Positions 1-64,000 of a stretch of 64,000 nucleotides of DNA are shown here, piece by piece; position 1 is the first letter of the stretch; every line of letters starts with the position of its first letter. Source of the DNA: Burkholderiales bacterium RIFOXYD12_FULL_59_19 (GTDB lineage: Bacteria; Pseudomonadota; Gammaproteobacteria; Burkholderiales; Burkholderiaceae_C). The notes under the pieces were generated by a model. It saw only the letters and a program-made list of their open reading frames with translations. It did no database searches and was not told where the DNA came from. The stretch lies in contig MESQ01000022.1 of NCBI GenBank assembly GCA_001771065.1, positions 1 to 64,000 of the forward strand. The letters run 5' to 3'. Position numbers and translations under genes: made by a program.

Positions 1-615
1 TCGCTGCCCGTGGCGTTGATGATGCCTCCACCGTCCAGTGTCACCGTGCCTACCGAGTCGTTGAAAGTGTTCAATTCCAATACGGCGGTAGCACCGTTAA
101 CGGTGACTGCGCCCGTGGCAATGGCGTTATCGACACCGTAATTGAGCGTGCCGGCGCTCACCGTAGTCAGACCCGTGTAGAGGTTTTGGTTGTTCAGGTT
201 GACCGTACCTGCGGTCGTTTTATTCAGCGCAATGCCGTCGCCGCCCAGCTTGGCGCTGACGGTGCCGTCTTTCATCTCAAAACTGCCGGTGCTGGTCAGT
301 ATGCCGTTGGTGCTGTCGCTGCCTGTGCCGCTGATCAGGCCAGCGTTGTCCAGTGTGACCGTACCCACGCTGTCGTTGAAGGTGTTCATCGCCAGTTCAG
401 CCCCGGCACCGCTCACCAGTACATCGCCAGTGGCCAGCGCGTCATTGGTACCGTAAGCCAGCTTGCCGGCGCTCACGGTGGTCAGGCCGGTGAAGGTGTT
501 CTGTTGATTGAGCGTGACTGTGCCAGCCGTGGTTTTGTTCAGCGCGATGTTGTCACCCGCCAAAATGACATTGACCGTGCCGTCCTGCATCTCAAAGCTG
601 CCCGTGCCGATCATG
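1..615 (-). repeat. 105-aa (315-nt) tandem autotransporter-associated beta-strand repeats within the adhesin CDS
   Basis: TGSFEMxDGTV...ALNKTTAGTVxLNxQNxxTGLTTVSAGxLxYG...NTFNDSVGTVTLDxxG recurs with exact 315-nt spacing (e.g. plus-strand gaccgtacctgcggtcgtttt at 201 and gactgtgccagccgtggtttt at 516). Confidence 0.8.
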
Positions 616-3221
616 GTGCTGGTGCCCATGCCAGCCAGTGTGCCGCCATTTTGCAACGTCACCGTGCCCACTGTGTCGTTGTGGTCAGCACCCAAATCAA
701 AGACGGCTGTGGCGCCGTCAACGGTCAAAAAGCCGCTGTCAGCCAGGAAACCGGTGGCACTTTCACGCAGTGTGCCGCCATTGACGGTGGTGCCAGCGGT
801 GTACGTATTGGTGTTGTCGAGGATCAAAATGCCGTTGTGGGTGGCATCGCCCACTAGCAGACCCCCATTGGAGAGCACGCCCTTCAGAGTGGCCGTGTCG
901 GTATTGGCTTCTACGCCCGACAGGGCGGCATCATTGGCCGTGACCAAAATGGTGCGAGTGGCACCATTGAGGTTGATGGCGTTGTCAAACGTGACTGCAT
1001 CGGTGGCGGTACTTGATCCGAAAAGTAGTTTGCTGCCGCTCGGAACAAAGCTGTTGGCACCCCAGGTTTGCGTCTGGTTGTTAGCCAGACTCACTTCCAG
1101 TGCACCACCTTGGGCAGCAAAACCGCCGTCGGCAGTCCATTGAACGCGTGGGCTTGCCGTGCCAACAAAGCGGTTAAACAAGCCATTGGTTTGCAGCACC
1201 CCGCCGCCCAAGTTGATGTTGCTGTTGGTGGCAATGCCGGTGCCGTCCTGAGCCTGTAGCACCCCCCCCGCAGCAATGTTGGTCCTGCCGGAATAGGTGT
1301 TTGAGCCGTTAAATATCACCAATCCGTCTTGCACGGTCAGGCTGGCACCATTGCCGTCAGCCACACCGGCGATGCCACTGTCGTCAGCGATCGAGCCGTT
1401 GAAGGTAATCACATTGTTGCCACCGGGGGCGAGCATCACGTTTGAGCCCTTCATCATGAACAAGTCGGTGCCGGCTGCGCTTCCAGGTGCGCCAGCCAGC
1501 GCGGTGGCGGTTTCGAGTTGACCATCGCCGCCTAAAGCAGCATTTTGTTCAAATTTTGCTGTGCCGGTGATGGTGAGATTGCCGCCACTTCTGACAAAAA
1601 TGGCACCACCAAAACCACTGCCGCCGCTGCCGCCACCCGCCAGGGTGCCAAAACCGGCGCCATTGGCACCCGCACCGGCACCAAAACCACCGGCACCACC
1701 GGCGCCGCCGGCACCATCCAAGCCGTTGGGTTTACCGGCAAATTGATTTTCAGGAGTGGCAGCTTGGGCTGGCGTAATCACTTTGGTTTCGATGGTCGTT
1801 ACCGTGACGGGCTTGCTCTTGACAGTCACCGTATCAATAATTTGTAGATTTGTGATTGGATCCAAAACCGGGATGTCAACCATCAGATTAGTCAATGGAT
1901 CCAATGTCGGAATAACACGGGGTACATCAAGGGTGTAAGTATTGGCCAGTATGGTGGGTTGACCTGTCTTGACCACAACCGTTAAGGTTGGATCAACGGG
2001 GTCGGTATAGATTTCGTCATAAGTGACCTTGGTGGTTGAAATGTCTTGCGTCACAGCGGCAACAGCAGCTTTAGCCGGTGTGGTTTTTGCATCAGCACCT
2101 GCACCGCCAGTGCCACCCGCACCACCTGATCCACCGCCGGCGCCGAATCCGCCCATGCCACCGTTGCCACCAGAACCGGCATCGCCGCCTGCAGCGCCAC
2201 CATTAAAAGCAGAGCCGCTCCAGTTGGCTCCGCCTTTTCCACCGGGCCCACCTGCGCCCCCTATGCCACCACCATTGCTAAAAGCGCCAACGCCACCGGT
2301 GCCACCCTGACCACCGGAGCCACCACCGCCAATCTGGCCATTGGCAAGTGCCTGATCCCACTCTGCAAGGGCAGCTGAAGCGGTTGCCAAGTCAGCAATG
2401 GATAAAACCAAGCCTCCGGTAGCAATGACCAAATCAGCCGACGTAAGCACCAGGGTTCCCGCCGCAATGACTGCTGCAGCATACTCAATGCTGACTGCTG
2501 CGACAGCCAGGTCGGCAACTGCCAATCCCACTCCCGCCACAGCCGATACGACAGAAGCCCCCGCAAGAACAGTTGCAGCAGCGCCTGATGCTACTCCCGC
2601 AATGGCGTATTCATTTCTATCGCCGCCACCGCCGCCGACACCGCCAGCCCCGCCCGTTCCGCCAGCGCCACCTGTGCCGCCAACACCGCCCTTGGAGCCG
2701 TTGGTGCCGCCAACATCGACAGAATTTATGCGCGTAGGTGTCGTGCCAGCAGCACCTGTGGTGCCTAGCGTGCCATTGCCCAGGTTATTCAGCGAGCCGC
2801 CAACGTTCGTTCCACCGACGGCCGTACCGCCAATCACCGTATTGCCGAAAAAATTCACATTGTTAAGGTTGACTGTGGCACCTTGGTTGATAAAAATGGC
2901 ACCGCCCAAACCGGCTCCGCCACCGCTACCGGCTCCGCCGATCGTTGCGTAATTGGTGATCGTTGTGTTGGAGAGCGATAGGGTCCCGCTTTCGACAAAG
3001 CGGCCACTGCCGCCATGGCCATCATCAATAGTTTGTGCACCTAAACCAGCTCCAGAGCAAGCCAGAAAAGCGCCAGCAGCTACTGAGACAAGAGCATTCA
3101 GGGTTTTGCCTGAACGGCTTTTTTTGCCACGCCCCCGGGTGGTTTCGGCTACTGCGACATAGGTGTTGGTGCAAGCACTCCAGACCAGGCGGTAGGTGTG
3201 ATTAAGTGATGAGTTATGCAT
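1..3221 (-). CDS. Autotransporter-type (type V secretion) adhesin, N-terminal 1073 codons, truncated by left window edge
   Basis: Minus-strand reading frame open from ATG at 3221 to base 1, absent from ORF track because no stop is in the window. Begins MHNSSLNHTYRLVWSACTNTYVAVAETTRGRGKKS (ESPR-like extended signal peptide) then ALVSVAAGAFLACSGAGLGA. Gly-rich GGxGGxGG tracts, then PATR-like repeats (NGSNTYSGRTNIAAGGVLQA, NQQNTFTGLTTVSAGKLAYG). Confidence 0.85.
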   Translation of the reverse strand, partial: MHNSSLNHTYRLVWSACTNTYVAVAETTRGRGKKSRSGKTLNALVSVAAGAFLACSGAGLGAQTIDDGHGGSGRFVESGTLSLSNTTITNYATIGGAGSGGGAGLGGAIFINQGATVNLNNVNFFGNTVIGGTAVGGTNVGGSLNNLGNGTLGTTGAAGTTPTRINSVDVGGTNGSKGGVGGTGGAGGTGGAGGVGGGGGDRNEYAIAGVASGAAATVLAGASVVSAVAGVGLAVADLAVAAVSIEYAAAVIAAGTLVLTSADLVIATGGLVLSIADLATASAALAEWDQALANGQIGGGGSGGQGGTGGVGAFSNGGGIGGAGGPGGKGGANWSGSAFNGGAAGGDAGSGGNGGMGGFGAGGGSGGAGGTGGAGADAKTTPAKAAVAAVTQDISTTKVTYDEIYTDPVDPTLTVVVKTGQPTILANTYTLDVPRVIPTLDPLTNLMVDIPVLDPITNLQIIDTVTVKSKPVTVTTIETKVITPAQAATPENQFAGKPNGLDGAGGAGGAGGFGAGAGANGAGFGTLAGGGSGGSGFGGAIFVRSGGNLTITGTAKFEQNAALGGDGQLETATALAGAPGSAAGTDLFMMKGSNVMLAPGGNNVITFNGSIADDSGIAGVADGNGASLTVQDGLVIFNGSNTYSGRTNIAAGGVLQAQDGTGIATNSNINLGGGVLQTNGLFNRFVGTASPRVQWTADGGFAAQGGALEVSLANNQTQTWGANSFVPSGSKLLFGSSTATDAVTFDNAINLNGATRTILVTANDAALSGVEANTDTATLKGVLSNGGLLVGDATHNGILILDNTNTYTAGTTVNGGTLRESATGFLADSGFLTVDGATAVFDLGADHNDTVGTVTLQNGGTLAGMGTSTMIGTGSFEMQDGTVNVILAGDNIALNKTTAGTVTLNQQNTFTGLTTVSAGKLAYGTNDALATGDVLVSGAGAELAMNTFNDSVGTVTLDNAGLISGTGSDSTNGILTSTGSFEMKDGTVSAKLGGDGIALNKTTAGTVNLNNQNLYTGLTTVSAGTLNYGVDNAIATGAVTVNGATAVLELNTFNDSVGTVTLDGGGIINATGS

Positions 3222-3404
3222 GGCGTACCTTTTTCGGCTGTTGGCTGGATGGTTTTTCAGCCTGGGTTTGGGATCTGAATTTCGTCTGAACGAAGGTACC
3301 AAACCAAAAGAGCGAAAACCAACGAAAACCAACATGCCCGAGACGGGGCAGCATGAGCGACTACCCAGCCACTGATCAAGTGATTTAAAAACGGACGCCT
3401 GTCA

Positions 3405-5165
3405 TCAGTTGGGCAACCACAGCGTCAATCTGACCTGCCCGTGCACCGCTTCATACCTGACCTGCCCCCCCAATAATGCGGAAAAGCTGCGCACCAGGTA
3501 CAGCCCCAGGCCCGAGCCCGATTGCTTTTGCGCGCCAGGGCTGCGGTAGTACCTGTTGAATAGCCTGGCCGGGTCGGGCAAGCCGGCTGCGCCGGGCAGG
3601 TTTTGTACGCTGATCTGGATGCCGGGGCGGCCCGCGTCAGGCGCTGCTTCGGCACGGACAGTGATGACCGACAGGGGGGGCGAATATTTGACGGCGTTGT
3701 TGATCAGGTTGTCCAGAACAATGCGCAACAATTGCGGGTCAGTCTCAAAATCTGGGCTGGACGCTGTCGTGATGGCCAGGCGCTCGGGGTCCGGGCAGCG
3801 CGTGCGCACTTGCGCCAAAATTTCGGTGAGCTGGCAGGCTTGCCGTTGCAGCGTCGGCTGCTGGTGTTCAAGCAGATCAAGCTGCTGGCAGCGTTCAACC
3901 ATGCTGCTCATGTCGTCCAGGGCTTGTGTGGCGCGGCGCATTTGCGGCTCTTGTGCAGTCAGGTGGTCCAGGCTTAATGTGACCACCGAGATTGGCGTTT
4001 TGAGCTCATGGGTGAGCATGTCCATGAACTGATGCTGTGCAAGCAAGGCGCGCTTCACGCCCTGGTTGGCTTGTTGCAGCTTGCGATTGAGGCGGTGGAT
4101 GTACAGCGCAACGCCCGCAAGCAAGCTGATGGCCAGCACAATCAGTGCCAACAACCGGAACAACCAGGTCATATCGGGCGGCGGTGGGTTGGGGTCGTAA
4201 AGAAATCCGTCCAAACTGTAGTCAAACTTGATGATGCCAAATTTGGCATAGGTTTCAACGATGTGCTTCCAGCGCAACGCATTGTTGTGACCCATATGGA
4301 TGATGTCGGCGCCAATTCGTTGCGAGAGCGTTTTTGCCTCAAACGCCAGGTAGTCGCGGCTTTTGGTTTGTGTGTTGTACTGCGCCAGAATCAGTGTGAT
4401 GACTTCGTCTTGATGCGCCAAGGCATATTCCCAGCCCTTGAGCGTGGCGCTACGAAAAGCTGCCACCACCTCGGGCCGGGTTTGCTCGACCGTACGGCTG
4501 GTGAATAAAACGCCGTTATAGAAATCCATGCCGTATTGGTTCGGGTCGATCACACGGTAGGCAATGCCGCGCTGTTGCAGATAAAACGGTTCGTTGGACA
4601 GAAACGCGTTCATGGCCACAATCTTGCCTGCCAGCAAGTCATCGAGTCCGTTGGCCTGGGTATTGATGTTGAGTTTCTCCAGCGCAATACCTTCGTTGAT
4701 GAACATGGCTTTGAGGTCCAGACTTTCATCGCCCGGTTGCAGGCCAATGGCTCCGGCTCTGGCCACGTCCGAAGGCGTTTTGATTTTTTCATCCAGGGTC
4801 AGCAATACTTCGGGTGAATGCTGAAAGATCGGGGCCAACACCAACAAAGGCTTGCCCTCCAGAAAGGACTTGACCAAGCCCGATGACGACACGCCAAAGT
4901 CGGCACGTCCCTGGGTCACCTCGTCGATGGGTGAAATACTGGGAGACCCCTCTTTCAGGGTGACGACCAGCCCGGCCTCTTTGTAATAACCTTGGTGCAG
5001 CGCCGCGTAGTAGCCGGCAAACTCAAATTGGTGCAGCCAATTGAGCTGCAGGGTCACCATGCTGGTGCCAGGGTCAGCCAGTGCAGACCGGCACAGCCCC
5101 AGTAACAGCCCAAGCAAAAGCAACAGATTTCGGGTTTTGTGCCGGGCAATCAAGACGTTCGGCAT
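3405..5165 (-). CDS. Sensor histidine kinase with periplasmic NMT1/THI5-like substrate-binding domain (paralog 1)
   Basis: Signal peptide; LQLNWLHQFEFAGYYAALHQGYYKEAGL (NMT1/THI5-like); TM near LALIVLAISLLAGVALYIHRL; H-box MLTHELKTPISVV; N-box DNLINNAVKYS; GSGLGLYLVRSF. Confidence 0.88.
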   Translation of the reverse strand: MPNVLIARHKTRNLLLLLGLLLGLCRSALADPGTSMVTLQLNWLHQFEFAGYYAALHQGYYKEAGLVVTLKEGSPSISPIDEVTQGRADFGVSSSGLVKSFLEGKPLLVLAPIFQHSPEVLLTLDEKIKTPSDVARAGAIGLQPGDESLDLKAMFINEGIALEKLNINTQANGLDDLLAGKIVAMNAFLSNEPFYLQQRGIAYRVIDPNQYGMDFYNGVLFTSRTVEQTRPEVVAAFRSATLKGWEYALAHQDEVITLILAQYNTQTKSRDYLAFEAKTLSQRIGADIIHMGHNNALRWKHIVETYAKFGIIKFDYSLDGFLYDPNPPPPDMTWLFRLLALIVLAISLLAGVALYIHRLNRKLQQANQGVKRALLAQHQFMDMLTHELKTPISVVTLSLDHLTAQEPQMRRATQALDDMSSMVERCQQLDLLEHQQPTLQRQACQLTEILAQVRTRCPDPERLAITTASSPDFETDPQLLRIVLDNLINNAVKYSPPLSVITVRAEAAPDAGRPGIQISVQNLPGAAGLPDPARLFNRYYRSPGAQKQSGSGLGLYLVRSFSALLGGQVRYEAVHGQVRLTLWLPN

Positions 5166-5168
5166 GGG

Positions 5169-5861
5169 TTAAACCACCTGCACTTCAATGCTCAACTGGT
5201 AGCCCACCTGACGAATGACCTTGATGGGTTGCTCATCTGCGCTAACCTGAACCAGCTTCTTGCGCAGACGGGCAATTTGCATTTCCAGACCGGCTTTGCT
5301 GCAGTCCACTTTTCCGAGCAGGGCAATTAACTGCCAGTGTTCCAGGCGTTGTCCCGGCGCACGGGCAAATGCCGCCAGCAAGCTGCCTTCGTGGGCGCTG
5401 AGATTGATTTGGGTATTCTGACTGTGCTGCCCCGACAGGGTGAGTTTGTGCAGGTCAAGTTTGAGCGCAGCGCTGGTTTGTGCGGCCGGCCGCAGGCGGC
5501 GCGACAAGGCCTGCACAGCGGCACCGAGCTCGTCCATGGTGGTGGGTTTGGTCAGGTAGAGGTCGGCACCACTTGCGTAGCCCTGCAGTTTTTCTGACAC
5601 TTTGCCACGCGCTGTCAGCATGATGATGCCGATACCAGGCTGCCCCTGGCGGATGCGCTGTGCCAGACTGATGCCATCTTCACCGGGCAGATTCAGGTCA
5701 ATCAGCATCAGGTCGACGTGCATGCTGTCGGCAATTTCTACCAGGGCTTCGGCGCAATCGACCCCAACTACCTGGTGGCCGATGGCGCGCAGGGTTTCGA
5801 CGGTGATGTCGCGCAGGTCATCGTGGTCCTCCACGACGATGATGTTTAGCAGGGTAACCAT
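5169..5861 (-). CDS. Two-component response regulator, OmpR-like
   Basis: REC domain VVEDHDDLRD, LMLIDLNLPGEDG, YLTKPTT; C-terminal winged-helix-like region ending IKVIRQVGYQLSIEV. Confidence 0.88.
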   Translation of the reverse strand: MVTLLNIIVVEDHDDLRDITVETLRAIGHQVVGVDCAEALVEIADSMHVDLMLIDLNLPGEDGISLAQRIRQGQPGIGIIMLTARGKVSEKLQGYASGADLYLTKPTTMDELGAAVQALSRRLRPAAQTSAALKLDLHKLTLSGQHSQNTQINLSAHEGSLLAAFARAPGQRLEHWQLIALLGKVDCSKAGLEMQIARLRKKLVQVSADEQPIKVIRQVGYQLSIEVQVV

Positions 5862-7588
5862 AGGGTAAACCTTATCTGTTGTTGTACCACTTCGTACCTG
5901 ACCTGGCCACCCAAGAGCGTGGCAAAGCTGCGTACCAGGTACAGCCCCAGGCCCGAGCCGGTTTGTTTTTGCGCGCCCAGGCTGCGGTAGTATTTTTCGA
6001 ATAATTTGGCCGGGTCTGGCAAGCCCGCCGCGCCCGGCTGGTTTTGCACGCTGACCTGGACGCCGGCCCGGCCCGCGTCGGTAACTGGCTCGGCCTGGAG
6101 GGTGACGGGCGTGTGGGGTGGGGAATATTTCAGCGCGTTATTGATCAGATTGCCCAGCACAATACTGAGAAGTTGTGGATCACTCTCAATATCGGGACAG
6201 GACTCTGCTGCAAAACTAAGGCGATCAGGGGCCGGGCTGCGCGCGCGCAATTGCGCCAGCAGGTCTGGCAAATGACAGCGTTGCAGTTGCAACGTGGGTT
6301 TTTCGTGTTCGAGCTGATCGAGCTGTTGGCAGCGCTCAACCATGTTGCTCATGTCGTCCATGGCTTGCTCGGCGCGCTGTTTGATGGCGCTTTGCGGGTT
6401 GTGAACTGACATCTGTTTGAGCGTCAAAGAGACCACTGAAATCGGTGTTTTCAGCCCGTGGGTCAGCATGTCCATAAATTGGTGCTGCTCGTTCAAAGTG
6501 CGCTCAATGGCATTTTGGGCGCGGTGGAGCTTGCGATTGAGACGGTGAATATAGAAGGCAAAAGCTGCGATTGCGCTCAGCCCCAGCAGCACCGCTGCCA
6601 ACAGGCGATAGAGCCATGTCATGTCTGGTGGCGGCGGATTGGGGTCGTAGAAAAAGCCGTCCAGGCTGTAGCCAAATTTGATGATGCCAAATTTGGCATA
6701 GGTTTCGACGATGTGATGCCAGCGCCTCGGGTTGCTGTGTCCCATCTGGATCACGTCAGAGCCAATCAGATCAGCCAGCGTTTTTGCCTCAAATACAAGG
6801 TATTCACGGCTTTTTTCTTGGCTGTTGTACTGCGCCAGAATGAGCCCGACCACCTCATCCTGATGTGCCAAAGCATACTCCCAGCCCTTGAGCGAGGCGG
6901 TACGAAAGGCAGCAACCACGTCGGGCTGGGCCATTTCTACAGACCGGCTGGTGAATAAAACACCGTTGTAAAAATCCATGCCATATTGGTTTGGGTCGAT
7001 CACACGGTAGGGAATGCCGCGCTTTTGCAGATAAAAGGGTTCATTGGACAAAAAAGCGTTCATGGCCACAATCTTGCCCGTCAGCAAATCATCGAGTCCC
7101 TTGGCCTGGGTATTGATGTTGAGCTTGTCCAGTGCAATACCTTCGTTGACGAACATGGCCTTGAGGTCCAGGCTTTCATCACCCGGCTGCAGGCCAATGG
7201 CTCCGGCTTTGGCCACCTCAGGGAGCGTTGTGTTTTTTGTACCCAGGCTAAGCAACACTTCAGGCGAGTGCTGAAAGATGGGAGCCAAGACCACCACGGG
7301 TTTGCCCTCCAGAAACGATTTGACCAAGCCCGATGATGAGACGCCAAAGTCGGCACGCCCCTGGGTGACCTCGTCGATGGGTGAAATACTGGGGGAGCCC
7401 GCTTTCAGGGTGACTGCCAGCCCGGCATCTTTATAAAAACCTTTGTGCAGTGCAGCGTAATAGCCGGCAAACTCAAATTGATGCAGCCAATTGAGTTGCA
7501 GCGTTACCTGCTTTGTGGCTGGGGCAGCCAGAGCCGTCTGGGTGACAATCAGCAGCAGCGCGATCCATATAACCAGTCTCTTTTGCAT
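5846..7588 (-). CDS. Sensor histidine kinase with periplasmic NMT1/THI5-like domain (paralog 2; H-box HGLKTP)
   Basis: Likely start MQKRLVIWIALLLIVTQTALA (track start 7666 adds a non-signal leader). Same architecture as 3405..5165; overlaps RR start by 16 nt. Confidence 0.85.
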   Translation of the reverse strand: MQKRLVIWIALLLIVTQTALAAPATKQVTLQLNWLHQFEFAGYYAALHKGFYKDAGLAVTLKAGSPSISPIDEVTQGRADFGVSSSGLVKSFLEGKPVVVLAPIFQHSPEVLLSLGTKNTTLPEVAKAGAIGLQPGDESLDLKAMFVNEGIALDKLNINTQAKGLDDLLTGKIVAMNAFLSNEPFYLQKRGIPYRVIDPNQYGMDFYNGVLFTSRSVEMAQPDVVAAFRTASLKGWEYALAHQDEVVGLILAQYNSQEKSREYLVFEAKTLADLIGSDVIQMGHSNPRRWHHIVETYAKFGIIKFGYSLDGFFYDPNPPPPDMTWLYRLLAAVLLGLSAIAAFAFYIHRLNRKLHRAQNAIERTLNEQHQFMDMLTHGLKTPISVVSLTLKQMSVHNPQSAIKQRAEQAMDDMSNMVERCQQLDQLEHEKPTLQLQRCHLPDLLAQLRARSPAPDRLSFAAESCPDIESDPQLLSIVLGNLINNALKYSPPHTPVTLQAEPVTDAGRAGVQVSVQNQPGAAGLPDPAKLFEKYYRSLGAQKQTGSGLGLYLVRSFATLLGGQVRYEVVQQQIRFTLWLPC

Positions 7589-7711
7589 AAAGGTGTTGTC
7601 CGATGCGTCCTGACTGCGGGCGATTTTGAGTTTGCTGATGATTGTATGCAGATGTAACGGGCGCAAGGGTTTGGAGCTATGGGTTTACTTTCAATTGACA
7701 AACAAGGCTCA

Positions 7712-8353
7712 ACCATGGTGATGACGGCTAAAAATATCGTTTTTGACTTTGGTGCCGTGTTGTTCACCTGGCAACCCAGGGTGTTGATAGCAACCCATTT
7801 CCCTGAGCAAGCAGCCACACCTGAACAGGCAGCAGTGCTGGCCCACGCGGTATTTGCCCATGCCGATTGGCACAATTTTGACCGCGGGGTGTTGCCGGCA
7901 CACGCCGTCAGTGTGCGCACGGCGGCACGCCTTGGCTTGCCAGAGCCAGCGCTGCGCGCCCTGATTGACGGTATTGCCGAGCATTTACAGCCGATGCCCG
8001 ACACCTTGGCTGTGCTTGCGCAACTGCGCGCCCTGCGTGATCAGCAGCCAGACAGGTTACGGCTGCATTTTTTGTCCAATATGCCCATTCCGTATGCGCG
8101 GTTGCTGGAACAGAAACACGCCTTCTTGAGCTGGTTTGACGGCGGTGTTTTTTCAGGCGATGTGCAGCTGGTCAAACCCGAGCCCGAGATTTATGAGCTG
8201 CTGGAGTCCCGTTATGCGCTGGTGCCGGGCAACACCATCTTTATTGACGACTTGGCAGACAACGTGGCGAGTGCCCGGGCGCGTGGCTGGCAAGGCATTC
8301 ACTTTGTGTCGGCCGCGCTACTTCAGGCTCAACTGATGCCGCTATTGGCCTGA
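7712..8353 (+). CDS. HAD-family hydrolase (HAD-IA type)
   Basis: NIVFDFGAVLFTWQP motif I; FLSNMPIPYA; SGDVQLVKPEPEIYELL; FIDDLADNVASARARGW. Confidence 0.8.
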   Translation, partial: TMVMTAKNIVFDFGAVLFTWQPRVLIATHFPEQAATPEQAAVLAHAVFAHADWHNFDRGVLPAHAVSVRTAARLGLPEPALRALIDGIAEHLQPMPDTLAVLAQLRALRDQQPDRLRLHFLSNMPIPYARLLEQKHAFLSWFDGGVFSGDVQLVKPEPEIYELLESRYALVPGNTIFIDDLADNVASARARGWQGIHFVSAALLQAQLMPLLA

Positions 8354-9208
8354 CAGGTAGCTGGCGGCAAAGCCGTGCAGGCTGGCCTGGTAGAGCCCGG
8401 GGTCGACCTGATCCAGATCGCTGTGCGCGGCACCCTCTACACGGACCCATTGTTTGGGTGGGTTGGCCGCTGCGAACAGGCGCTCGCCCAGCTGGATCGG
8501 AATGGTGTTGTCCTGACTGCCGTGCAGCATCAGCAACGGGGCCTGAACCCGGCCAATCTTATCAATGGAAGTAAAACGCTCGGTGGTGAACAGGGCAGCC
8601 ACGCTGGTCCAAAAGCCGGCAGACTGTGCGACATCGGTGAAGCTGGTAAAGGCTGACTCCAGGATCAGCCCGCCGTAGTCAGTTGGGGAGGTTAAAGTGC
8701 TGGCCAGGTCCACGGCCACTGCGCTGCCCATCGAGTGGCCGTAGATCACCCGATGTGCTGCGTGTGGTTCACGGCGCACCAATTCGGCCCAGGCCTGCCT
8801 GGCATCAGACAGAATGGTTTGTTCTGACGGGGTGAGGCGACTGCTTTGCCCCCAGCCCCGGTAGTCCACCGCCAGCACTTGAAAACCCGCCTGGTGCAGT
8901 GCGTTGATTTTGTGCAAGTTACCTTCCAGGTTGCGAAAGGTGCCGTGCAGGTACAGCAGCGTAGGCGCGTCAGCGTCTGGTTGGGGCAGCCACCAAAATG
9001 CCAGGTGGCCTGATGGTCCGGGGTGGGGCAGCGCCAGCCGATAATGCAGCAAACCTGGTGGCAAATGTGTAGTACCCTGAGACGCTGACAGGGTGGGCCG
9101 GTAAATAATCTGCCGTTGTTGTTCACCCAACCAGGCGCAGCCGCTCAGGGCCAGCATGAGCCCAACGCAGATTCCTCTTAACCCCAACCAGCGCCATGTT
9201 TGACTCAT
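8342..9208 (-). CDS. Alpha/beta hydrolase, probable lipoprotein
   Basis: From MSQTWRWLGLRGICVGLMLALSGCAW (lipobox LSGC); TLLYLHGTFRNLEGN, VDYRGWGQS, IYGHSMGSAVA, LMLHGSQDNTIP. Confidence 0.82.
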   Translation of the reverse strand: MSQTWRWLGLRGICVGLMLALSGCAWLGEQQRQIIYRPTLSASQGTTHLPPGLLHYRLALPHPGPSGHLAFWWLPQPDADAPTLLYLHGTFRNLEGNLHKINALHQAGFQVLAVDYRGWGQSSRLTPSEQTILSDARQAWAELVRREPHAAHRVIYGHSMGSAVAVDLASTLTSPTDYGGLILESAFTSFTDVAQSAGFWTSVAALFTTERFTSIDKIGRVQAPLLMLHGSQDNTIPIQLGERLFAAANPPKQWVRVEGAAHSDLDQVDPGLYQASLHGFAASYLSGQ

Positions 9209-9710
9209 GAAAAATAAGATTCGATTACTCACCGGGCTGATTGTGGCGCAGCTTGCCGTGCCCGCACTTGCCGCCCCAGGCTTTATGACCGATTGGATCC
9301 AGGGAAAGCAGGTGCGCTGGCAGTTCAGCCCCATGACCTACCACTACTCGGAAGATTCCGAGCACAAACGGGTGGTCATGGTTGGGCTGGAGCGTGAGAA
9401 TGCCGACCGTAGCCTGGACGGTGCAGCGCTTTTTACCAATTCATTTGGTCAGCCTACGGTGTACCTCTACCCGTGGGGGCGTACCTACAAATCTGTTGCG
9501 GGCATAGACAACTTGTCCATGAAATGGACGGCCGGGCTGCTTTATGGCTACCGTGACCCGTTTGAAAACAAGGTTCCGCTGAATTTCAGGGGCTTTTCAT
9601 TGGCACTGATTCCTGCTGTCGCCTATGAGTTCAAGCCAGATTGGCAAGCCCAGGTGAATTTTTTGGGTACGGCAGGTTTGATGTTTTCCTTTAGCACCAG
9701 GTTCAATTGA
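9207..9710 (+). CDS. Small secreted/outer-membrane beta-barrel-like protein
   Basis: Signal peptide MKNKIRLLTGLIVAQLAVPALAA; alternating aromatic/polar C-terminal strands ending LMFSFSTRFN. Confidence 0.6.
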   Translation: MKNKIRLLTGLIVAQLAVPALAAPGFMTDWIQGKQVRWQFSPMTYHYSEDSEHKRVVMVGLERENADRSLDGAALFTNSFGQPTVYLYPWGRTYKSVAGIDNLSMKWTAGLLYGYRDPFENKVPLNFRGFSLALIPAVAYEFKPDWQAQVNFLGTAGLMFSFSTRFN

Positions 9711-9775
9711 GATTCACATGAAAATTGGCATTTTGCCCTCACGGAGTAAATGCCAGATGCTATTCAATTAAATAA

Positions 9776-9815
9776 GAAGGCCTCGCAGAGCAAATGCTAT
9801 GCGAGGCCTTCTTTT
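9776..9815. terminator. Bidirectional rho-independent terminator between 9207-9710 gene and groEL
   Basis: 12-bp perfect stem GAAGGCCTCGCA...TGCGAGGCCTTC followed by TTTT on + strand and an A/T-rich flank on the other side. Confidence 0.85.
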
Positions 9816-9859
9816 GATGCGGGGAGGGAGTCGAAACCCCCTCGCGCAGCAGAGCGCAA

Positions 9860-11527
<1,668 letters not shown>

Positions 11528-11539
11528 TCAGTTAATTAA

Positions 11540-11830
11540 TTACTTTTCAACGACTGCGAACAGGTCGTCTTCTTTCATGACCAACAGTTCGTCACCATCG
11601 ACCTTGACGGTCTGGCCGCTGTACTTGCCAAACAACACGCGGTCGCCGACCTTGACAGCCATCGGGCTGACTTCACCCTTGTCGTTCTTTTTGCCTGGGC
11701 CAACGGCCAGCACTTCGCCTTGATCAGGCTTTTCTGCGGCGCTGTCAGGAATGACGATGCCGGAAGCGGTGCGGGTTTCGTTTTCTACGCGTTTGACAAT
11801 CACGCGGTCGTGCAGGGGACGAAGTTTCAT
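11540..11830 (-). CDS. groS: Co-chaperonin GroES
   Basis: [46 protein letters not shown]; upstream of groEL. Confidence 0.99.
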
Positions 11831-11929
11831 GGGGACTCCTATAAAGTTTGAAACAGGGGTTTAACAAAAAATCACCAGAATGAACATGCTGGTGACTTGT
11901 AACTGTCAGACTGGGTGCTAAAAAATTTG

Positions 11930-11956
11930 TTAGCACTCATATCTAAGGAGTGCTAA
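11930..11956 (-). promoter_or_regulatory. CIRCE element (HrcA operator) for groESL
   Basis: Exact TTAGCACTC-N9-GAGTGCTAA. Confidence 0.97.
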
Positions 11957-11983
11957 TGATAAGGCCGTTTGAAACTCTTTCAA
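11956..11983 (-). promoter_or_regulatory. Sigma70-like groESL promoter adjacent to CIRCE
   Basis: Minus strand TTGAAA (11983-11978) N16 TATCAT (11961-11956), immediately upstream of CIRCE. Confidence 0.65.
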
Positions 11984-12069
11984 GAGCCAGGGGCATAATT
12001 TTGTGTTTTCCAGGCCATGCTGACCTGCAGACTTGAATTGTTCTACCATGTAACGAACAACCACGAGGG

Positions 12070-13926
12070 ATGGTCATGACTGATTTCCGGTTTGGTCGTA
12101 ACGTCAAGCCCAACGACCGCGCTGCGGTTTGTTGGTACCACCCGTGGGTCTTGTTGCTGGCTGCGCGCGATGTGTTGTCGTCGCTCAACCAGTTCAGAAA
12201 CCGCGATGAACGTGAGAGTTTTCCCCTGCCACTGACGATCATCGACCGCAGTCAGCGCCAGCCTGTTGCCGTCGTTGATGCAGGGCAGGGTGCTGCCGCT
12301 GGTGACTTCTGGTTTGACTTCATCGCTGACACCGGTGATGGCGGCAACGCCACTTATGCGGTGGCGCGCACCGCCCTGGCGGATCAATGGGTGGGTGATG
12401 ACGGGCAAGTTCTGCCACGCGGTGAATTGCTGGTGTTGGGTGGTGACCTGGCTTACCCAAGTGCCAGCGCGCTGGAATACCGCTACCGTTTTACCGAGCT
12501 CTTTGAAGCCGCTTTGCCAGACGAGCCCAGTTATAACGAGGCCGGCACCGCGCTGGTGCGAGGCCAGCCGTTTACCCTGGCCGCGCTGCCGCAAAACCAC
12601 GACTGGATGGACTCGGCCTCCACCTTTGGGCGCTACTTTTTGCGCAGCAAGCAGTCAAGGTCTTTGCTGGCGGCCGAGATTCCTCAGCGCCAGTCGTATG
12701 TATGCGCGCGCTTACCCCACGGTTGGTGGTTGCTGGGCCTGGACTTTGCCATGACCGACGACATAGACCGCGACCAGTTTGAACAATTCAAAAATCTGGC
12801 TTCGGCCCAAGGGCTGCAAACCGAGGTGAATGGCCAGCCCGTCACGCAGCGTATCTTGCCTGACGACCGCGTCATCTTGCTCTACCCCGCGCCGATCTGG
12901 ACCACACCGGTGGCGGCCGGGGTCTACCCTGGTGGCGCCAAACGCTACCAGTTGCTTGAAGGTCTGTTGCAGTCGCGTATTGCGCTACGCCTGGCGGGTG
13001 ACCTGCACCATTACATGCGCTGGACCTCTGAGCACGACGGGCAGTTGGTCACCTGCGGCACCGGCGGTGCCTTCAGTCACCCCACCCACACGCGCCTGAC
13101 TACCCCGCCCATTGTGGCGCGCAACGTCACCAATGCCTCGGCCATTCCGGCCAGTTCTGCCCGCATTGTGCAAGTGGGCCTGAACGATGGCCGCGCGCCG
13201 GAGCAAAGTCGGCCGTTCAACAAGGTGAACGGCTCCGAATACCCGTCTGTCAGCCAAAGCCGCAAGCTGGCACTCGGTAATGTTACGGCCCTGTTTGGCG
13301 GCGGCGGTGGCTTTTGGCAAGGCAATCGCTGGTTTGCCGGGGTGCTGGCCGGGCTGTATCTGGTCAGCGCCGGCTTGCATCAGTTGCCGTTCGGCTTGCT
13401 TTGGAGTGCCTTGCTGTTTGCCGCCCTGTGCCTGCCACTGGGCTGGGAGTCAAGGCTGGAAGTCTCACCCCAGTGGCAGGCTTGGCACGGCACGGCGTTG
13501 GCCATGGGGACCGGCCTGGCGCACGTGCTGTGCCATGTTGCGGCCCTCGCTGGCATGGGCTGGGGTGTGCAAGCGCTGCTGGTCTGGGCCGCGCCGGTGG
13601 GGGAATTGGGCCGTGTACTGGTTTGGCTGGTAGGCCTGCTGGCCGGCGGGGCGGTGCTGGGCACGCTGATTTTTGGTTGTTATCTGGCGCTGATGTCACG
13701 CCTCGGGTTCCTGACCACCAACGGCTTTTCTGCGCTGGCGCTGCAGGACTTCAAGGGTTTTTTGCGTTTTCAGATCAGCGCAGAGGGTGCGCTGCATGGC
13801 TATTTTGTGGCCATTGATCAGGTGCCCAGGGTCTGGGGCATGAACGACAAACCGCAACCGGTCTGGGCGCCAGCCGACCGGCCGTTGGCCAGCCGGGTGC
13901 ATGATCAGTTTGTGATCAGGAAATAA
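12070..13926 (+). CDS. Metallophosphoesterase (calcineurin-like) membrane protein
   Basis: DTGDGG, LVLGGDLAYPSASALEYRYRF, LPQNHDWMD, RLAGDLHHYMRW motifs; several TM segments in C-terminal third. Confidence 0.75.
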   Translation: MVMTDFRFGRNVKPNDRAAVCWYHPWVLLLAARDVLSSLNQFRNRDERESFPLPLTIIDRSQRQPVAVVDAGQGAAAGDFWFDFIADTGDGGNATYAVARTALADQWVGDDGQVLPRGELLVLGGDLAYPSASALEYRYRFTELFEAALPDEPSYNEAGTALVRGQPFTLAALPQNHDWMDSASTFGRYFLRSKQSRSLLAAEIPQRQSYVCARLPHGWWLLGLDFAMTDDIDRDQFEQFKNLASAQGLQTEVNGQPVTQRILPDDRVILLYPAPIWTTPVAAGVYPGGAKRYQLLEGLLQSRIALRLAGDLHHYMRWTSEHDGQLVTCGTGGAFSHPTHTRLTTPPIVARNVTNASAIPASSARIVQVGLNDGRAPEQSRPFNKVNGSEYPSVSQSRKLALGNVTALFGGGGGFWQGNRWFAGVLAGLYLVSAGLHQLPFGLLWSALLFAALCLPLGWESRLEVSPQWQAWHGTALAMGTGLAHVLCHVAALAGMGWGVQALLVWAAPVGELGRVLVWLVGLLAGGAVLGTLIFGCYLALMSRLGFLTTNGFSALALQDFKGFLRFQISAEGALHGYFVAIDQVPRVWGMNDKPQPVWAPADRPLASRVHDQFVIRK

Positions 13927-13979
13927 TTTGGCAAATCAGGCACACTCTGCCACCTGACAACAATGAAAAGCTCTGGAAC

Positions 13980-14456
13980 ATGCTCTATCTCAGCCTTAAA
14001 ACCCTGCACCTGTTGGCCATCATCGTTTGGATTGGTGGTATGGTGTTTGCGCATTTCTTTTTGCGCCCGGCCCTGCCGGCCTTTGAGTCAGCGGTGCGGG
14101 TACGCCTGATGCACGCGGTGCTGGGGCGGTTTTTTGGCGCGGTGCTGGCGGCCATTGTCGTCACCTTGGTCACCGGGCTGTGGATGATTGGCAACGTGGC
14201 CAAACAGGTGGTGCAGGCGGGGGGGCATTTCAGTATGCCGCTGGAATGGACCATTATGGCCACGCTGGGCATCTTGATGATGCTGATCTTTGGCCACATT
14301 CGTTTTGCCCTCTACAAGCGCCTGAGCCGTGCGACACAAGCCGCTGACTGGCCGACCGGTGCGGCGGCGCTGGCAAAAATCCGTATTTCGGTGCTGGTCA
14401 ACCTGGGCTTAGGCGTGCTGATTGTGCTGGTGACTCTGTTGGGCGTACCGCGCTAA
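13980..14456 (+). CDS. CopD-family/DUF integral membrane protein
   Basis: Four predicted hydrophobic helices; LKTLHLLAIIVWIGGMVFAHFFLRPAL. Confidence 0.65.
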   Translation: MLYLSLKTLHLLAIIVWIGGMVFAHFFLRPALPAFESAVRVRLMHAVLGRFFGAVLAAIVVTLVTGLWMIGNVAKQVVQAGGHFSMPLEWTIMATLGILMMLIFGHIRFALYKRLSRATQAADWPTGAAALAKIRISVLVNLGLGVLIVLVTLLGVPR

Positions 14457-14464
14457 GGCTGCCG

Positions 14465-15703
14465 GTGAACCCTGACGCAAAGCAATTGTGGTCGGCGCCG
14501 CGCTGGGCGCTGGCGGTGCTGCTGGCCACGCTCGGCATGCTCGGGCCGTTCTCCATTGATACCTACATTCCTGCGTTTGCCGGCATCGCCAGTTCCCTGG
14601 ACGCCACGCCACTGCAGATGCAGCAAACGCTGTCAGCCTACCTGTTTGGCTTTGCTTTCATGAGCCTGTTTCATGGTGCTCTGTCTGACAGCATCGGGCG
14701 CAGGCCGGTGGTGCTGTGGGGGCTGGCCGCGTTCACGCTGGCTTCGGTGGGCTGTGCGTTGTCGCAAAGTATTGGTCAATTGGTATTTTTCCGGGCGGTG
14801 CAGGGTCTTACCACCGGGGCCGGTATTGTGGTGTCGCGTGCCGTGGTGCGCGACATGTTTCCCCCGGCGCAGGCGCAGCGGGTCATGAGCCAGATCACCA
14901 TTTATTTTGGTGTCGCCCCGGCCATTGCGCCCATGGTCGGCGGCGTGTTATTTGCGCATCTGGGTTGGCACAGTGTGTTCTGGTTTTTGGCCGTGGTGGG
15001 TGTGGTACTGTGGACCGCCAATTACAAACTGCTGCCCGAAACCCTGCACATCACGCAGCGTCAGCCGCTCAAGCTCAGCAATCTGCTGCAGGGTTACTGG
15101 AAGCTGGGGCTGGACCCGCGCTTTGTGCTGTTGGCGTTTGCCAGCGGTGTGCCGTTTAACGGCATGTTTCTGTATGTGCTGTCGGCACCAGTGTTTTTGG
15201 GTGAGCACCTGGCCTTGCCGCCGACGCAGTTCTTCTGGTTCTTTGTGCTCACCATCAGCGGCATCATGGGTGGGGCATGGGTGAGTGGCCGCCTGGCGGG
15301 CCGCCGCGCCCCCAAGCAGCAAATCAAATACGGGTTCCTGATCATGCTTGGCATGTCGCTTGTCAATCTGCTGGCCAATGTGCTGTTCACCGCACACGTG
15401 TCGTGGGCCATGTTGCCGGTGGCCATGTTTGCCTTTGGCTGGGCCATGATGGTGCCAGTAATCACGTTGCTGGTGCTAGACCTGCACCCCGACCGGCGTG
15501 GCATGGCCTCAAGTTTGCAGGCCTTCATTGGCGCTAGCGCCAACGGCCTGGTGGCCGGTGTGATTGCGCCGCTGGTGATGCATTCCACCGTGGCACTGGC
15601 GGCCACGTCGCTGGCCATGCTGTTGGTGGGATTGTTTGCCTGGCTGGGGCTGCATAGGCGCTGGCCCGAAATTGGCAGGGTGATTGAGCACCCGTTGGGC
15701 TGA
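14465..15703 (+). CDS. Bcr/CflA-family multidrug efflux MFS transporter
   Basis: GTG start; GPFSIDTYIPAFAGIASSL, SDSIGRRPVVLWGL, AGIVVSRAVVRDMFP. Confidence 0.85.
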   Translation: MNPDAKQLWSAPRWALAVLLATLGMLGPFSIDTYIPAFAGIASSLDATPLQMQQTLSAYLFGFAFMSLFHGALSDSIGRRPVVLWGLAAFTLASVGCALSQSIGQLVFFRAVQGLTTGAGIVVSRAVVRDMFPPAQAQRVMSQITIYFGVAPAIAPMVGGVLFAHLGWHSVFWFLAVVGVVLWTANYKLLPETLHITQRQPLKLSNLLQGYWKLGLDPRFVLLAFASGVPFNGMFLYVLSAPVFLGEHLALPPTQFFWFFVLTISGIMGGAWVSGRLAGRRAPKQQIKYGFLIMLGMSLVNLLANVLFTAHVSWAMLPVAMFAFGWAMMVPVITLLVLDLHPDRRGMASSLQAFIGASANGLVAGVIAPLVMHSTVALAATSLAMLLVGLFAWLGLHRRWPEIGRVIEHPLG

Positions 15704-15712
15704 CTTGAGGGG

Positions 15713-16209
15713 TCAGGGCGCCGGGCTTCCCAGCGGAAGATAGAGCGTTAGTTGCGAATCAGCACATGGCGTGAACCCGTAATGCTGATAAAGGGCTTTG
15801 GCGCTGTCCTTTTTGGCATCCACCAACATTGCGAATGCAGCCACCTGCTTGCGCGCTTGCAGGCAGCGCTCAACCGCGCAGCCCAAAAGCAATTTCTCCA
15901 AACCCTGATCACGGTGCGTAGCGCTGCAGGCCAGTCGTCCCATCCGAAAGTACGGCACCGGATAGCGCGACAGCTTTTTCCGATCCGACATCGCTGATGT
16001 GCAACACATCCACCTGCGCTGCACTCAAGGTGTAAAAACCCAGAATCCGGCTGGGTTGTTCTGTATCGACCAACACGTAGACGGCGCTGACACCTCGTGC
16101 GGATTGCTGGTCCGGTCGCCAAATCGGTGCAGATAGTCATCCAACTCCGGGACGCCGCAGTGATAGCTTGTGCGGTCATGCAGGCGGGTATTGAGCGCCT
16201 GCTCTTCAA
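15713..16209 (-). pseudogene. Frameshifted GNAT toxin-like acetyltransferase (TacT/AtaT-like)
   Basis: Protein split over frames: ALNTRLHDRTSYHCGVPELDDYLHRF / ARGVSAVYVLVDTEQPSRILGFYTLSAAQVDVLHISDVGSEKAVALS / LSRYPVPYFRMGRLACSATHRDQGLEKLLLGCAVERC...ALYQHYGF. Confidence 0.8.
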
Positions 16210-16435
16210 GCGCGTTTGACCTTGGCAGCGGCAGTCATGGCGCCTTGCAGCGCTGGGTTGGGAGCGAGAGCATCCGTGACAGCCGCGTGAAAGGTCGCAA
16301 AATCACGCTGCGATAACGTGACCCGAGACTCCTGGTCCAGCCAATGCGTGCGCCTTTTCTTTGGCCGCCGCCCGAACAAACTCCGCCATGGTGGTTCCCA
16401 TCAGGCAGGCAGCACGCGACTGACTTTGATTGCGT
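16206..16435 (-). pseudogene. Degraded DUF1778 antitoxin
   Basis: Frames RAACLMGTTMAEFVRAAAKEKA and LDQESRVTLSQRDFATFHAAVTDALAPNPALQGAMTAAAKVKRA*; frameshift between them and no intact N-terminus. Confidence 0.75.
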
Positions 16436-16648
16436 CAAACCGAGGGGTCAGCCGAGTTTAAATTCCCATAGGTCATGACGCGTGACCAATTCTGCATCGT
16501 CAATTGCAGCCCGCATGGCCTACGTCACATCTTCAACCAAAGCCAGCCTCTTGTAACTTGCGGACGAATTTGTAAATGTCAAAAGTAACGGAAGACACAT
16601 TTTGGATGTTTGGCATCAAGTTAAACATTGGAGTCAATCGGCACAAAT

Positions 16649-16682
16649 AAAAACCCCGCCAGATTGCCCGGGCGGGGTTTTT
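16649..16682 (-). terminator. Rho-independent terminator downstream of porin 1
   Basis: AAAACCCCGCC agattgcccg GGCGGGGTTTTT. Confidence 0.8.
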
Positions 16683-16719
16683 AGGTCTTAACCGTCAGCT
16701 GACTTGCGTCAGCGTCAGA

Positions 16720-17703
16720 TTAGAACGAGTGCAGCAGGCGCACACGGAATGCGGTTGCGTTGCCCGCTACGGTGTCTTCGCTGATGTGTTGGTATGCGGC
16801 TTGCACGCCAGTGCGTTTGCTCAAGGCATAGTTGGCACCGAGCTCGTAAGCTGTAATGGTGTTCAGCGCGTCAGCGGTGTTGCGGGCATAGTTCAAACCA
16901 ACCGTCATGGCCTGGCCAACTGGAGCGGAAACACCAATCAGGTATTGTGTTTCGCTGTTGTTGACTACAGCAGTGGTCTTGAGTTTTTCGTAACCAGCAC
17001 CCAATTTCACAACGCCGAGGTCGTAGGAAGCAGACAAACGGGTACGGTTGTCCAGGCCTGGCGCAGTAGCCAGCACGCCATTCAAACCAAAGCTGGTGTA
17101 ATCAGCAGCGGCGGCAAAAGGACCGGCGGCATAGCTCGCGCCAACCAGGGTTGCGTCTTGTGTCAGGGCTGTCGATTGTGTACCGCCGGCACCATTGGCA
17201 TCCAGCACTGCTGCTGAAACGGTAAAACCGCTCAGGTCAGGCGATGTGTACATCAATACATCCAAGTTCATTACATCTGAAAGCACCGGGCGGGAAATGC
17301 CGCCGATACCCGTAGCGCCATCAAGACCCATGGTTGGTGCATCTGCACCGCCCAGGCCAATGATGCCGTTGCCGATTTCGATGGCACCAATCATCACCGA
17401 ACCAAAACCACCAGCGAGAGTCAGGCTGGCATCACGGCCAGCAATCGGGGTGGTACGGCCACGGCTTTGTACGGCCATGGATGCTGTAGCCTTTAGGCCG
17501 CCACCCAAATTTTCTGAGGCGGCGATCACAAAATCTCCATCAGTGACTTGAAGACCATCGGATTTTGCAGGCGCTACGCCAGCACCTTCGGCGGTGACAT
17601 ACCCAAACGCCAATTTACCTGACACAGTTGCCGTTTGCGCAGACACGGCACCAACAAAAGCGAGAGCAGCTAAAGCTACGAGAGATTTCTTCATTTGTAT
17701 CAC
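16720..17703 (-). CDS. Gram-negative porin (Burkholderiales type)
   Basis: MKKSLVALAALAFVGAVSAQTATVSGKLAFGY; ends RTGVQAAYQHISED...FRVRLLHSF. Confidence 0.92.
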   Translation of the reverse strand: MIQMKKSLVALAALAFVGAVSAQTATVSGKLAFGYVTAEGAGVAPAKSDGLQVTDGDFVIAASENLGGGLKATASMAVQSRGRTTPIAGRDASLTLAGGFGSVMIGAIEIGNGIIGLGGADAPTMGLDGATGIGGISRPVLSDVMNLDVLMYTSPDLSGFTVSAAVLDANGAGGTQSTALTQDATLVGASYAAGPFAAAADYTSFGLNGVLATAPGLDNRTRLSASYDLGVVKLGAGYEKLKTTAVVNNSETQYLIGVSAPVGQAMTVGLNYARNTADALNTITAYELGANYALSKRTGVQAAYQHISEDTVAGNATAFRVRLLHSF

Positions 17704-17848
17704 TCCAAAGTTAAAAAAATATTTACCAACCGTCTTTGGTCAGTGCCCTATAAGGGTTGACCCCTAGATTACACCAGAGGCTCGACCCAATTCGAATCCT
17801 GATGCTTTGCTTAAGGCCGCTATTTTTAGCGATGTCACTAAATTGCAA

Positions 17849-17885
17849 CAAAAAACCCCACTGGCTTTCACCAGTGAGGTTTTTA
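17849..17885 (-). terminator. Rho-independent terminator downstream of porin 2
   Basis: AAAAACCCCACTGG cttt CCAGTGAGGTTTTT. Confidence 0.75.
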
Positions 17886-17919
17886 AAAATATCCTAAGTC
17901 GACTTAAGTCGACGTTCTA

Positions 17920-18882
17920 TCAGAAGGCGTGAGCCAACTGGATGCGATATTTCTTGGTATCGTTTTGAACCACGCCAGCAGCAGCACCAGCGGTTTCTTT
18001 CTGGTAGTGAACTGCAACGTAGGTACGCTTGCTCAAGTCATACTTGACGCCAAAATCGACACCGTTAGCGTCTTGAGCAACACCGTCAACAGAGCGACGA
18101 GCGTAGTTCAGACCAACAGTCGTTTGGCCCATTGGCACGGCGACACCCACCAACCAGTCGTGTGAACCATTGTTCAAAGCGGCCGTGGTTTTGCGTTTTT
18201 CGTAGCCCAGGCCGAGGTTGACCATGCCCAGATTGTAAGAACCAGACATACGCAGACGGTTGTCAGCACCAACAACCACGGCATTCAAGCCGTAGTTTGT
18301 GATGTCGGCTGCAGCAGCAACAGGACCGCCAGCGTAGGTTACGCCAATTTGAGTGGCATCTTGTGCAGCAGCAGTCGATTGCATACCGCCAGCGCCCACG
18401 GTGGTGTCAAGCACTGAAACATAGCCTTTAAAGCCAGACATGTTGGGAGTGTAGTAACGCAAGATGTCAACGTTGCCAGCACCAGCCAGAACAACGCCGT
18501 TGTCCAGGCCGTACACAGGTGCACCAGCACCGCCCAAGCCAATGATGCCGTTACCAGCTTCGATCGCGCCAATCAACACAGCACCGAAGCCGCCCGACAA
18601 TGTCAGGCTGGCATCGCGGCCAGCAATGGCGGTGGTACGGCCACGGCTTTGTACGTCCATGGAGGCCACCATCTTCATGCCAGCGCCCAGGTCTTCCACG
18701 GCGGTCAGGGTGAAGTTGCCGTCGGTCACGCGCAGACCATTCGTATCTGCTGCCACACCAGCCGTTGTTACGGTCGTGTTTTCGTAAGCAAAACGCAATT
18801 TACCAGACAACGTCACGGTAGATTGAGCAAAAGCGGTACCAGCGGTAGCCAGAACGGCCAAAGCGATGAGGGATTTTTTCAT
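17920..18882 (-). CDS. Gram-negative porin, paralog of 16720..17703
   Basis: MKKSLIALAVLATAGTAFAQSTVTLSGKLRFAY; ends KYRIQLAHAF. Start moved from 18945 to the signal-peptide Met. Confidence 0.92.
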   Translation of the reverse strand: MKKSLIALAVLATAGTAFAQSTVTLSGKLRFAYENTTVTTAGVAADTNGLRVTDGNFTLTAVEDLGAGMKMVASMDVQSRGRTTAIAGRDASLTLSGGFGAVLIGAIEAGNGIIGLGGAGAPVYGLDNGVVLAGAGNVDILRYYTPNMSGFKGYVSVLDTTVGAGGMQSTAAAQDATQIGVTYAGGPVAAAADITNYGLNAVVVGADNRLRMSGSYNLGMVNLGLGYEKRKTTAALNNGSHDWLVGVAVPMGQTTVGLNYARRSVDGVAQDANGVDFGVKYDLSKRTYVAVHYQKETAGAAAGVVQNDTKKYRIQLAHAF

Positions 18883-19307
18883 TTCAGATTTCTCCAAGGT
18901 TAAACGAAGGGCTCCGGACTGAGGGGTCTCAGAACCCCGGGCCAACCTCCTGTTTCAGGAAGTTGGTTGTATTGAAACAGAAGCAAACCACTTTCGCGCC
19001 AAAAACCGGCATGAAATTGCGCAATATTGGTGCATTCGTTGCGGACGTGCAACATATTGAAACAGGCCGAAACAAAGCAAACCCATGGCCTCAAGGCTCG
19101 CACATCGTTTGTTGTCAGATGATCGGCACACGACTTTTTTGTGTCGGGGTTGGTTAGCTGTTTTCATGCAGCCTGTACCCAACAAAACCACGGCCTCAGG
19201 TTTTTTGCTCTATGAACTGAAGCGCATTACAAAGAGTGGCAGGCGTGCAGTTGACGTTGAGAGCACTCAGTCCTACCTATTTATGTACATCATGGTAATA
19301 TACAAAA

Positions 19308-19607
19308 ATGATTGACCTGAACAAGATTACCGGATTCGATTGGGATGACGGCAACGCTTGCAAGAACGACAAACACGGTGTTTCCATGGCCGAGGCAGAG
19401 CAAGTCTTCTTTTACGTCCCCATGCTGCTTTTGGAAGATGCCACGCACAGCCAGGATGAGCAGCGTTTTCATGTTTTGGGCAAAACCGACGCGGATCGCG
19501 CGCTGCACATCACGTTCACGCTTCGCCAGTTGGGTGTGTTGATTCGAGTAATTTCAGCCAGGGACATGCATAGAAAGGAGCGAGCCATTTATGAACAAGC
19601 AACTTAA
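19308..19607 (+). CDS. brnT: BrnT-family type II toxin
   Basis: ITGFDWDDGNACKNDKHGVSMAEAEQVFF...DEQRFHVLGKTDADRALHITFTLR...RVISARDMHRKERAIYE. Confidence 0.9.
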   Translation: MIDLNKITGFDWDDGNACKNDKHGVSMAEAEQVFFYVPMLLLEDATHSQDEQRFHVLGKTDADRALHITFTLRQLGVLIRVISARDMHRKERAIYEQAT

Positions 19608-19857
19608 GGCCATTCCGAAGTTCGCCAGTGAATCGCAAGAACGTGCCTACTGGGAGTCACATGACTCCACAGAACATCTGGATTGGTCTAAGGCCAAGCG
19701 GGTCTCGTTGCCAAACTTGAAGCCCACCACCAAGACCATTTCGCTGCGTTTGCCGCAGCACTTGCTGGATTCGATCAAAATTGCTGCAAATTCCAGAGAT
19801 GTTCCCTACCAGTCCCTGATCAAGGTTTGGTTGCAGGAAAAGCTGCACAGCCACTGA
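19591..19857 (+). CDS. brnA: BrnA-family antitoxin
   Basis: Overlaps brnT 3' end; SESQERAYWESHDSTEHLDWSKAKRVSLPNLKPTTKTISLRLPQHLLDSIKIAANSRDVPYQSLIKVWLQEKL. Confidence 0.9.
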   Translation: MNKQLKAIPKFASESQERAYWESHDSTEHLDWSKAKRVSLPNLKPTTKTISLRLPQHLLDSIKIAANSRDVPYQSLIKVWLQEKLHSH

Positions 19858-19864
19858 GCACATG

Positions 19865-20070
19865 CAAATACTGACTAGCCTCTGGCGTGCTGGTGTGGAA
19901 AGTATCGTCATTAAAACCGTGCTTGGCAATTCTGTCGTTGGAGGCTGAAGTCGCCGCTGCCAACGATGATCACGTTTAACCTGAATGATTTTGTCGCGGC
20001 CAAGCGCTTTAAGTTGCCTGTTTGGACGCCAGCTGTTTTGCTTGCCCATTTAAGTCTGAAGAAGTCCTGA
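19865..20070 (+). pseudogene. C-terminal remnant of PIN-domain toxin
   Basis: Frame pieces LEAEVAAANDD and MITFNLNDFVAAKRFKLPVWTPAVLLAHLSLKKS* resemble the PIN toxin C-terminus (VLEAAV..AIVTFNLRDF....TPAELLA). Confidence 0.5.
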
Positions 20071-20072
20071 TC

Positions 20073-20315
20073 ATGGTCAATTACGCTTTGCGAGTTCCCG
20101 AATCCCTGTTTGCTTACGCGCGTGAGGTGGCGGAGTCTGAACATGTCTCCATGAACCAGTTTTTTGTAACGGCCATTGCGGAAAAAGTTTCGGCTTTAAG
20201 AACTGAGACTTATTTCAAAGAGCGACAGGCGCGTGGTGATTTGGCTGGTTTTGACGCCTGGCTGGCCGCCAGCCCGGACGCACCGCCAGAGCCACGCGAT
20301 GTATTGAATGGTTGA
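20073..20315 (+). CDS. HicB/RHH-like antitoxin, apparently orphan
   Basis: MVNYALRVPESLFAYAREVAESEHVSMNQFFVTAIAEKVSALRTETYF; starts 2 nt after the PIN remnant stop. Confidence 0.65.
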   Translation: MVNYALRVPESLFAYAREVAESEHVSMNQFFVTAIAEKVSALRTETYFKERQARGDLAGFDAWLAASPDAPPEPRDVLNG

Positions 20316-20434
20316 TTCGGTCCGGTAATGATGCCATGGCCTTGAGCGTGCCCAAAGCCGACATTTTTCAACGCGTTTTAAAACTTGGTCGCCAGGCTGG
20401 CGTGGCGGCCAGTCTTGGGTGAACCGCAGTTTGA

Positions 20435-20938
20435 TTACGCCGCCTGCTGCGCCAGCCGCGCGGCCCGGCTGACCAGCTCCTCGGCCAGGCGCGCCTTGGC
20501 CTCGGGGTAGATCAGCGATTCTTCTAGCACGATGTGGTCGTGGCACAGGCTCACAAACACTTCGGCATTGTGTTTGAGTTCGGCCATGTCGACCCAGTCT
20601 TCACCCTGGGCAACGGCGCGCAGCATGGGGGCAAGTTCCAGCCAGTTTTGCTCAATCCAGCCATGGTCTTGCTGCAAGGTGCGCACCGCCTGCACCAGTT
20701 CGGCGTTGTCACTGCCCAACAGCGCCGGGAAGACATTTCTTTCTTCTTCGGCATGGTGCGAACGTGCAACTTCTGAAAAAAATGATTCGATGGTTTTGGC
20801 TTTCTGGCGGCAGTGTGGACTGTCGCTTTCTGTATCCAGCCGCGCCAGCACATCCGCCAGTTCAGCTAACTGCTGGTGAATTTGTTGGTGGCAGACATCA
20901 AGGGCCTTGAATTGTTGAACTTGTTGTGGGGCTTTCAT
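20435..20938 (-). CDS. Hemerythrin HHE-domain protein
   Basis: H-rich helices: ALDVCHQQIHQQL, VARSHHAEEERNVFPAL, LCHDHIVLEESLIYPEAKARL. Confidence 0.85.
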   Translation of the reverse strand: MKAPQQVQQFKALDVCHQQIHQQLAELADVLARLDTESDSPHCRQKAKTIESFFSEVARSHHAEEERNVFPALLGSDNAELVQAVRTLQQDHGWIEQNWLELAPMLRAVAQGEDWVDMAELKHNAEVFVSLCHDHIVLEESLIYPEAKARLAEELVSRAARLAQQAA

Positions 20939-21037
20939 GGGTTCTCCTGGGCTGTGATGAATCCATTTTGGCGGTCGATCAGCACGGATGTTTGAGCCAC
21001 ATCAAGTTTTCTACCGATTTGTGAGGAAGAAATATTT

Positions 21038-21051
21038 TTGATCTAGATCAG
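21038..21051. promoter_or_regulatory. FNR/ANR-like box
   Basis: TTGATCTAGATCAG versus consensus TTGAT-N4-ATCAA (one mismatch), between hemerythrin and ferredoxin-oxidoreductase genes. Confidence 0.6.
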
Positions 21052-21091
21052 CAAATGGACAAATTGCGGGTTTTCATGGCGCGCTGGCGCG

Positions 21092-23008
21092 ATGGAAGGG
21101 CGTAGGATGCCCCCCTCACCTGCAGCTTCATGTCGCAAGCGTTTGCAGGGCAAGGAGACAACTTTGCAAGCTACCAACGTCGCCAACCCGGCCTATTTCC
21201 ACAAGGTCGTTGATTGCCAATGGGCCTGCCCGGCCCATACCCCCGTACCCGAATACATTCGCCTGATTGGTCAGGGGCGCTACAGCGACGCCTACATGAT
21301 CAATTGGGTGAGTAACGTGTTTCCGGGCATTTTGGGTCGTGTCTGCGACCGCCCCTGCGAGCCCGCCTGCAGGCGTGGCAGGGTGGAGGAGAACAACAGC
21401 AAAAAGCCCGAGCCAGTGGCGATTTGCCGTCTCAAGCGCGTGGCCGCTGATTTCAAGGATGATGTGACCGCCCGCATGCCCGCCATTGCACCCAGCAACG
21501 GCAAACGCATTGTTTGCGTTGGGGCCGGTCCGGCGTCCCTGACGGTGGCACGCGATCTGGCCCCGCTCGGTTATGAGATCACGGTGTTTGAAGGCGATGC
21601 CAAGGCCGGCGGCTTTATCCGCTCGCAGATTCCGCGTTTTCGGTTGCCCGAAGAGGTGATTGACGAGGAAACGGGTTACATCCTCAACATGGGCGTGAAG
21701 TTTGTCAACAACCAGCGGGTTGACTCCATGCAGGCGCTGCTGGCTCAGAATTTTGATGCGGTGTTTGTCGGTTGCGGCGCACCACGCGGGCGTGAACTCG
21801 ATGTGCCGGGCCGTGCCGAGGCGGCAGCCCACATCCACATTGGCATTGACTGGTTGGCCAACGTGTCCTTCGGCCATACCACCAGCGTGGCCGAGCGCGT
21901 GATTGTGCTCGGCGGCGGCAACACCGCCATGGACTGCTGCCGTTCGGCGCGCCGTATGGGCGGCAAGGATGTGAAGGTGGTGGTTCGCAGCGGTTTTGAG
22001 GAAATGAAAGCCTCGCCCTGGGAAAAGGAAGACGCCCAGCACGAAGGCATTCCGATACTCAACTACCACGTGCCCAAGTCGGTCGAGCATGTGAACGGCA
22101 AGCTCACTGGCATGACGTTCGAGATCGTGCGTGCCGAATACGATGCCAAGGGCCGACGCAGCCTGGTGCCTACCGGTGAACCCGACGTGCTGCTGGAATG
22201 CGACACGGTGCTGGTGGCCATCGGCCAGGAAAATTCTTTCCCCTGGATCGAGCGTGACTGCGGCATCGAGTTCGACAAATGGGGCTTGCCGGTACTGGGT
22301 GAGGGCACTTTCCAGTCCACCGTATCCAAGGTATTTTTTGGTGGCGACGCCGCTTATGGTCCCAAGAACATCATCACGGCTGTGGCTCATGGGCACGAGG
22401 CGGCGGTGTCGATCGACCGGATGCTCAACGGTGAAGACGTGGCCCGTCGCCCGCCGCCCATGACCAACCTGATGTCGCAAAAAATGGGCATCCATGAATG
22501 GAGCTACCACAACGACGTGTCGAATGACTTGCGTTACAAAGTGCCATGGGCAGCGGCCGAGACCGCGCTGGCCAGCATCAAGATCGAGGTCGAACTCGGT
22601 TTTGACGCGGCCACCGCGTTCAAGGAAGCCAGCCGCTGCCTGAACTGCGATGTGCAGACGGTGTTCAATCGCAACACCTGCATCGAGTGTGATGCCTGCG
22701 TTGACATTTGCCCAATGGACTGCATCACCTTCACCACCAATGGCGATGAAGCCGACCTGCGCACCCGTCTGAAGGCGCCTGCGACCCACACCGGACAGGA
22801 TTTGTATGTGTCCGCCGAGCTCAAAACCAACCGTGTCATGGTGAAGGACGAAGACGTCTGCCTGCACTGCGGCCTGTGCGCCGAGCGCTGTCCCACCGGC
22901 GCCTGGGACATGCAGAAATTTTTGCTCAACACCACGCAGGCGGGTGCCAGGTGCCGCGACGCCAAAGCCACCCCTGCAGCCCACATTGCCCAACCGGAGG
23001 CCGCATGA
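21092..23008 (+). CDS. GltD-like FAD/NAD(P) oxidoreductase fused to ferredoxin-type [4Fe-4S] domains (KorC-like)
   Basis: CQWACPAHTPVPEYIRLI...CDRPCEPACRRG; VCVGAGPASLTVARDLAPLGYEITVFE; CIECDACVDICPMDC; CLHCGLCAERCPTGAW. The start site is uncertain. Confidence 0.88.
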   Translation: MEGRRMPPSPAASCRKRLQGKETTLQATNVANPAYFHKVVDCQWACPAHTPVPEYIRLIGQGRYSDAYMINWVSNVFPGILGRVCDRPCEPACRRGRVEENNSKKPEPVAICRLKRVAADFKDDVTARMPAIAPSNGKRIVCVGAGPASLTVARDLAPLGYEITVFEGDAKAGGFIRSQIPRFRLPEEVIDEETGYILNMGVKFVNNQRVDSMQALLAQNFDAVFVGCGAPRGRELDVPGRAEAAAHIHIGIDWLANVSFGHTTSVAERVIVLGGGNTAMDCCRSARRMGGKDVKVVVRSGFEEMKASPWEKEDAQHEGIPILNYHVPKSVEHVNGKLTGMTFEIVRAEYDAKGRRSLVPTGEPDVLLECDTVLVAIGQENSFPWIERDCGIEFDKWGLPVLGEGTFQSTVSKVFFGGDAAYGPKNIITAVAHGHEAAVSIDRMLNGEDVARRPPPMTNLMSQKMGIHEWSYHNDVSNDLRYKVPWAAAETALASIKIEVELGFDAATAFKEASRCLNCDVQTVFNRNTCIECDACVDICPMDCITFTTNGDEADLRTRLKAPATHTGQDLYVSAELKTNRVMVKDEDVCLHCGLCAERCPTGAWDMQKFLLNTTQAGARCRDAKATPAAHIAQPEAA

Positions 23009-24819
23009 AGCGCATAGAAGCCATTAACGATTTCGTCATCAAGTTTGCCAATGTCAACGGCTCGGGCTCGGCCTCGGCCAATGAGTTGTTTGCCAAGGCG
23101 GTGATGCGCATGGGTGTGCCGGTTAGCCCGCGCAATATTTTTCCAAGCAACATTCAGGGCATGCCGACCTGGTACGAGGCACGGGTCTGCGAAAAAGGCT
23201 ACCACGGTCGGCGCGGCGGCGTTGACATGATGGTCGCCATGAACCCGCAAACCTGGGACGCCGACATTGCCGAAATCGAATCCGGCGGCTACCTGTTTTA
23301 CGACAGCACCCGACCCATGCCGGCCAACAAGTTTCGTGACGACGTGCACACCATGGGTGTGCCGCTGACCGAGATTGCCAACAACGCCTATACCGACCCG
23401 CGCCAGCGTCAGTTGTTCAAGAACATCATTTACGTGGGGGCCCTGTCAGTGCTGCTCGATGTGGACGCTGAAGTGTTTGAGAAACTTTTTGCCGAGCAGT
23501 TCAAGGGCAAGGAGCGCTTGCTCGAATCCAATATCAAGGCTCTGCACATGGGGCGCGACTATGTCAAGCAGCACATGCAAGCGCCACTGGGCATTCGTGT
23601 GCAGCGTGCTGACAACGTGGGGGATCAGATCTTTACCGACGGTAACAGTGCGGCGGGCCTGGGCCTGGTGTATGGCGGCGCCACGGTGGCCGCCTGGTAC
23701 CCGATCACGCCGTCCACCTCGATTCCCGAAGCGTTCCAGAAATACTGCGAGAAATTCCGTATTGACCCGGCCACCGGGCAGCACCGCTTTGCCATCGTGC
23801 AGGCCGAAGACGAGCTGGCCTCGATCGGCATGGTGGTGGGGGCCGGTTGGAACGGTGCGCGGGCCTTTACCGCCACCTCAGGCCCCGGTGTGTCACTGAT
23901 GACCGAGTTCATTGGCCTGGCTTATTTTGCCGAGATTCCGGTGACCATCATCAACGTGCAGCGCGGTGGGCCGTCGACCGGCATGCCCACACGCACCCAG
24001 CAGTCTGACCTGCTGTCATGCGCTTACGCCTCCCACGGCGACACCAAGCATGTGCTGCTGTTCCCGCAAGACCCGCACGAGTGTTTTACCCATTCGGCGG
24101 CGGCGCTGGACCTGGCAGAACGGCTGCAAACGCCCATTTTTGTCATGACCGACCTCGACATTGGCATGAACCAGCGCCTGTGCAAACCTTTTGTCTGGGA
24201 CGATGCCAAGGAGTACGACCGTGGCAAGGTCATGACGGCCGAAGAGCTGGAGGCCGGCAAGCCCTTTGGTCGCTACCGCGACGTGGACGGCGATGGTATT
24301 CCGTGGCGCACCCTGCCCGGTACCCACCCCAGCAAGGGCGCTTTCTTTACCCGCGGCACCACCCGCAACCCACAGGCCATGTACTCCGAGGCCGGGCCGG
24401 ACTACATCTACAACATGGAGCGCCTGCTGCGCAAGTTCAAGACGGCGGCCAACCTGGTACCCCAGCCCGTGTTCCGCAAGGCAGCCGAACCGACCAAGTT
24501 GGGCATCATTTATTACGGCTCCACCACCCCGGCCATGCGTGAAGCGCTGGATGTGCTCGACCGCAATGGCGACCATGTGGATGCCATGCGCCTGTGTGCC
24601 TTCCCGTTCCCGCAATCGGTGTCCGACTTTATTGCCGCGCACGACAAGGTGTTTGTGGTCGAGCAAAACCGCGACGCACAAATGCGTTCCATGCTCATCA
24701 ACGAACTCGAGGTGAACCCTGCCAAACTGGTGCGTGTGCTGCATTACGACGGCACGCCCATCACCGCGCGCTTCATCATTCGCAACATTCACGACAGCGT
24801 GCAAAAGGAGCTGGTATGA
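23005..24819 (+). CDS. korA: 2-oxoacid:acceptor oxidoreductase, fused gamma-alpha subunit
   Basis: MKRIEAINDFVIKFANVNGSGSASANELFAKAVMRMGVPVSPRNIFPSNIQGMPTWYEARV; WYPITPSTSIPEAFQKY; ATSGPGVSLMTEFIGLAYFAEIPVTIINVQRGGPSTGMPTRTQQSDL. ATGA overlap with previous gene. Confidence 0.9.
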   Translation: MKRIEAINDFVIKFANVNGSGSASANELFAKAVMRMGVPVSPRNIFPSNIQGMPTWYEARVCEKGYHGRRGGVDMMVAMNPQTWDADIAEIESGGYLFYDSTRPMPANKFRDDVHTMGVPLTEIANNAYTDPRQRQLFKNIIYVGALSVLLDVDAEVFEKLFAEQFKGKERLLESNIKALHMGRDYVKQHMQAPLGIRVQRADNVGDQIFTDGNSAAGLGLVYGGATVAAWYPITPSTSIPEAFQKYCEKFRIDPATGQHRFAIVQAEDELASIGMVVGAGWNGARAFTATSGPGVSLMTEFIGLAYFAEIPVTIINVQRGGPSTGMPTRTQQSDLLSCAYASHGDTKHVLLFPQDPHECFTHSAAALDLAERLQTPIFVMTDLDIGMNQRLCKPFVWDDAKEYDRGKVMTAEELEAGKPFGRYRDVDGDGIPWRTLPGTHPSKGAFFTRGTTRNPQAMYSEAGPDYIYNMERLLRKFKTAANLVPQPVFRKAAEPTKLGIIYYGSTTPAMREALDVLDRNGDHVDAMRLCAFPFPQSVSDFIAAHDKVFVVEQNRDAQMRSMLINELEVNPAKLVRVLHYDGTPITARFIIRNIHDSVQKELV

Positions 24820-25871
24820 CTTTTATTGCCAAACCCAGGCTGCATCACCCCACCCTGCACACCAACAAGGTGGGCTACACCCGGCGCGACTACGAAGGCC
24901 GCATTTCCACCCTGTGCGCGGGCTGTGGTCACGACTCCATCTCGGCGGCCATCATCCAGGCCTGCTGGGAGCTTGACATTGAGCCACACCGCGTGGCCAA
25001 GCTCTCGGGTATTGGTTGCAGTTCCAAAACACCTGACTACTTTCTGGGCGCGTCCCACGGTTTCAATACCGTGCACGGGCGCATGCCCTCGGTGTTGACC
25101 GGTGCCAACATGGCCAACCGCGAGTTGCTGTACCTGGGCATTTCCGGCGATGGCGACTCGGCCTCCATCGGTCTGGGCCAGTTTGCCAACGCCATGCGGC
25201 GTGGCGTGCGCATGGCGTACATTGTGGAAAACAATGGTGTCTATGGCCTGACCAAGGGCCAGTTTTCGGCCACCGCGGACCGCGGCTCCAAGAGCAAAAA
25301 GGGCGTGATCAACAGCGACAGTCCGGTTGACCTGGTGGGCATTGCGCTGCAATTGGGAGCCACCTACGTGGCGCGCAGTTTCTCGGGTGACAAGGCCCAG
25401 TTGGTGCCGCTCATCAAGGGCGCCATGGCGCATGGCGGGGCGGCGTTTATTGATGTCATCAGTCCCTGCGTGACCTTCAACAACCACGGTGGCAGCACCA
25501 AGAGCTACGATTATGTGCGCCAGCACAACGAGGCCGTGAGCCGTATCGACTTCATCACACCAGGGTGCGAAATCACCACCCACTACGCCCCCGGCGAGGT
25601 GGTTGATGTGGAGCAGCATGACGGCTCGGTATTGCGCCTGCGCAAGTTGCATGCCGACTACGATCCCACGGACCGTTATGCTGCCATGGGGTATATGCAG
25701 CAGCACCAGGAGCGTGGTGAGGTGGTGACCGGTTTGCTGTATGTCGACCCGCTGGCCACAGATTTGCACACGGCGATGAACACCTGTGCCGTGCCGCTCA
25801 ATACCCTGAAGGCCTCGCAGCTCAACCCAGGCTCCCAGGCGCTGGAAAAAATCAACGCCACACTGCGTTGA
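24816..25871 (+). CDS. korB: 2-oxoacid:ferredoxin oxidoreductase beta (TPP) subunit
   Basis: RISTLCAGCGHDSISAAI, GIGCSSKTPDYFLG, GISGDGDSASIGLGQFANAMRRG; ATGA overlap with korA. Confidence 0.9.
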   Translation: MTFIAKPRLHHPTLHTNKVGYTRRDYEGRISTLCAGCGHDSISAAIIQACWELDIEPHRVAKLSGIGCSSKTPDYFLGASHGFNTVHGRMPSVLTGANMANRELLYLGISGDGDSASIGLGQFANAMRRGVRMAYIVENNGVYGLTKGQFSATADRGSKSKKGVINSDSPVDLVGIALQLGATYVARSFSGDKAQLVPLIKGAMAHGGAAFIDVISPCVTFNNHGGSTKSYDYVRQHNEAVSRIDFITPGCEITTHYAPGEVVDVEQHDGSVLRLRKLHADYDPTDRYAAMGYMQQHQERGEVVTGLLYVDPLATDLHTAMNTCAVPLNTLKASQLNPGSQALEKINATLR

Positions 25872-25905
25872 ACCCGTTACTTAAATGACATACAAGGAGC
25901 CTGCC

Positions 25906-26346
25906 ATGACCGAACGCACTGTTTTTCAATCGATGGCGCAGCGCCATGTGGTCAGCGTGGTGCCAACCGCCACGGTTTATGCTGCCGCCTGTGTCATGAC
26001 ACGGGCCAATTGCGGCAGTGTTTTGGTCATTGACAGCAGCAGCACGCTGCTGGGCATCGTGACCGAGCGCGACCTGATGACCCGTTTGGTGGCCAAGTCA
26101 CTCGACCCCGCTACCACCACGGTGGCCGACATCATGACGCGTAGTCCGTTTTGCGTGGTACCCGAGACCAAGGTGGCCGACGCGGTGCTGATCATGATCG
26201 AGCGCGGCTTCAGGCATCTGCCCATCGTGACCGACAACAACAAGATTCTGGGCGTGTTTTCGGTTCGCGACGCCTTGCCGCGCGAAGTGCAAACGGCGCA
26301 AAGCCTGGCAGAATTTCACGAACAGGTGAATGACGCGCTGGGTTGA
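25906..26346 (+). CDS. Tandem CBS-domain protein
   Basis: VVSVVPTATVYAAACVMTRANCGSVLVIDSSSTLLGIVTERDLMTRLV...VADIMTRSPFCVVPETKVADAVLIMIERGFRHLPIV. Confidence 0.9.
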   Translation: MTERTVFQSMAQRHVVSVVPTATVYAAACVMTRANCGSVLVIDSSSTLLGIVTERDLMTRLVAKSLDPATTTVADIMTRSPFCVVPETKVADAVLIMIERGFRHLPIVTDNNKILGVFSVRDALPREVQTAQSLAEFHEQVNDALG

Positions 26347-26358
26347 TTTTGTAGGGGC

Positions 26359-26817
26359 TTAACAAGCCATCAACAACCACGGGGCGGCCCATGAGATGGC
26401 ACGTTTCAGATGTGCCAGCGCCGCCGCGCTGGGAGGCTCGCCCAATTCAAATTTTTCTCCACGAATCGCCAGCAAAGTGCAGGGTGGTGCTGGTTCGCCC
26501 TGTACATCCTGGTAGACCTGCAGCAAGGCCTGCGGCGATAGGGCATGGGTGGTAAAGCTGGCATCCTGTGTTGCCTGCAACTTGGTTACCTCAAACGGCG
26601 CGGGGCAGCTCAGGCTGGCATCAATAAAGAGCACGCGTTGTCGGCCGATCAGGTCGAGCGCGTGCTCAATTTGCAACTGGTAATCTTCCAGGAACTCCAC
26701 CCGATCTTGTAATGTGGCTGGCAGTTGTTCGCGCAAGGCGGCCAGGCACAGCGGCCCCAGCGCGTCATCGCCCCGGCTCAGATTGCCCCAGCCCAGCACC
26801 AGTATCCGGGGTGTCAT
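26359..26817 (-). CDS. hoxW: Hydrogenase maturation endopeptidase
   Basis: ILVLGWGNLSRGDDALGPLCLAAL; FIDASLSC; THALSPQALLQVY; 4-nt overlap with hoxH. Confidence 0.88.
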   Translation of the reverse strand: MTPRILVLGWGNLSRGDDALGPLCLAALREQLPATLQDRVEFLEDYQLQIEHALDLIGRQRVLFIDASLSCPAPFEVTKLQATQDASFTTHALSPQALLQVYQDVQGEPAPPCTLLAIRGEKFELGEPPSAAALAHLKRAISWAAPWLLMAC

Positions 26818-28304
26818 GTGGTGCGTGTCAGCCCGCTTTGTGGCGATTTCTGCACATGGTCCAGCAGCGAGCCGTCAGCCGCCAGCAGCGTCACGTCCAG
26901 CGGCATCTGGCCTAGCGCGTGGGTGGCGCAGGACAGGCAGGGGTCATAGGCGCGAATGGCGACTTCGATGTGGTTGAGCAGGCCCTCGGTCAGTTCCTGA
27001 CCGTCCAGGTAGTCCCGCGCCACCGAGCGCACCGCTTCGTTCATAGCCTGGTTGTTGTGGGTGGTGGACACAATCAGGTTGCAGCGTGTGACCAGGTCAT
27101 CGTCACCCACCTCGTAGTCGTGGATCAAGGTACCGCGCGGCGCTTCGATCATGCCGACCCCATGGCGCTGGCGCACGCCGGTGGTGACAAGGTCGCCCGA
27201 CAACAGCGCCGGCTCAGTCAGCAATTCAGTAATCACCTCGACCGCGTGCAGCATCTCGATCATGCGTGCCCAGTGGTAAGCCAGCGTGGCATGCACCGGC
27301 TCACCCCGGCCCCAGGCGACAAAGGCCCGGCGCTCAGCTTCAGCACGGGCGCTGGGAATAAAGTCGCAGTTTTGCACCCGGGCCAGCGGACCCACGCGGT
27401 ACCAACCCAGCTGCGCACCCAAGCTGCGCAGGTAGGGAAACTTCATGTAGCTCCAGGGGCGCACTTCTTCTTCAATGAGCTCCAGGTACCGCTGGTCGTC
27501 GATCTGGTCAAACAAAATGCGGCCATTTTCATCACGTACCCGCAGCACACCGTCGTACAAATCCATGGCACCATCGGCGCGCACCAGCGACATCACATTG
27601 GACTTGAAGCTGCCAAAGTTGTTGTACAGCGCCGGGTTTTGCGCATGTAACTGTTTGGCAATGGCCACCGCATCTTGTGCCCATTGCAGCATCTGGGGCA
27701 AGTCGCGTTGCAGGCTATTGCGTTCATCTGCAGTGACCAGCTTGTTGATGCCGCCCGGCACGGCGCCGGTGCCATGCACGCGTTTGCCTGAGGTGATCCG
27801 AATGATTTCCTGGCCGAACTTGCGCAGCGAAATGCCCTTTTTCGCGATCTCGGGGTGGGCTTGCGCCACACCCACGATGTTGCGCTTGGCCACTTCTGAA
27901 TCAAACCCAAACAACAGATCGGGCGACGACAGGTGAAAGAAGTGCAGCGCATGGGATTGCAGGATTTGCCCGTAGTGCATCAGGCGCCGCACGACGTTGG
28001 CGCTGGCGCTTACCGGTGTAGCGCCCAGCACGCGGTCAAACGCCTTGGCCGCCGCCAGGTGGTGCGACACCGGGCAGATGCCGCACAGGCGCTGCACCAT
28101 CACCGGCACTTCCCAGTAGGGGCGGCCTTCGATGAATTTCTCAAACCCCCGGAACTCGACAATATGCAGGCGCACCTGCTCGATGTGGTTGTCGGCGTCC
28201 AGCAGCAGCGTCACCTTGCCATGCCCCTCGACGCGCGACACCGGGTCAATCGCCACCCGGCGCAGGTGCTCGGGGTGGGCGGCGGTTTCAAGTGGAAAAG
28301 TCAT
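26814..28304 (-). CDS. hoxH: NAD-reducing hydrogenase large subunit HoxH
   Basis: RVEGHGKVTLLLDADNHIEQVRLHIVEFRGFEKF; RLCGICPVSHH; C-terminal DPCLSCATHALG cleavage motif. Confidence 0.95.
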   Translation of the reverse strand: MTFPLETAAHPEHLRRVAIDPVSRVEGHGKVTLLLDADNHIEQVRLHIVEFRGFEKFIEGRPYWEVPVMVQRLCGICPVSHHLAAAKAFDRVLGATPVSASANVVRRLMHYGQILQSHALHFFHLSSPDLLFGFDSEVAKRNIVGVAQAHPEIAKKGISLRKFGQEIIRITSGKRVHGTGAVPGGINKLVTADERNSLQRDLPQMLQWAQDAVAIAKQLHAQNPALYNNFGSFKSNVMSLVRADGAMDLYDGVLRVRDENGRILFDQIDDQRYLELIEEEVRPWSYMKFPYLRSLGAQLGWYRVGPLARVQNCDFIPSARAEAERRAFVAWGRGEPVHATLAYHWARMIEMLHAVEVITELLTEPALLSGDLVTTGVRQRHGVGMIEAPRGTLIHDYEVGDDDLVTRCNLIVSTTHNNQAMNEAVRSVARDYLDGQELTEGLLNHIEVAIRAYDPCLSCATHALGQMPLDVTLLAADGSLLDHVQKSPQSGLTRTT

Positions 28305-28353
28305 GGAATATCCCTTATGCAATGGGGTATCACCCGGTTTTGATGGGAACTCT

Positions 28354-28411
28354 GTAGGGTTGAATGTGGGGCGGACTTCAGTCCGCCATGGTCGACTGAA
28401 GTCGACCCTAC
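28354..28411. repeat. REP/BIME-like double palindrome between hoxY and hoxH
   Basis: GTAGGGTTGA...GGCGGACTTCAGTCCGCC (28370-28387) + GGTCGACTGAAGTCGACC (28390-28407), ending TCGACCCTAC. Confidence 0.8.
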
Positions 28412-28439
28412 AACAAGCCCAACAACAAGGTCAAATCCT

Positions 28440-29018
28440 TCAGTCATAGCGAATGAGTCCATGCCCCAATTGCGGCGTGCGTCCAGCCAGCAGGTCCGTC
28501 AAAAACGACCAGATGGCGTCGGCGCTGGGTGGGCAACCGGGCAAAAAATAGTCCACATGCACCACCTCGTGGATCGGGTGCACATGGTTTAGCGGCAGTG
28601 GCAGCTCGGGGTCGTTGGGTACCTGGCTACCGGCCACCGTGCCGTTGTGGCTGCAATACACATCACACAGCATCTGGCCCACATCGCGCTGGTTGCGCTG
28701 TGCCGGCAGGCCGCCGTTGATGGCGCAGGCGCCCATCGCCACCAGCGTCTTGCAGTGCGCCCGAAATTCGCGCAGCACCTGCACGTTTTCGGCATTGCAT
28801 AGCCCGCCTTCGATCAGGCCAATGTCGCAGCGGCCAATGGTTTTGATGTCGGTCAGCGGTGAGCGGTCAAACTCGACGTGTTCCAGCAGTTCCAGCAGGC
28901 GCTCGTCAATGTCGAGCAAGGACATGTGGCAGCCAAAACAGCCCGCCAGTGACACCGTGGCCACCTTGAGCTTGCGTGGCGCGTGTAAGGGAGTTGCACC
29001 AGTCAAAGCGGTTGTCAT
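28440..29018 (-). CDS. hoxY: NAD-reducing hydrogenase small subunit HoxY
   Basis: VSLAGCFGCHMSLLDIDERLLELLE; VDYFLPGCPPSADAIWSFL. Confidence 0.95.
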   Translation of the reverse strand: MTTALTGATPLHAPRKLKVATVSLAGCFGCHMSLLDIDERLLELLEHVEFDRSPLTDIKTIGRCDIGLIEGGLCNAENVQVLREFRAHCKTLVAMGACAINGGLPAQRNQRDVGQMLCDVYCSHNGTVAGSQVPNDPELPLPLNHVHPIHEVVHVDYFLPGCPPSADAIWSFLTDLLAGRTPQLGHGLIRYD

Positions 29019-29737
29019 GTCTCGTCCTCCTGCGACACCGGGTGGCTGTCAAATCGCCGCTGGCCAATGGGGATGACAAAGCCGCGCCGTTTGGGCAGGA
29101 TGGCGCCCACCGGGCAGATGTTGGCGGCACGGTCTGTGGCGCTGATGGCGCTGTTCAACAGCTGGCCACTGTCGCTATTGACCAGCAAATGGCTGGCCAC
29201 ACCGCGCCCGCCCATGGCAAACACATGTTTGCCCTCTTGCGCACTGGCGCGCACACACAGGCCGCACAAAATACAGCGGTTCAGGTCCAGCAGCAGGTCG
29301 GGGTGGCTGGCATCGACCCGACGGTTCGGGTAAAACTCTTCAAAGTGCGGCCCGTCCATGCCCATTTGGTAGGCGGTGGCCTGAAGCAGGCAGTTGCCGC
29401 TCTTTTCGCATGACGGGCAAAAGTGGTTGCCTTCGACAAACAGCATTTGCAGCAGCGTTTTGCGCTGGGTGTTGAGTTCGGGGGTGTCGCTTTCCACGTC
29501 TTGTCCACTGCTGGCCGCAATGGTGCAGGCCGCCCCGGTGCGTCCGTTGACCTTGACCGTGCACAGTCGGCAAGAGCCATGGGCAGCAAAGTCGGGATGC
29601 CAGCACAGGTGTGGAATGTAATGCCCGGCGCGGCGGGCGGCCTGCAAAATGGAGTCACCCGGGCCAAATTCGACCTCTTGCCCGTCCAGGGCAAAGGTGC
29701 CGGGGCTCAGGGCGTCAATGCGGTGGTCTGTCATCAT
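29015..29737 (-). CDS. hoxU: Diaphorase small subunit HoxU
   Basis: [2Fe-2S] and [4Fe-4S] motifs: CWHPDFAAHGSCRLCTVKVNG, NHFCPSCEKSGNCLLQ, LDLNRCILCGLCVRAS. Confidence 0.95.
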   Translation of the reverse strand: MMTDHRIDALSPGTFALDGQEVEFGPGDSILQAARRAGHYIPHLCWHPDFAAHGSCRLCTVKVNGRTGAACTIAASSGQDVESDTPELNTQRKTLLQMLFVEGNHFCPSCEKSGNCLLQATAYQMGMDGPHFEEFYPNRRVDASHPDLLLDLNRCILCGLCVRASAQEGKHVFAMGGRGVASHLLVNSDSGQLLNSAISATDRAANICPVGAILPKRRGFVIPIGQRRFDSHPVSQEDET

Positions 29738-31545
29738 TCAAAATTCTCCAGGTGCGCGCCGCTGTCGTTGCGTCCGGTGGCGCGCCGCGCCTGCGAGAGT
29801 TCGGCGTCCATGTCAAACCCTGCGACAAAGTGCAGGGATTTCAAATGCTGCTCGTAGGCCGGGCGAAACTTGGTGATGGTGTCGCGCAACGGGTTGCAGG
29901 CCCCAGCGCCCAGGCCGCAGTGGGTGGCGCCGTGCATCAGTTTGTCCAGCTCATACAGCACCTGGATGTCGGCGCTGGAGCCATAACCGCGCTTGAGTTT
30001 GTCCATCTGGCGCACCACCAGCTCGGTCCCGACGCGACAAGGTGTACAAAAGCCGCAGCTCTCATGGGCAAAAAAGTGGGCAAAGTTGCGGGCCACCTCA
30101 AACATGTCGCGGCTACGGTCAAACACCATGAAGGCGCCCGCCGTGGGCACATCCTCAAAGCCAATGTGGCGGTCAAATTCCAGCGCTGACAGGCATACGC
30201 CTGATGGCCCGCCAACCTGTACTGCCTGGGTGTTGCGTGCGCCGCAGTCTTCCAGGATGCGCCCGACGCGCGTGCCAAAAGGGTACTCGTAAATGCCGGG
30301 GCGCTCGCAGTCGCCCGAGACCGAGTGGATCTTGGTGCCGGTCGATTGTGCTGTACCGATGCGCGCCCACCAGGCGCCGCCATGCACGGCAATGTGGGTG
30401 ACGGCGCAGAAGGTTTCTACATTGTTGACGGTGGTGGGCTGGCCCAGGTAGCCGTGCTCCACCGGGAAAGGGGGGCGGATGCGGGGCACGCCGCGCTTGC
30501 CTTCCAGCGACTCGATCAATGCTGACTCTTCACCACACACATAAGCCCCGGCGCCCACATGGATGGTAATGTCAAAGTCAAAACCGGCCTTGCCCTGGAT
30601 GGACTTGCCCAGCAGGCCGTGTTCGCGCCGCCGCTGCAAGACCGCTTGCAGGTGGTCCAGCAGGTAACGGTATTCGCCGCGCAAGTACATCAGCCCTTGG
30701 CTGGCGCCCACCGTCCACGCCGCGATGGTCATGCCCTCGAACAGGGTGTCGGCGTAGCTGGTCAACAGCACCCGATCCTTGAAAGTGCCGGGCTCGCCTT
30801 CGTCGGCGTTGCAAACCACATAATGTGCCTGCCCCACGGCATTGCGGCACAGTTGCCATTTGGTGCCAGTGGCATAACCGGCGCCGCCCCGGCCGCGTAA
30901 TTTGGAACGTTTTAGATCGTCCAGCATGGCCTGGGGCTCACGCGCCAGTGCGGCGGCAAGGCCCGCTCCGGGCTGCGGTTGCACGCCCAGTTTGACATCT
31001 GCCAGGCGAATCTGGTCGTCGACCTGCGACCATTCCGCTGGCCATTGCGCGGCGGGTACCTGCTGTTCGATCAGGTCGGCCATCTGCGCAATACGGTCAG
31101 GGGTCAGCCGGGTGATCACCTGATGGTGGTTGATGAGCGCCGCCGGTCCCTGGTCGCACAGCCCGGTGCAAGAGCTGGTGGTCACACTGACCAGACCATC
31201 GGCACGCATCTGGTTCCGGGCTACTTTCAACAGGCCGCACAATTGCCGTAACAGGGCTTCGTTGCCGAGCATGCGGTCGGTGATGTTGTTGCTGAACAGG
31301 ACGCGGTAAGCACCCACCGGCTCGGTGTGAAAAAAACGGTAAAAGTCGGCAACCCCCTGCACATGGGCCAGCGTCAGGTTCAAGGCCTTGGCCGCATGTT
31401 GCAATGCCGAGCGCGGCAACCAGCCTGCAAAGGCCTGAAATTCGCGCAGAATTTGAACCAGGGCGTGAGGATCGCTGCCATGGCGCTGCAGCAAGGACTG
31501 AAGTTCAGCCGCCGAGCGCGCGGACAGGGGTGAAATTGCATTCAT
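29734..31545 (-). CDS. hoxF: Diaphorase large subunit HoxF (fused NuoE/NuoF-like)
   Basis: GRGGAGYATGTKWQLCR, CNADEGEPGTFKDRVLL, GAGAYVCGEESALIESLEGKRGVPRIRPPFP, ESCGFCTPCRVGT. Confidence 0.95.
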   Translation of the reverse strand: MNAISPLSARSAAELQSLLQRHGSDPHALVQILREFQAFAGWLPRSALQHAAKALNLTLAHVQGVADFYRFFHTEPVGAYRVLFSNNITDRMLGNEALLRQLCGLLKVARNQMRADGLVSVTTSSCTGLCDQGPAALINHHQVITRLTPDRIAQMADLIEQQVPAAQWPAEWSQVDDQIRLADVKLGVQPQPGAGLAAALAREPQAMLDDLKRSKLRGRGGAGYATGTKWQLCRNAVGQAHYVVCNADEGEPGTFKDRVLLTSYADTLFEGMTIAAWTVGASQGLMYLRGEYRYLLDHLQAVLQRRREHGLLGKSIQGKAGFDFDITIHVGAGAYVCGEESALIESLEGKRGVPRIRPPFPVEHGYLGQPTTVNNVETFCAVTHIAVHGGAWWARIGTAQSTGTKIHSVSGDCERPGIYEYPFGTRVGRILEDCGARNTQAVQVGGPSGVCLSALEFDRHIGFEDVPTAGAFMVFDRSRDMFEVARNFAHFFAHESCGFCTPCRVGTELVVRQMDKLKRGYGSSADIQVLYELDKLMHGATHCGLGAGACNPLRDTITKFRPAYEQHLKSLHFVAGFDMDAELSQARRATGRNDSGAHLENFE

Positions 31546-31634
31546 GGCGCGCAATATAGCGCACAAAATTACAATGCGTCATGCGGATTGCCTGTGTCGA
31601 GCCAATCCCCCAAACCAACCAGACTGGAATCAAC

Positions 31635-32255
31635 ATGATGGACCGATTTTTAAGCACCGTGGATGACGCCTTGCGCACCGTCTTCGCCCAGCACCGTGGC
31701 ACCCAGGCCTGTCCGACCGTGCCGGGTGATGCCACCGAGCTCTCGGAACTCGACAAAAAAGAAGCGGGCGCGCTGATGCGTGTCAACCATGTGGGCGAGG
31801 TCTGCGCCCAGGCGCTTTACACCGCGCAGGCATTTGCGACCAAAAACGAAGCGCTGCGGGCCCATTTTCAAAAAGCCAGCGCCGAGGAAACCAACCATCT
31901 GGCCTGGACCGAACAGCGCCTGAAAGAGCTGGGTGACCGTCCCTCGCTGCTCAACCCGCTGTGGTACGCCGGCGCCTTTGGCATTGGGCTGCTGGCAGGC
32001 AGGCTGGGCGACAAGGTGAGTCTGGGTTTTGTGGTGGAGACTGAAAACCAGGTGGAAGCACATCTGGACAGCCACCTGAGTCGCTTGCCAAGTGGTGACC
32101 ATGCCTCACGCGCCATCGTGGCGCAAATGAAGGACGACGAGGCGCGCCATGCGCTGGACGCCAGGGAGCTTGGCGCCATTGACTTGCCCCCGCCGGTCAA
32201 AGGCCTGATGACCTTGGCGGCCAAGCTGATGACCACCGTGGCGCACCGGGTTTAA
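31635..32255 (+). CDS. coq7: 2-polyprenyl-3-methyl-6-methoxy-1,4-benzoquinone monooxygenase (Coq7)
   Basis: [70 protein letters not shown]. Confidence 0.95.
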
Positions 32256-32259
32256 GGCA

Positions 32260-32523
32260 TCAGGTGCTGAGAAGTCTGGCCAAAATGGCGATGACGCCAC
32301 CGATCACAAAACCCAGCATCCATTTAATTTGAGACACCTCGGTCTTGAGGACGGCCATGTCGGTTTTTAGAGGCGCCAAAGCCGAATCAAGCCCCCGGTT
32401 GGTGACGAGTTCATCCTGCGCCTCGGCAATGACACGTACCACCGTTTCAGCCTGGTCTGCCGTAAAGCCAGCCGACTTCAGCTTGTCTGAAAGTTTGAGA
32501 GAGTCGAACGTGATGGTGCTCAT
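32260..32523 (-). CDS. DUF1640-like coiled-coil membrane protein
   Basis: SDKLKSAGFTADQAETVVRVIAEAQDELVT...MAVLKTEVSQIKWMLGFVIGGVIAILARLL. Confidence 0.65.
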   Translation of the reverse strand: MSTITFDSLKLSDKLKSAGFTADQAETVVRVIAEAQDELVTNRGLDSALAPLKTDMAVLKTEVSQIKWMLGFVIGGVIAILARLLST

Positions 32524-32537
32524 GTCGCTAATTTACC

Positions 32538-32987
32538 CTAAATCTCAACGACCTCAAAGCTGGTCGTGATGTCTGCGGTTTTTCCCAGCATGACACTGGC
32601 CGAGCAGTATTTGTCGTGGCTCATGGCAATGGCGCGCTCGACTGCGGCCGGTGGAATGCCTTTGCCGGTCACGGTGAAGTGCATGTTGATTTTGGTGAAC
32701 ACCTTGGGGTCAAGGTCGGCGCGCTCGGCCTCAAGCTTGACGCTGCAGCCGCGCACGTCGTGGCGGCCGCGTTTCAGGATCAGCACCACGTCATAGGCGG
32801 TGCAGCCGCCAGCACCGGCCAGTAAAGTTTCCATTGGGCGCGGTGCCAGGTTCTGGCCGCCGTTCTCGGGTTTGGCGGTATCGGGCGCACCGTCCATCAC
32901 CAGCGTGTGGCCGCTGCCGGTTTCGGCCACAAAACCCATGCCCGAGCGGGTCCCCAAGGCGCCGGTCCAATTGACTATGCATTCCAT
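32538..32987 (-). CDS. OsmC-family protein
   Basis: ENGGQNLAPRPMETLLAGAGGCTAYDVVLILKRGRHDVRG; HDKYCSASVMLGKTADITTSFEV. Confidence 0.88.
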   Translation of the reverse strand: MECIVNWTGALGTRSGMGFVAETGSGHTLVMDGAPDTAKPENGGQNLAPRPMETLLAGAGGCTAYDVVLILKRGRHDVRGCSVKLEAERADLDPKVFTKINMHFTVTGKGIPPAAVERAIAMSHDKYCSASVMLGKTADITTSFEVVEI

Positions 32988-33067
32988 TTTCAGGTTTCTT
33001 TCAAGATTCAAGAGCCGCGATTGTCGCTTTTTGTCTCATTGCGCGGGGCGCTTATCATTGTCACCCT

Positions 33068-34630
33068 ATGAAAACACCCGCTTTGACCCCCGCCGACTAC
33101 CTCAAAAAGATCTTGACCGCCCGTGTGTATGACGTGGCGGTGGAAACCAATCTGGAAATTGCGCAAGACCTCAGTGCGCGCCTCAACAACACCGTGCTGC
33201 TCAAGCGTGAAGACCAGCAACCGGTGCACAGCTTCAAGCTGCGAGGCGCTTACAACAAGATGGCGCACTTAAGTCCGGCACACCTGAAAAAGGGTGTGAT
33301 TTGCGCCTCGGCCGGCAACCACGCCCAGGGTGTCGCCTTAAGTGCCCAGCGGCTCGGCTGCCGCGCCGTCATTGTCATGCCGACCACCACACCGCAGGTC
33401 AAGGTTGACGCGGTGCGCGGCTTTGGCGGCGAGGTGGTGCTGTTTGGCGACAGCTATTCAGACGCCCATGGCCACGCGGTGGCGCTGGAAAAAAAGGAGG
33501 GCCTGACCTTTGTGCATCCGTTTGACGACCCCGATGTGATTGCCGGCCAGGGCACCATTGCCATGGAACTGTTGCGTCAGCACCAGGGGCGCCTGGATGC
33601 CGTGTTTGTGGCGATTGGTGGTGGCGGTCTGATTTCTGGGGTGGCCAATTACATCAAGGCGCTGCGCCCCGAGATCAAGGTGATTGGCGTGCAAATGAAC
33701 GACTCCGACGCCATGACCCAATCGGTCACTGCTAAAAAGCGCGTCACCCTGGCCGACGTGGGTCTGTTCTCGGACGGCACGGCGGTGAAGCTGGTGGGTG
33801 AGGAGACCTTTCGTGTGGCCAGCGAACTGGTGGACGATTACATGCTGGTCGACACCGACGCGGTGTGCGCGGCCATCAAGGACGTGTTTGTCGATACCCG
33901 CAGCATTGTGGAACCCGCCGGTGCCCTGGCGGTGGCGGCGATCAAGCAGTATGTGGCCACGCACCGATCCAAGGGCGAAACCTACGCCGCCATTTTGTGC
34001 GGTGCCAACATGAATTTTGACCGCCTGCGCTTTGTCGCCGAGCGCGCCGAAGTGGGTGAGGAACGTGAGGCCTTGTTTGCCGTGACCATTCCGGAAGAGC
34101 GAGGCAGCTTCCGGCGCTTTTGTGAACTGATTGGCGATTTGCCGAGTTTCGGCGGGGCCAAAACGCTGCGCAACGTGACCGAATTCAACTACCGCATCAG
34201 CGACTCGAAAAAAGCCCATGTATTTGTTGGCCTGACCACTGCCGCCAAAGGCGAATCCGGCAAAATTGCCGCGCACCTGGGCCGGCACCGCTTTGATGCG
34301 CTGGATTTGACCCATGACGAATTGGCCAAGGAGCATATTCGCCACATGGTGGGCGGGCACTCAAGCCTGGCCGATGACGAGCGCCTGCTGCGCTTTGTGT
34401 TCCCCGAGCGCCCAGGTGCACTGCTGAAATTTTTAAACCTGTTGCGCCCCAACTGGAACATCAGCCTGTTCCATTACCGCAACCAGGGCGCTGACTATGG
34501 CCGTATTTTGGTCGGCATCCAGGTGCCAACGGGCGATTCGGACGCCTTTAGCGAATTTCTGGCCACGTTGGGCTACCCTTATGTAGAAGAAACGGGCAAT
34601 CCGGTGTTCCGGATGTTCCTGCAATCATGA
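33068..34630 (+). CDS. ilvA: Threonine ammonia-lyase, biosynthetic
   Basis: LLKREDQQPVHSFKLRGAYNKM, SAGNHAQGVALSAQRLG, GGGGLISGVANYIK; C-terminal ACT-like repeats. Confidence 0.96.
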   Translation: MKTPALTPADYLKKILTARVYDVAVETNLEIAQDLSARLNNTVLLKREDQQPVHSFKLRGAYNKMAHLSPAHLKKGVICASAGNHAQGVALSAQRLGCRAVIVMPTTTPQVKVDAVRGFGGEVVLFGDSYSDAHGHAVALEKKEGLTFVHPFDDPDVIAGQGTIAMELLRQHQGRLDAVFVAIGGGGLISGVANYIKALRPEIKVIGVQMNDSDAMTQSVTAKKRVTLADVGLFSDGTAVKLVGEETFRVASELVDDYMLVDTDAVCAAIKDVFVDTRSIVEPAGALAVAAIKQYVATHRSKGETYAAILCGANMNFDRLRFVAERAEVGEEREALFAVTIPEERGSFRRFCELIGDLPSFGGAKTLRNVTEFNYRISDSKKAHVFVGLTTAAKGESGKIAAHLGRHRFDALDLTHDELAKEHIRHMVGGHSSLADDERLLRFVFPERPGALLKFLNLLRPNWNISLFHYRNQGADYGRILVGIQVPTGDSDAFSEFLATLGYPYVEETGNPVFRMFLQS

Positions 34631-35541
34631 GCGCCTCCCTCGACGGCAAGCTGGTGGTGGCCATTTCCAGCCGTGCCCTGTTTGACTTTGAGGAAGAAAA
34701 CGAGCTTTTTGAGCAGGGTGATGACCGAGCCTACATGGCGCTTCAACTGCAGCGCCTGGACATTCCCGCCAAGCCCGGGGTGGCGTTTTCCTTGGTGCAA
34801 AAGCTGCTGGCGTTCAATCAGTCGCCGCCAACCAACAACAACCAACCCGTCGAGGTGGTCATCCTTTCGCGCAACGACCCGGTCTCAGGCATGCGGGTAT
34901 TTCGCTCGGCGCAGCATTACGGGCTGGCCATTGAGCGCGGCAGCTTCACGCGTGGCCAGGCGCCCTGGCGATACCTCAAACCGCTGCATGCCAATTTGTT
35001 TTTAAGCACCCATCTGAGTGACGTGCGCGCCGCACTCGATGCGGGTGTGCCTGCCGCACAGGTCTACCCGCGCTCGGTTCACGCCAGCGATGCCCATCCT
35101 TTTGAAGTACGTATTGCTTTTGACGGCGACGCGGTGCTGTTCAGCGACGAGGCCGAGCAGGTGTACCAAAGCCAGGGTTTGCAGGCGTTTCAACAGCATG
35201 AGACCCTGAAGGCCGCGCTACCCCTGCCCGATGGCCCGTTCAAGCCCCTGTTGTTCGCCTTGCAGCGGCTACAGAACGCCGGCACGCCCGCCATGCGCAT
35301 CCGCACCGCGCTGGTGACCGCGCGCAGCGCACCCGCGCATGAACGCGCCATTCGCACCCTGATGAACTGGAACATTGAGGTTGATGAAGCCATGTTTCTG
35401 GGGGGGCTGCCCAAAGGCGAATTTTTACGCGAATTCGAGCCCGACTTTTTCTTTGACGACCAGACCGGCCACATCGAGTCTGCCGCCCGGCATGTGCCCT
35501 CGGGACATGTGGCCAGTGGGGTGCGTAACAACTTCATCTGA
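34627..35541 (+). CDS. 5'-nucleotidase, cytosolic cN-I (NT5C1)-like
   Basis: KLVVAISSRALFDFEEENELFEQGDDRAYMALQ; EVVILSRNDPVSGMRVFRSAQHYGL; FDGDAVLFSDEAEQVYQSQGL; ATGA overlap with ilvA. Confidence 0.8.
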   Translation: MSASLDGKLVVAISSRALFDFEEENELFEQGDDRAYMALQLQRLDIPAKPGVAFSLVQKLLAFNQSPPTNNNQPVEVVILSRNDPVSGMRVFRSAQHYGLAIERGSFTRGQAPWRYLKPLHANLFLSTHLSDVRAALDAGVPAAQVYPRSVHASDAHPFEVRIAFDGDAVLFSDEAEQVYQSQGLQAFQQHETLKAALPLPDGPFKPLLFALQRLQNAGTPAMRIRTALVTARSAPAHERAIRTLMNWNIEVDEAMFLGGLPKGEFLREFEPDFFFDDQTGHIESAARHVPSGHVASGVRNNFI

Positions 35542-35647
35542 TCAGTTGGGGTCAGAGCACGTCGCTTTGCGAGTGGTCTGACCCGCAAAGTCTCAAAAAG
35601 TTGGGGTCAGAGGTGCGCCGGTTCGCGAGTGGTCTGACCCGCAATGT
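35542..35647. repeat. Palindromic element A, two copies (35545-35590, 35600-35646)
   Basis: GTTGGGGTCAGA...GTGGTCTGACCCGCAAAGT; stem GGGTCAGA/TCTGACCC. Related copies at 57934-58092. Confidence 0.85.
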
Positions 35648-36646
35648 TTAAGTGTTGCTGACGCTCTGCTGGTCGCGGCTGGCAGCACCGCTGCGCACCA
35701 GATCATCCAGCAAGGCCAGCACCCAGTCCTGAAATGGCTGGCCGGCCGGGCCGCTGGACTGGTAGATCTGATGCAGCAGTGGGGTGCTCTGCGCCCATTG
35801 CAGCAAGCCCGCCAGTGGCACGTTCTGAACTTCAAGCAATTTGAACTTCAGCAGCACTTTGGCCGCATAACGAATGTGTTTTTCGGGCGCTTGCGCAAAG
35901 CTGTCCAGCCGCCTGCGCGCCCGTGCCAGCGCCTCGGCCACATCTGAAAACACCGTACCATGGCCGGGGATGATGAGGCGTGGGGCCAGCGCCTCGATCA
36001 CATCGAGGGTTTGCGCCACCTCAGTAAAGGCGTCGGTGCCGTCGAGCTCCGGGAACACCACACCAAAGCCGTTTTCCCACAAGGCATCCGCCGAGATCAG
36101 CAGGCGGTGTTCGGGCTGAAACAGGATCACCGAATGGGGATCGTGCCCGGGTGCGGCGTGAATTTGCCAGGGCTGGTCCCCCAGCAGGATGGCGGTATCG
36201 GGCTGCAGCGTGGTGCTGTAACCAAATGGCGGGCAGGTTTGACCGGTGGGCTGGTAGGACAAGGCCGCCGGATCCCAAGGTGTCACAAAGCGGGCATGCC
36301 CGGGCGGGATCAGGGTGTACAGCTGCGGGTAAGCGACTTGCAGCAGGGCGTTGCCACCACAGTGGTCGCTGTGCAAGTGGGTGTTGAGCAGCAGGTCAAG
36401 GGGCTGGCCTTGCAGGGCCGCCTGCAGCAGTCCCAGGGTCTGGGTGGCGTGGCTGGCATAACCGCTGTCAATCAGCGCGCACTGGTTTTTGCCACGGATC
36501 AGGATGTTGTTGGAGGACAACCAGCCGCGCTCGAACAGGGTAATGCCTTGGGGAAGTTGCACAAAGTACCTTTGACAAATAGACGGAGGAAGGGCGGCGG
36601 GGAAGGGCGCAGGCCCGCTGCTGACTTTAACCCTTGTTGGTGCCAA
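35648..36646 (-). CDS. MBL-fold metallo-hydrolase
   Basis: LLNTHLHSDHCGGN; AAPGHDPHSVILF; LIIPGHGTVF. Start uncertain. Confidence 0.85.
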   Translation of the reverse strand: MAPTRVKVSSGPAPFPAALPPSICQRYFVQLPQGITLFERGWLSSNNILIRGKNQCALIDSGYASHATQTLGLLQAALQGQPLDLLLNTHLHSDHCGGNALLQVAYPQLYTLIPPGHARFVTPWDPAALSYQPTGQTCPPFGYSTTLQPDTAILLGDQPWQIHAAPGHDPHSVILFQPEHRLLISADALWENGFGVVFPELDGTDAFTEVAQTLDVIEALAPRLIIPGHGTVFSDVAEALARARRRLDSFAQAPEKHIRYAAKVLLKFKLLEVQNVPLAGLLQWAQSTPLLHQIYQSSGPAGQPFQDWVLALLDDLVRSGAASRDQQSVSNT

Positions 36647-37376
36647 CCAAAGCCAGGGTTTGGCTGAGTTCTGTCACGCACGCGGGGGCTGAGGTGTCAA
36701 ACAGGCAGGTAATCCAGGAGGATTCCCGTGCCTTGACCGTGTCGAGAAAACTGCTGACTGTGCCTTGTTTGCGCGCCAGGCCGGCAAAGTGGTTAAAGCC
36801 GGACTCAAGAAAGGTTTGCAGCGAGCCCAAGCCGGCCAGTTGTGCCGGTTTGCGCATCATTTTGAGCATGAAGTGCAGGCCTGGCTTGCGCGTCAGTTGC
36901 CCAAGATCCTCGCCAATGCGAAGCACCGTGTTGAGCTGCCAAAGGCGGTCGTCACGGCGACCCACATTGCGCCAGGCCATTACATAGGCTTGCGCATCCG
37001 GCAAGCCGGGTTGCAGCTGCCAGTTCAGTGCCATGGCCAGGTCAAGTTCTTCCGTGAGCTGATGTAACTCGGCCAAGGCCACGGCTGTGGCAACCACTGG
37101 CTCGGGAAACGTGCGCTGCAGGGCGCCGGCAATGCGGGCAAATTGCGCGTCGCGCTCGGCAAAGTTTTTGGCGCCGTAAAGTTCTTCCAAAAAGAAATTG
37201 GCGCAGGCGGCATAGCTGGCTGAGTGCAACAGGTCTTGGTAGGTGCCGGCAAAACGCTGCGCCTGCATGTGTTTGACGGTGTGGAGTGCCAGCGCCAGAT
37301 CAGGTTGGTCGGCAACCGTTTGGCGAAGTGCGACCACCCGGGCGATAGACTCCCGTATCTGGTTTGAAGCTTGCAT
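36627..37376 (-). CDS. Conserved FFLEELY-motif protein
   Basis: SASYAACANFFLEELYGAKNFAERDAQFARIAGALQRTFPE. Confidence 0.65.
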   Translation of the reverse strand: MQASNQIRESIARVVALRQTVADQPDLALALHTVKHMQAQRFAGTYQDLLHSASYAACANFFLEELYGAKNFAERDAQFARIAGALQRTFPEPVVATAVALAELHQLTEELDLAMALNWQLQPGLPDAQAYVMAWRNVGRRDDRLWQLNTVLRIGEDLGQLTRKPGLHFMLKMMRKPAQLAGLGSLQTFLESGFNHFAGLARKQGTVSSFLDTVKARESSWITCLFDTSAPACVTELSQTLALVGTNKG

Positions 37377-37481
37377 GGTGCACCAAGTTTAGCCAGACAA
37401 CTTGTTTTAAAACCAACGTCCGCAAAGGCGTTATGCTCTCTAGAGATTAATACCTAGGGAAAACCCTTATATTTAAGTCCT

Positions 37482-38207
37482 ATGACTGAAATTTTTCTCG
37501 ATTCTTTGGTTTCTGCTGATCCTGCTGCTGTGGCGCCTGCTGCCGCGCCGCAAGTATTGGTGCATGCCAGCGTAGCCAGAAAAGCAGATGTCGTGGTGCC
37601 GATTCGCTCGCTGGGCGAAAACCACCGCGGGCGCATCGCCAGACACCTCAAGGCGCTGGATGCCCATGACCGCTACTACCGTTTTGGTTTTGCCGCCAAC
37701 GATGCACAGATTGACCGGTATGTGAATGGCCTGGATTTTGAGCGTGATGAAATTTTTGGCATTTACAACCGCAATCTGGTGCTGATTGCGGTGGCGCATC
37801 TGGCTTATGCCCCAGACACCGGTGCCAACCCCAGTGCCGAGTTTGGGGTTTCCGTGCTGCCGCAGGCACGTGGCCGGCACTATGGCGCGCGTCTGTTTGA
37901 GCGCGCCGTAATGCACGCTCGCAATGTGGGGGTGAGCAAACTGTATGTTCATGTGCTGAGTGAAAACACCGCCATGCTGAAAATTGCCAGCCATGCCGGG
38001 GCCATGTTTGTGCGGGATGGGGCTGAAACAGAGGGTTACCTGACCTTGGCGCCTGCCACCCTCAACAGCCACCTGACTGAATTGGTTAACGAGCAGTTGG
38101 CGCAGGTCAACTACCAGTTCAAGGTGCAAGCCCGGCAAATGCGCCACACGATCTCCAGCCTGCAAAGTGCCTGGCGTGGCAGCGACAGAGCTGAAAAAAG
38201 CGAGTGA
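37482..38207 (+). CDS. GNAT-family N-acetyltransferase
   Basis: AEFGVSVLPQARGRHYGARLFERAVMHARNVGVSKLYVHVLSENTAMLKIASHAGA. Confidence 0.85.
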   Translation: MTEIFLDSLVSADPAAVAPAAAPQVLVHASVARKADVVVPIRSLGENHRGRIARHLKALDAHDRYYRFGFAANDAQIDRYVNGLDFERDEIFGIYNRNLVLIAVAHLAYAPDTGANPSAEFGVSVLPQARGRHYGARLFERAVMHARNVGVSKLYVHVLSENTAMLKIASHAGAMFVRDGAETEGYLTLAPATLNSHLTELVNEQLAQVNYQFKVQARQMRHTISSLQSAWRGSDRAEKSE

Positions 38208-38293
38208 TGTTGGTTCTGCGCTGAATTTTTTGCAGGGCAAATCCGTTATCCGCTATCCTTATGGCTTGTTTAACAACCGCATGTCCTGCTTGA

Positions 38294-39166
38294 TTGGCTG
38301 TGTCCGACCCTTACCCTACGCGTCCCGACCGGGAAGACAAACGAACTTTTTTGCAGAAAATTGCCGAGTTCATTCACCCCGGTCCTGATTCGACCGACGA
38401 GTTGATAGAGACCCTGGCAGAAGCCGAGCACAACCAGCTCATTGGTGCTGATTCGCGCAAGATGCTCGAAGGCGTGATCCGCATGGCCGACATGAGTGCC
38501 GGCGACGTGATGGTGCCCACCACCCGCATGGAGCTGGTCAATATTGATGATCCCTACGACACCACGATGCATGGGGTGATCGACACGGCGCACTCGCGTT
38601 TCCCGGTGTTTGAGGGGGAGCGCGAAAACATCATCGGCATCCTGATGGCCAAGGACCTGCTCAAGTTGCAGCGTGCGCCAGAACTCAATATTCGCGCCCT
38701 GTTGCGCCCTGCCGTGTTTGTGCCCGAGAGCAAGGGCTTGAACGATTTGCTGCGTGACTTTCAGAGCAACCACAACCACCTGGCCATCGTGATCGACGAA
38801 TTTGGTCGCGTCGCCGGACTGGTCACCATTGAGGACGTGCTGGAAGAAATTGTGGGCGAGATCGAGGACGAATTTGACATTGCCGAGGATGAAGGCGATA
38901 TCTTTGGCCTGGCCGACCGGAGTTACCGCGTGAGTGGTGACACCACCATCGAGCGGGTCGAGTTGGCTTTTGGGGTCAAGCTTGACAGCACCGATTCCGA
39001 CGAAGACTTTGACACCATTGGTGGTCTGATCGCCCATGAGATGGGCCATGTGCCCCGGCGCGGCGAGCACCATGTGCGTTCGGGCCTTGATTTTGTGGTG
39101 ATGCACACCAAAGGCGGCGCGGTGAAGTGGTTCAAGGTGTCCCCGGTGCCGGATGAGTCTGCCTGA
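38294..39166 (+). CDS. corC: CorC/HlyC-family CBS transporter-associated protein
   Basis: MLEGVIRMADMSAGDVMVPTTRMELVNIDD; HLAIVIDEFGRVAGLVTIEDVLEEIVGEIEDEFD; directly before lnt. Confidence 0.9.
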   Translation: MAVSDPYPTRPDREDKRTFLQKIAEFIHPGPDSTDELIETLAEAEHNQLIGADSRKMLEGVIRMADMSAGDVMVPTTRMELVNIDDPYDTTMHGVIDTAHSRFPVFEGERENIIGILMAKDLLKLQRAPELNIRALLRPAVFVPESKGLNDLLRDFQSNHNHLAIVIDEFGRVAGLVTIEDVLEEIVGEIEDEFDIAEDEGDIFGLADRSYRVSGDTTIERVELAFGVKLDSTDSDEDFDTIGGLIAHEMGHVPRRGEHHVRSGLDFVVMHTKGGAVKWFKVSPVPDESA

Positions 39167-40778
39167 TAACCCGGGCTTTGGCCTGTTTGTGCGTCAATCC
39201 CGGACCACTGCGGTGATGCGCTGGCTGGTGCTGCTGCTTGCCGGTGGCTTGCAGGCGGCCAGCCTGGCCTGGCCCGTGGCCATGCCGCAGAGCCTGGCGT
39301 GGCTGGGTCTGGCCCACGGGCAGCCGCTGTGGTGGGGGCAAGGTCTGGCGCTGTCTGCCTTGGTGTTTTTGCTGCGCAGCAGTGGCAGCTGGCGGCTGGC
39401 ACTGCTGCAAGGCTGGGTCTTCGCCACGGCCTGGCTGGCCTGCACCTTTGGCTGGCTTTTTACTTCCATGCATACCTATGGCGGGCTGGCTGCGCCGCTG
39501 GCCATTCTGGCTGTGTTGGCGCTGGCAGGTTTGTTGGCGCTGTATTACGCAGCTGCGGCAGGTGTGTTCAGGCTGTTGGCGGGTGTTCATCCATTTTGGG
39601 CTGGACTGGTTTTTGCCGCCTTGTGGCTGCTGGCCGAGCTGGCTCGGGGCTTGCTGTTGACCGGTTTTGGCTGGGGTGCCATCGGCTACGCGCATCTGAC
39701 GGGGCCACTGGCGGGCCTGCTTCCCTGGGGGGGGCTGTATGGCGCCGGTTTTGTTGCCGCCTTACTGGCTGGCTGCCTGACGCTGGGCGGGCGCGCTGCG
39801 TTGTTGGGGCACTGGCGCGATGCCCTGGCGTGTGGTGCCGCTGTGCTGGTCGGTTTGCTGTTGCCACAGTGGCTGCCCCAGCCGCTGGGCGGCTCGGCCG
39901 GTACGCTGGAGGTGACCCTGTTACAAGGCAACATTGCCCAAAACGAAAAATTTGATTCGGAGACCGGCGTGCTCAAAGCCCTGACGTGGTACGGCGAGCA
40001 GCTTCAGCAGAACCAGAGCCCGCTCATCATCACACCCGAGACGGCGCTGCCGCTGCTGCCGGATCAACTGCCCGAAGGCTATTGGCAGGCCTTGCAGCAA
40101 CGTTTTGCCTTGGGTGAGCAGGCAGCGCTGGTGGGGGTTCCGCTGGGCAGTTTCAGCGCGGGTTATACCAATTCGGTGGTTGGGCTTAAGCCCGGGCAGG
40201 CGACGCCATGGCGTTACGACAAGCACCATCTGGTGCCCTTTGGTGAGTTCATCCCGCCGTTTTTTCGCTGGTTTACCAACCTCATGAACATTCCACTGGG
40301 TGACTTCAACCGTGGCGCCCTGCCACAGCCCACCTTTGACTGGCAGGGGCAGCGGCTGGCCGCCACCATTTGTTATGAAAACTTGTTCAGCGAAGAGCTG
40401 GCAACGCAGTTTCTGACGGCCGAAAAGGCCCCTACGGTATTGGTCAATGTCAGCAACCTGGGTTGGTTTGGTGACAGCCTGGCCATGAACCAGCATCTGC
40501 AAATTGCCCGGCTGCGCGCGCTGGAGTTTGACCGGCCCTTTTTGTTGGCCACCAACACCGGGCAGACCGCCATCGTCGACCATCACGCCCGGGTGACCCA
40601 TGCGGCCACGCCGCACACCGCCACGGCGCTGCACGGCACGGTGGAGGGGCGCACCGGCGTCACGCCCTATGCCTGGTGGCTGGCGCGCTGGGGATTGTGG
40701 CCCTTGCTGCTGCTGGCGCTGGGCTTGCTGCTTTTTGCTTGGTTGAAGCAGCGCCCGGGCAGTGATTCTCATTTTTGA
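39153..40778 (+). CDS. lnt: Apolipoprotein N-acyltransferase
   Basis: GWGAIGYAHLTGPLAGLLPWGGLYGAGF; VTLLQGNIAQNEKF; HLVPFGEFIPPFF; ICYENLFSEE. Confidence 0.95.
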   Translation: MSLPDNPGFGLFVRQSRTTAVMRWLVLLLAGGLQAASLAWPVAMPQSLAWLGLAHGQPLWWGQGLALSALVFLLRSSGSWRLALLQGWVFATAWLACTFGWLFTSMHTYGGLAAPLAILAVLALAGLLALYYAAAAGVFRLLAGVHPFWAGLVFAALWLLAELARGLLLTGFGWGAIGYAHLTGPLAGLLPWGGLYGAGFVAALLAGCLTLGGRAALLGHWRDALACGAAVLVGLLLPQWLPQPLGGSAGTLEVTLLQGNIAQNEKFDSETGVLKALTWYGEQLQQNQSPLIITPETALPLLPDQLPEGYWQALQQRFALGEQAALVGVPLGSFSAGYTNSVVGLKPGQATPWRYDKHHLVPFGEFIPPFFRWFTNLMNIPLGDFNRGALPQPTFDWQGQRLAATICYENLFSEELATQFLTAEKAPTVLVNVSNLGWFGDSLAMNQHLQIARLRALEFDRPFLLATNTGQTAIVDHHARVTHAATPHTATALHGTVEGRTGVTPYAWWLARWGLWPLLLLALGLLLFAWLKQRPGSDSHF

Positions 40779-40859
40779 CCGCAGTTTGTAGGCTGGATGG
40801 CGCGCAGCGTAATCTGGTGGGTCTCCCATGCAGGTGTTTCGTGACAAGCCGGGTCTCGC

Positions 40860-41125
40860 CCCGGCGGGCGACTCACTTTTCTTTGCTTCGCCAAAGAAAA
40901 GTAAGCAAAAGAAAGGCGACCCCGCTGTCTGCGACCTTCCGCTTCGCTCCAGGCAACCTGCGCTGGGAGAGTTTTGCGGGGGAGTCGCTCGAACTCGCTA
41001 CGCTCAGACAATCGCGCCTCCTGATCCCGCAAAACCCACCCAGCGCAGGCGCAGACAGAAGGGGGTGGGGCGCAGGGCATCCAACGCCTCGTGCTGCTGC
41101 GCAGCACATCGTGCGCGCAGGTACG
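40860..41125. repeat. Intergenic palindromic repeat C (large inverted repeat plus small hairpin)
   Basis: ACTTTTCTTTG-cttcgc-CAAAGAAAAGT (40875-40902); CCTGCGCTGGG/CCCAGCGCAGG (40957-40967/41039-41049) nested with GTTTTGCGGG/CCCGCAAAAC (40971-40980/41026-41035). Confidence 0.8.
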
Positions 41126-41202
41126 CAGTCTGTAGCCCAATGGAGCATCGTGTAGTCCGGGTGCCTTTGGGTAGTTCAAAATGACGAGTCGAACGACCTC
41201 AA

Positions 41203-41335
41203 GGCATGGTGATTGGGGCATGTGACCGGGCTTTGGAGCGAAAGGCGCGCGCAGAAAGAATGCCGCGTACTTTTTAGAAAGGTCGCGCGTGATTTCGCGC
41301 CAAAACCGCATGCGCATGACCCAGTTGCCGTGCCG
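41203..41335. repeat. 133-bp dispersed repeat B, copy 1
   Basis: Alignable without length change by eye to 58109-58241. Confidence 0.85.
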
Positions 41336-41507
41336 GGCGCACACGTCGCTGTTCACCCCCCCGGAATCGACCGCCATCCCCACACTTTGAATCGCCCCCG
41401 TCGCCTTTTGAGGTGCGCATAAGCCCGTAAAATTGGCAGTTCAGACGCAGGTGCTTGTGTCAAACCTATTTACTTCCGGGCAGCGTTGCGCGCTGTCCTT
41501 ACCGCTT

Positions 41508-42428
41508 ATGTTGACCTTCCAGCAAATTATTTTGAAACTGCAGTCGTATTGGGACGCCCAGGGCTGCGCGTTGTTACAGCCTTACGACATGGAAGTCGGT
41601 GCGGGCACCTCGCACACGGCGACCTTTTTGCGGGCGCTCGGGCCGGAGCCCTGGAAAGCAGCCTACGTGCAGCCGAGTCGGCGCCCCAAGGACGGCCGTT
41701 ACGGCGAAAACCCGAACCGTTTGCAACATTACTACCAGTACCAGGTGGTGCTCAAACCTGCGCCCAGCAATATTCTGGAGCTCTACCTTGGCAGCCTGGA
41801 AGCGCTGGGCTTCGATCTGAAAAAGAACGACATTCGTTTTGTCGAAGACGACTGGGAAAACCCCACGCTGGGCGCCTGGGGGTTGGGTTGGGAAGTCTGG
41901 CTCAACGGCATGGAAGTGACCCAGTTCACCTACTTCCAGCAAGTCGGGGGCATTGACTGCCGCCCGATTACCGGCGAGATCACTTACGGCCTGGAACGTC
42001 TGGCCATGTATCTGCAAGGGGTGGACAACGTCTACAACCTGATCTGGACCACTGCGGCCGATGGCACCCAGCTCACCTACGGCGACGTTTACAAGCAAAA
42101 CGAGGTCGAGCAGTCCACCTACAACTTCGAGCACAGCGATGCCGACTTTCTGTTCACCGCCTTCACGTCCCATGAAAAGCAGGCCAAGCACCTGATGGAA
42201 GCGCAATTGGCGCTGCCCGCCTACGAGCAGGTGCTCAAATGCGCCCACAGTTTCAACCTGCTGGATGCCCGTGGTGCCATTTCTGTGACCGAACGTGCCG
42301 CTTACATTGGCCGCATCCGCACGCTGGCGCGTGGCGTGGCACAAAGCTACTTTGACAGCCGGGAGCGACTGGGTTTCCCGATGGCACCGCGTGCCTGGGT
42401 TGCTGAAATGTCTAAGAAAGCCGCCTGA
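41508..42428 (+). CDS. glyQ: Glycyl-tRNA synthetase alpha subunit
   Basis: [49 protein letters not shown]. Start moved from 41433. Confidence 0.98.
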
Positions 42429-42429
42429 A

Positions 42430-44571
42430 ATGACCCACCAAAATCTTCTCGTTGAACTGTTTGTTGAAGAGTTGCCGCCCAAGGCGCTGAAAAAGCTTGG
42501 CGACGTGTTTGCCAGCCAACTGTGCGCGCAATTGCGTCAGCTGGGTCTGGCCTCCAGCGACTCGGTGAGCACGCCGTTTGCGTCACCGCGCCGACTGGCC
42601 GCGCACATCACGCATGTGGCGGCCAAGGCTGTTGACACTGCGGTGCAGCAAAAACTGATGCCGGTGAGCGTCGGGCTCGATGCCAACGGCCTGGCCACCC
42701 CCGCCTTGCTGAAAAAACTGCAGGCGCTGGGTGCCGACGTGTCCGACCCGGTGTTTGCCGTGGCGGCGTTGCGCAAGGCGCCAGATGGCAAGACCGAAGC
42801 GCTGTTTTATGACAGCCTGGTCACCGGTGCCACACTGGATGTGGGCTTGCAGCAAGCCTTGCTGGCAGCGCTGGCGCAGCTGCCGATTCCCAAAATGATG
42901 AGTTACCAGTTGGAGACCGATTGCGAACTGCCGGGCTGGAGCAGCGTGCATTTTGTGCGCCCGGCGCATGGCCTGCTGGCTTTGCACGGCAGCACCGTGG
43001 TGCCGGTCAAGGTGCTCGGTCTGACTTCGGGCAAGCTGACGCAGGGCCACCGTTTTGAGGCGCACAAGTCGCCGGTGCATGTGGACCATGCCGACGACTA
43101 CGCTGCCACGCTGCTGCGAGACGGGTCAGTCATTGCCAGCTTTGAGGATCGGCGCTTTGCCATCGTGCAGCAACTGGCGCAGGCCGCCGAGCGCCTGGGC
43201 CCGGGTTTTGAGGTGCTGATGGACGACGCCCTGCTCGACGAGGTCACGGCCCTGGTGGAGCGCCCCAATGTGCTGACCTGCCAGTTCGAAGAACAGTTTT
43301 TGGCAGTGCCGCAAGAGTGCCTGATCCTCACCATGAAGGCCAATCAGAAGTACTTTCCGCTGGTGGATACCCAGGGCAAGCTGACGAACCAGTTTCTGGT
43401 GGTGAGCAACATCAGCCCGTTGGACGCCAGCGCCGTGATTGGCGGCAATGAACGGGTGGTGCGCCCGCGCCTGAGCGACGCCAAGTTCTTCTATGACCAG
43501 GACCGCAAGAAAACGCTCGAATCCCGCGTGGCGGGTCTTGACAAGGTGGTTTACCACAACAAACTGGGCACGCAGGGCGAGCGTATGGCACGTGTGTGCG
43601 CCATTGCCCGAGCGCTCGCGCTGCAACTTGGCGGCGAGGCGTTGGCAGAAAAAGCCGACCAGGCCGCGCGCCTGGCCAAGACTGACCTGCTGACCGACAT
43701 GGTCGGTGAGTTCCCTGAATTACAAGGCATCATGGGCGGCTACTACGCACGCCACGACGGTCTGGACGCCGACATTGCCGAGGCCATTGAAGACCACTAC
43801 AAACCGCGTTTTGCCGGTGATGCCCTGCCGCGCAACCCGGTCGGTGTGGCGGTGGCGTTGGCCGACAAACTGGAAACTCTGGTCGGCATGTTTGGCATTG
43901 GCAACCTGCCCACCGGCGACAAAGATCCGTTTGCCCTGCGCCGCCATGCGCTGGGCGTGATCCGGATGTTGGTTGAAAAAGACCTGGCGCTGGATTTGCA
44001 GACGCTGGTGGGGTCTGCCGTGCCGGCTTTTGGCGACAAGATTACCGACGCCCGTTTGGCGCTCAGCGACTTCGTTTATGACCGTCTGGCGGGCTCCCTG
44101 CGTGAGCAGGGCTACAGCGCGCTCGAAGTCGATGCCGTGCTGGCGCTGCGACCGCAGCGTCTGGGTGACGTGCCACGCCGTTTGGCGGCGGTGCGCGCCT
44201 TTACCGTGCTGGCAGAAGCGCCAGCACTGGCGGCGGCTAACAAACGCATCAGCAACATTCTGAAAAAAGCCGACGTCACGGGCGCAGTTGATGCCCATGT
44301 GAGCGAATTGCTGCTTCAGGAACCGGCCGAACAAGCGCTGTACGCGGCCATGCAGGGCATCGCACCACGCGCCCAGGCGCTGTTTGCGGTGGGTGATTAC
44401 ACCGCCGCGCTGCAAACCCTGGCGGCCTTGCGCGCGCCGGTCGATGCATTTTTTGACGGCGTGATGGTCAACGCAGAAGCCCTTGATTTGCGGCTGAACC
44501 GTCTGGGTCTGCTCAAAACCCTGCACCAGGCGATGAACCAGGTGGCCGATTTGTCGCGCCTGGCCGCGTAA
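42430..44571 (+). CDS. glyS: Glycyl-tRNA synthetase beta subunit
   Basis: MTHQNLLVELFVEELPPKALKKLGDVFASQL. Start moved from 42295. Confidence 0.98.
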   Translation: MTHQNLLVELFVEELPPKALKKLGDVFASQLCAQLRQLGLASSDSVSTPFASPRRLAAHITHVAAKAVDTAVQQKLMPVSVGLDANGLATPALLKKLQALGADVSDPVFAVAALRKAPDGKTEALFYDSLVTGATLDVGLQQALLAALAQLPIPKMMSYQLETDCELPGWSSVHFVRPAHGLLALHGSTVVPVKVLGLTSGKLTQGHRFEAHKSPVHVDHADDYAATLLRDGSVIASFEDRRFAIVQQLAQAAERLGPGFEVLMDDALLDEVTALVERPNVLTCQFEEQFLAVPQECLILTMKANQKYFPLVDTQGKLTNQFLVVSNISPLDASAVIGGNERVVRPRLSDAKFFYDQDRKKTLESRVAGLDKVVYHNKLGTQGERMARVCAIARALALQLGGEALAEKADQAARLAKTDLLTDMVGEFPELQGIMGGYYARHDGLDADIAEAIEDHYKPRFAGDALPRNPVGVAVALADKLETLVGMFGIGNLPTGDKDPFALRRHALGVIRMLVEKDLALDLQTLVGSAVPAFGDKITDARLALSDFVYDRLAGSLREQGYSALEVDAVLALRPQRLGDVPRRLAAVRAFTVLAEAPALAAANKRISNILKKADVTGAVDAHVSELLLQEPAEQALYAAMQGIAPRAQALFAVGDYTAALQTLAALRAPVDAFFDGVMVNAEALDLRLNRLGLLKTLHQAMNQVADLSRLAA

Positions 44572-44586
44572 CCCGCAGTATCTACC

Positions 44587-45156
44587 ATGAGCCCGATCAA
44601 ACTGGTGATTCTGGACCGCGACGGCACCATCAACGAGGACAGTGACGACTTCATCAAGTCGGCCGACGAATGGAAGCCGCTGCCCGGCGCGCTGGAGGCC
44701 ATTGCCCGTCTTAACCATGCCGGCTGGCACACGGTGGTGGTCAGCAACCAATCGGGCTTGGGGCGCGGCTTGTTTGAGGTATCTGACTTGAACGCCATTC
44801 ACACCAAGATGCACCAGATGCTGGCGGCTGTGGGTGGGCGTATGGATGCGGTCTTTTACTGCCCGCATGCGCCGGCTGACGCATGCCATTGCCGCAAGCC
44901 TGCCACTGCGCTGTTTGAGCAAATTGCCGACCGTTATGGCCTGGACCTCAAGAACGTGCCGGTGGTTGGCGACTCCGCCCGCGACGTGATCGCCGGTGTG
45001 GCGGTGGGGTGTGAGCCGCATCTGGTGCTGACGGGCAAAGGCGCCGTCTACAAGGGACGGGCCCTGCCCGAGGCTTTTCCCCTGCACACCCAGGTGCATG
45101 AAGACTTGTCTGCCTTTGTTGATTTCTTGCTCAGCCGCGAAGAAGCGTTGGCCTGA
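44587..45156 (+). CDS. gmhB: D-glycero-beta-D-manno-heptose 1,7-bisphosphate 7-phosphatase
   Basis: VILDRDGTINEDSDDFIKSADEWKPLPGALEAIARL; CPHAPADACHCRKPATALF. Confidence 0.93.
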   Translation: MSPIKLVILDRDGTINEDSDDFIKSADEWKPLPGALEAIARLNHAGWHTVVVSNQSGLGRGLFEVSDLNAIHTKMHQMLAAVGGRMDAVFYCPHAPADACHCRKPATALFEQIADRYGLDLKNVPVVGDSARDVIAGVAVGCEPHLVLTGKGAVYKGRALPEAFPLHTQVHEDLSAFVDFLLSREEALA

Positions 45157-45160
45157 GACC

Positions 45161-45901
45161 ATGCTGGCACTGATTCGATCCGTCGTGCACATGGCCTGGA
45201 TGGTGGTCACCGTGATTCCCTGGACTTTTGCCGTGTTGCTGGTGTCGCTGTTCTCGCGCCGCGCCGCGTGGTGGACCGCCGTCAACTGGTTCAGCGTGGT
45301 GATGTGGGGCACGCGGGTGATTCTGGGGGTGCAGTTCAAGGTGCTGGGGTATGCGCATCTGCCGCTTGGCAAAAGCAGTGCGGCGGTGCTGCTGTCAAAA
45401 CACCAGTCGACGCTGGAAACCCTGCTGTTGCCCACCCTGATGCCGCATCCACTGGCGTTCGTGTTCAAGCGCGAGTTGCTCAAGATTCCATTTTTCGGCT
45501 GGTCGATGGCACGCCTGGACATGATCCATATTGACCGTGAGTCGCGCACCGAGGCCATGAAACACGTCATTGAGCAAGGCTGTCGCCTGCTGTCACACGG
45601 CACCTGGGTCATCATGTTCCCTGAAGGCACGCGCATGCCGCGCGGTCAAAAGGGCACCTTTCAGACGGCGGGCACCCGCCTTGCCGTGCAGTCGGGGGCG
45701 CCGGTGGTCCCGATTGCGGTGGCCACGGCACGCTGCTGGCCACGTGAGGGTTTTGTCAAGCATGCTGGTGTGGTCACGGTGTCGATTGGCCCGCCCCTGC
45801 CCAGTGCCGGGCGTGACCCCAAGGGCTTGATGCGTGAGGCCGAAGCCTGGATCGAGGCCGAGATGCGCCGCATTGACCCCGAGGCTTACCCCTCGGTCTA
45901 G
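45161..45901 (+). CDS. plsC: 1-acylglycerol-3-phosphate O-acyltransferase family
   Basis: SKHQSTLETLLLP, FPEGTRMPRGQKGTFQTAGTRLA. Confidence 0.92.
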   Translation: MLALIRSVVHMAWMVVTVIPWTFAVLLVSLFSRRAAWWTAVNWFSVVMWGTRVILGVQFKVLGYAHLPLGKSSAAVLLSKHQSTLETLLLPTLMPHPLAFVFKRELLKIPFFGWSMARLDMIHIDRESRTEAMKHVIEQGCRLLSHGTWVIMFPEGTRMPRGQKGTFQTAGTRLAVQSGAPVVPIAVATARCWPREGFVKHAGVVTVSIGPPLPSAGRDPKGLMREAEAWIEAEMRRIDPEAYPSV

Positions 45902-45915
45902 GCGCCACGTTACCC

Positions 45916-46869
45916 ATGCACCCGCTGCTGCGCTTTACGCTGGATTTATTTGACACCCATCAGGCGGTGCCTGGCACAGCCGTGCCCCAGGCGAGTGTTC
46001 CCAAACCCAAACCCAAGCCGAGGTCCAAATCCAAACCCACCAGCCCGGTCATCCCATCTGCTTCCATGGCGGGGCAGGCCGTGCAATTTCGCCATCCCCA
46101 CGCCAGCCGTGAGGTGCGGCTGGGCCACGCACTGGTGGCCTATGAATTCAAGCGCGGCCAACGCCGCAGTATTGGCTTCAGTGTCGGGCCACACGGGTTG
46201 GCCGTGCGTGCGCCCAAATGGGTACCGCTGGTTGAGGTGGATGCTGCCCTGCAGGAAAAATCGGCCTGGATTTTGCGCAAATTGCAGGAAACGCACGAGC
46301 GCCATGCGCGGCTGGCAGAGCACACCATCGACTGGCGCGACGGCGCCAGTTTGCCGTTTCTGGGGCAGACTCTGGTGCTCAAGCTGGACCCGGCACATGG
46401 TTTTGCCGCTGCTGGCGCTGCGCTGTTGCCCGCTGCGGCGCCCGGTACCGTTGTCCACTTGCCGGGCCATCAGCCGACTCTGACGCTGTGCCTGAGTTTG
46501 CCGCACCACGCCAGCCCCGACCAGATTCGTGACGTGGTGCAAGCCTGGCTGATGCGCCAGGCCAGGCGCGTGTTTCAGGAGCGGCTTGACCACTTTGGTC
46601 CGCTGTTGGGTGTGCAGTGGAAAAAACTGGCCCTCAGCAACGCTGGCACCCGCTGGGGCAGTGCCAAGTCTGACGGCTCGATCCGCTTGAACTGGCGGCT
46701 GGTTCACTTTAGCATGTCCGTGCTTGACTACGTCGTGGCGCATGAGCTCAGCCACCTGCGCGAGATGAACCACAGCCCGCGCTTCTGGGAAACGGTGCAG
46801 TCGGTGCTGCCCAACTATGCGGCGATGCGTCAGCAACTCAAGAACGAGGCCGCGCCGCGCTGGTCTTGA
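45916..46869 (+). CDS. YgjP-like/SprT-like metallopeptidase (DUF45)
   Basis: KLALSNAGTRWGSAKSDGSIRLNWRLVHFSMSVLDYVVAHELSHLREMNHSPRFWETV. Confidence 0.9.
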   Translation: MHPLLRFTLDLFDTHQAVPGTAVPQASVPKPKPKPRSKSKPTSPVIPSASMAGQAVQFRHPHASREVRLGHALVAYEFKRGQRRSIGFSVGPHGLAVRAPKWVPLVEVDAALQEKSAWILRKLQETHERHARLAEHTIDWRDGASLPFLGQTLVLKLDPAHGFAAAGAALLPAAAPGTVVHLPGHQPTLTLCLSLPHHASPDQIRDVVQAWLMRQARRVFQERLDHFGPLLGVQWKKLALSNAGTRWGSAKSDGSIRLNWRLVHFSMSVLDYVVAHELSHLREMNHSPRFWETVQSVLPNYAAMRQQLKNEAAPRWS

Positions 46870-46926
46870 GGCTGGCCGTGCGGCCCTTGTGCCGCAGGTG
46901 AAAATTTGCAGTGAATCTGCTTCATA

Positions 46927-46950
46927 ATTGACGTTTACGTTCACGTCAAT
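46927..46950. promoter_or_regulatory. LiuR-type (MerR) operator, site 1
   Basis: ATTGACGTTTACGTTCACGTCAAT, 24-bp near-palindrome of four hexamers, just upstream of the MerR gene. Confidence 0.7.
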
Positions 46951-46961
46951 TACTTGCATTT

Positions 46962-47366
46962 ATGGCAAACACTTACAGCATCAGCGATCTGGCCAAAGAA
47001 TTTGATTTGACCACCCGCGCCATCCGTTTTTATGAGGACATGGGGCTTTTGTTGCCCGAGCGCACTGGCCCCGCCGGGCGCAGCCGGGTCTACAGCAGCC
47101 GCGACCGCACGCGGCTCAAACTCACACTGCGTGCCAAGCGCCTGGGTTTGAGTCTGGTAGAGGCGAAAGAAATCATCGATATGTATGACAGCCCGCGCGA
47201 TACCGCCGTGCAACTGGAAAAGTTCTTGCTGGTGCTGAGCCAGCATCAGCAACAACTCGAAGCCCAGATGAAAGACCTGCAAGCCAACCTCGATGAGCTC
47301 AAGGTGCACCAACGCGAGGCCAGGGCCTTGCTTGCAAAATCCCAATCCAGGAAAGCCAAGCCATGA
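46962..47366 (+). CDS. liuR: MerR-family regulator, LiuR-like
   Basis: MANTYSISDLAKEFDLTTRAIRFYEDMGLLLPERTGPAGRSRVYSSRDRTRLKLTLRAKRLG; adjacent to ivd. Confidence 0.8.
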   Translation: MANTYSISDLAKEFDLTTRAIRFYEDMGLLLPERTGPAGRSRVYSSRDRTRLKLTLRAKRLGLSLVEAKEIIDMYDSPRDTAVQLEKFLLVLSQHQQQLEAQMKDLQANLDELKVHQREARALLAKSQSRKAKP

Positions 47367-47618
47367 CCCACGACGAGCCGCTGCTGCAGCGGGTGCAACA
47401 CCCAGGCCCCGATGGGTATGGACGTGGTGACGGTGGAGTACAAAATCAACTTTCTGGCGTCCTGTCAGGGCGAAAGCTTGCGGGCCACCGGGCACGTGGC
47501 CGATGATGGCCGTGAGACCGCTTGTGCGGTCTTGCAGCAAACCCTCATGGCCGTGCCTAAAACCTACTGGATTTCCAATTTCACCCAACAAAACCACATC
47601 AGGAGACAAATCCCATGA
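47363..47618 (+). pseudogene. Internally deleted PaaI-type thioesterase remnant
   Basis: MTHDEPLLQRVQ (frame 1) then, in another frame, MGMDVVTVEYKINFLASCQGESLRATGHVADDGRETACAVLQQTLM. The central hotdog region is missing. Confidence 0.65.
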
Positions 47619-48796
47619 ACAATCTGCCCGGACTCAACTTTCAACTCGGCGAAGACATTGACGCATTGCGTGATGCCGTGCGCGACTTTGCCCAAGCCGA
47701 GATCGCCCCGCGTGCGGCAGAGATTGACCGCACCGACCAGTTTCCGATGGACCTGTGGGAAAAGATGGGGAGCTTGGGTGTGCTCGGTATCACCGTGGGC
47801 GAAGAGTATGGCGGCGCCAACATGGGTTACCTGGCGCACATGATCGCAATGGAAGAAATCAGCCGCGCCAGTGCCAGCGTGGGTCTGAGTTATGGCGCGC
47901 ACAGCAACCTGTGTGTCAACCAGATCAAGCGCAACGGCACGCCCGAGCAGCGTGCCAAGTACCTGCCCAAACTCATCAGCGGTGCGCATGTGGGTGCACT
48001 CGCCATGAGCGAGCCGGGCGCCGGTAGCGACGTGTTGTCGATGAAGCTGAAGGCCGAAGACAAGGGTGGTTATTACCTGCTTAATGGCAACAAGATGTGG
48101 ATCACCAATGGCCCGGATGCCGACACGCTGGTGGTCTATGCCAAAAGCGAGCCTGAACTTGGCGCGCGCGGCGTTACCGCGTTCTTGATCGAAAAAGGCA
48201 TGCCGGGCTTCAGCATTGCGCAAAAGCTCGACAAGCTGGGCATGCGCGGCAGCCACACCGGCGAGCTGGTGTTCAACAACGTGGAAGTGCCCGAAGCCAA
48301 CATTCTGGGTGGCCTCAACATGGGTGCCAAGGTGCTCATGAGCGGCCTCGACTACGAGCGCGCCGTGCTCACGGGCGGGCCGTTGGGGCTAATGCAGTCG
48401 GTGATGGACAACGTCATCCCCTACATCCACGACCGTAAGCAGTTTGGCCAAAGCATTGGCGAGTTCCAGCTGATCCAGGGCAAGGTGGCCGACATGTACA
48501 CCGTGTTGCAGGCGGCGCGTAGCTTCGCTTACACCGTGGCCAAGAATCTGGACCTGCTGGGCGTGGACCATGTGCGCCAGGTGCGCAAGGACTGCGCCTC
48601 GGTGATTTTATGGACAGCCGAAAAAGCCACCTGGATGGCGGGTGAGGGGGTACAGATTTTTGGTGGCAACGGCTACATCAACGAGTACCCGTTGGGTCGC
48701 CTGTGGCGCGATGCCAAGCTGTACGAGATTGGCGCTGGCACCTCGGAAATTCGGCGCATGTTGATTGGACGTGAACTGTTTTCTGAAACCTGTTGA
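47615..48796 (+). CDS. ivd: Isovaleryl-CoA dehydrogenase
   Basis: [81 protein letters not shown]. Confidence 0.93.
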
Positions 48797-48826
48797 TGCG
48801 ACATGACACCCCGGTAACATTGGCGC

Positions 48827-49489
48827 ATGACCTCATCTCTCCAACACCTGCTCGACAACAACCGCAACTGGGCTGCGCGCATGGAAGCGCAGCGGCCTGG
48901 TTTCTTCAGTCGACTGGCACTGCAGCAGTCGCCCAAATACCTCTGGATCGGCTGTGCTGACAGCCGCGTCCCGGCCAACGAAATTACCGGGCTCGACCCG
49001 GGTGAGGTGTTCGTGCACCGCAACATCGCCAATGTGGTGGTGCATTCGGATCTGAATGCGTTGTCGGTGATCCAGTTTGCCGTGGACCATCTCAAGGTGG
49101 AGCACATCATGGTGGTGGGGCACTATGGTTGCGGTGGCGTGCTGGCCGCCTTGCGCGGCACCCGGGTCGGGCTGGCCGACAACTGGCTGCGCCACGTGCA
49201 CGACGTCAAGCTGCGCCATCGCCGGCGGCTGGACCACTTGACGGTGGCCGAGCAGGAAGACACCCTGTGCGAGATGAATGTGATCGAGCAGGTGGGCAAC
49301 GTGGCCCTGAGCAATGTGCTGCAGGATGCCTGGGCGCGCGGCCAAAAGGTGGCGGTGCACGGCTGGTGTTACGGCCTCAAGGACGGCCTGGTCAATGACC
49401 TGGGGGTCAGCATGCAGGGATCTCACGAAGTGGTGAATATTTTCCGCAATGCCTTCAAGCGCTATCCACGTCCGGTGTTACAAAAATAA
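48827..49489 (+). CDS. can: Beta-carbonic anhydrase
   Basis: [47 protein letters not shown]. Confidence 0.96.
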
Positions 49490-49493
49490 AAAT

Positions 49494-51326
49494 ATGTTCC
49501 CCACCCGTCTCGATTCCACGCTTGCCTACGACATTGCCAAAGCCATGATGGACGGCTTTAACCGCCATTACCGGCTGTTCCGGACCGAGTCGGCGCGTGC
49601 CAAGCACCGCTTCGAGACGGCGGACTGGCATGGCCAGCAGCGGGCGCAACGTGAGCGCATCGAGTTTTATGACTTGCGGGTGCGTGAATGTTCGATGCGG
49701 CTGGAGCGCGAGTTCAAGGCGGGTGAGCAGCCCATGGCCATCTGGCACCAGGTCAAGCTGCACTACATCGGCTTGCTGGTGGACCACCATCAGCCTGAAC
49801 TGGCCGAGACTTTTTTCAATTCAGTCACCACCAAAATCCTGCACCGCAGCTACTTCCAGAATGATTTCATCTTCATTCGCCCGGCGGTCAGCACCGAGTA
49901 CATTGAAAACAGCGAGTCCGAGTCCCGCCCCACCTACCGTGCCTATTACCCGACCACCAGCAACATCCATGAGGTTCTGCTGCACATGGTCCAGGACTTC
50001 GATTTGCGGCGTGACTTTGAAGACCTGCCACGTGACGTGGGCCGGGTGGCCGAGGTGATGACCGGCCTGCTGGGAGATGCGACTTTGCGTGCCAATTTTC
50101 AGATCCAGGTGCTGACGGGCCTGTTTTTCCGCAACAAGGGGGCTTACATCGTGGGCCGGTTGATCAACGGCTTTACCGAGTTTGCCTTTGCCTTGCCGAT
50201 TTTGTATGTCAAGGATGAAGAAAAGCTTGCCATTGATGCGGTGCTGTACGGCGAGGATGACCTGCACATGCTGTTCAGTTTTGCCCGCGCCTACTTCATG
50301 GTGGACATGGAAATCCCCAGTGCCTATGTGCAGTTTTTGCGCAGCATGATGCCGCGCAAGCCGCGCAATGAGCTCTACAACGCCTTGGGCCTGGCCAAGC
50401 AGGGCAAGACCCTGTTTTACCGCGACTTTCTGTACCACCTGCGCCACTCCACTGACCAGTTTCGCATCGCGCCGGGGATCAAGGGCATGGTCATGCTGGT
50501 GTTTGATTTGCCCAGTTTTCCCTACGTGTTCAAGGTCATCAAGGACTTTTATCCGCCGCCCAAGGAAACCAGCCGCGAGCAGATCAAGGGCAAGTACCTG
50601 TTGGTCAAGCAGCATGACCGCGTGGGTCGTATGGCTGATACGCTGGAGTACAGCGAGGTGGCTTTCCCGCGCCAGCGTTTCACCGACGAGTTGATTGCCG
50701 AAATCGAGAAATTTGCCCCCAGCCAGCTGGAGGTCAGCGACCGCGATGGCGACGGCCAGACCGAGGTGATCCTGAAGCACGTTTACATCGAGCGGCGCAT
50801 GATTCCACTCAACATCTATTTGCAGGAAGTCTTTGATGCAGGGGGGGCTGACCCCACCAACACCAGTGCACAAGCACAACGTGCCCACGCGCAACTGGAG
50901 CGCGGCGTAATCGAGTACGGCAATGCCATCAAGGACCTGGTCGCCGCCAACATCTTTCCCGGCGACATGCTGTGGAAGAACTTTGGCATCACGCGCACCG
51001 GCAAGGTGGTGTTTTACGACTACGACGAGATCGAATACATCACCGACTGTGTTTTTCGCCGGGTACCCCAGGCGCGCAACGAAGAAGACGAAATGTCGGG
51101 CGAGGTCTGGTACACCGTGGGCCCGAAAGACGTGTTCCCCGAGACCTTTGGTCCATTCCTGCTGGGCAACCCGGCGGTGAAAGCGGTGTTCATGAAGCAC
51201 CATGCCGACCTGCTCGATGCCAGCTTTTGGCAGAGCCACAAAGCACGCATCCAGGCGGGTTACGTGTACGACGTGTTCCCCTACGAGCAAGAAAAACGCT
51301 TTTACCCGGAGCGGGCGCAGGGGTGA
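49494..51326 (+). CDS. aceK: Bifunctional isocitrate dehydrogenase kinase/phosphatase
   Basis: [76 protein letters not shown]. Confidence 0.97.
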
Positions 51327-51349
51327 TGCCGGTCAATGGGTGCGCGTTG

Positions 51350-52912
51350 TCACCACAAATCGTGGACGCAGACCCGGTCCCCATACATGAAATCGGTTCT
51401 GCCGATCCGGGTTGGGTCTGGCGCGGGTTTGGCCTGTTTATCCGCTTGCAGCGTGCAGGCCAATCGGCCCACTTCAGTCAGTGCGTCCTGTTCAACCGCG
51501 CTCCAGGCACCGGCAAAGCTCAAGCGCAGGAAATGCCGGTACTGCTGGCTGGAACAAAACAGCTGGCCGGGGCCGATCAGGATGCCCTGCGCCTTGCACA
51601 GCGCGAACAGGTCCATCGTGTCCACCTGAACCGGTAGTTCAACCCACAGGGTGTAGCCCGCGGGCGGGTCGTAAACCCGTGTGCCCCTTGGAAAACTGGT
51701 TTGGATCAGTCGGCGTGCCTGCCCCAGGCGTTGTTTCATTTGCAGGCACAGCCGCCGTAGATGGGCTTCGTAGTTGCCTTGGGTGAGCAAATCGGCCAGG
51801 GCGTATTCCAGCACCGCGTTGGTGGACGCACCTTGCACCCTTTTCAGGGTAGCCACGGCCTGGCTCCAGCGCCCCGCCTCGACCCAGCCCAGGCGGATGC
51901 CCGGCGAAACCGTTTTGGCAAACGAGCCGCAGGTCATGACCCAGCCTTGGGTGTCAAAGGCCTTGACGGCTTTGCGCCGCGCATCGCTGGCCAACAGGTC
52001 GTTGAACACCACGTCTTCGATCAGTGGTACCTGATGTTGCGCCACCAGATGGGCCAGGGCGCGTTTTTGTGTCAACGGCATCACGGCCCCTTGCGGGTTG
52101 GACAGGGTGGGCACCAGCAGAACGGCGCGGATCGGTTGGGTTTGCAGGGCCAACTGCAATGCGGGCAACGACACTCCGGTGCGCGGGTCGGTGGGGATGG
52201 CCAGCGCTTTGAGGTGCATGGATGCCAGCACATCCAGAAACCCGAAGAAGGTGGGGCTTTCTATCGCCACAAGATCACCGGGCTGGGTCACTGCCTGCAG
52301 GCACAGGGTGATGGCCTGGATGCACCCGGCCGTGATGACGATGTCCTCCCCCCGCAGCGCACAGCCCAGGTGCAGTGCGCGCAATGCAACGGCATCACGC
52401 AGGGCAGTTGTACCGGCCGAGCTGGAGTACTCGATCAAGGTGTTGCGCTTCAGGCGCGTGGCACGGCTCAAGGCCACGCGAATGCGATCAGTGTCAAAAA
52501 AATCTTTGTCTTTGGGTGAATAACCGGCAAAGCTGGCCAATGGTTTTATTGCTGTGACGGCGGGCGCGGTGTTGGTCTGCGCGTGGGCCGCAGCGGGCTG
52601 ATGCCGGATTTTGCGCACCAGGTTGGTGGCCAGGGTTTTGCTGGCGCTGGCCACGAAGTAGCCCGCCTTGGGCCGTGGCTGCACCAGACCGTGTTCTTCC
52701 AGGTAGTGAAACGCCTGCACCACGGTGGATACCGACACCCCGTTTTGCACCGCCGAGTCACGTACCGAAGGCAGCCGCTGACCCACCTTGAGTGCACCAC
52801 TGGCCACCATTTGTGCCATGCGCAGGGCGATTTGCAGGTACAGCGGTACCGTTGTTGACGCTGGTGATGGCGTGTCCGGGGTGGCAACAGGGTAGGGGTT
52901 CATGGTTCCCAT
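51350..52912 (-). CDS. MocR/GntR-type PLP-dependent aminotransferase-fold regulator
   Basis: N-terminal GntR wHTH (LPSVRDSAVQNGVSVSTVVQAFHYLEEHGLVQPRPKAGYFV) plus aminotransferase fold (VPTLSNPQGAVMPLTQKRALAHLV, CGSFAKTVSPGIRLGWVEAG). Confidence 0.92.
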   Translation of the reverse strand: MGTMNPYPVATPDTPSPASTTVPLYLQIALRMAQMVASGALKVGQRLPSVRDSAVQNGVSVSTVVQAFHYLEEHGLVQPRPKAGYFVASASKTLATNLVRKIRHQPAAAHAQTNTAPAVTAIKPLASFAGYSPKDKDFFDTDRIRVALSRATRLKRNTLIEYSSSAGTTALRDAVALRALHLGCALRGEDIVITAGCIQAITLCLQAVTQPGDLVAIESPTFFGFLDVLASMHLKALAIPTDPRTGVSLPALQLALQTQPIRAVLLVPTLSNPQGAVMPLTQKRALAHLVAQHQVPLIEDVVFNDLLASDARRKAVKAFDTQGWVMTCGSFAKTVSPGIRLGWVEAGRWSQAVATLKRVQGASTNAVLEYALADLLTQGNYEAHLRRLCLQMKQRLGQARRLIQTSFPRGTRVYDPPAGYTLWVELPVQVDTMDLFALCKAQGILIGPGQLFCSSQQYRHFLRLSFAGAWSAVEQDALTEVGRLACTLQADKQAKPAPDPTRIGRTDFMYGDRVCVHDLW

Positions 52913-53475
52913 GCTAAAGCAAACCAGGGCTTTTTTGCCGTCCGCGTCGTTTGAATCAGCAGTACAGATATTTCCCAGGCAAGGCAGCACAGATGCCGCC
53001 AAATCGGGCTGTGCTGTCCTTCACATGAGTGCATGTTGTGTCTGGGCAATGAGGTGGCAAGCGCGGACAGTAAGGCCCAAGGGCTCGCTACGTAACGAAC
53101 CCTAATTTTTAAGGAGTTGCACATGTATCCCATCTCTCACGCCCTCTCTCTGCTGCCTCAACAGTGCCGCCTGATCAATGCCACGGAAGGCGTTCGTCTT
53201 GAAGTGTGCAGCGGCTGCCTGTGGCTGACCCGGCCTGGTGATGCCGTGGACCGGTTTTTGGTGGCTGGCAGTACGATCGATTTACATGAAAACCATGTGC
53301 TGATTCAAAGCGACCGGCATCCCGGGGCTGCCGGTGGCGTGGCCGCACGTTATGTGCTGGTGCCCCTGTGCGCACCCAGTGTGAACCGGCACCGCCAGTG
53401 GTTCCAGCGCTTGACCCGCCAGGCGGGGAACTACGTGCAGGGTCTGGCTGAAGTGAGCACACGCGTTACACTGAA

Positions 53476-55536
<2,061 letters not shown>

Positions 55537-55566
55537 GTTGACGTTGACGTTGACGTAAACGTCAAC
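55537..55566. promoter_or_regulatory. LiuR-type operator, site 2 (five hexamers)
   Basis: GTTGAC GTTGAC GTTGAC GTAAAC GTCAAC; the 24-bp core 55543-55566 is a near-palindrome matching site 1. Confidence 0.7.
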
Positions 55567-55605
55567 TCTTACAATGGTGGCTTCCCTTCATTTTCAGGAG
55601 CCACC

Positions 55606-56787
55606 ATGGCAGAGCAAATTGTGATCGTAGGCGCAGCCCGTACCCCGATGGGGGCGTTTCAGGGCGATTTTTCAACCCTGGCCGCGCATGATCTGGGCGG
55701 TGTCGCCATCCGCGCTGCGGTGCTGCGCGCGGGTATCAACCCCGAGCTGGTCAACGAGGTGATTTTTGGCAACTGCCTGATGGCCGGTCAGGGGCAGGCC
55801 CCGGCGCGCCAGGCTGCGCTCAAAGGCGGTTTGCCGATGAGTGCTGGCGCGGTCACGCTGTCCAAAATGTGTGGTTCGGCCATGCGCGCCGCCATGTTTG
55901 CCAACGACATGCTGGCCGCCGGCAGTGCCGACGTGCTGGTGGCCGGTGGCATGGAAAGCATGACCAACGCCCCTTATCTGCTGCTAAAAGGCCGTGGCGG
56001 TTACCGCATTGGTCATGACCGCATTTTTGACCACATGATGCTCGACGGCCTCGAAGACGCCTACGAGCCCGGTCGCTCCATGGGCACTTTTGGCGAAGAC
56101 TGCGCCGCCAAATACGGTTTTACCCGCGAACAGCAAGACGCCTTTGCCACCGCCAGCGTGCAGCGCGCCCAGGCTGCGACCAAGTCGGGCGCCTTTGCCT
56201 CTGAGATTGCGCCAGTCACCGTCAAGACTCGCACCGGGGAGAGTGTGATTGCGATTGACGAAGGCCCCGGCAAGGTCAAGCTCGACAAGATCAGCGCGCT
56301 CAAACCCGCGTTCAAGAAAGACGGCACCATCACGGCGGCCAGCAGTTCCAGCATCAACGACGGCGCCGCCGCGCTGGTCATGATGCGCGCCTCCACCGCC
56401 AGCCAGTTGGGTCTTAAACCGCTGGCGCGTGTGGTGGCCCATGCGGTACACGCGCAGGAACCCAACTGGTTTGCCACCGCACCCATCGGCTCGGTCAACA
56501 AGGTGCTGGCCAAGGCGGGTTGGGGCGTGAAAGACGTCGACCTGTGGGAAGTCAACGAGGCCTTTGCCGTGGTGCCGATGGCGTTGATGCACGAGCTGAA
56601 CCTGAGCCACGACATCGTGAATGTGAATGGCGGTGCCTGTGCCCTGGGTCACCCGATTGGTTGCAGCGGTGCCCGTATCATGGTGACCCTGATGTACGCG
56701 TTGCAGGCCCGTGGCCTGAAAAAAGGCGTGGCCAGCCTGTGCATCGGCGGCGGCGAGGCGACCGCCGTGGCGCTGGAAATGCTCTGA
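55606..56787 (+). CDS. Acetyl-CoA C-acyltransferase (thiolase)
   Basis: IVGAARTPMGAFQGDFSTL; LSKMCGSAMRAAMFANDML; NVNGGACALGHPIGCSGARIMVTL. Confidence 0.95.
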   Translation: MAEQIVIVGAARTPMGAFQGDFSTLAAHDLGGVAIRAAVLRAGINPELVNEVIFGNCLMAGQGQAPARQAALKGGLPMSAGAVTLSKMCGSAMRAAMFANDMLAAGSADVLVAGGMESMTNAPYLLLKGRGGYRIGHDRIFDHMMLDGLEDAYEPGRSMGTFGEDCAAKYGFTREQQDAFATASVQRAQAATKSGAFASEIAPVTVKTRTGESVIAIDEGPGKVKLDKISALKPAFKKDGTITAASSSSINDGAAALVMMRASTASQLGLKPLARVVAHAVHAQEPNWFATAPIGSVNKVLAKAGWGVKDVDLWEVNEAFAVVPMALMHELNLSHDIVNVNGGACALGHPIGCSGARIMVTLMYALQARGLKKGVASLCIGGGEATAVALEML

Positions 56788-56802
56788 ATGAAAGCCTGAA
56801 CC

Positions 56803-57930
56803 ATGTTGCTGACCCAAGACCAGGAGATGATCCGCGACGCGGTGCGCGACTTTGCCCAGGCTGAACTGTGGCCGAATGCGGCCAAATGGGACAAGGAGCA
56901 CCATTTTCCCAAGGTGGCGCACCAGGGTCTGGCGGCGCTGGGCGCCTACGGCATTTGTGTACCTGAAGAACTGGGCGGCGCGGGCCTGGACTACCTGACA
57001 CTGGCGTTGGTACTTGAAGAAATTGCGGCCGGTGACGGCGGCACCAGCACCGTGATCAGCGTGACCAATTGCCCGGTTAATGCCATTTTGATGCGTTACG
57101 GCAATCCGGCGCAGAAAAAGCAGTGGCTGATGCCCTTGGCGCAGGGCCGGATGCTGGGCGCCTTTTGCCTGACCGAACCGCATGTGGGCTCGGACGCCTC
57201 CAGCCTGCGCACCACGGCGGTCAAGGATGGCGACGGCTACGCCATCAATGGCGTCAAGCAGTTCATTACCAGCGGCAAAAACGGTGACGTGGCCATTGTG
57301 ATTGCGGTCACCGACAAGGGGGCGGGCAAAAAAGGCATGAGTGCCTTTTTGGTGCCGACCAATGCCCCGGGCTACACCGTGGCGCGGCTTGAAGACAAGC
57401 TGGGCCAGCATTCCAGCGACACCGCGCAGATCAACTTTGACAACTGCCGTATTCCCGCCGAGAACCTGATCGGCTCCGAGGGCCAGGGTTACGGCATTGC
57501 GTTGGGCGGACTGGAGGGTGGTCGTATTGGCATTGCCGCGCAAAGCGTGGGTATGGCGCGCAGCGCGTTCGAGGTGGCGTTGGCTTATGCGAAAGAGCGC
57601 CAGAGTTTCGGCACCGCCATTTTTAACCACCAGGCCGTGGGCTTTCGGCTGGCCGAGTGTGCCACCCAGCTGGAAGCGGCGCGGCAACTGATCTGGCACG
57701 CGGCGTCACTCAGGGATGCTGGCAAACCCTGTCTAAAAGAAGCCGCCATGGCCAAACTTTTTGCCAGTGAAATGGCAGAAAAAGTGTGCAGCGCCGCGAT
57801 CCAGACCCTGGGCGGCTACGGTGTGGTCAGCGACTTTCCGCTGGAGCGCATTTACCGCGACGTGCGTGTCTGCCAGATTTACGAAGGCACCTCCGACGTG
57901 CAGAAAATCATCATCCAGAGAAATCTCTAA
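56803..57930 (+). CDS. Acyl-CoA dehydrogenase
   Basis: AFCLTEPHVGSDASSLRTTAVKDGDGYAINGVKQFITSG; QTLGGYGVVSDFPLERIYRDVRVCQIYEGTSDVQKIIIQRNL. Confidence 0.95.
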   Translation: MLLTQDQEMIRDAVRDFAQAELWPNAAKWDKEHHFPKVAHQGLAALGAYGICVPEELGGAGLDYLTLALVLEEIAAGDGGTSTVISVTNCPVNAILMRYGNPAQKKQWLMPLAQGRMLGAFCLTEPHVGSDASSLRTTAVKDGDGYAINGVKQFITSGKNGDVAIVIAVTDKGAGKKGMSAFLVPTNAPGYTVARLEDKLGQHSSDTAQINFDNCRIPAENLIGSEGQGYGIALGGLEGGRIGIAAQSVGMARSAFEVALAYAKERQSFGTAIFNHQAVGFRLAECATQLEAARQLIWHAASLRDAGKPCLKEAAMAKLFASEMAEKVCSAAIQTLGGYGVVSDFPLERIYRDVRVCQIYEGTSDVQKIIIQRNL

Positions 57931-58092
57931 TCAGTTGGGGTCAGAGCACGTCGCTGCGCGAGTGGTCTGACCCGCAAAGTATCAAATCAGTTGGGGTCAG
58001 AGCACGTCGCTGCGCGAGTGGTCTGACCCGCAAAGTATCAAATCAGTTGGGGGCAGAGCACGTCGCTGCGCGAGTGGTCTGACCCGCAAGGT
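57931..58092. repeat. Palindromic element A, three tandem copies with 56-bp period
   Basis: Copies begin at 57934, 57990 and 58046: GTTGGGGTCAGAGCACGTCGCTGCGCGAGTGGTCTGACCCGCAAAGTATCAAATCA. Confidence 0.9.
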
Positions 58093-58108
58093 ATCAGAAG
58101 TACCTTCA

Positions 58109-58241
58109 GGCATGGTGATTAGGTCATGTGACCGGGCTTTGGGGTGAAAGGCGCGCGCAGAAAGCAGTTTGCGTACTTTTCAGCAGCTTCGCGCGTGATT
58201 TCGCCCCAAAACCGCACGCACATGACCCAGTCGCCGTGCCG
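58109..58241. repeat. 133-bp dispersed repeat B, copy 2, with long inverted repeat
   Basis: GGTCATGTG (58122-58130)...CACATGACC (58219-58227); homologous to 41203-41335. Confidence 0.85.
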
Positions 58242-58415
58242 TGCGGTCAGGCCGTTTCCCAATGCCCGGTCTCCTGTTTTTGCCAGACACGTCCCAGCCA
58301 CTGGCCCAGTTATTGCGTCAGTGTGTTGCCGCACAGTTCTCTGACAGCACTGCCGCCTAAACTCGCCTGACTTGGGTCAAAGCCCGGCACCTTCATCTCT
58401 CATCTGGAGCACCTC

Positions 58416-59285
58416 TTGATCAACCTGAACTACACAGCCGGTGATCCCGCGCATCAGAACCATGACACCAGGCTACGCCTTCGCGTCGGCTTTGAGATGG
58501 AATATGAATGCCCCGGACCGACACCGATGCTTTTGTCGCTCAACATCCACCATTCGCGGGCAAGCGATCTGGTGTGCCCGGACATTCTGGTGACCAGTCC
58601 GGCGGTGCCGATCAGCGCCTACCGCGACCTGTTTGGCAACTGGTGCAGCCGCATCGTCGCCCCGGCGGGCAGACTGGTGTTGCGCACCGATGCGCTGGTC
58701 AATGACAGCGGCCTGCCCGATGTGGTGGCGCCCTGGGTTGAGCAGACGCCGGTGGAGCACCTGCCCGAATCGGTGCTGGTGTATTTGCTGGGCAGCCGCT
58801 ACTGTGAGACCGATCAGCTTTCCAACATCGCCTGGCAGCAGTTTGGCGCCGGCCCTACTGGCTGGGCACGGGTGCAGGCGATTTGCGATTTTGTGCACCA
58901 ACGCATTGAATTTGGCTACCACCACGCCCGGCGCACGCGCACGGCCTGGGAAGCCTTTAACGAAGGCCAGGGCGTGTGCCGGGATTACGCCCACCTGGCC
59001 ATTACCCTGTGCCGCTGCATGAACATCCCGGCGCGTTATTGCACCGGCTACCTGGGTGACATTCGTATCCCGCCGATTCCAGGCCCGATGGACTTTGCCG
59101 GCTGGTTTGAAGCTTTTCTGGGAGACCGCTGGTACACCTTTGATGCGCGCAACAACACACCGCGTATTGGCCGTGTGTTGATGGCCCGCGGCCGCGATGC
59201 CTGCGACGTGGCGCTGACCAGCACTTTTGGGCCCAACACGTTGCGGCGCTTCACGGTCTGGGCGGACGAAGTTGCCATGAGCTGA
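58416..59285 (+). CDS. Transglutaminase-like cysteine protease family protein
   Basis: RTAWEAFNEGQGVCRDYAHLAITLCRCMNIPARYCTGYLGD; DFAGWFEAFLGDRWYTFDARNN. Confidence 0.9.
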   Translation: MINLNYTAGDPAHQNHDTRLRLRVGFEMEYECPGPTPMLLSLNIHHSRASDLVCPDILVTSPAVPISAYRDLFGNWCSRIVAPAGRLVLRTDALVNDSGLPDVVAPWVEQTPVEHLPESVLVYLLGSRYCETDQLSNIAWQQFGAGPTGWARVQAICDFVHQRIEFGYHHARRTRTAWEAFNEGQGVCRDYAHLAITLCRCMNIPARYCTGYLGDIRIPPIPGPMDFAGWFEAFLGDRWYTFDARNNTPRIGRVLMARGRDACDVALTSTFGPNTLRRFTVWADEVAMS

Positions 59286-59303
59286 TGGCTAGGTGGTTGA
59301 AAT

Positions 59304-60152
59304 GTGCGTATGCACACCAGACACATCACTTCGCAACTTGTTGCAGCTTTGGCCGACACGCCTGTTGTCGTCATCAACGGTGCGCGCCAAAGCGGCAAAA
59401 GCACCTTGGTTCAAATGCTGGCGCGAGCCGATCCGGAGCCGCGCAGATACCTCACGCTGGACGACCCCGTGGTGCTGAAGGCAGCCAGGTCAGACCCGGC
59501 GGGGTTCATCAATGGGCTACAGGGCCAGGTCACATTGGATGAGGTGCAGCGCGCCCCCGAGCTTTTTTTGCCCATCAAGGCGGCCGTAGATCGAAACCGC
59601 CAGCCGGGACGTTTCCTGTTGACGGGCTCAGCCGATGTGATGTTGTGTTACTTTGCCTTGCTCGAAATGCTGTTTTTGGTGGTGCGGCTGCCGTCTTGGG
59701 AACGCAACCCGGGAAAACGGCTGGTTAAAGCGCCCACGGTGTTTCTGCCTGACAGCGGCATGTTGTGTTACTTCCTTGCTGCTACGGCCGAAAGTCTGGC
59801 GGCTAGGCCGGGTTTGCCAGGTGGCATAGTGGAAACATGGGTTCTGAGTGAGTGACTTAAACATGTTGCGTTTTCATCGCTGCGCCTGTCACTGTGGCAT
59901 TACCGAACGCAAACCAATATCGAGGTCGACTTTGTGCTGGAAAATCGTTTGGGCCAGATTACCGGCATTGAAGTGAAGGCCAGTGCCACCGTGGATGGCA
60001 AAGACTTCAAGGGCTTGCGCCATTTGCAGGAAACAGAAAGCGCGCTATTTCAGCGTGGCATTGTGTTGTATGCCGGGCGCGAGGTGGTGCCGTTTGGAGA
60101 CAATCTGTGGGCGCTACCGCTGTCGCTTTGGTGGGCGCCGCAGCGCCAGTAA
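59304..60152 (+). pseudogene. Decayed ATPase (AAA_14/DUF4143 family)
   Basis: Walker A VVINGARQSGKSTLVQML, YLTLDDP, TLDEVQRAPELFLPIKAAVD, TGSADVM, then a jump to YFALLEMLFLVVRLPSWERNPGKRLVKAPTVFLPDSGMLCYFLA, a stop, and the out-of-frame C-terminus WHYRTQTNIEVDFVLENRLGQITGIEVKASATV. Confidence 0.8.
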
Positions 60153-60200
60153 GTAGCGCACCGCGCTCCGTTATGATGCCTGGAAAACAAGGCACCCTTT

Positions 60201-61589
60201 ATGCGTATCATCATTCTGGGAGCTGGGCGGGTTGGCGAAAGTGTGGCCGAAAGCCTGGTTTCCGAGCAAAACGACATTACCCTGGTTGACCCTGACCCCG
60301 AGCTGCTGCGCGACCTGGAAGACCGGCTGGACTTGCGTGGTGTGCCGGGCAATGGCATCCAGCCGTCGGTGCTGCGCCGCGCCGGTGCCGAGGACGCCGA
60401 TCTTTTTGTGGCTTGCGCCGCACTCGACGAAACCAATTTGACCGCCTGCAAGGTGGCGCACGACGTGTTTGGCATCCCCATTACCGTGGCGCGCCTGCGC
60501 TCACCCGAGTTTATTGAGGGTGATGCCTTGCTGGGCAAGACCGGCTTTGGCGTGACCCATGTGATTTGCCCCGAAGAGTCGGTGATGCATTACATCCACA
60601 AACTCATCGACTACCCCGAAGCACTGCAGGTGCTCGAATTTTCGCGCAGCCGGGCGCACCTGATCGCCATGCGTGCCGCGCAAGGCAGTGCCCTGGTCAA
60701 CCACACCATTGGTGAATTCCGCCATCTGTTTCCCTGGGCCGAGATGCGTGTGGTGGCGGTGTACCGGCAGGACGCTGAAGTGCCGGTGGCGCCCGATACC
60801 CGCGTGCTGGCGGGTGACGAGGTCTTTGTGCTGGCCGACAAGGAAAAAATCCGGGATGTGCTGCGCGCCATCCACAACCACGACCAGCCGGTGCGTCGCG
60901 TCATGATTGCGGGCGGCGGCAAGGTGGGGCTGCGGCTGGCGCGTAGTCTGGTGGGTCAGTGTCAGGTCAAGATCATTGAACGCGACCACAAGCGTTGCAC
61001 CTACCTGGCGGGGGAGCTGCCGTCTGACATGTTGGTGCTCGAAGGCGACTCGGCCGACGAAAACCTGCTGCTTGACGAGGGCGTGGGACAAATGGATTTG
61101 TTTATCTCGCTGACCAACGACGATGAAGACAACATTCTGTCGGCCATGCTGGCCAAGCGGCTCGGTGCCAAGCGGGTGATTGCCTTGATCAACCGGCGCA
61201 TTTATGCCGAGATGATGCAGGGCAGCACCATTGACATTGCCATTTCTCCGGCGCAAACCGTGATTGGTGAACTGCTGGTGCATGTGCGCCGCGGTGCGCT
61301 GGCAGCGGTGCACAGCTTGCGCCGCGGCGAGGCCGAGGCGCTGGAAGGCGTGGCACGGGGCGACGCCAAGTCGTCCCAGTTGGTGGGGCGGCGTATTGAG
61401 CAGGTCAAGCTGCCTGATGGGGCCCGCTTTGGTGTGATTGTGCGCGGCGACGGGCACAATTGTGAGGTGTTGATGCCGCACCACGACCTGGTGATCCAGG
61501 AGGCAGACCACATCATCATCTTCATCCCCAACAAACGTTTGCTCAAGCCGGTGGAAAAATTGTTTCAGGTGAGCGCCAGCTTTTTTTAG
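60201..61589 (+). CDS. trkA: Trk potassium uptake protein TrkA
   Basis: MRIIILGAGRVGESVAESLVSEQNDITLVDPD; MIAGGGKVGLRLARSL; two RCK/TrkA-N repeats. Confidence 0.96.
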   Translation: MRIIILGAGRVGESVAESLVSEQNDITLVDPDPELLRDLEDRLDLRGVPGNGIQPSVLRRAGAEDADLFVACAALDETNLTACKVAHDVFGIPITVARLRSPEFIEGDALLGKTGFGVTHVICPEESVMHYIHKLIDYPEALQVLEFSRSRAHLIAMRAAQGSALVNHTIGEFRHLFPWAEMRVVAVYRQDAEVPVAPDTRVLAGDEVFVLADKEKIRDVLRAIHNHDQPVRRVMIAGGGKVGLRLARSLVGQCQVKIIERDHKRCTYLAGELPSDMLVLEGDSADENLLLDEGVGQMDLFISLTNDDEDNILSAMLAKRLGAKRVIALINRRIYAEMMQGSTIDIAISPAQTVIGELLVHVRRGALAAVHSLRRGEAEALEGVARGDAKSSQLVGRRIEQVKLPDGARFGVIVRGDGHNCEVLMPHHDLVIQEADHIIIFIPNKRLLKPVEKLFQVSASFF

Positions 61590-61592
61590 GCC

Positions 61593-63053
61593 ATGTCCAG
61601 TCTGGCGCCTGTTTTCAACATCCTGGCCCGCATCATGGTGGGTTATGCCGCGCTGCTTTTGGTGCCCATGGCCTGGGCTTGGCAGCTTGACGCGCCGGCG
61701 ATGGTCGATGTCTGGTTGTACAGCATGGCTATCACGCTGGTTCTGGGCCTGACACTGTGGTTGCTCACCAGCCGTTTTCACCGGGAGCTGATGCCACGCG
61801 ATGGTTTTTTGCTGGTCAATCTGGTCTGGACGGTGCTGCCCGCCTGCTCGGCAATACCCCTGGTGCTGGCCATTGACGGCCTGAGCTGGACCGATGCTTA
61901 TTTTGAAACCATGAGCGGCCTCACCGCCACCGGCTCCACCGTGATTTCGGGGCTGGATGCCTTGCCGGTGTCGGTCAATGTGTGGCGCTGTTTTCTGCAG
62001 TTGATCGGCGGCCTGGGGGTGATCCTGCTGGTGGTGGCGGTGCTGCCGCTGCTGGGTTTGGGGGGGGTGCAGCTTTATAAGGCGGAAACGCCAGGCCCCA
62101 TGAAAGACGCGCGCCTGACGCCGCGTATTGCTGAAACCGCACGGGGTTTGTGGAGCGTGTATTTTGTGTTCTCCACGGTCTGTATGCTCGCCTACCACCA
62201 GGCGGGCATGAGCTGGGCCGACGCCTTTATGCACATGTGCAGCACCATGGGTCTGGGTGGGTTTTCGTCGCATGATGCCAGTTTTGGATTCTGGAACTCG
62301 CGTGACATCGAGCTGGTGGCGATCTTTTTCATGGCGCTGTCAGGCATCAGCTTTGCGCGTTATTTTATTGTCTGGCGGTCGCGCTCGTTCCGGTCGATGT
62401 GGCGCGACACCGAGGTACGCGCCTATGTGTTTGTGCTGCTTGGTTCAGCCCTGGGCCTGGCGGCCTTGCTGTTGTTTCATGGCAGTGTCGAGCAGCCGCT
62501 GGTGGCCCTGCGCACCGCTGCTTTCCATGTGGTGTCGATCGCCACCACCACCGGTTATGCCGCGACCGATTTCAGTCTCTGGCCCGTATTTGCACCGGTC
62601 TGGATGATGTTTTTGGGCACTTTTGTGTCGTGTGCGGGTTCCACCGGGGGCGGCATCAAGATGGTGCGTATGGTGCTGCTCATCAAGCAGTCGCGCCGCG
62701 AGCTGGTGCGCGCTATCCACCCGCGGGTGGTGAACCCGGTGACGCTGGGGCACACCACCATTCCCGCGACCATGATTGCTGCTGTTATGGCCTACATGCT
62801 CATTTACGGGGCCAGCACGATTGGCTTGACCATGCTGATGTTGCTCACCGGGTTGGACATCACTACAGCGTTTTTTGCCATCGTTGCGACCATGAACAAT
62901 ATTGGAATTGGCTTGGGCGACGTGGGGCCGGCTGCCAATTTTGGCGTGCTCACTGATTTTCAGACTTGGATTTGTGTTGTGTCCATGTTGCTGGGACGCC
63001 TCGAGTTGTTGGCAGTTATCGTGTTGTTTGTCCCTCAGTTCTGGCGCAAGTAA
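61593..63053 (+). CDS. trkH: Trk potassium uptake membrane protein TrkH family
   Basis: YFETMSGLTATGSTVISGLD; MCSTMGLGGFSSHDASFG; TGYAATDFSLWP; CAGSTGGGIKMVR. Confidence 0.93.
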   Translation: MSSLAPVFNILARIMVGYAALLLVPMAWAWQLDAPAMVDVWLYSMAITLVLGLTLWLLTSRFHRELMPRDGFLLVNLVWTVLPACSAIPLVLAIDGLSWTDAYFETMSGLTATGSTVISGLDALPVSVNVWRCFLQLIGGLGVILLVVAVLPLLGLGGVQLYKAETPGPMKDARLTPRIAETARGLWSVYFVFSTVCMLAYHQAGMSWADAFMHMCSTMGLGGFSSHDASFGFWNSRDIELVAIFFMALSGISFARYFIVWRSRSFRSMWRDTEVRAYVFVLLGSALGLAALLLFHGSVEQPLVALRTAAFHVVSIATTTGYAATDFSLWPVFAPVWMMFLGTFVSCAGSTGGGIKMVRMVLLIKQSRRELVRAIHPRVVNPVTLGHTTIPATMIAAVMAYMLIYGASTIGLTMLMLLTGLDITTAFFAIVATMNNIGIGLGDVGPAANFGVLTDFQTWICVVSMLLGRLELLAVIVLFVPQFWRK

Positions 63054-63087
63054 AGTAAGCACTTATTTTTCTAACAGGAGACTCCTC

Positions 63088-63516
63088 ATGCCGATCACCA
63101 AAGGCTACCAACAACTCGTGGCCGAGGCCATGGCCCAGGTTAAAACCTACTCGGTTGAAGACGTCAAGGCGCGTCTGGACGATCCCCACGTGCAAGTGGT
63201 TGACATTCGTGACGTGCGCGAGCTTGAGCGTGAGGGCACAGTGCCCGGTTGCATCAATGCGCCGCGCGGCATGCTGGAATTTTGGGTGGACCCGGCGTCG
63301 CCCTATTACAAGCCGGTTTTTGGTGATGAGTCCAAGGAGTACATTTTGTTTTGTGGTGCCGGCTGGCGCAGCGCGCTGGCCACCCAGGCCTTGCAAAACA
63401 TGGGGATGACCAACGTGGCGCACATCGACGGCGGTTTTACCGAGTGGGTCAAGCAGGGGGCACCGGTGGAAACCATGGCGCAACACAAGGCGCGCCGTCA
63501 CGACAAGGCCGCCTGA
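63088..63516 (+). CDS. Rhodanese-like domain protein
   Basis: MPITKGYQQLVAEAMAQVKTYSVEDVKARLDDPHVQVVDIRDVRELEREGTVPGCINAPRGM; FCGAGWRSALATQAL. Confidence 0.92.
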   Translation: MPITKGYQQLVAEAMAQVKTYSVEDVKARLDDPHVQVVDIRDVRELEREGTVPGCINAPRGMLEFWVDPASPYYKPVFGDESKEYILFCGAGWRSALATQALQNMGMTNVAHIDGGFTEWVKQGAPVETMAQHKARRHDKAA

Positions 63517-63564
63517 TGTGCCCCAAAATGCCGACAAAAACAAGCCGTATCAAGATGAGGTGCC

Positions 63565-64000
63565 ATGAAATTTGAAGCAATTTTGTTCGACTGTGACGGT
63601 GTTCTGGTTGACAGTGAGCCCCTGACCAACCAGGTGCTGCGTGACATGCTCGAAGCGTCTGGCTGGTCCATGACGCTGGCCGAATGTATGGCCTACTTTG
63701 TGGGTAAAACCGTGCGTGAAGAACGTGCCGAGATCGAGGCACGCACCGGCCAGCCCTTGACGCAGGACTGGTTAAATGACTTTTACCAGCGGCGCAATCA
63801 GGCCCTCAGTGACGCCCTGACGGTGATCCCGGGCGCCAGGGCCGCGGTGCAGGCGGCGCATGATGCCACCCGGGGGCGTATTGCCTGCGCCTCGGGTGCT
63901 GACCGTTTCAAGGTGGAAATGCAGTTGCACAAGGTGGACTTGCTGGGTTTTTTTGTGGGGCGCGTTTTCAGCGGCCATGAAATGCCGCGCTCCAAACCCG
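63565..64000 (+). CDS. HAD-family phosphatase (beta-phosphoglucomutase-like), truncated by right window edge
   Basis: MKFEAILFDCDGVLVDSEPLTNQVLRDMLEASGWSMTLAE...VFSGHEMPRSKP; open to the window end and absent from the ORF track. Confidence 0.9.
   Translation, partial: MKFEAILFDCDGVLVDSEPLTNQVLRDMLEASGWSMTLAECMAYFVGKTVREERAEIEARTGQPLTQDWLNDFYQRRNQALSDALTVIPGARAAVQAAHDATRGRIACASGADRFKVEMQLHKVDLLGFFVGRVFSGHEMPRSKP

Follow-up and report, generated by a model that had tools for sequence, protein, structure and literature searches.

The kinase–regulator–kinase locus and its neighbour

The window considered here, a stretch of 64,000 nucleotides from Burkholderiales bacterium RIFOXYD12_FULL_59_19 (contig MESQ01000022.1), carries between positions 3405 and 7588 three tightly packed open reading frames on the minus strand, just where a preliminary description had placed them. 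In the order of transcription these are a sensor kinase of 580 amino acids (HK-up, 7588–5846; the HK2 of that description), an OmpR/PhoB-type response regulator of 230 amino acids (5861–5169) and a second sensor kinase of 586 amino acids (HK-down, 5165–3405; formerly HK1). Their coordinates bear out the kinase–regulator–kinase order proposed earlier, with an overlap of 16 nucleotides between HK-up and the regulator and a gap of 3 nucleotides between the regulator and HK-down. Each kinase consists of a signal peptide, an NMT1/THI5 sensor domain (about residues 27–325 of HK-up, 7510–6614; residues 36–334 of HK-down, 5060–4164), one transmembrane segment, and the HisKA and HATPase_c parts of a kinase core. 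Of the common architecture that had been read from the sequence, Pfam recovered NMT1 in both proteins with E-values of 3e-37 and 1.1e-36, the PF09084 profile matching over nearly its full length with 127–129 bits (curated cut-off 20.5); HATPase_c likewise scored above its cut-off, whereas the HisKA matches, at 20.5 and 24.1 bits, came to lie just below the curated value of 26.9. The regulator combines Response_reg (87 bits) with Trans_reg_C (43.5 bits), the receiver and winged-helix domains of OmpR-type two-component systems.

The two kinases, taken for paralogs by eye, are 74% identical (86% in the sensor core, 67–72% in the kinase parts, 50% in the transmembrane/linker region). They are not equivalent. 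While HK-down has an intact H-box, HELKTP, the motif of HK-up reads HGLKTP, in which the phospho-acceptor histidine (CAC) is followed by a glycine (GGG, 6457–6455) replacing the conserved glutamate, the two codons spanning 6460–6455; apart from its H-box, HK-up is intact.

Directly downstream on the same strand, outside the region covered by the preliminary description, the start codon of a giant autotransporter gene is located at position 3221, 184 bases past HK-down. The gene runs off the contig end (3221–1), and the 5' part that can be read (1073 amino acids) comprises an ESPR signal peptide, a glycine-rich passenger and PATR repeats; the signal peptide and the repeats place it among the autotransporters (type V secretion). 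The window gene is cut by the contig end ahead of the part where a PF03797 beta-domain would be expected; in the homologue of the comparison genome G281 this domain was found in an overlapping frame. This autotransporter is the likely target of the two-component system, as judged from the gene neighbourhood and from the promoter repeat described below.

In a survey of 90 congeneric genomes, an NMT1 kinase together with this regulator was found in three, the window genome, G281 and G278, the latter two matching metagenome-assembled records. The order of the trio is retained in G281, whereas G278 has a single kinase next to the regulator. On its outer sides the block has different neighbours at each of the three loci, so it moves. 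In G278 an autotransporter homologue follows directly downstream of the regulator; in G281 it resides on another contig (C73), unlinked to the kinases, and the trio adjoins exopolysaccharide genes. Close homologues of the autotransporter (72–100% identity) are confined to the three genomes that bear the system and occur in 0 of the 87 others; weaker matches were obtained in G270, G277 and G244.

Sensor domains and the divergence of the two kinases

When the HK-down sensor was modelled with AlphaFold (pLDDT 93.6), the best structural matches were 4NMY (a thiamin-bound solute-binding protein), 3IX1 (ThiY with bound FAMP) and yeast Thi5, at 16–21% identity, so that the modelled domain falls firmly within the NMT1/THI5 group. 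The earlier proposal that a duplicated pair of NMT1/THI5-domain kinases senses in the periplasm and has one regulator in common is supported. The likeness to these three proteins is one of fold and of Pfam family (PF09084): ThiY and the 4NMY protein are free transport proteins, Thi5 is an enzyme, and the motif of the ligand loop differs. The first ligand loop reads LNWLHQFEF, as against LDWYPNAVH in ThiY and LDWTPNTNH in 4NMY, and the LDWxPNxxH motif of ThiY-type pyrimidine-binding proteins is absent from it. The sensor falls into a signalling subfamily that is marked by LRW-HQFQFAGYYAA and is found in many Proteobacteria and in Campylobacterota, mostly on GGDEF proteins and sometimes on kinases. 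Diguanylate cyclases of the NMT1-GGDEF and NMT1-PAS-GGDEF types share this sensor subfamily at about 40–60% identity; their output is c-di-GMP synthesis, in contrast to the kinase–regulator pair of the window.

Particular positions are strongly conserved over about 89 sensors, whether the output is GGDEF, a kinase or another. Residues N42, E48, F188 and G218 are common to HK-down of both trios and to HK-up of the window, with F188 and G218 occurring in no other of the 89 distinct sensors, while in G281 and G278 the upstream kinase retains the common residues R42, Q48, Y188 and D218. The two sensors of a trio are therefore of the same derived type in the window genome and divergent in G281. A grouping of the upstream kinases was rejected by trees of sensor residues 41–240 (AU p about 1e-4) and favoured by trees of residues 281–437; for the latter stretch, a position of HK-up beside the downstream type was weakly rejected (AU p 0.17 for protein, 0.04 for DNA), and the ATP-binding part alone gave no tree resolution. 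Conversion of the HK-up sensor by that of HK-down would be the simplest account of this pattern. Gene conversion as its sole history was dropped in view of the weak rejection just mentioned, and the HK-up sensor may alternatively have originated in an independent duplication.

In all of the about 30 other kinases of the family with a readable H-box, the histidine is followed by an acid. In studied HisKA kinases this acid is the catalytic base, and its loss is expected to impair autophosphorylation. Because the acid has been lost, HK-up is probably a weak kinase, so that HK-down would supply the phosphate and HK-up would act mainly as a phosphatase or as a heterodimer partner; given the likeness of their sensors, both would read one and the same ligand. 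The competition of two kinases for one regulator, which had been envisaged earlier, is possible and has to be seen in the light of the absent acid in HK-up.

The predicted operator and a family of related loci

The predicted binding site of the regulator is the direct repeat GTTGGTTTTCGTTGGTTT at 3316–3333 on the minus strand, which has a period of 10 bp and no second copy in the genome at up to one mismatch. The direct repeat GTTGGTTTNNGTTGGTTT stands 88–94 bases before the autotransporter start codon in all three genomes, including the unlinked gene of G281; when up to one mismatch is allowed, each of the three genomes has a single copy, always at the autotransporter promoter. The other 87 genomes contain no exact copy, and one-mismatch matches are about as frequent there as those of a reversed control. 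Its presence in the three promoters is given by construction, because it was discovered from these same promoters, and the independent part of the evidence is its uniqueness together with the family-wide test below. PhoB/OmpR-type regulators are expected to bind direct repeats of 10–11 bp period. The likeness of the window system to theirs consists in the Response_reg and Trans_reg_C domains and in this tandem form of the operator, which is a prediction here; it differs in that relatives of the window regulator sit at adhesin loci, and scores against the named NCBIfam families stayed far under their cut-offs. Autoregulation through the same site was considered and rejected, as no copy of the repeat (at up to one mismatch) precedes HK-up in any of the three genomes.

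Related kinase cores and regulators (regulator identity about 43–59%) come with 7TMR-DISM or dCache sensors, and many of these regulators have as neighbours ESPR passengers, ShlB/FhaC transporters, DUF4347 proteins or further giant repeat proteins. Of the 24 regulator matches in the genus, 10 have an ESPR gene at most about 7 kb away on their contig, against a background of about 112 ESPR genes over the 90 genomes, and DUF4347 was found at three further matches; no adhesin was seen nearby at some family loci (G122, G271, G279, G230 and G283 C109). In the regulator tree, the three regulators of the NMT1 systems form one clade (100/99) among adhesin-linked regulators.

A repeat of 10-bp period with at least 8 of 9 positions matching precedes 13 of 20 linked targets, a count to be read with the period having been picked after seeing the three promoters and with some of the 20 promoters being close relatives, not all phylogenetically independent. 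Other periods from 6 to 16 yielded 0–2 of 20, and shuffles a mean of 0.3 with a maximum of 3. The same form of repeat was present in 6 of 115 other upstream regions of the same loci (Fisher 3e-9) and in 4 of 40 ESPR genes unlinked to the regulator (Fisher 2e-5), the latter figure ruling out that such repeats are a general feature of type V genes.

A candidate attachment switch and competing explanations

The reading that we favour, and regard as probable, is that of a dedicated attachment switch, in which the NMT1/THI5 kinases and their shared regulator control the neighbouring autotransporter through the 10-bp repeat. Two tandem-duplicated inner-membrane kinases would bind a small extracellular molecule in their periplasmic Venus-flytrap domains, and ligand binding would shift the kinase/phosphatase balance at the OmpR-type regulator, itself phosphorylated mainly by HK-down. 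The phosphorylated regulator would then bind the tandem repeat about 90 bp upstream of the autotransporter and raise or lower transcription of this putatively adhesive protein. Across the family, the sensor would have been swapped (NMT1, 7TMR-DISM, dCache) and the giant secreted, adhesin-like output kept. With less assurance, we also lean towards the broader view of an adhesin-dedicated two-component family within this betaproteobacterial family, in which one kinase core and one OmpR-type regulator would be conserved, the tandem 10-bp operator portable, and sensors and giant adhesins interchangeable; in the window genome the kinase would have been duplicated, its sensor homogenised to a derived ligand type, and one copy would have lost kinase competence to become a modulator. 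Weighing against an attachment switch are the confinement of this exact system to three genomes, the unlinked target of G281 with its trio beside exopolysaccharide genes, the family loci that lack a nearby adhesin, and the HisKA scores below the Pfam cut-off.

It is distinctly unlikely that the main targets of the regulator are other surface genes, for instance those of exopolysaccharide synthesis, the link to the autotransporter being a by-product of genome rearrangement and the repeat belonging to another transcription factor. Such an arrangement would agree with G281, where the trio adjoins polysaccharide export and chain-length genes instead of the autotransporter, yet the co-occurrence of close homologues (3 of 3 versus 0 of 87), the repeat kept at the unlinked G281 promoter and the enrichment of 10-bp repeats at regulator-linked targets, not at unlinked ESPR genes, all speak for the autotransporter. 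A vitamin output, in riboflavin or thiamin metabolism, is not supported. The nearest solved folds are indeed thiamin- and FAMP-binding proteins and Thi5, and the window also contains, 46 kb from the trio, a thiC-like gene controlled by a TPP riboswitch; a system that senses thiamin-pyrimidine or flavin precursors and regulates vitamin salvage or transport is nonetheless highly improbable, since that gene is already served by a riboswitch of its own, the ligand loop (LNWLHQFEF) is unlike that of ThiY (LDWYPNAVH), and the predicted operator occurs at the autotransporter only. No vitamin or transporter genes were seen beside the system at any of the three loci, and such a regulon was dropped. A pyrimidine may be the ligand of the adhesion switch.

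As to the kinases themselves, HK-up might be fully active despite the glycine, in which case the two would add up or compete. The remainder of HK-up is conserved no less than HK-down, and a single-base change could be strain-specific or an assembly error; as every other family kinase with a readable H-box keeps the acid that serves as catalytic base in studied HisKA kinases, we hold full activity to be somewhat unlikely. It is also unlikely that the NMT1 domain is a mechanical module signalling in its apo state, or a dock for proteins, without binding any small molecule, although Venus-flytrap kinases are a diverse group in which BvgS has been studied as the model (PMC4352136, PMC5829827), and the loop motif of the signalling NMT1 subfamily is unlike that of the transport proteins. 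Strong conservation of particular positions over about 89 sensors argues for a bound ligand, as do the clade-specific shifts at otherwise nearly fixed positions, a pattern expected of a ligand change.

The attachment switch proposed here may be compared with BvgAS of Bordetella, which likewise has a periplasmic Venus-flytrap sensor on its kinase, and whose output includes a giant secreted adhesin. In BvgS, SBP_bac_3 domains arranged in tandem are joined by PAS and receiver parts (PMC5829827), whereas the window kinases have a single NMT1 domain, with no tandem SBP_bac_3, PAS or phosphorelay domains detected by Pfam, and are paired with an OmpR-type regulator. A literature search, with most subscription papers outside its scope, found no description of NMT1-GGDEF proteins, of 7TMR-DISM with two-partner secretion, or of OmpR-type 10-bp repeats with autotransporters; a single paper on DUF4347 appears to concern a different matter. 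The new content would lie in the target, the predicted operator and the sensor-swapping family.

The cue for the deployment of giant adhesins is rarely known in environmental bacteria, and here one operon links a sensor of ligand-binding type with one predicted promoter. From the portable repeat, targets can be predicted with no need of expression data; the divergent sensors of G281, set beside the alike sensors of the window, lend themselves to testing how a regulator is shared between duplicated kinases. The family offers, ready-made by nature, a series in which sensors and adhesins vary around a common regulator, and such swaps of the sensor around a kept switch, in the host a freshwater bacterium, suggest a plug-in way of coupling attachment to different chemical cues.

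The autotransporter locus of G281, and two loci in the window

In comparison genome G281, which keeps the kinase-regulator-kinase order, the autotransporter homologue lies on another contig (locus L065, minus strand), where two overlapping frames (5825-7681 and 7660-12882) divide the passenger from the beta-domain, a split that may reflect either an assembly error or a real frameshift. It is followed by the gene of an SBP_bac_3 solute-binding protein (4924-5829, minus strand). The window itself contains a TPP riboswitch (53473-53574, plus strand, 65.7 bits) with a thiC-like ORF directly downstream, at 53620, and ORFs at 26814-31566 (minus strand) that, judged by eye from the sequence, resemble an NAD-reducing, hox-like hydrogenase cluster.

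Other NMT1-sensor loci

Adjacent pairs of NMT1-sensor genes were also observed in metagenome bins (L107, L112, L117), where the second gene carries a GGDEF and an EAL-like motif; they are a further tandem pair of the NMT1 sensor, with a different predicted output. In the Gallionella loci L071 and L072, an NMT1-PAS-kinase with a 60% identical sensor is accompanied, on the other strand, by an OmpR-type regulator that is divergent.

Adhesins and regulators in the family

A tandem pair of family regulators adjoins one adhesin locus in both L045 and L055, with 54% and 43%, and 50% and 39% identity, respectively, to the window regulator. The regulators of genomes G216 and G269 (loci L063 and L064) are almost identical, whereas the giant proteins nearby are unlike, DUF4347/cadherin in G216 versus a Big_12 protein together with an ABC exporter in G269; the adhesin looks as if it had been exchanged next to one switch.
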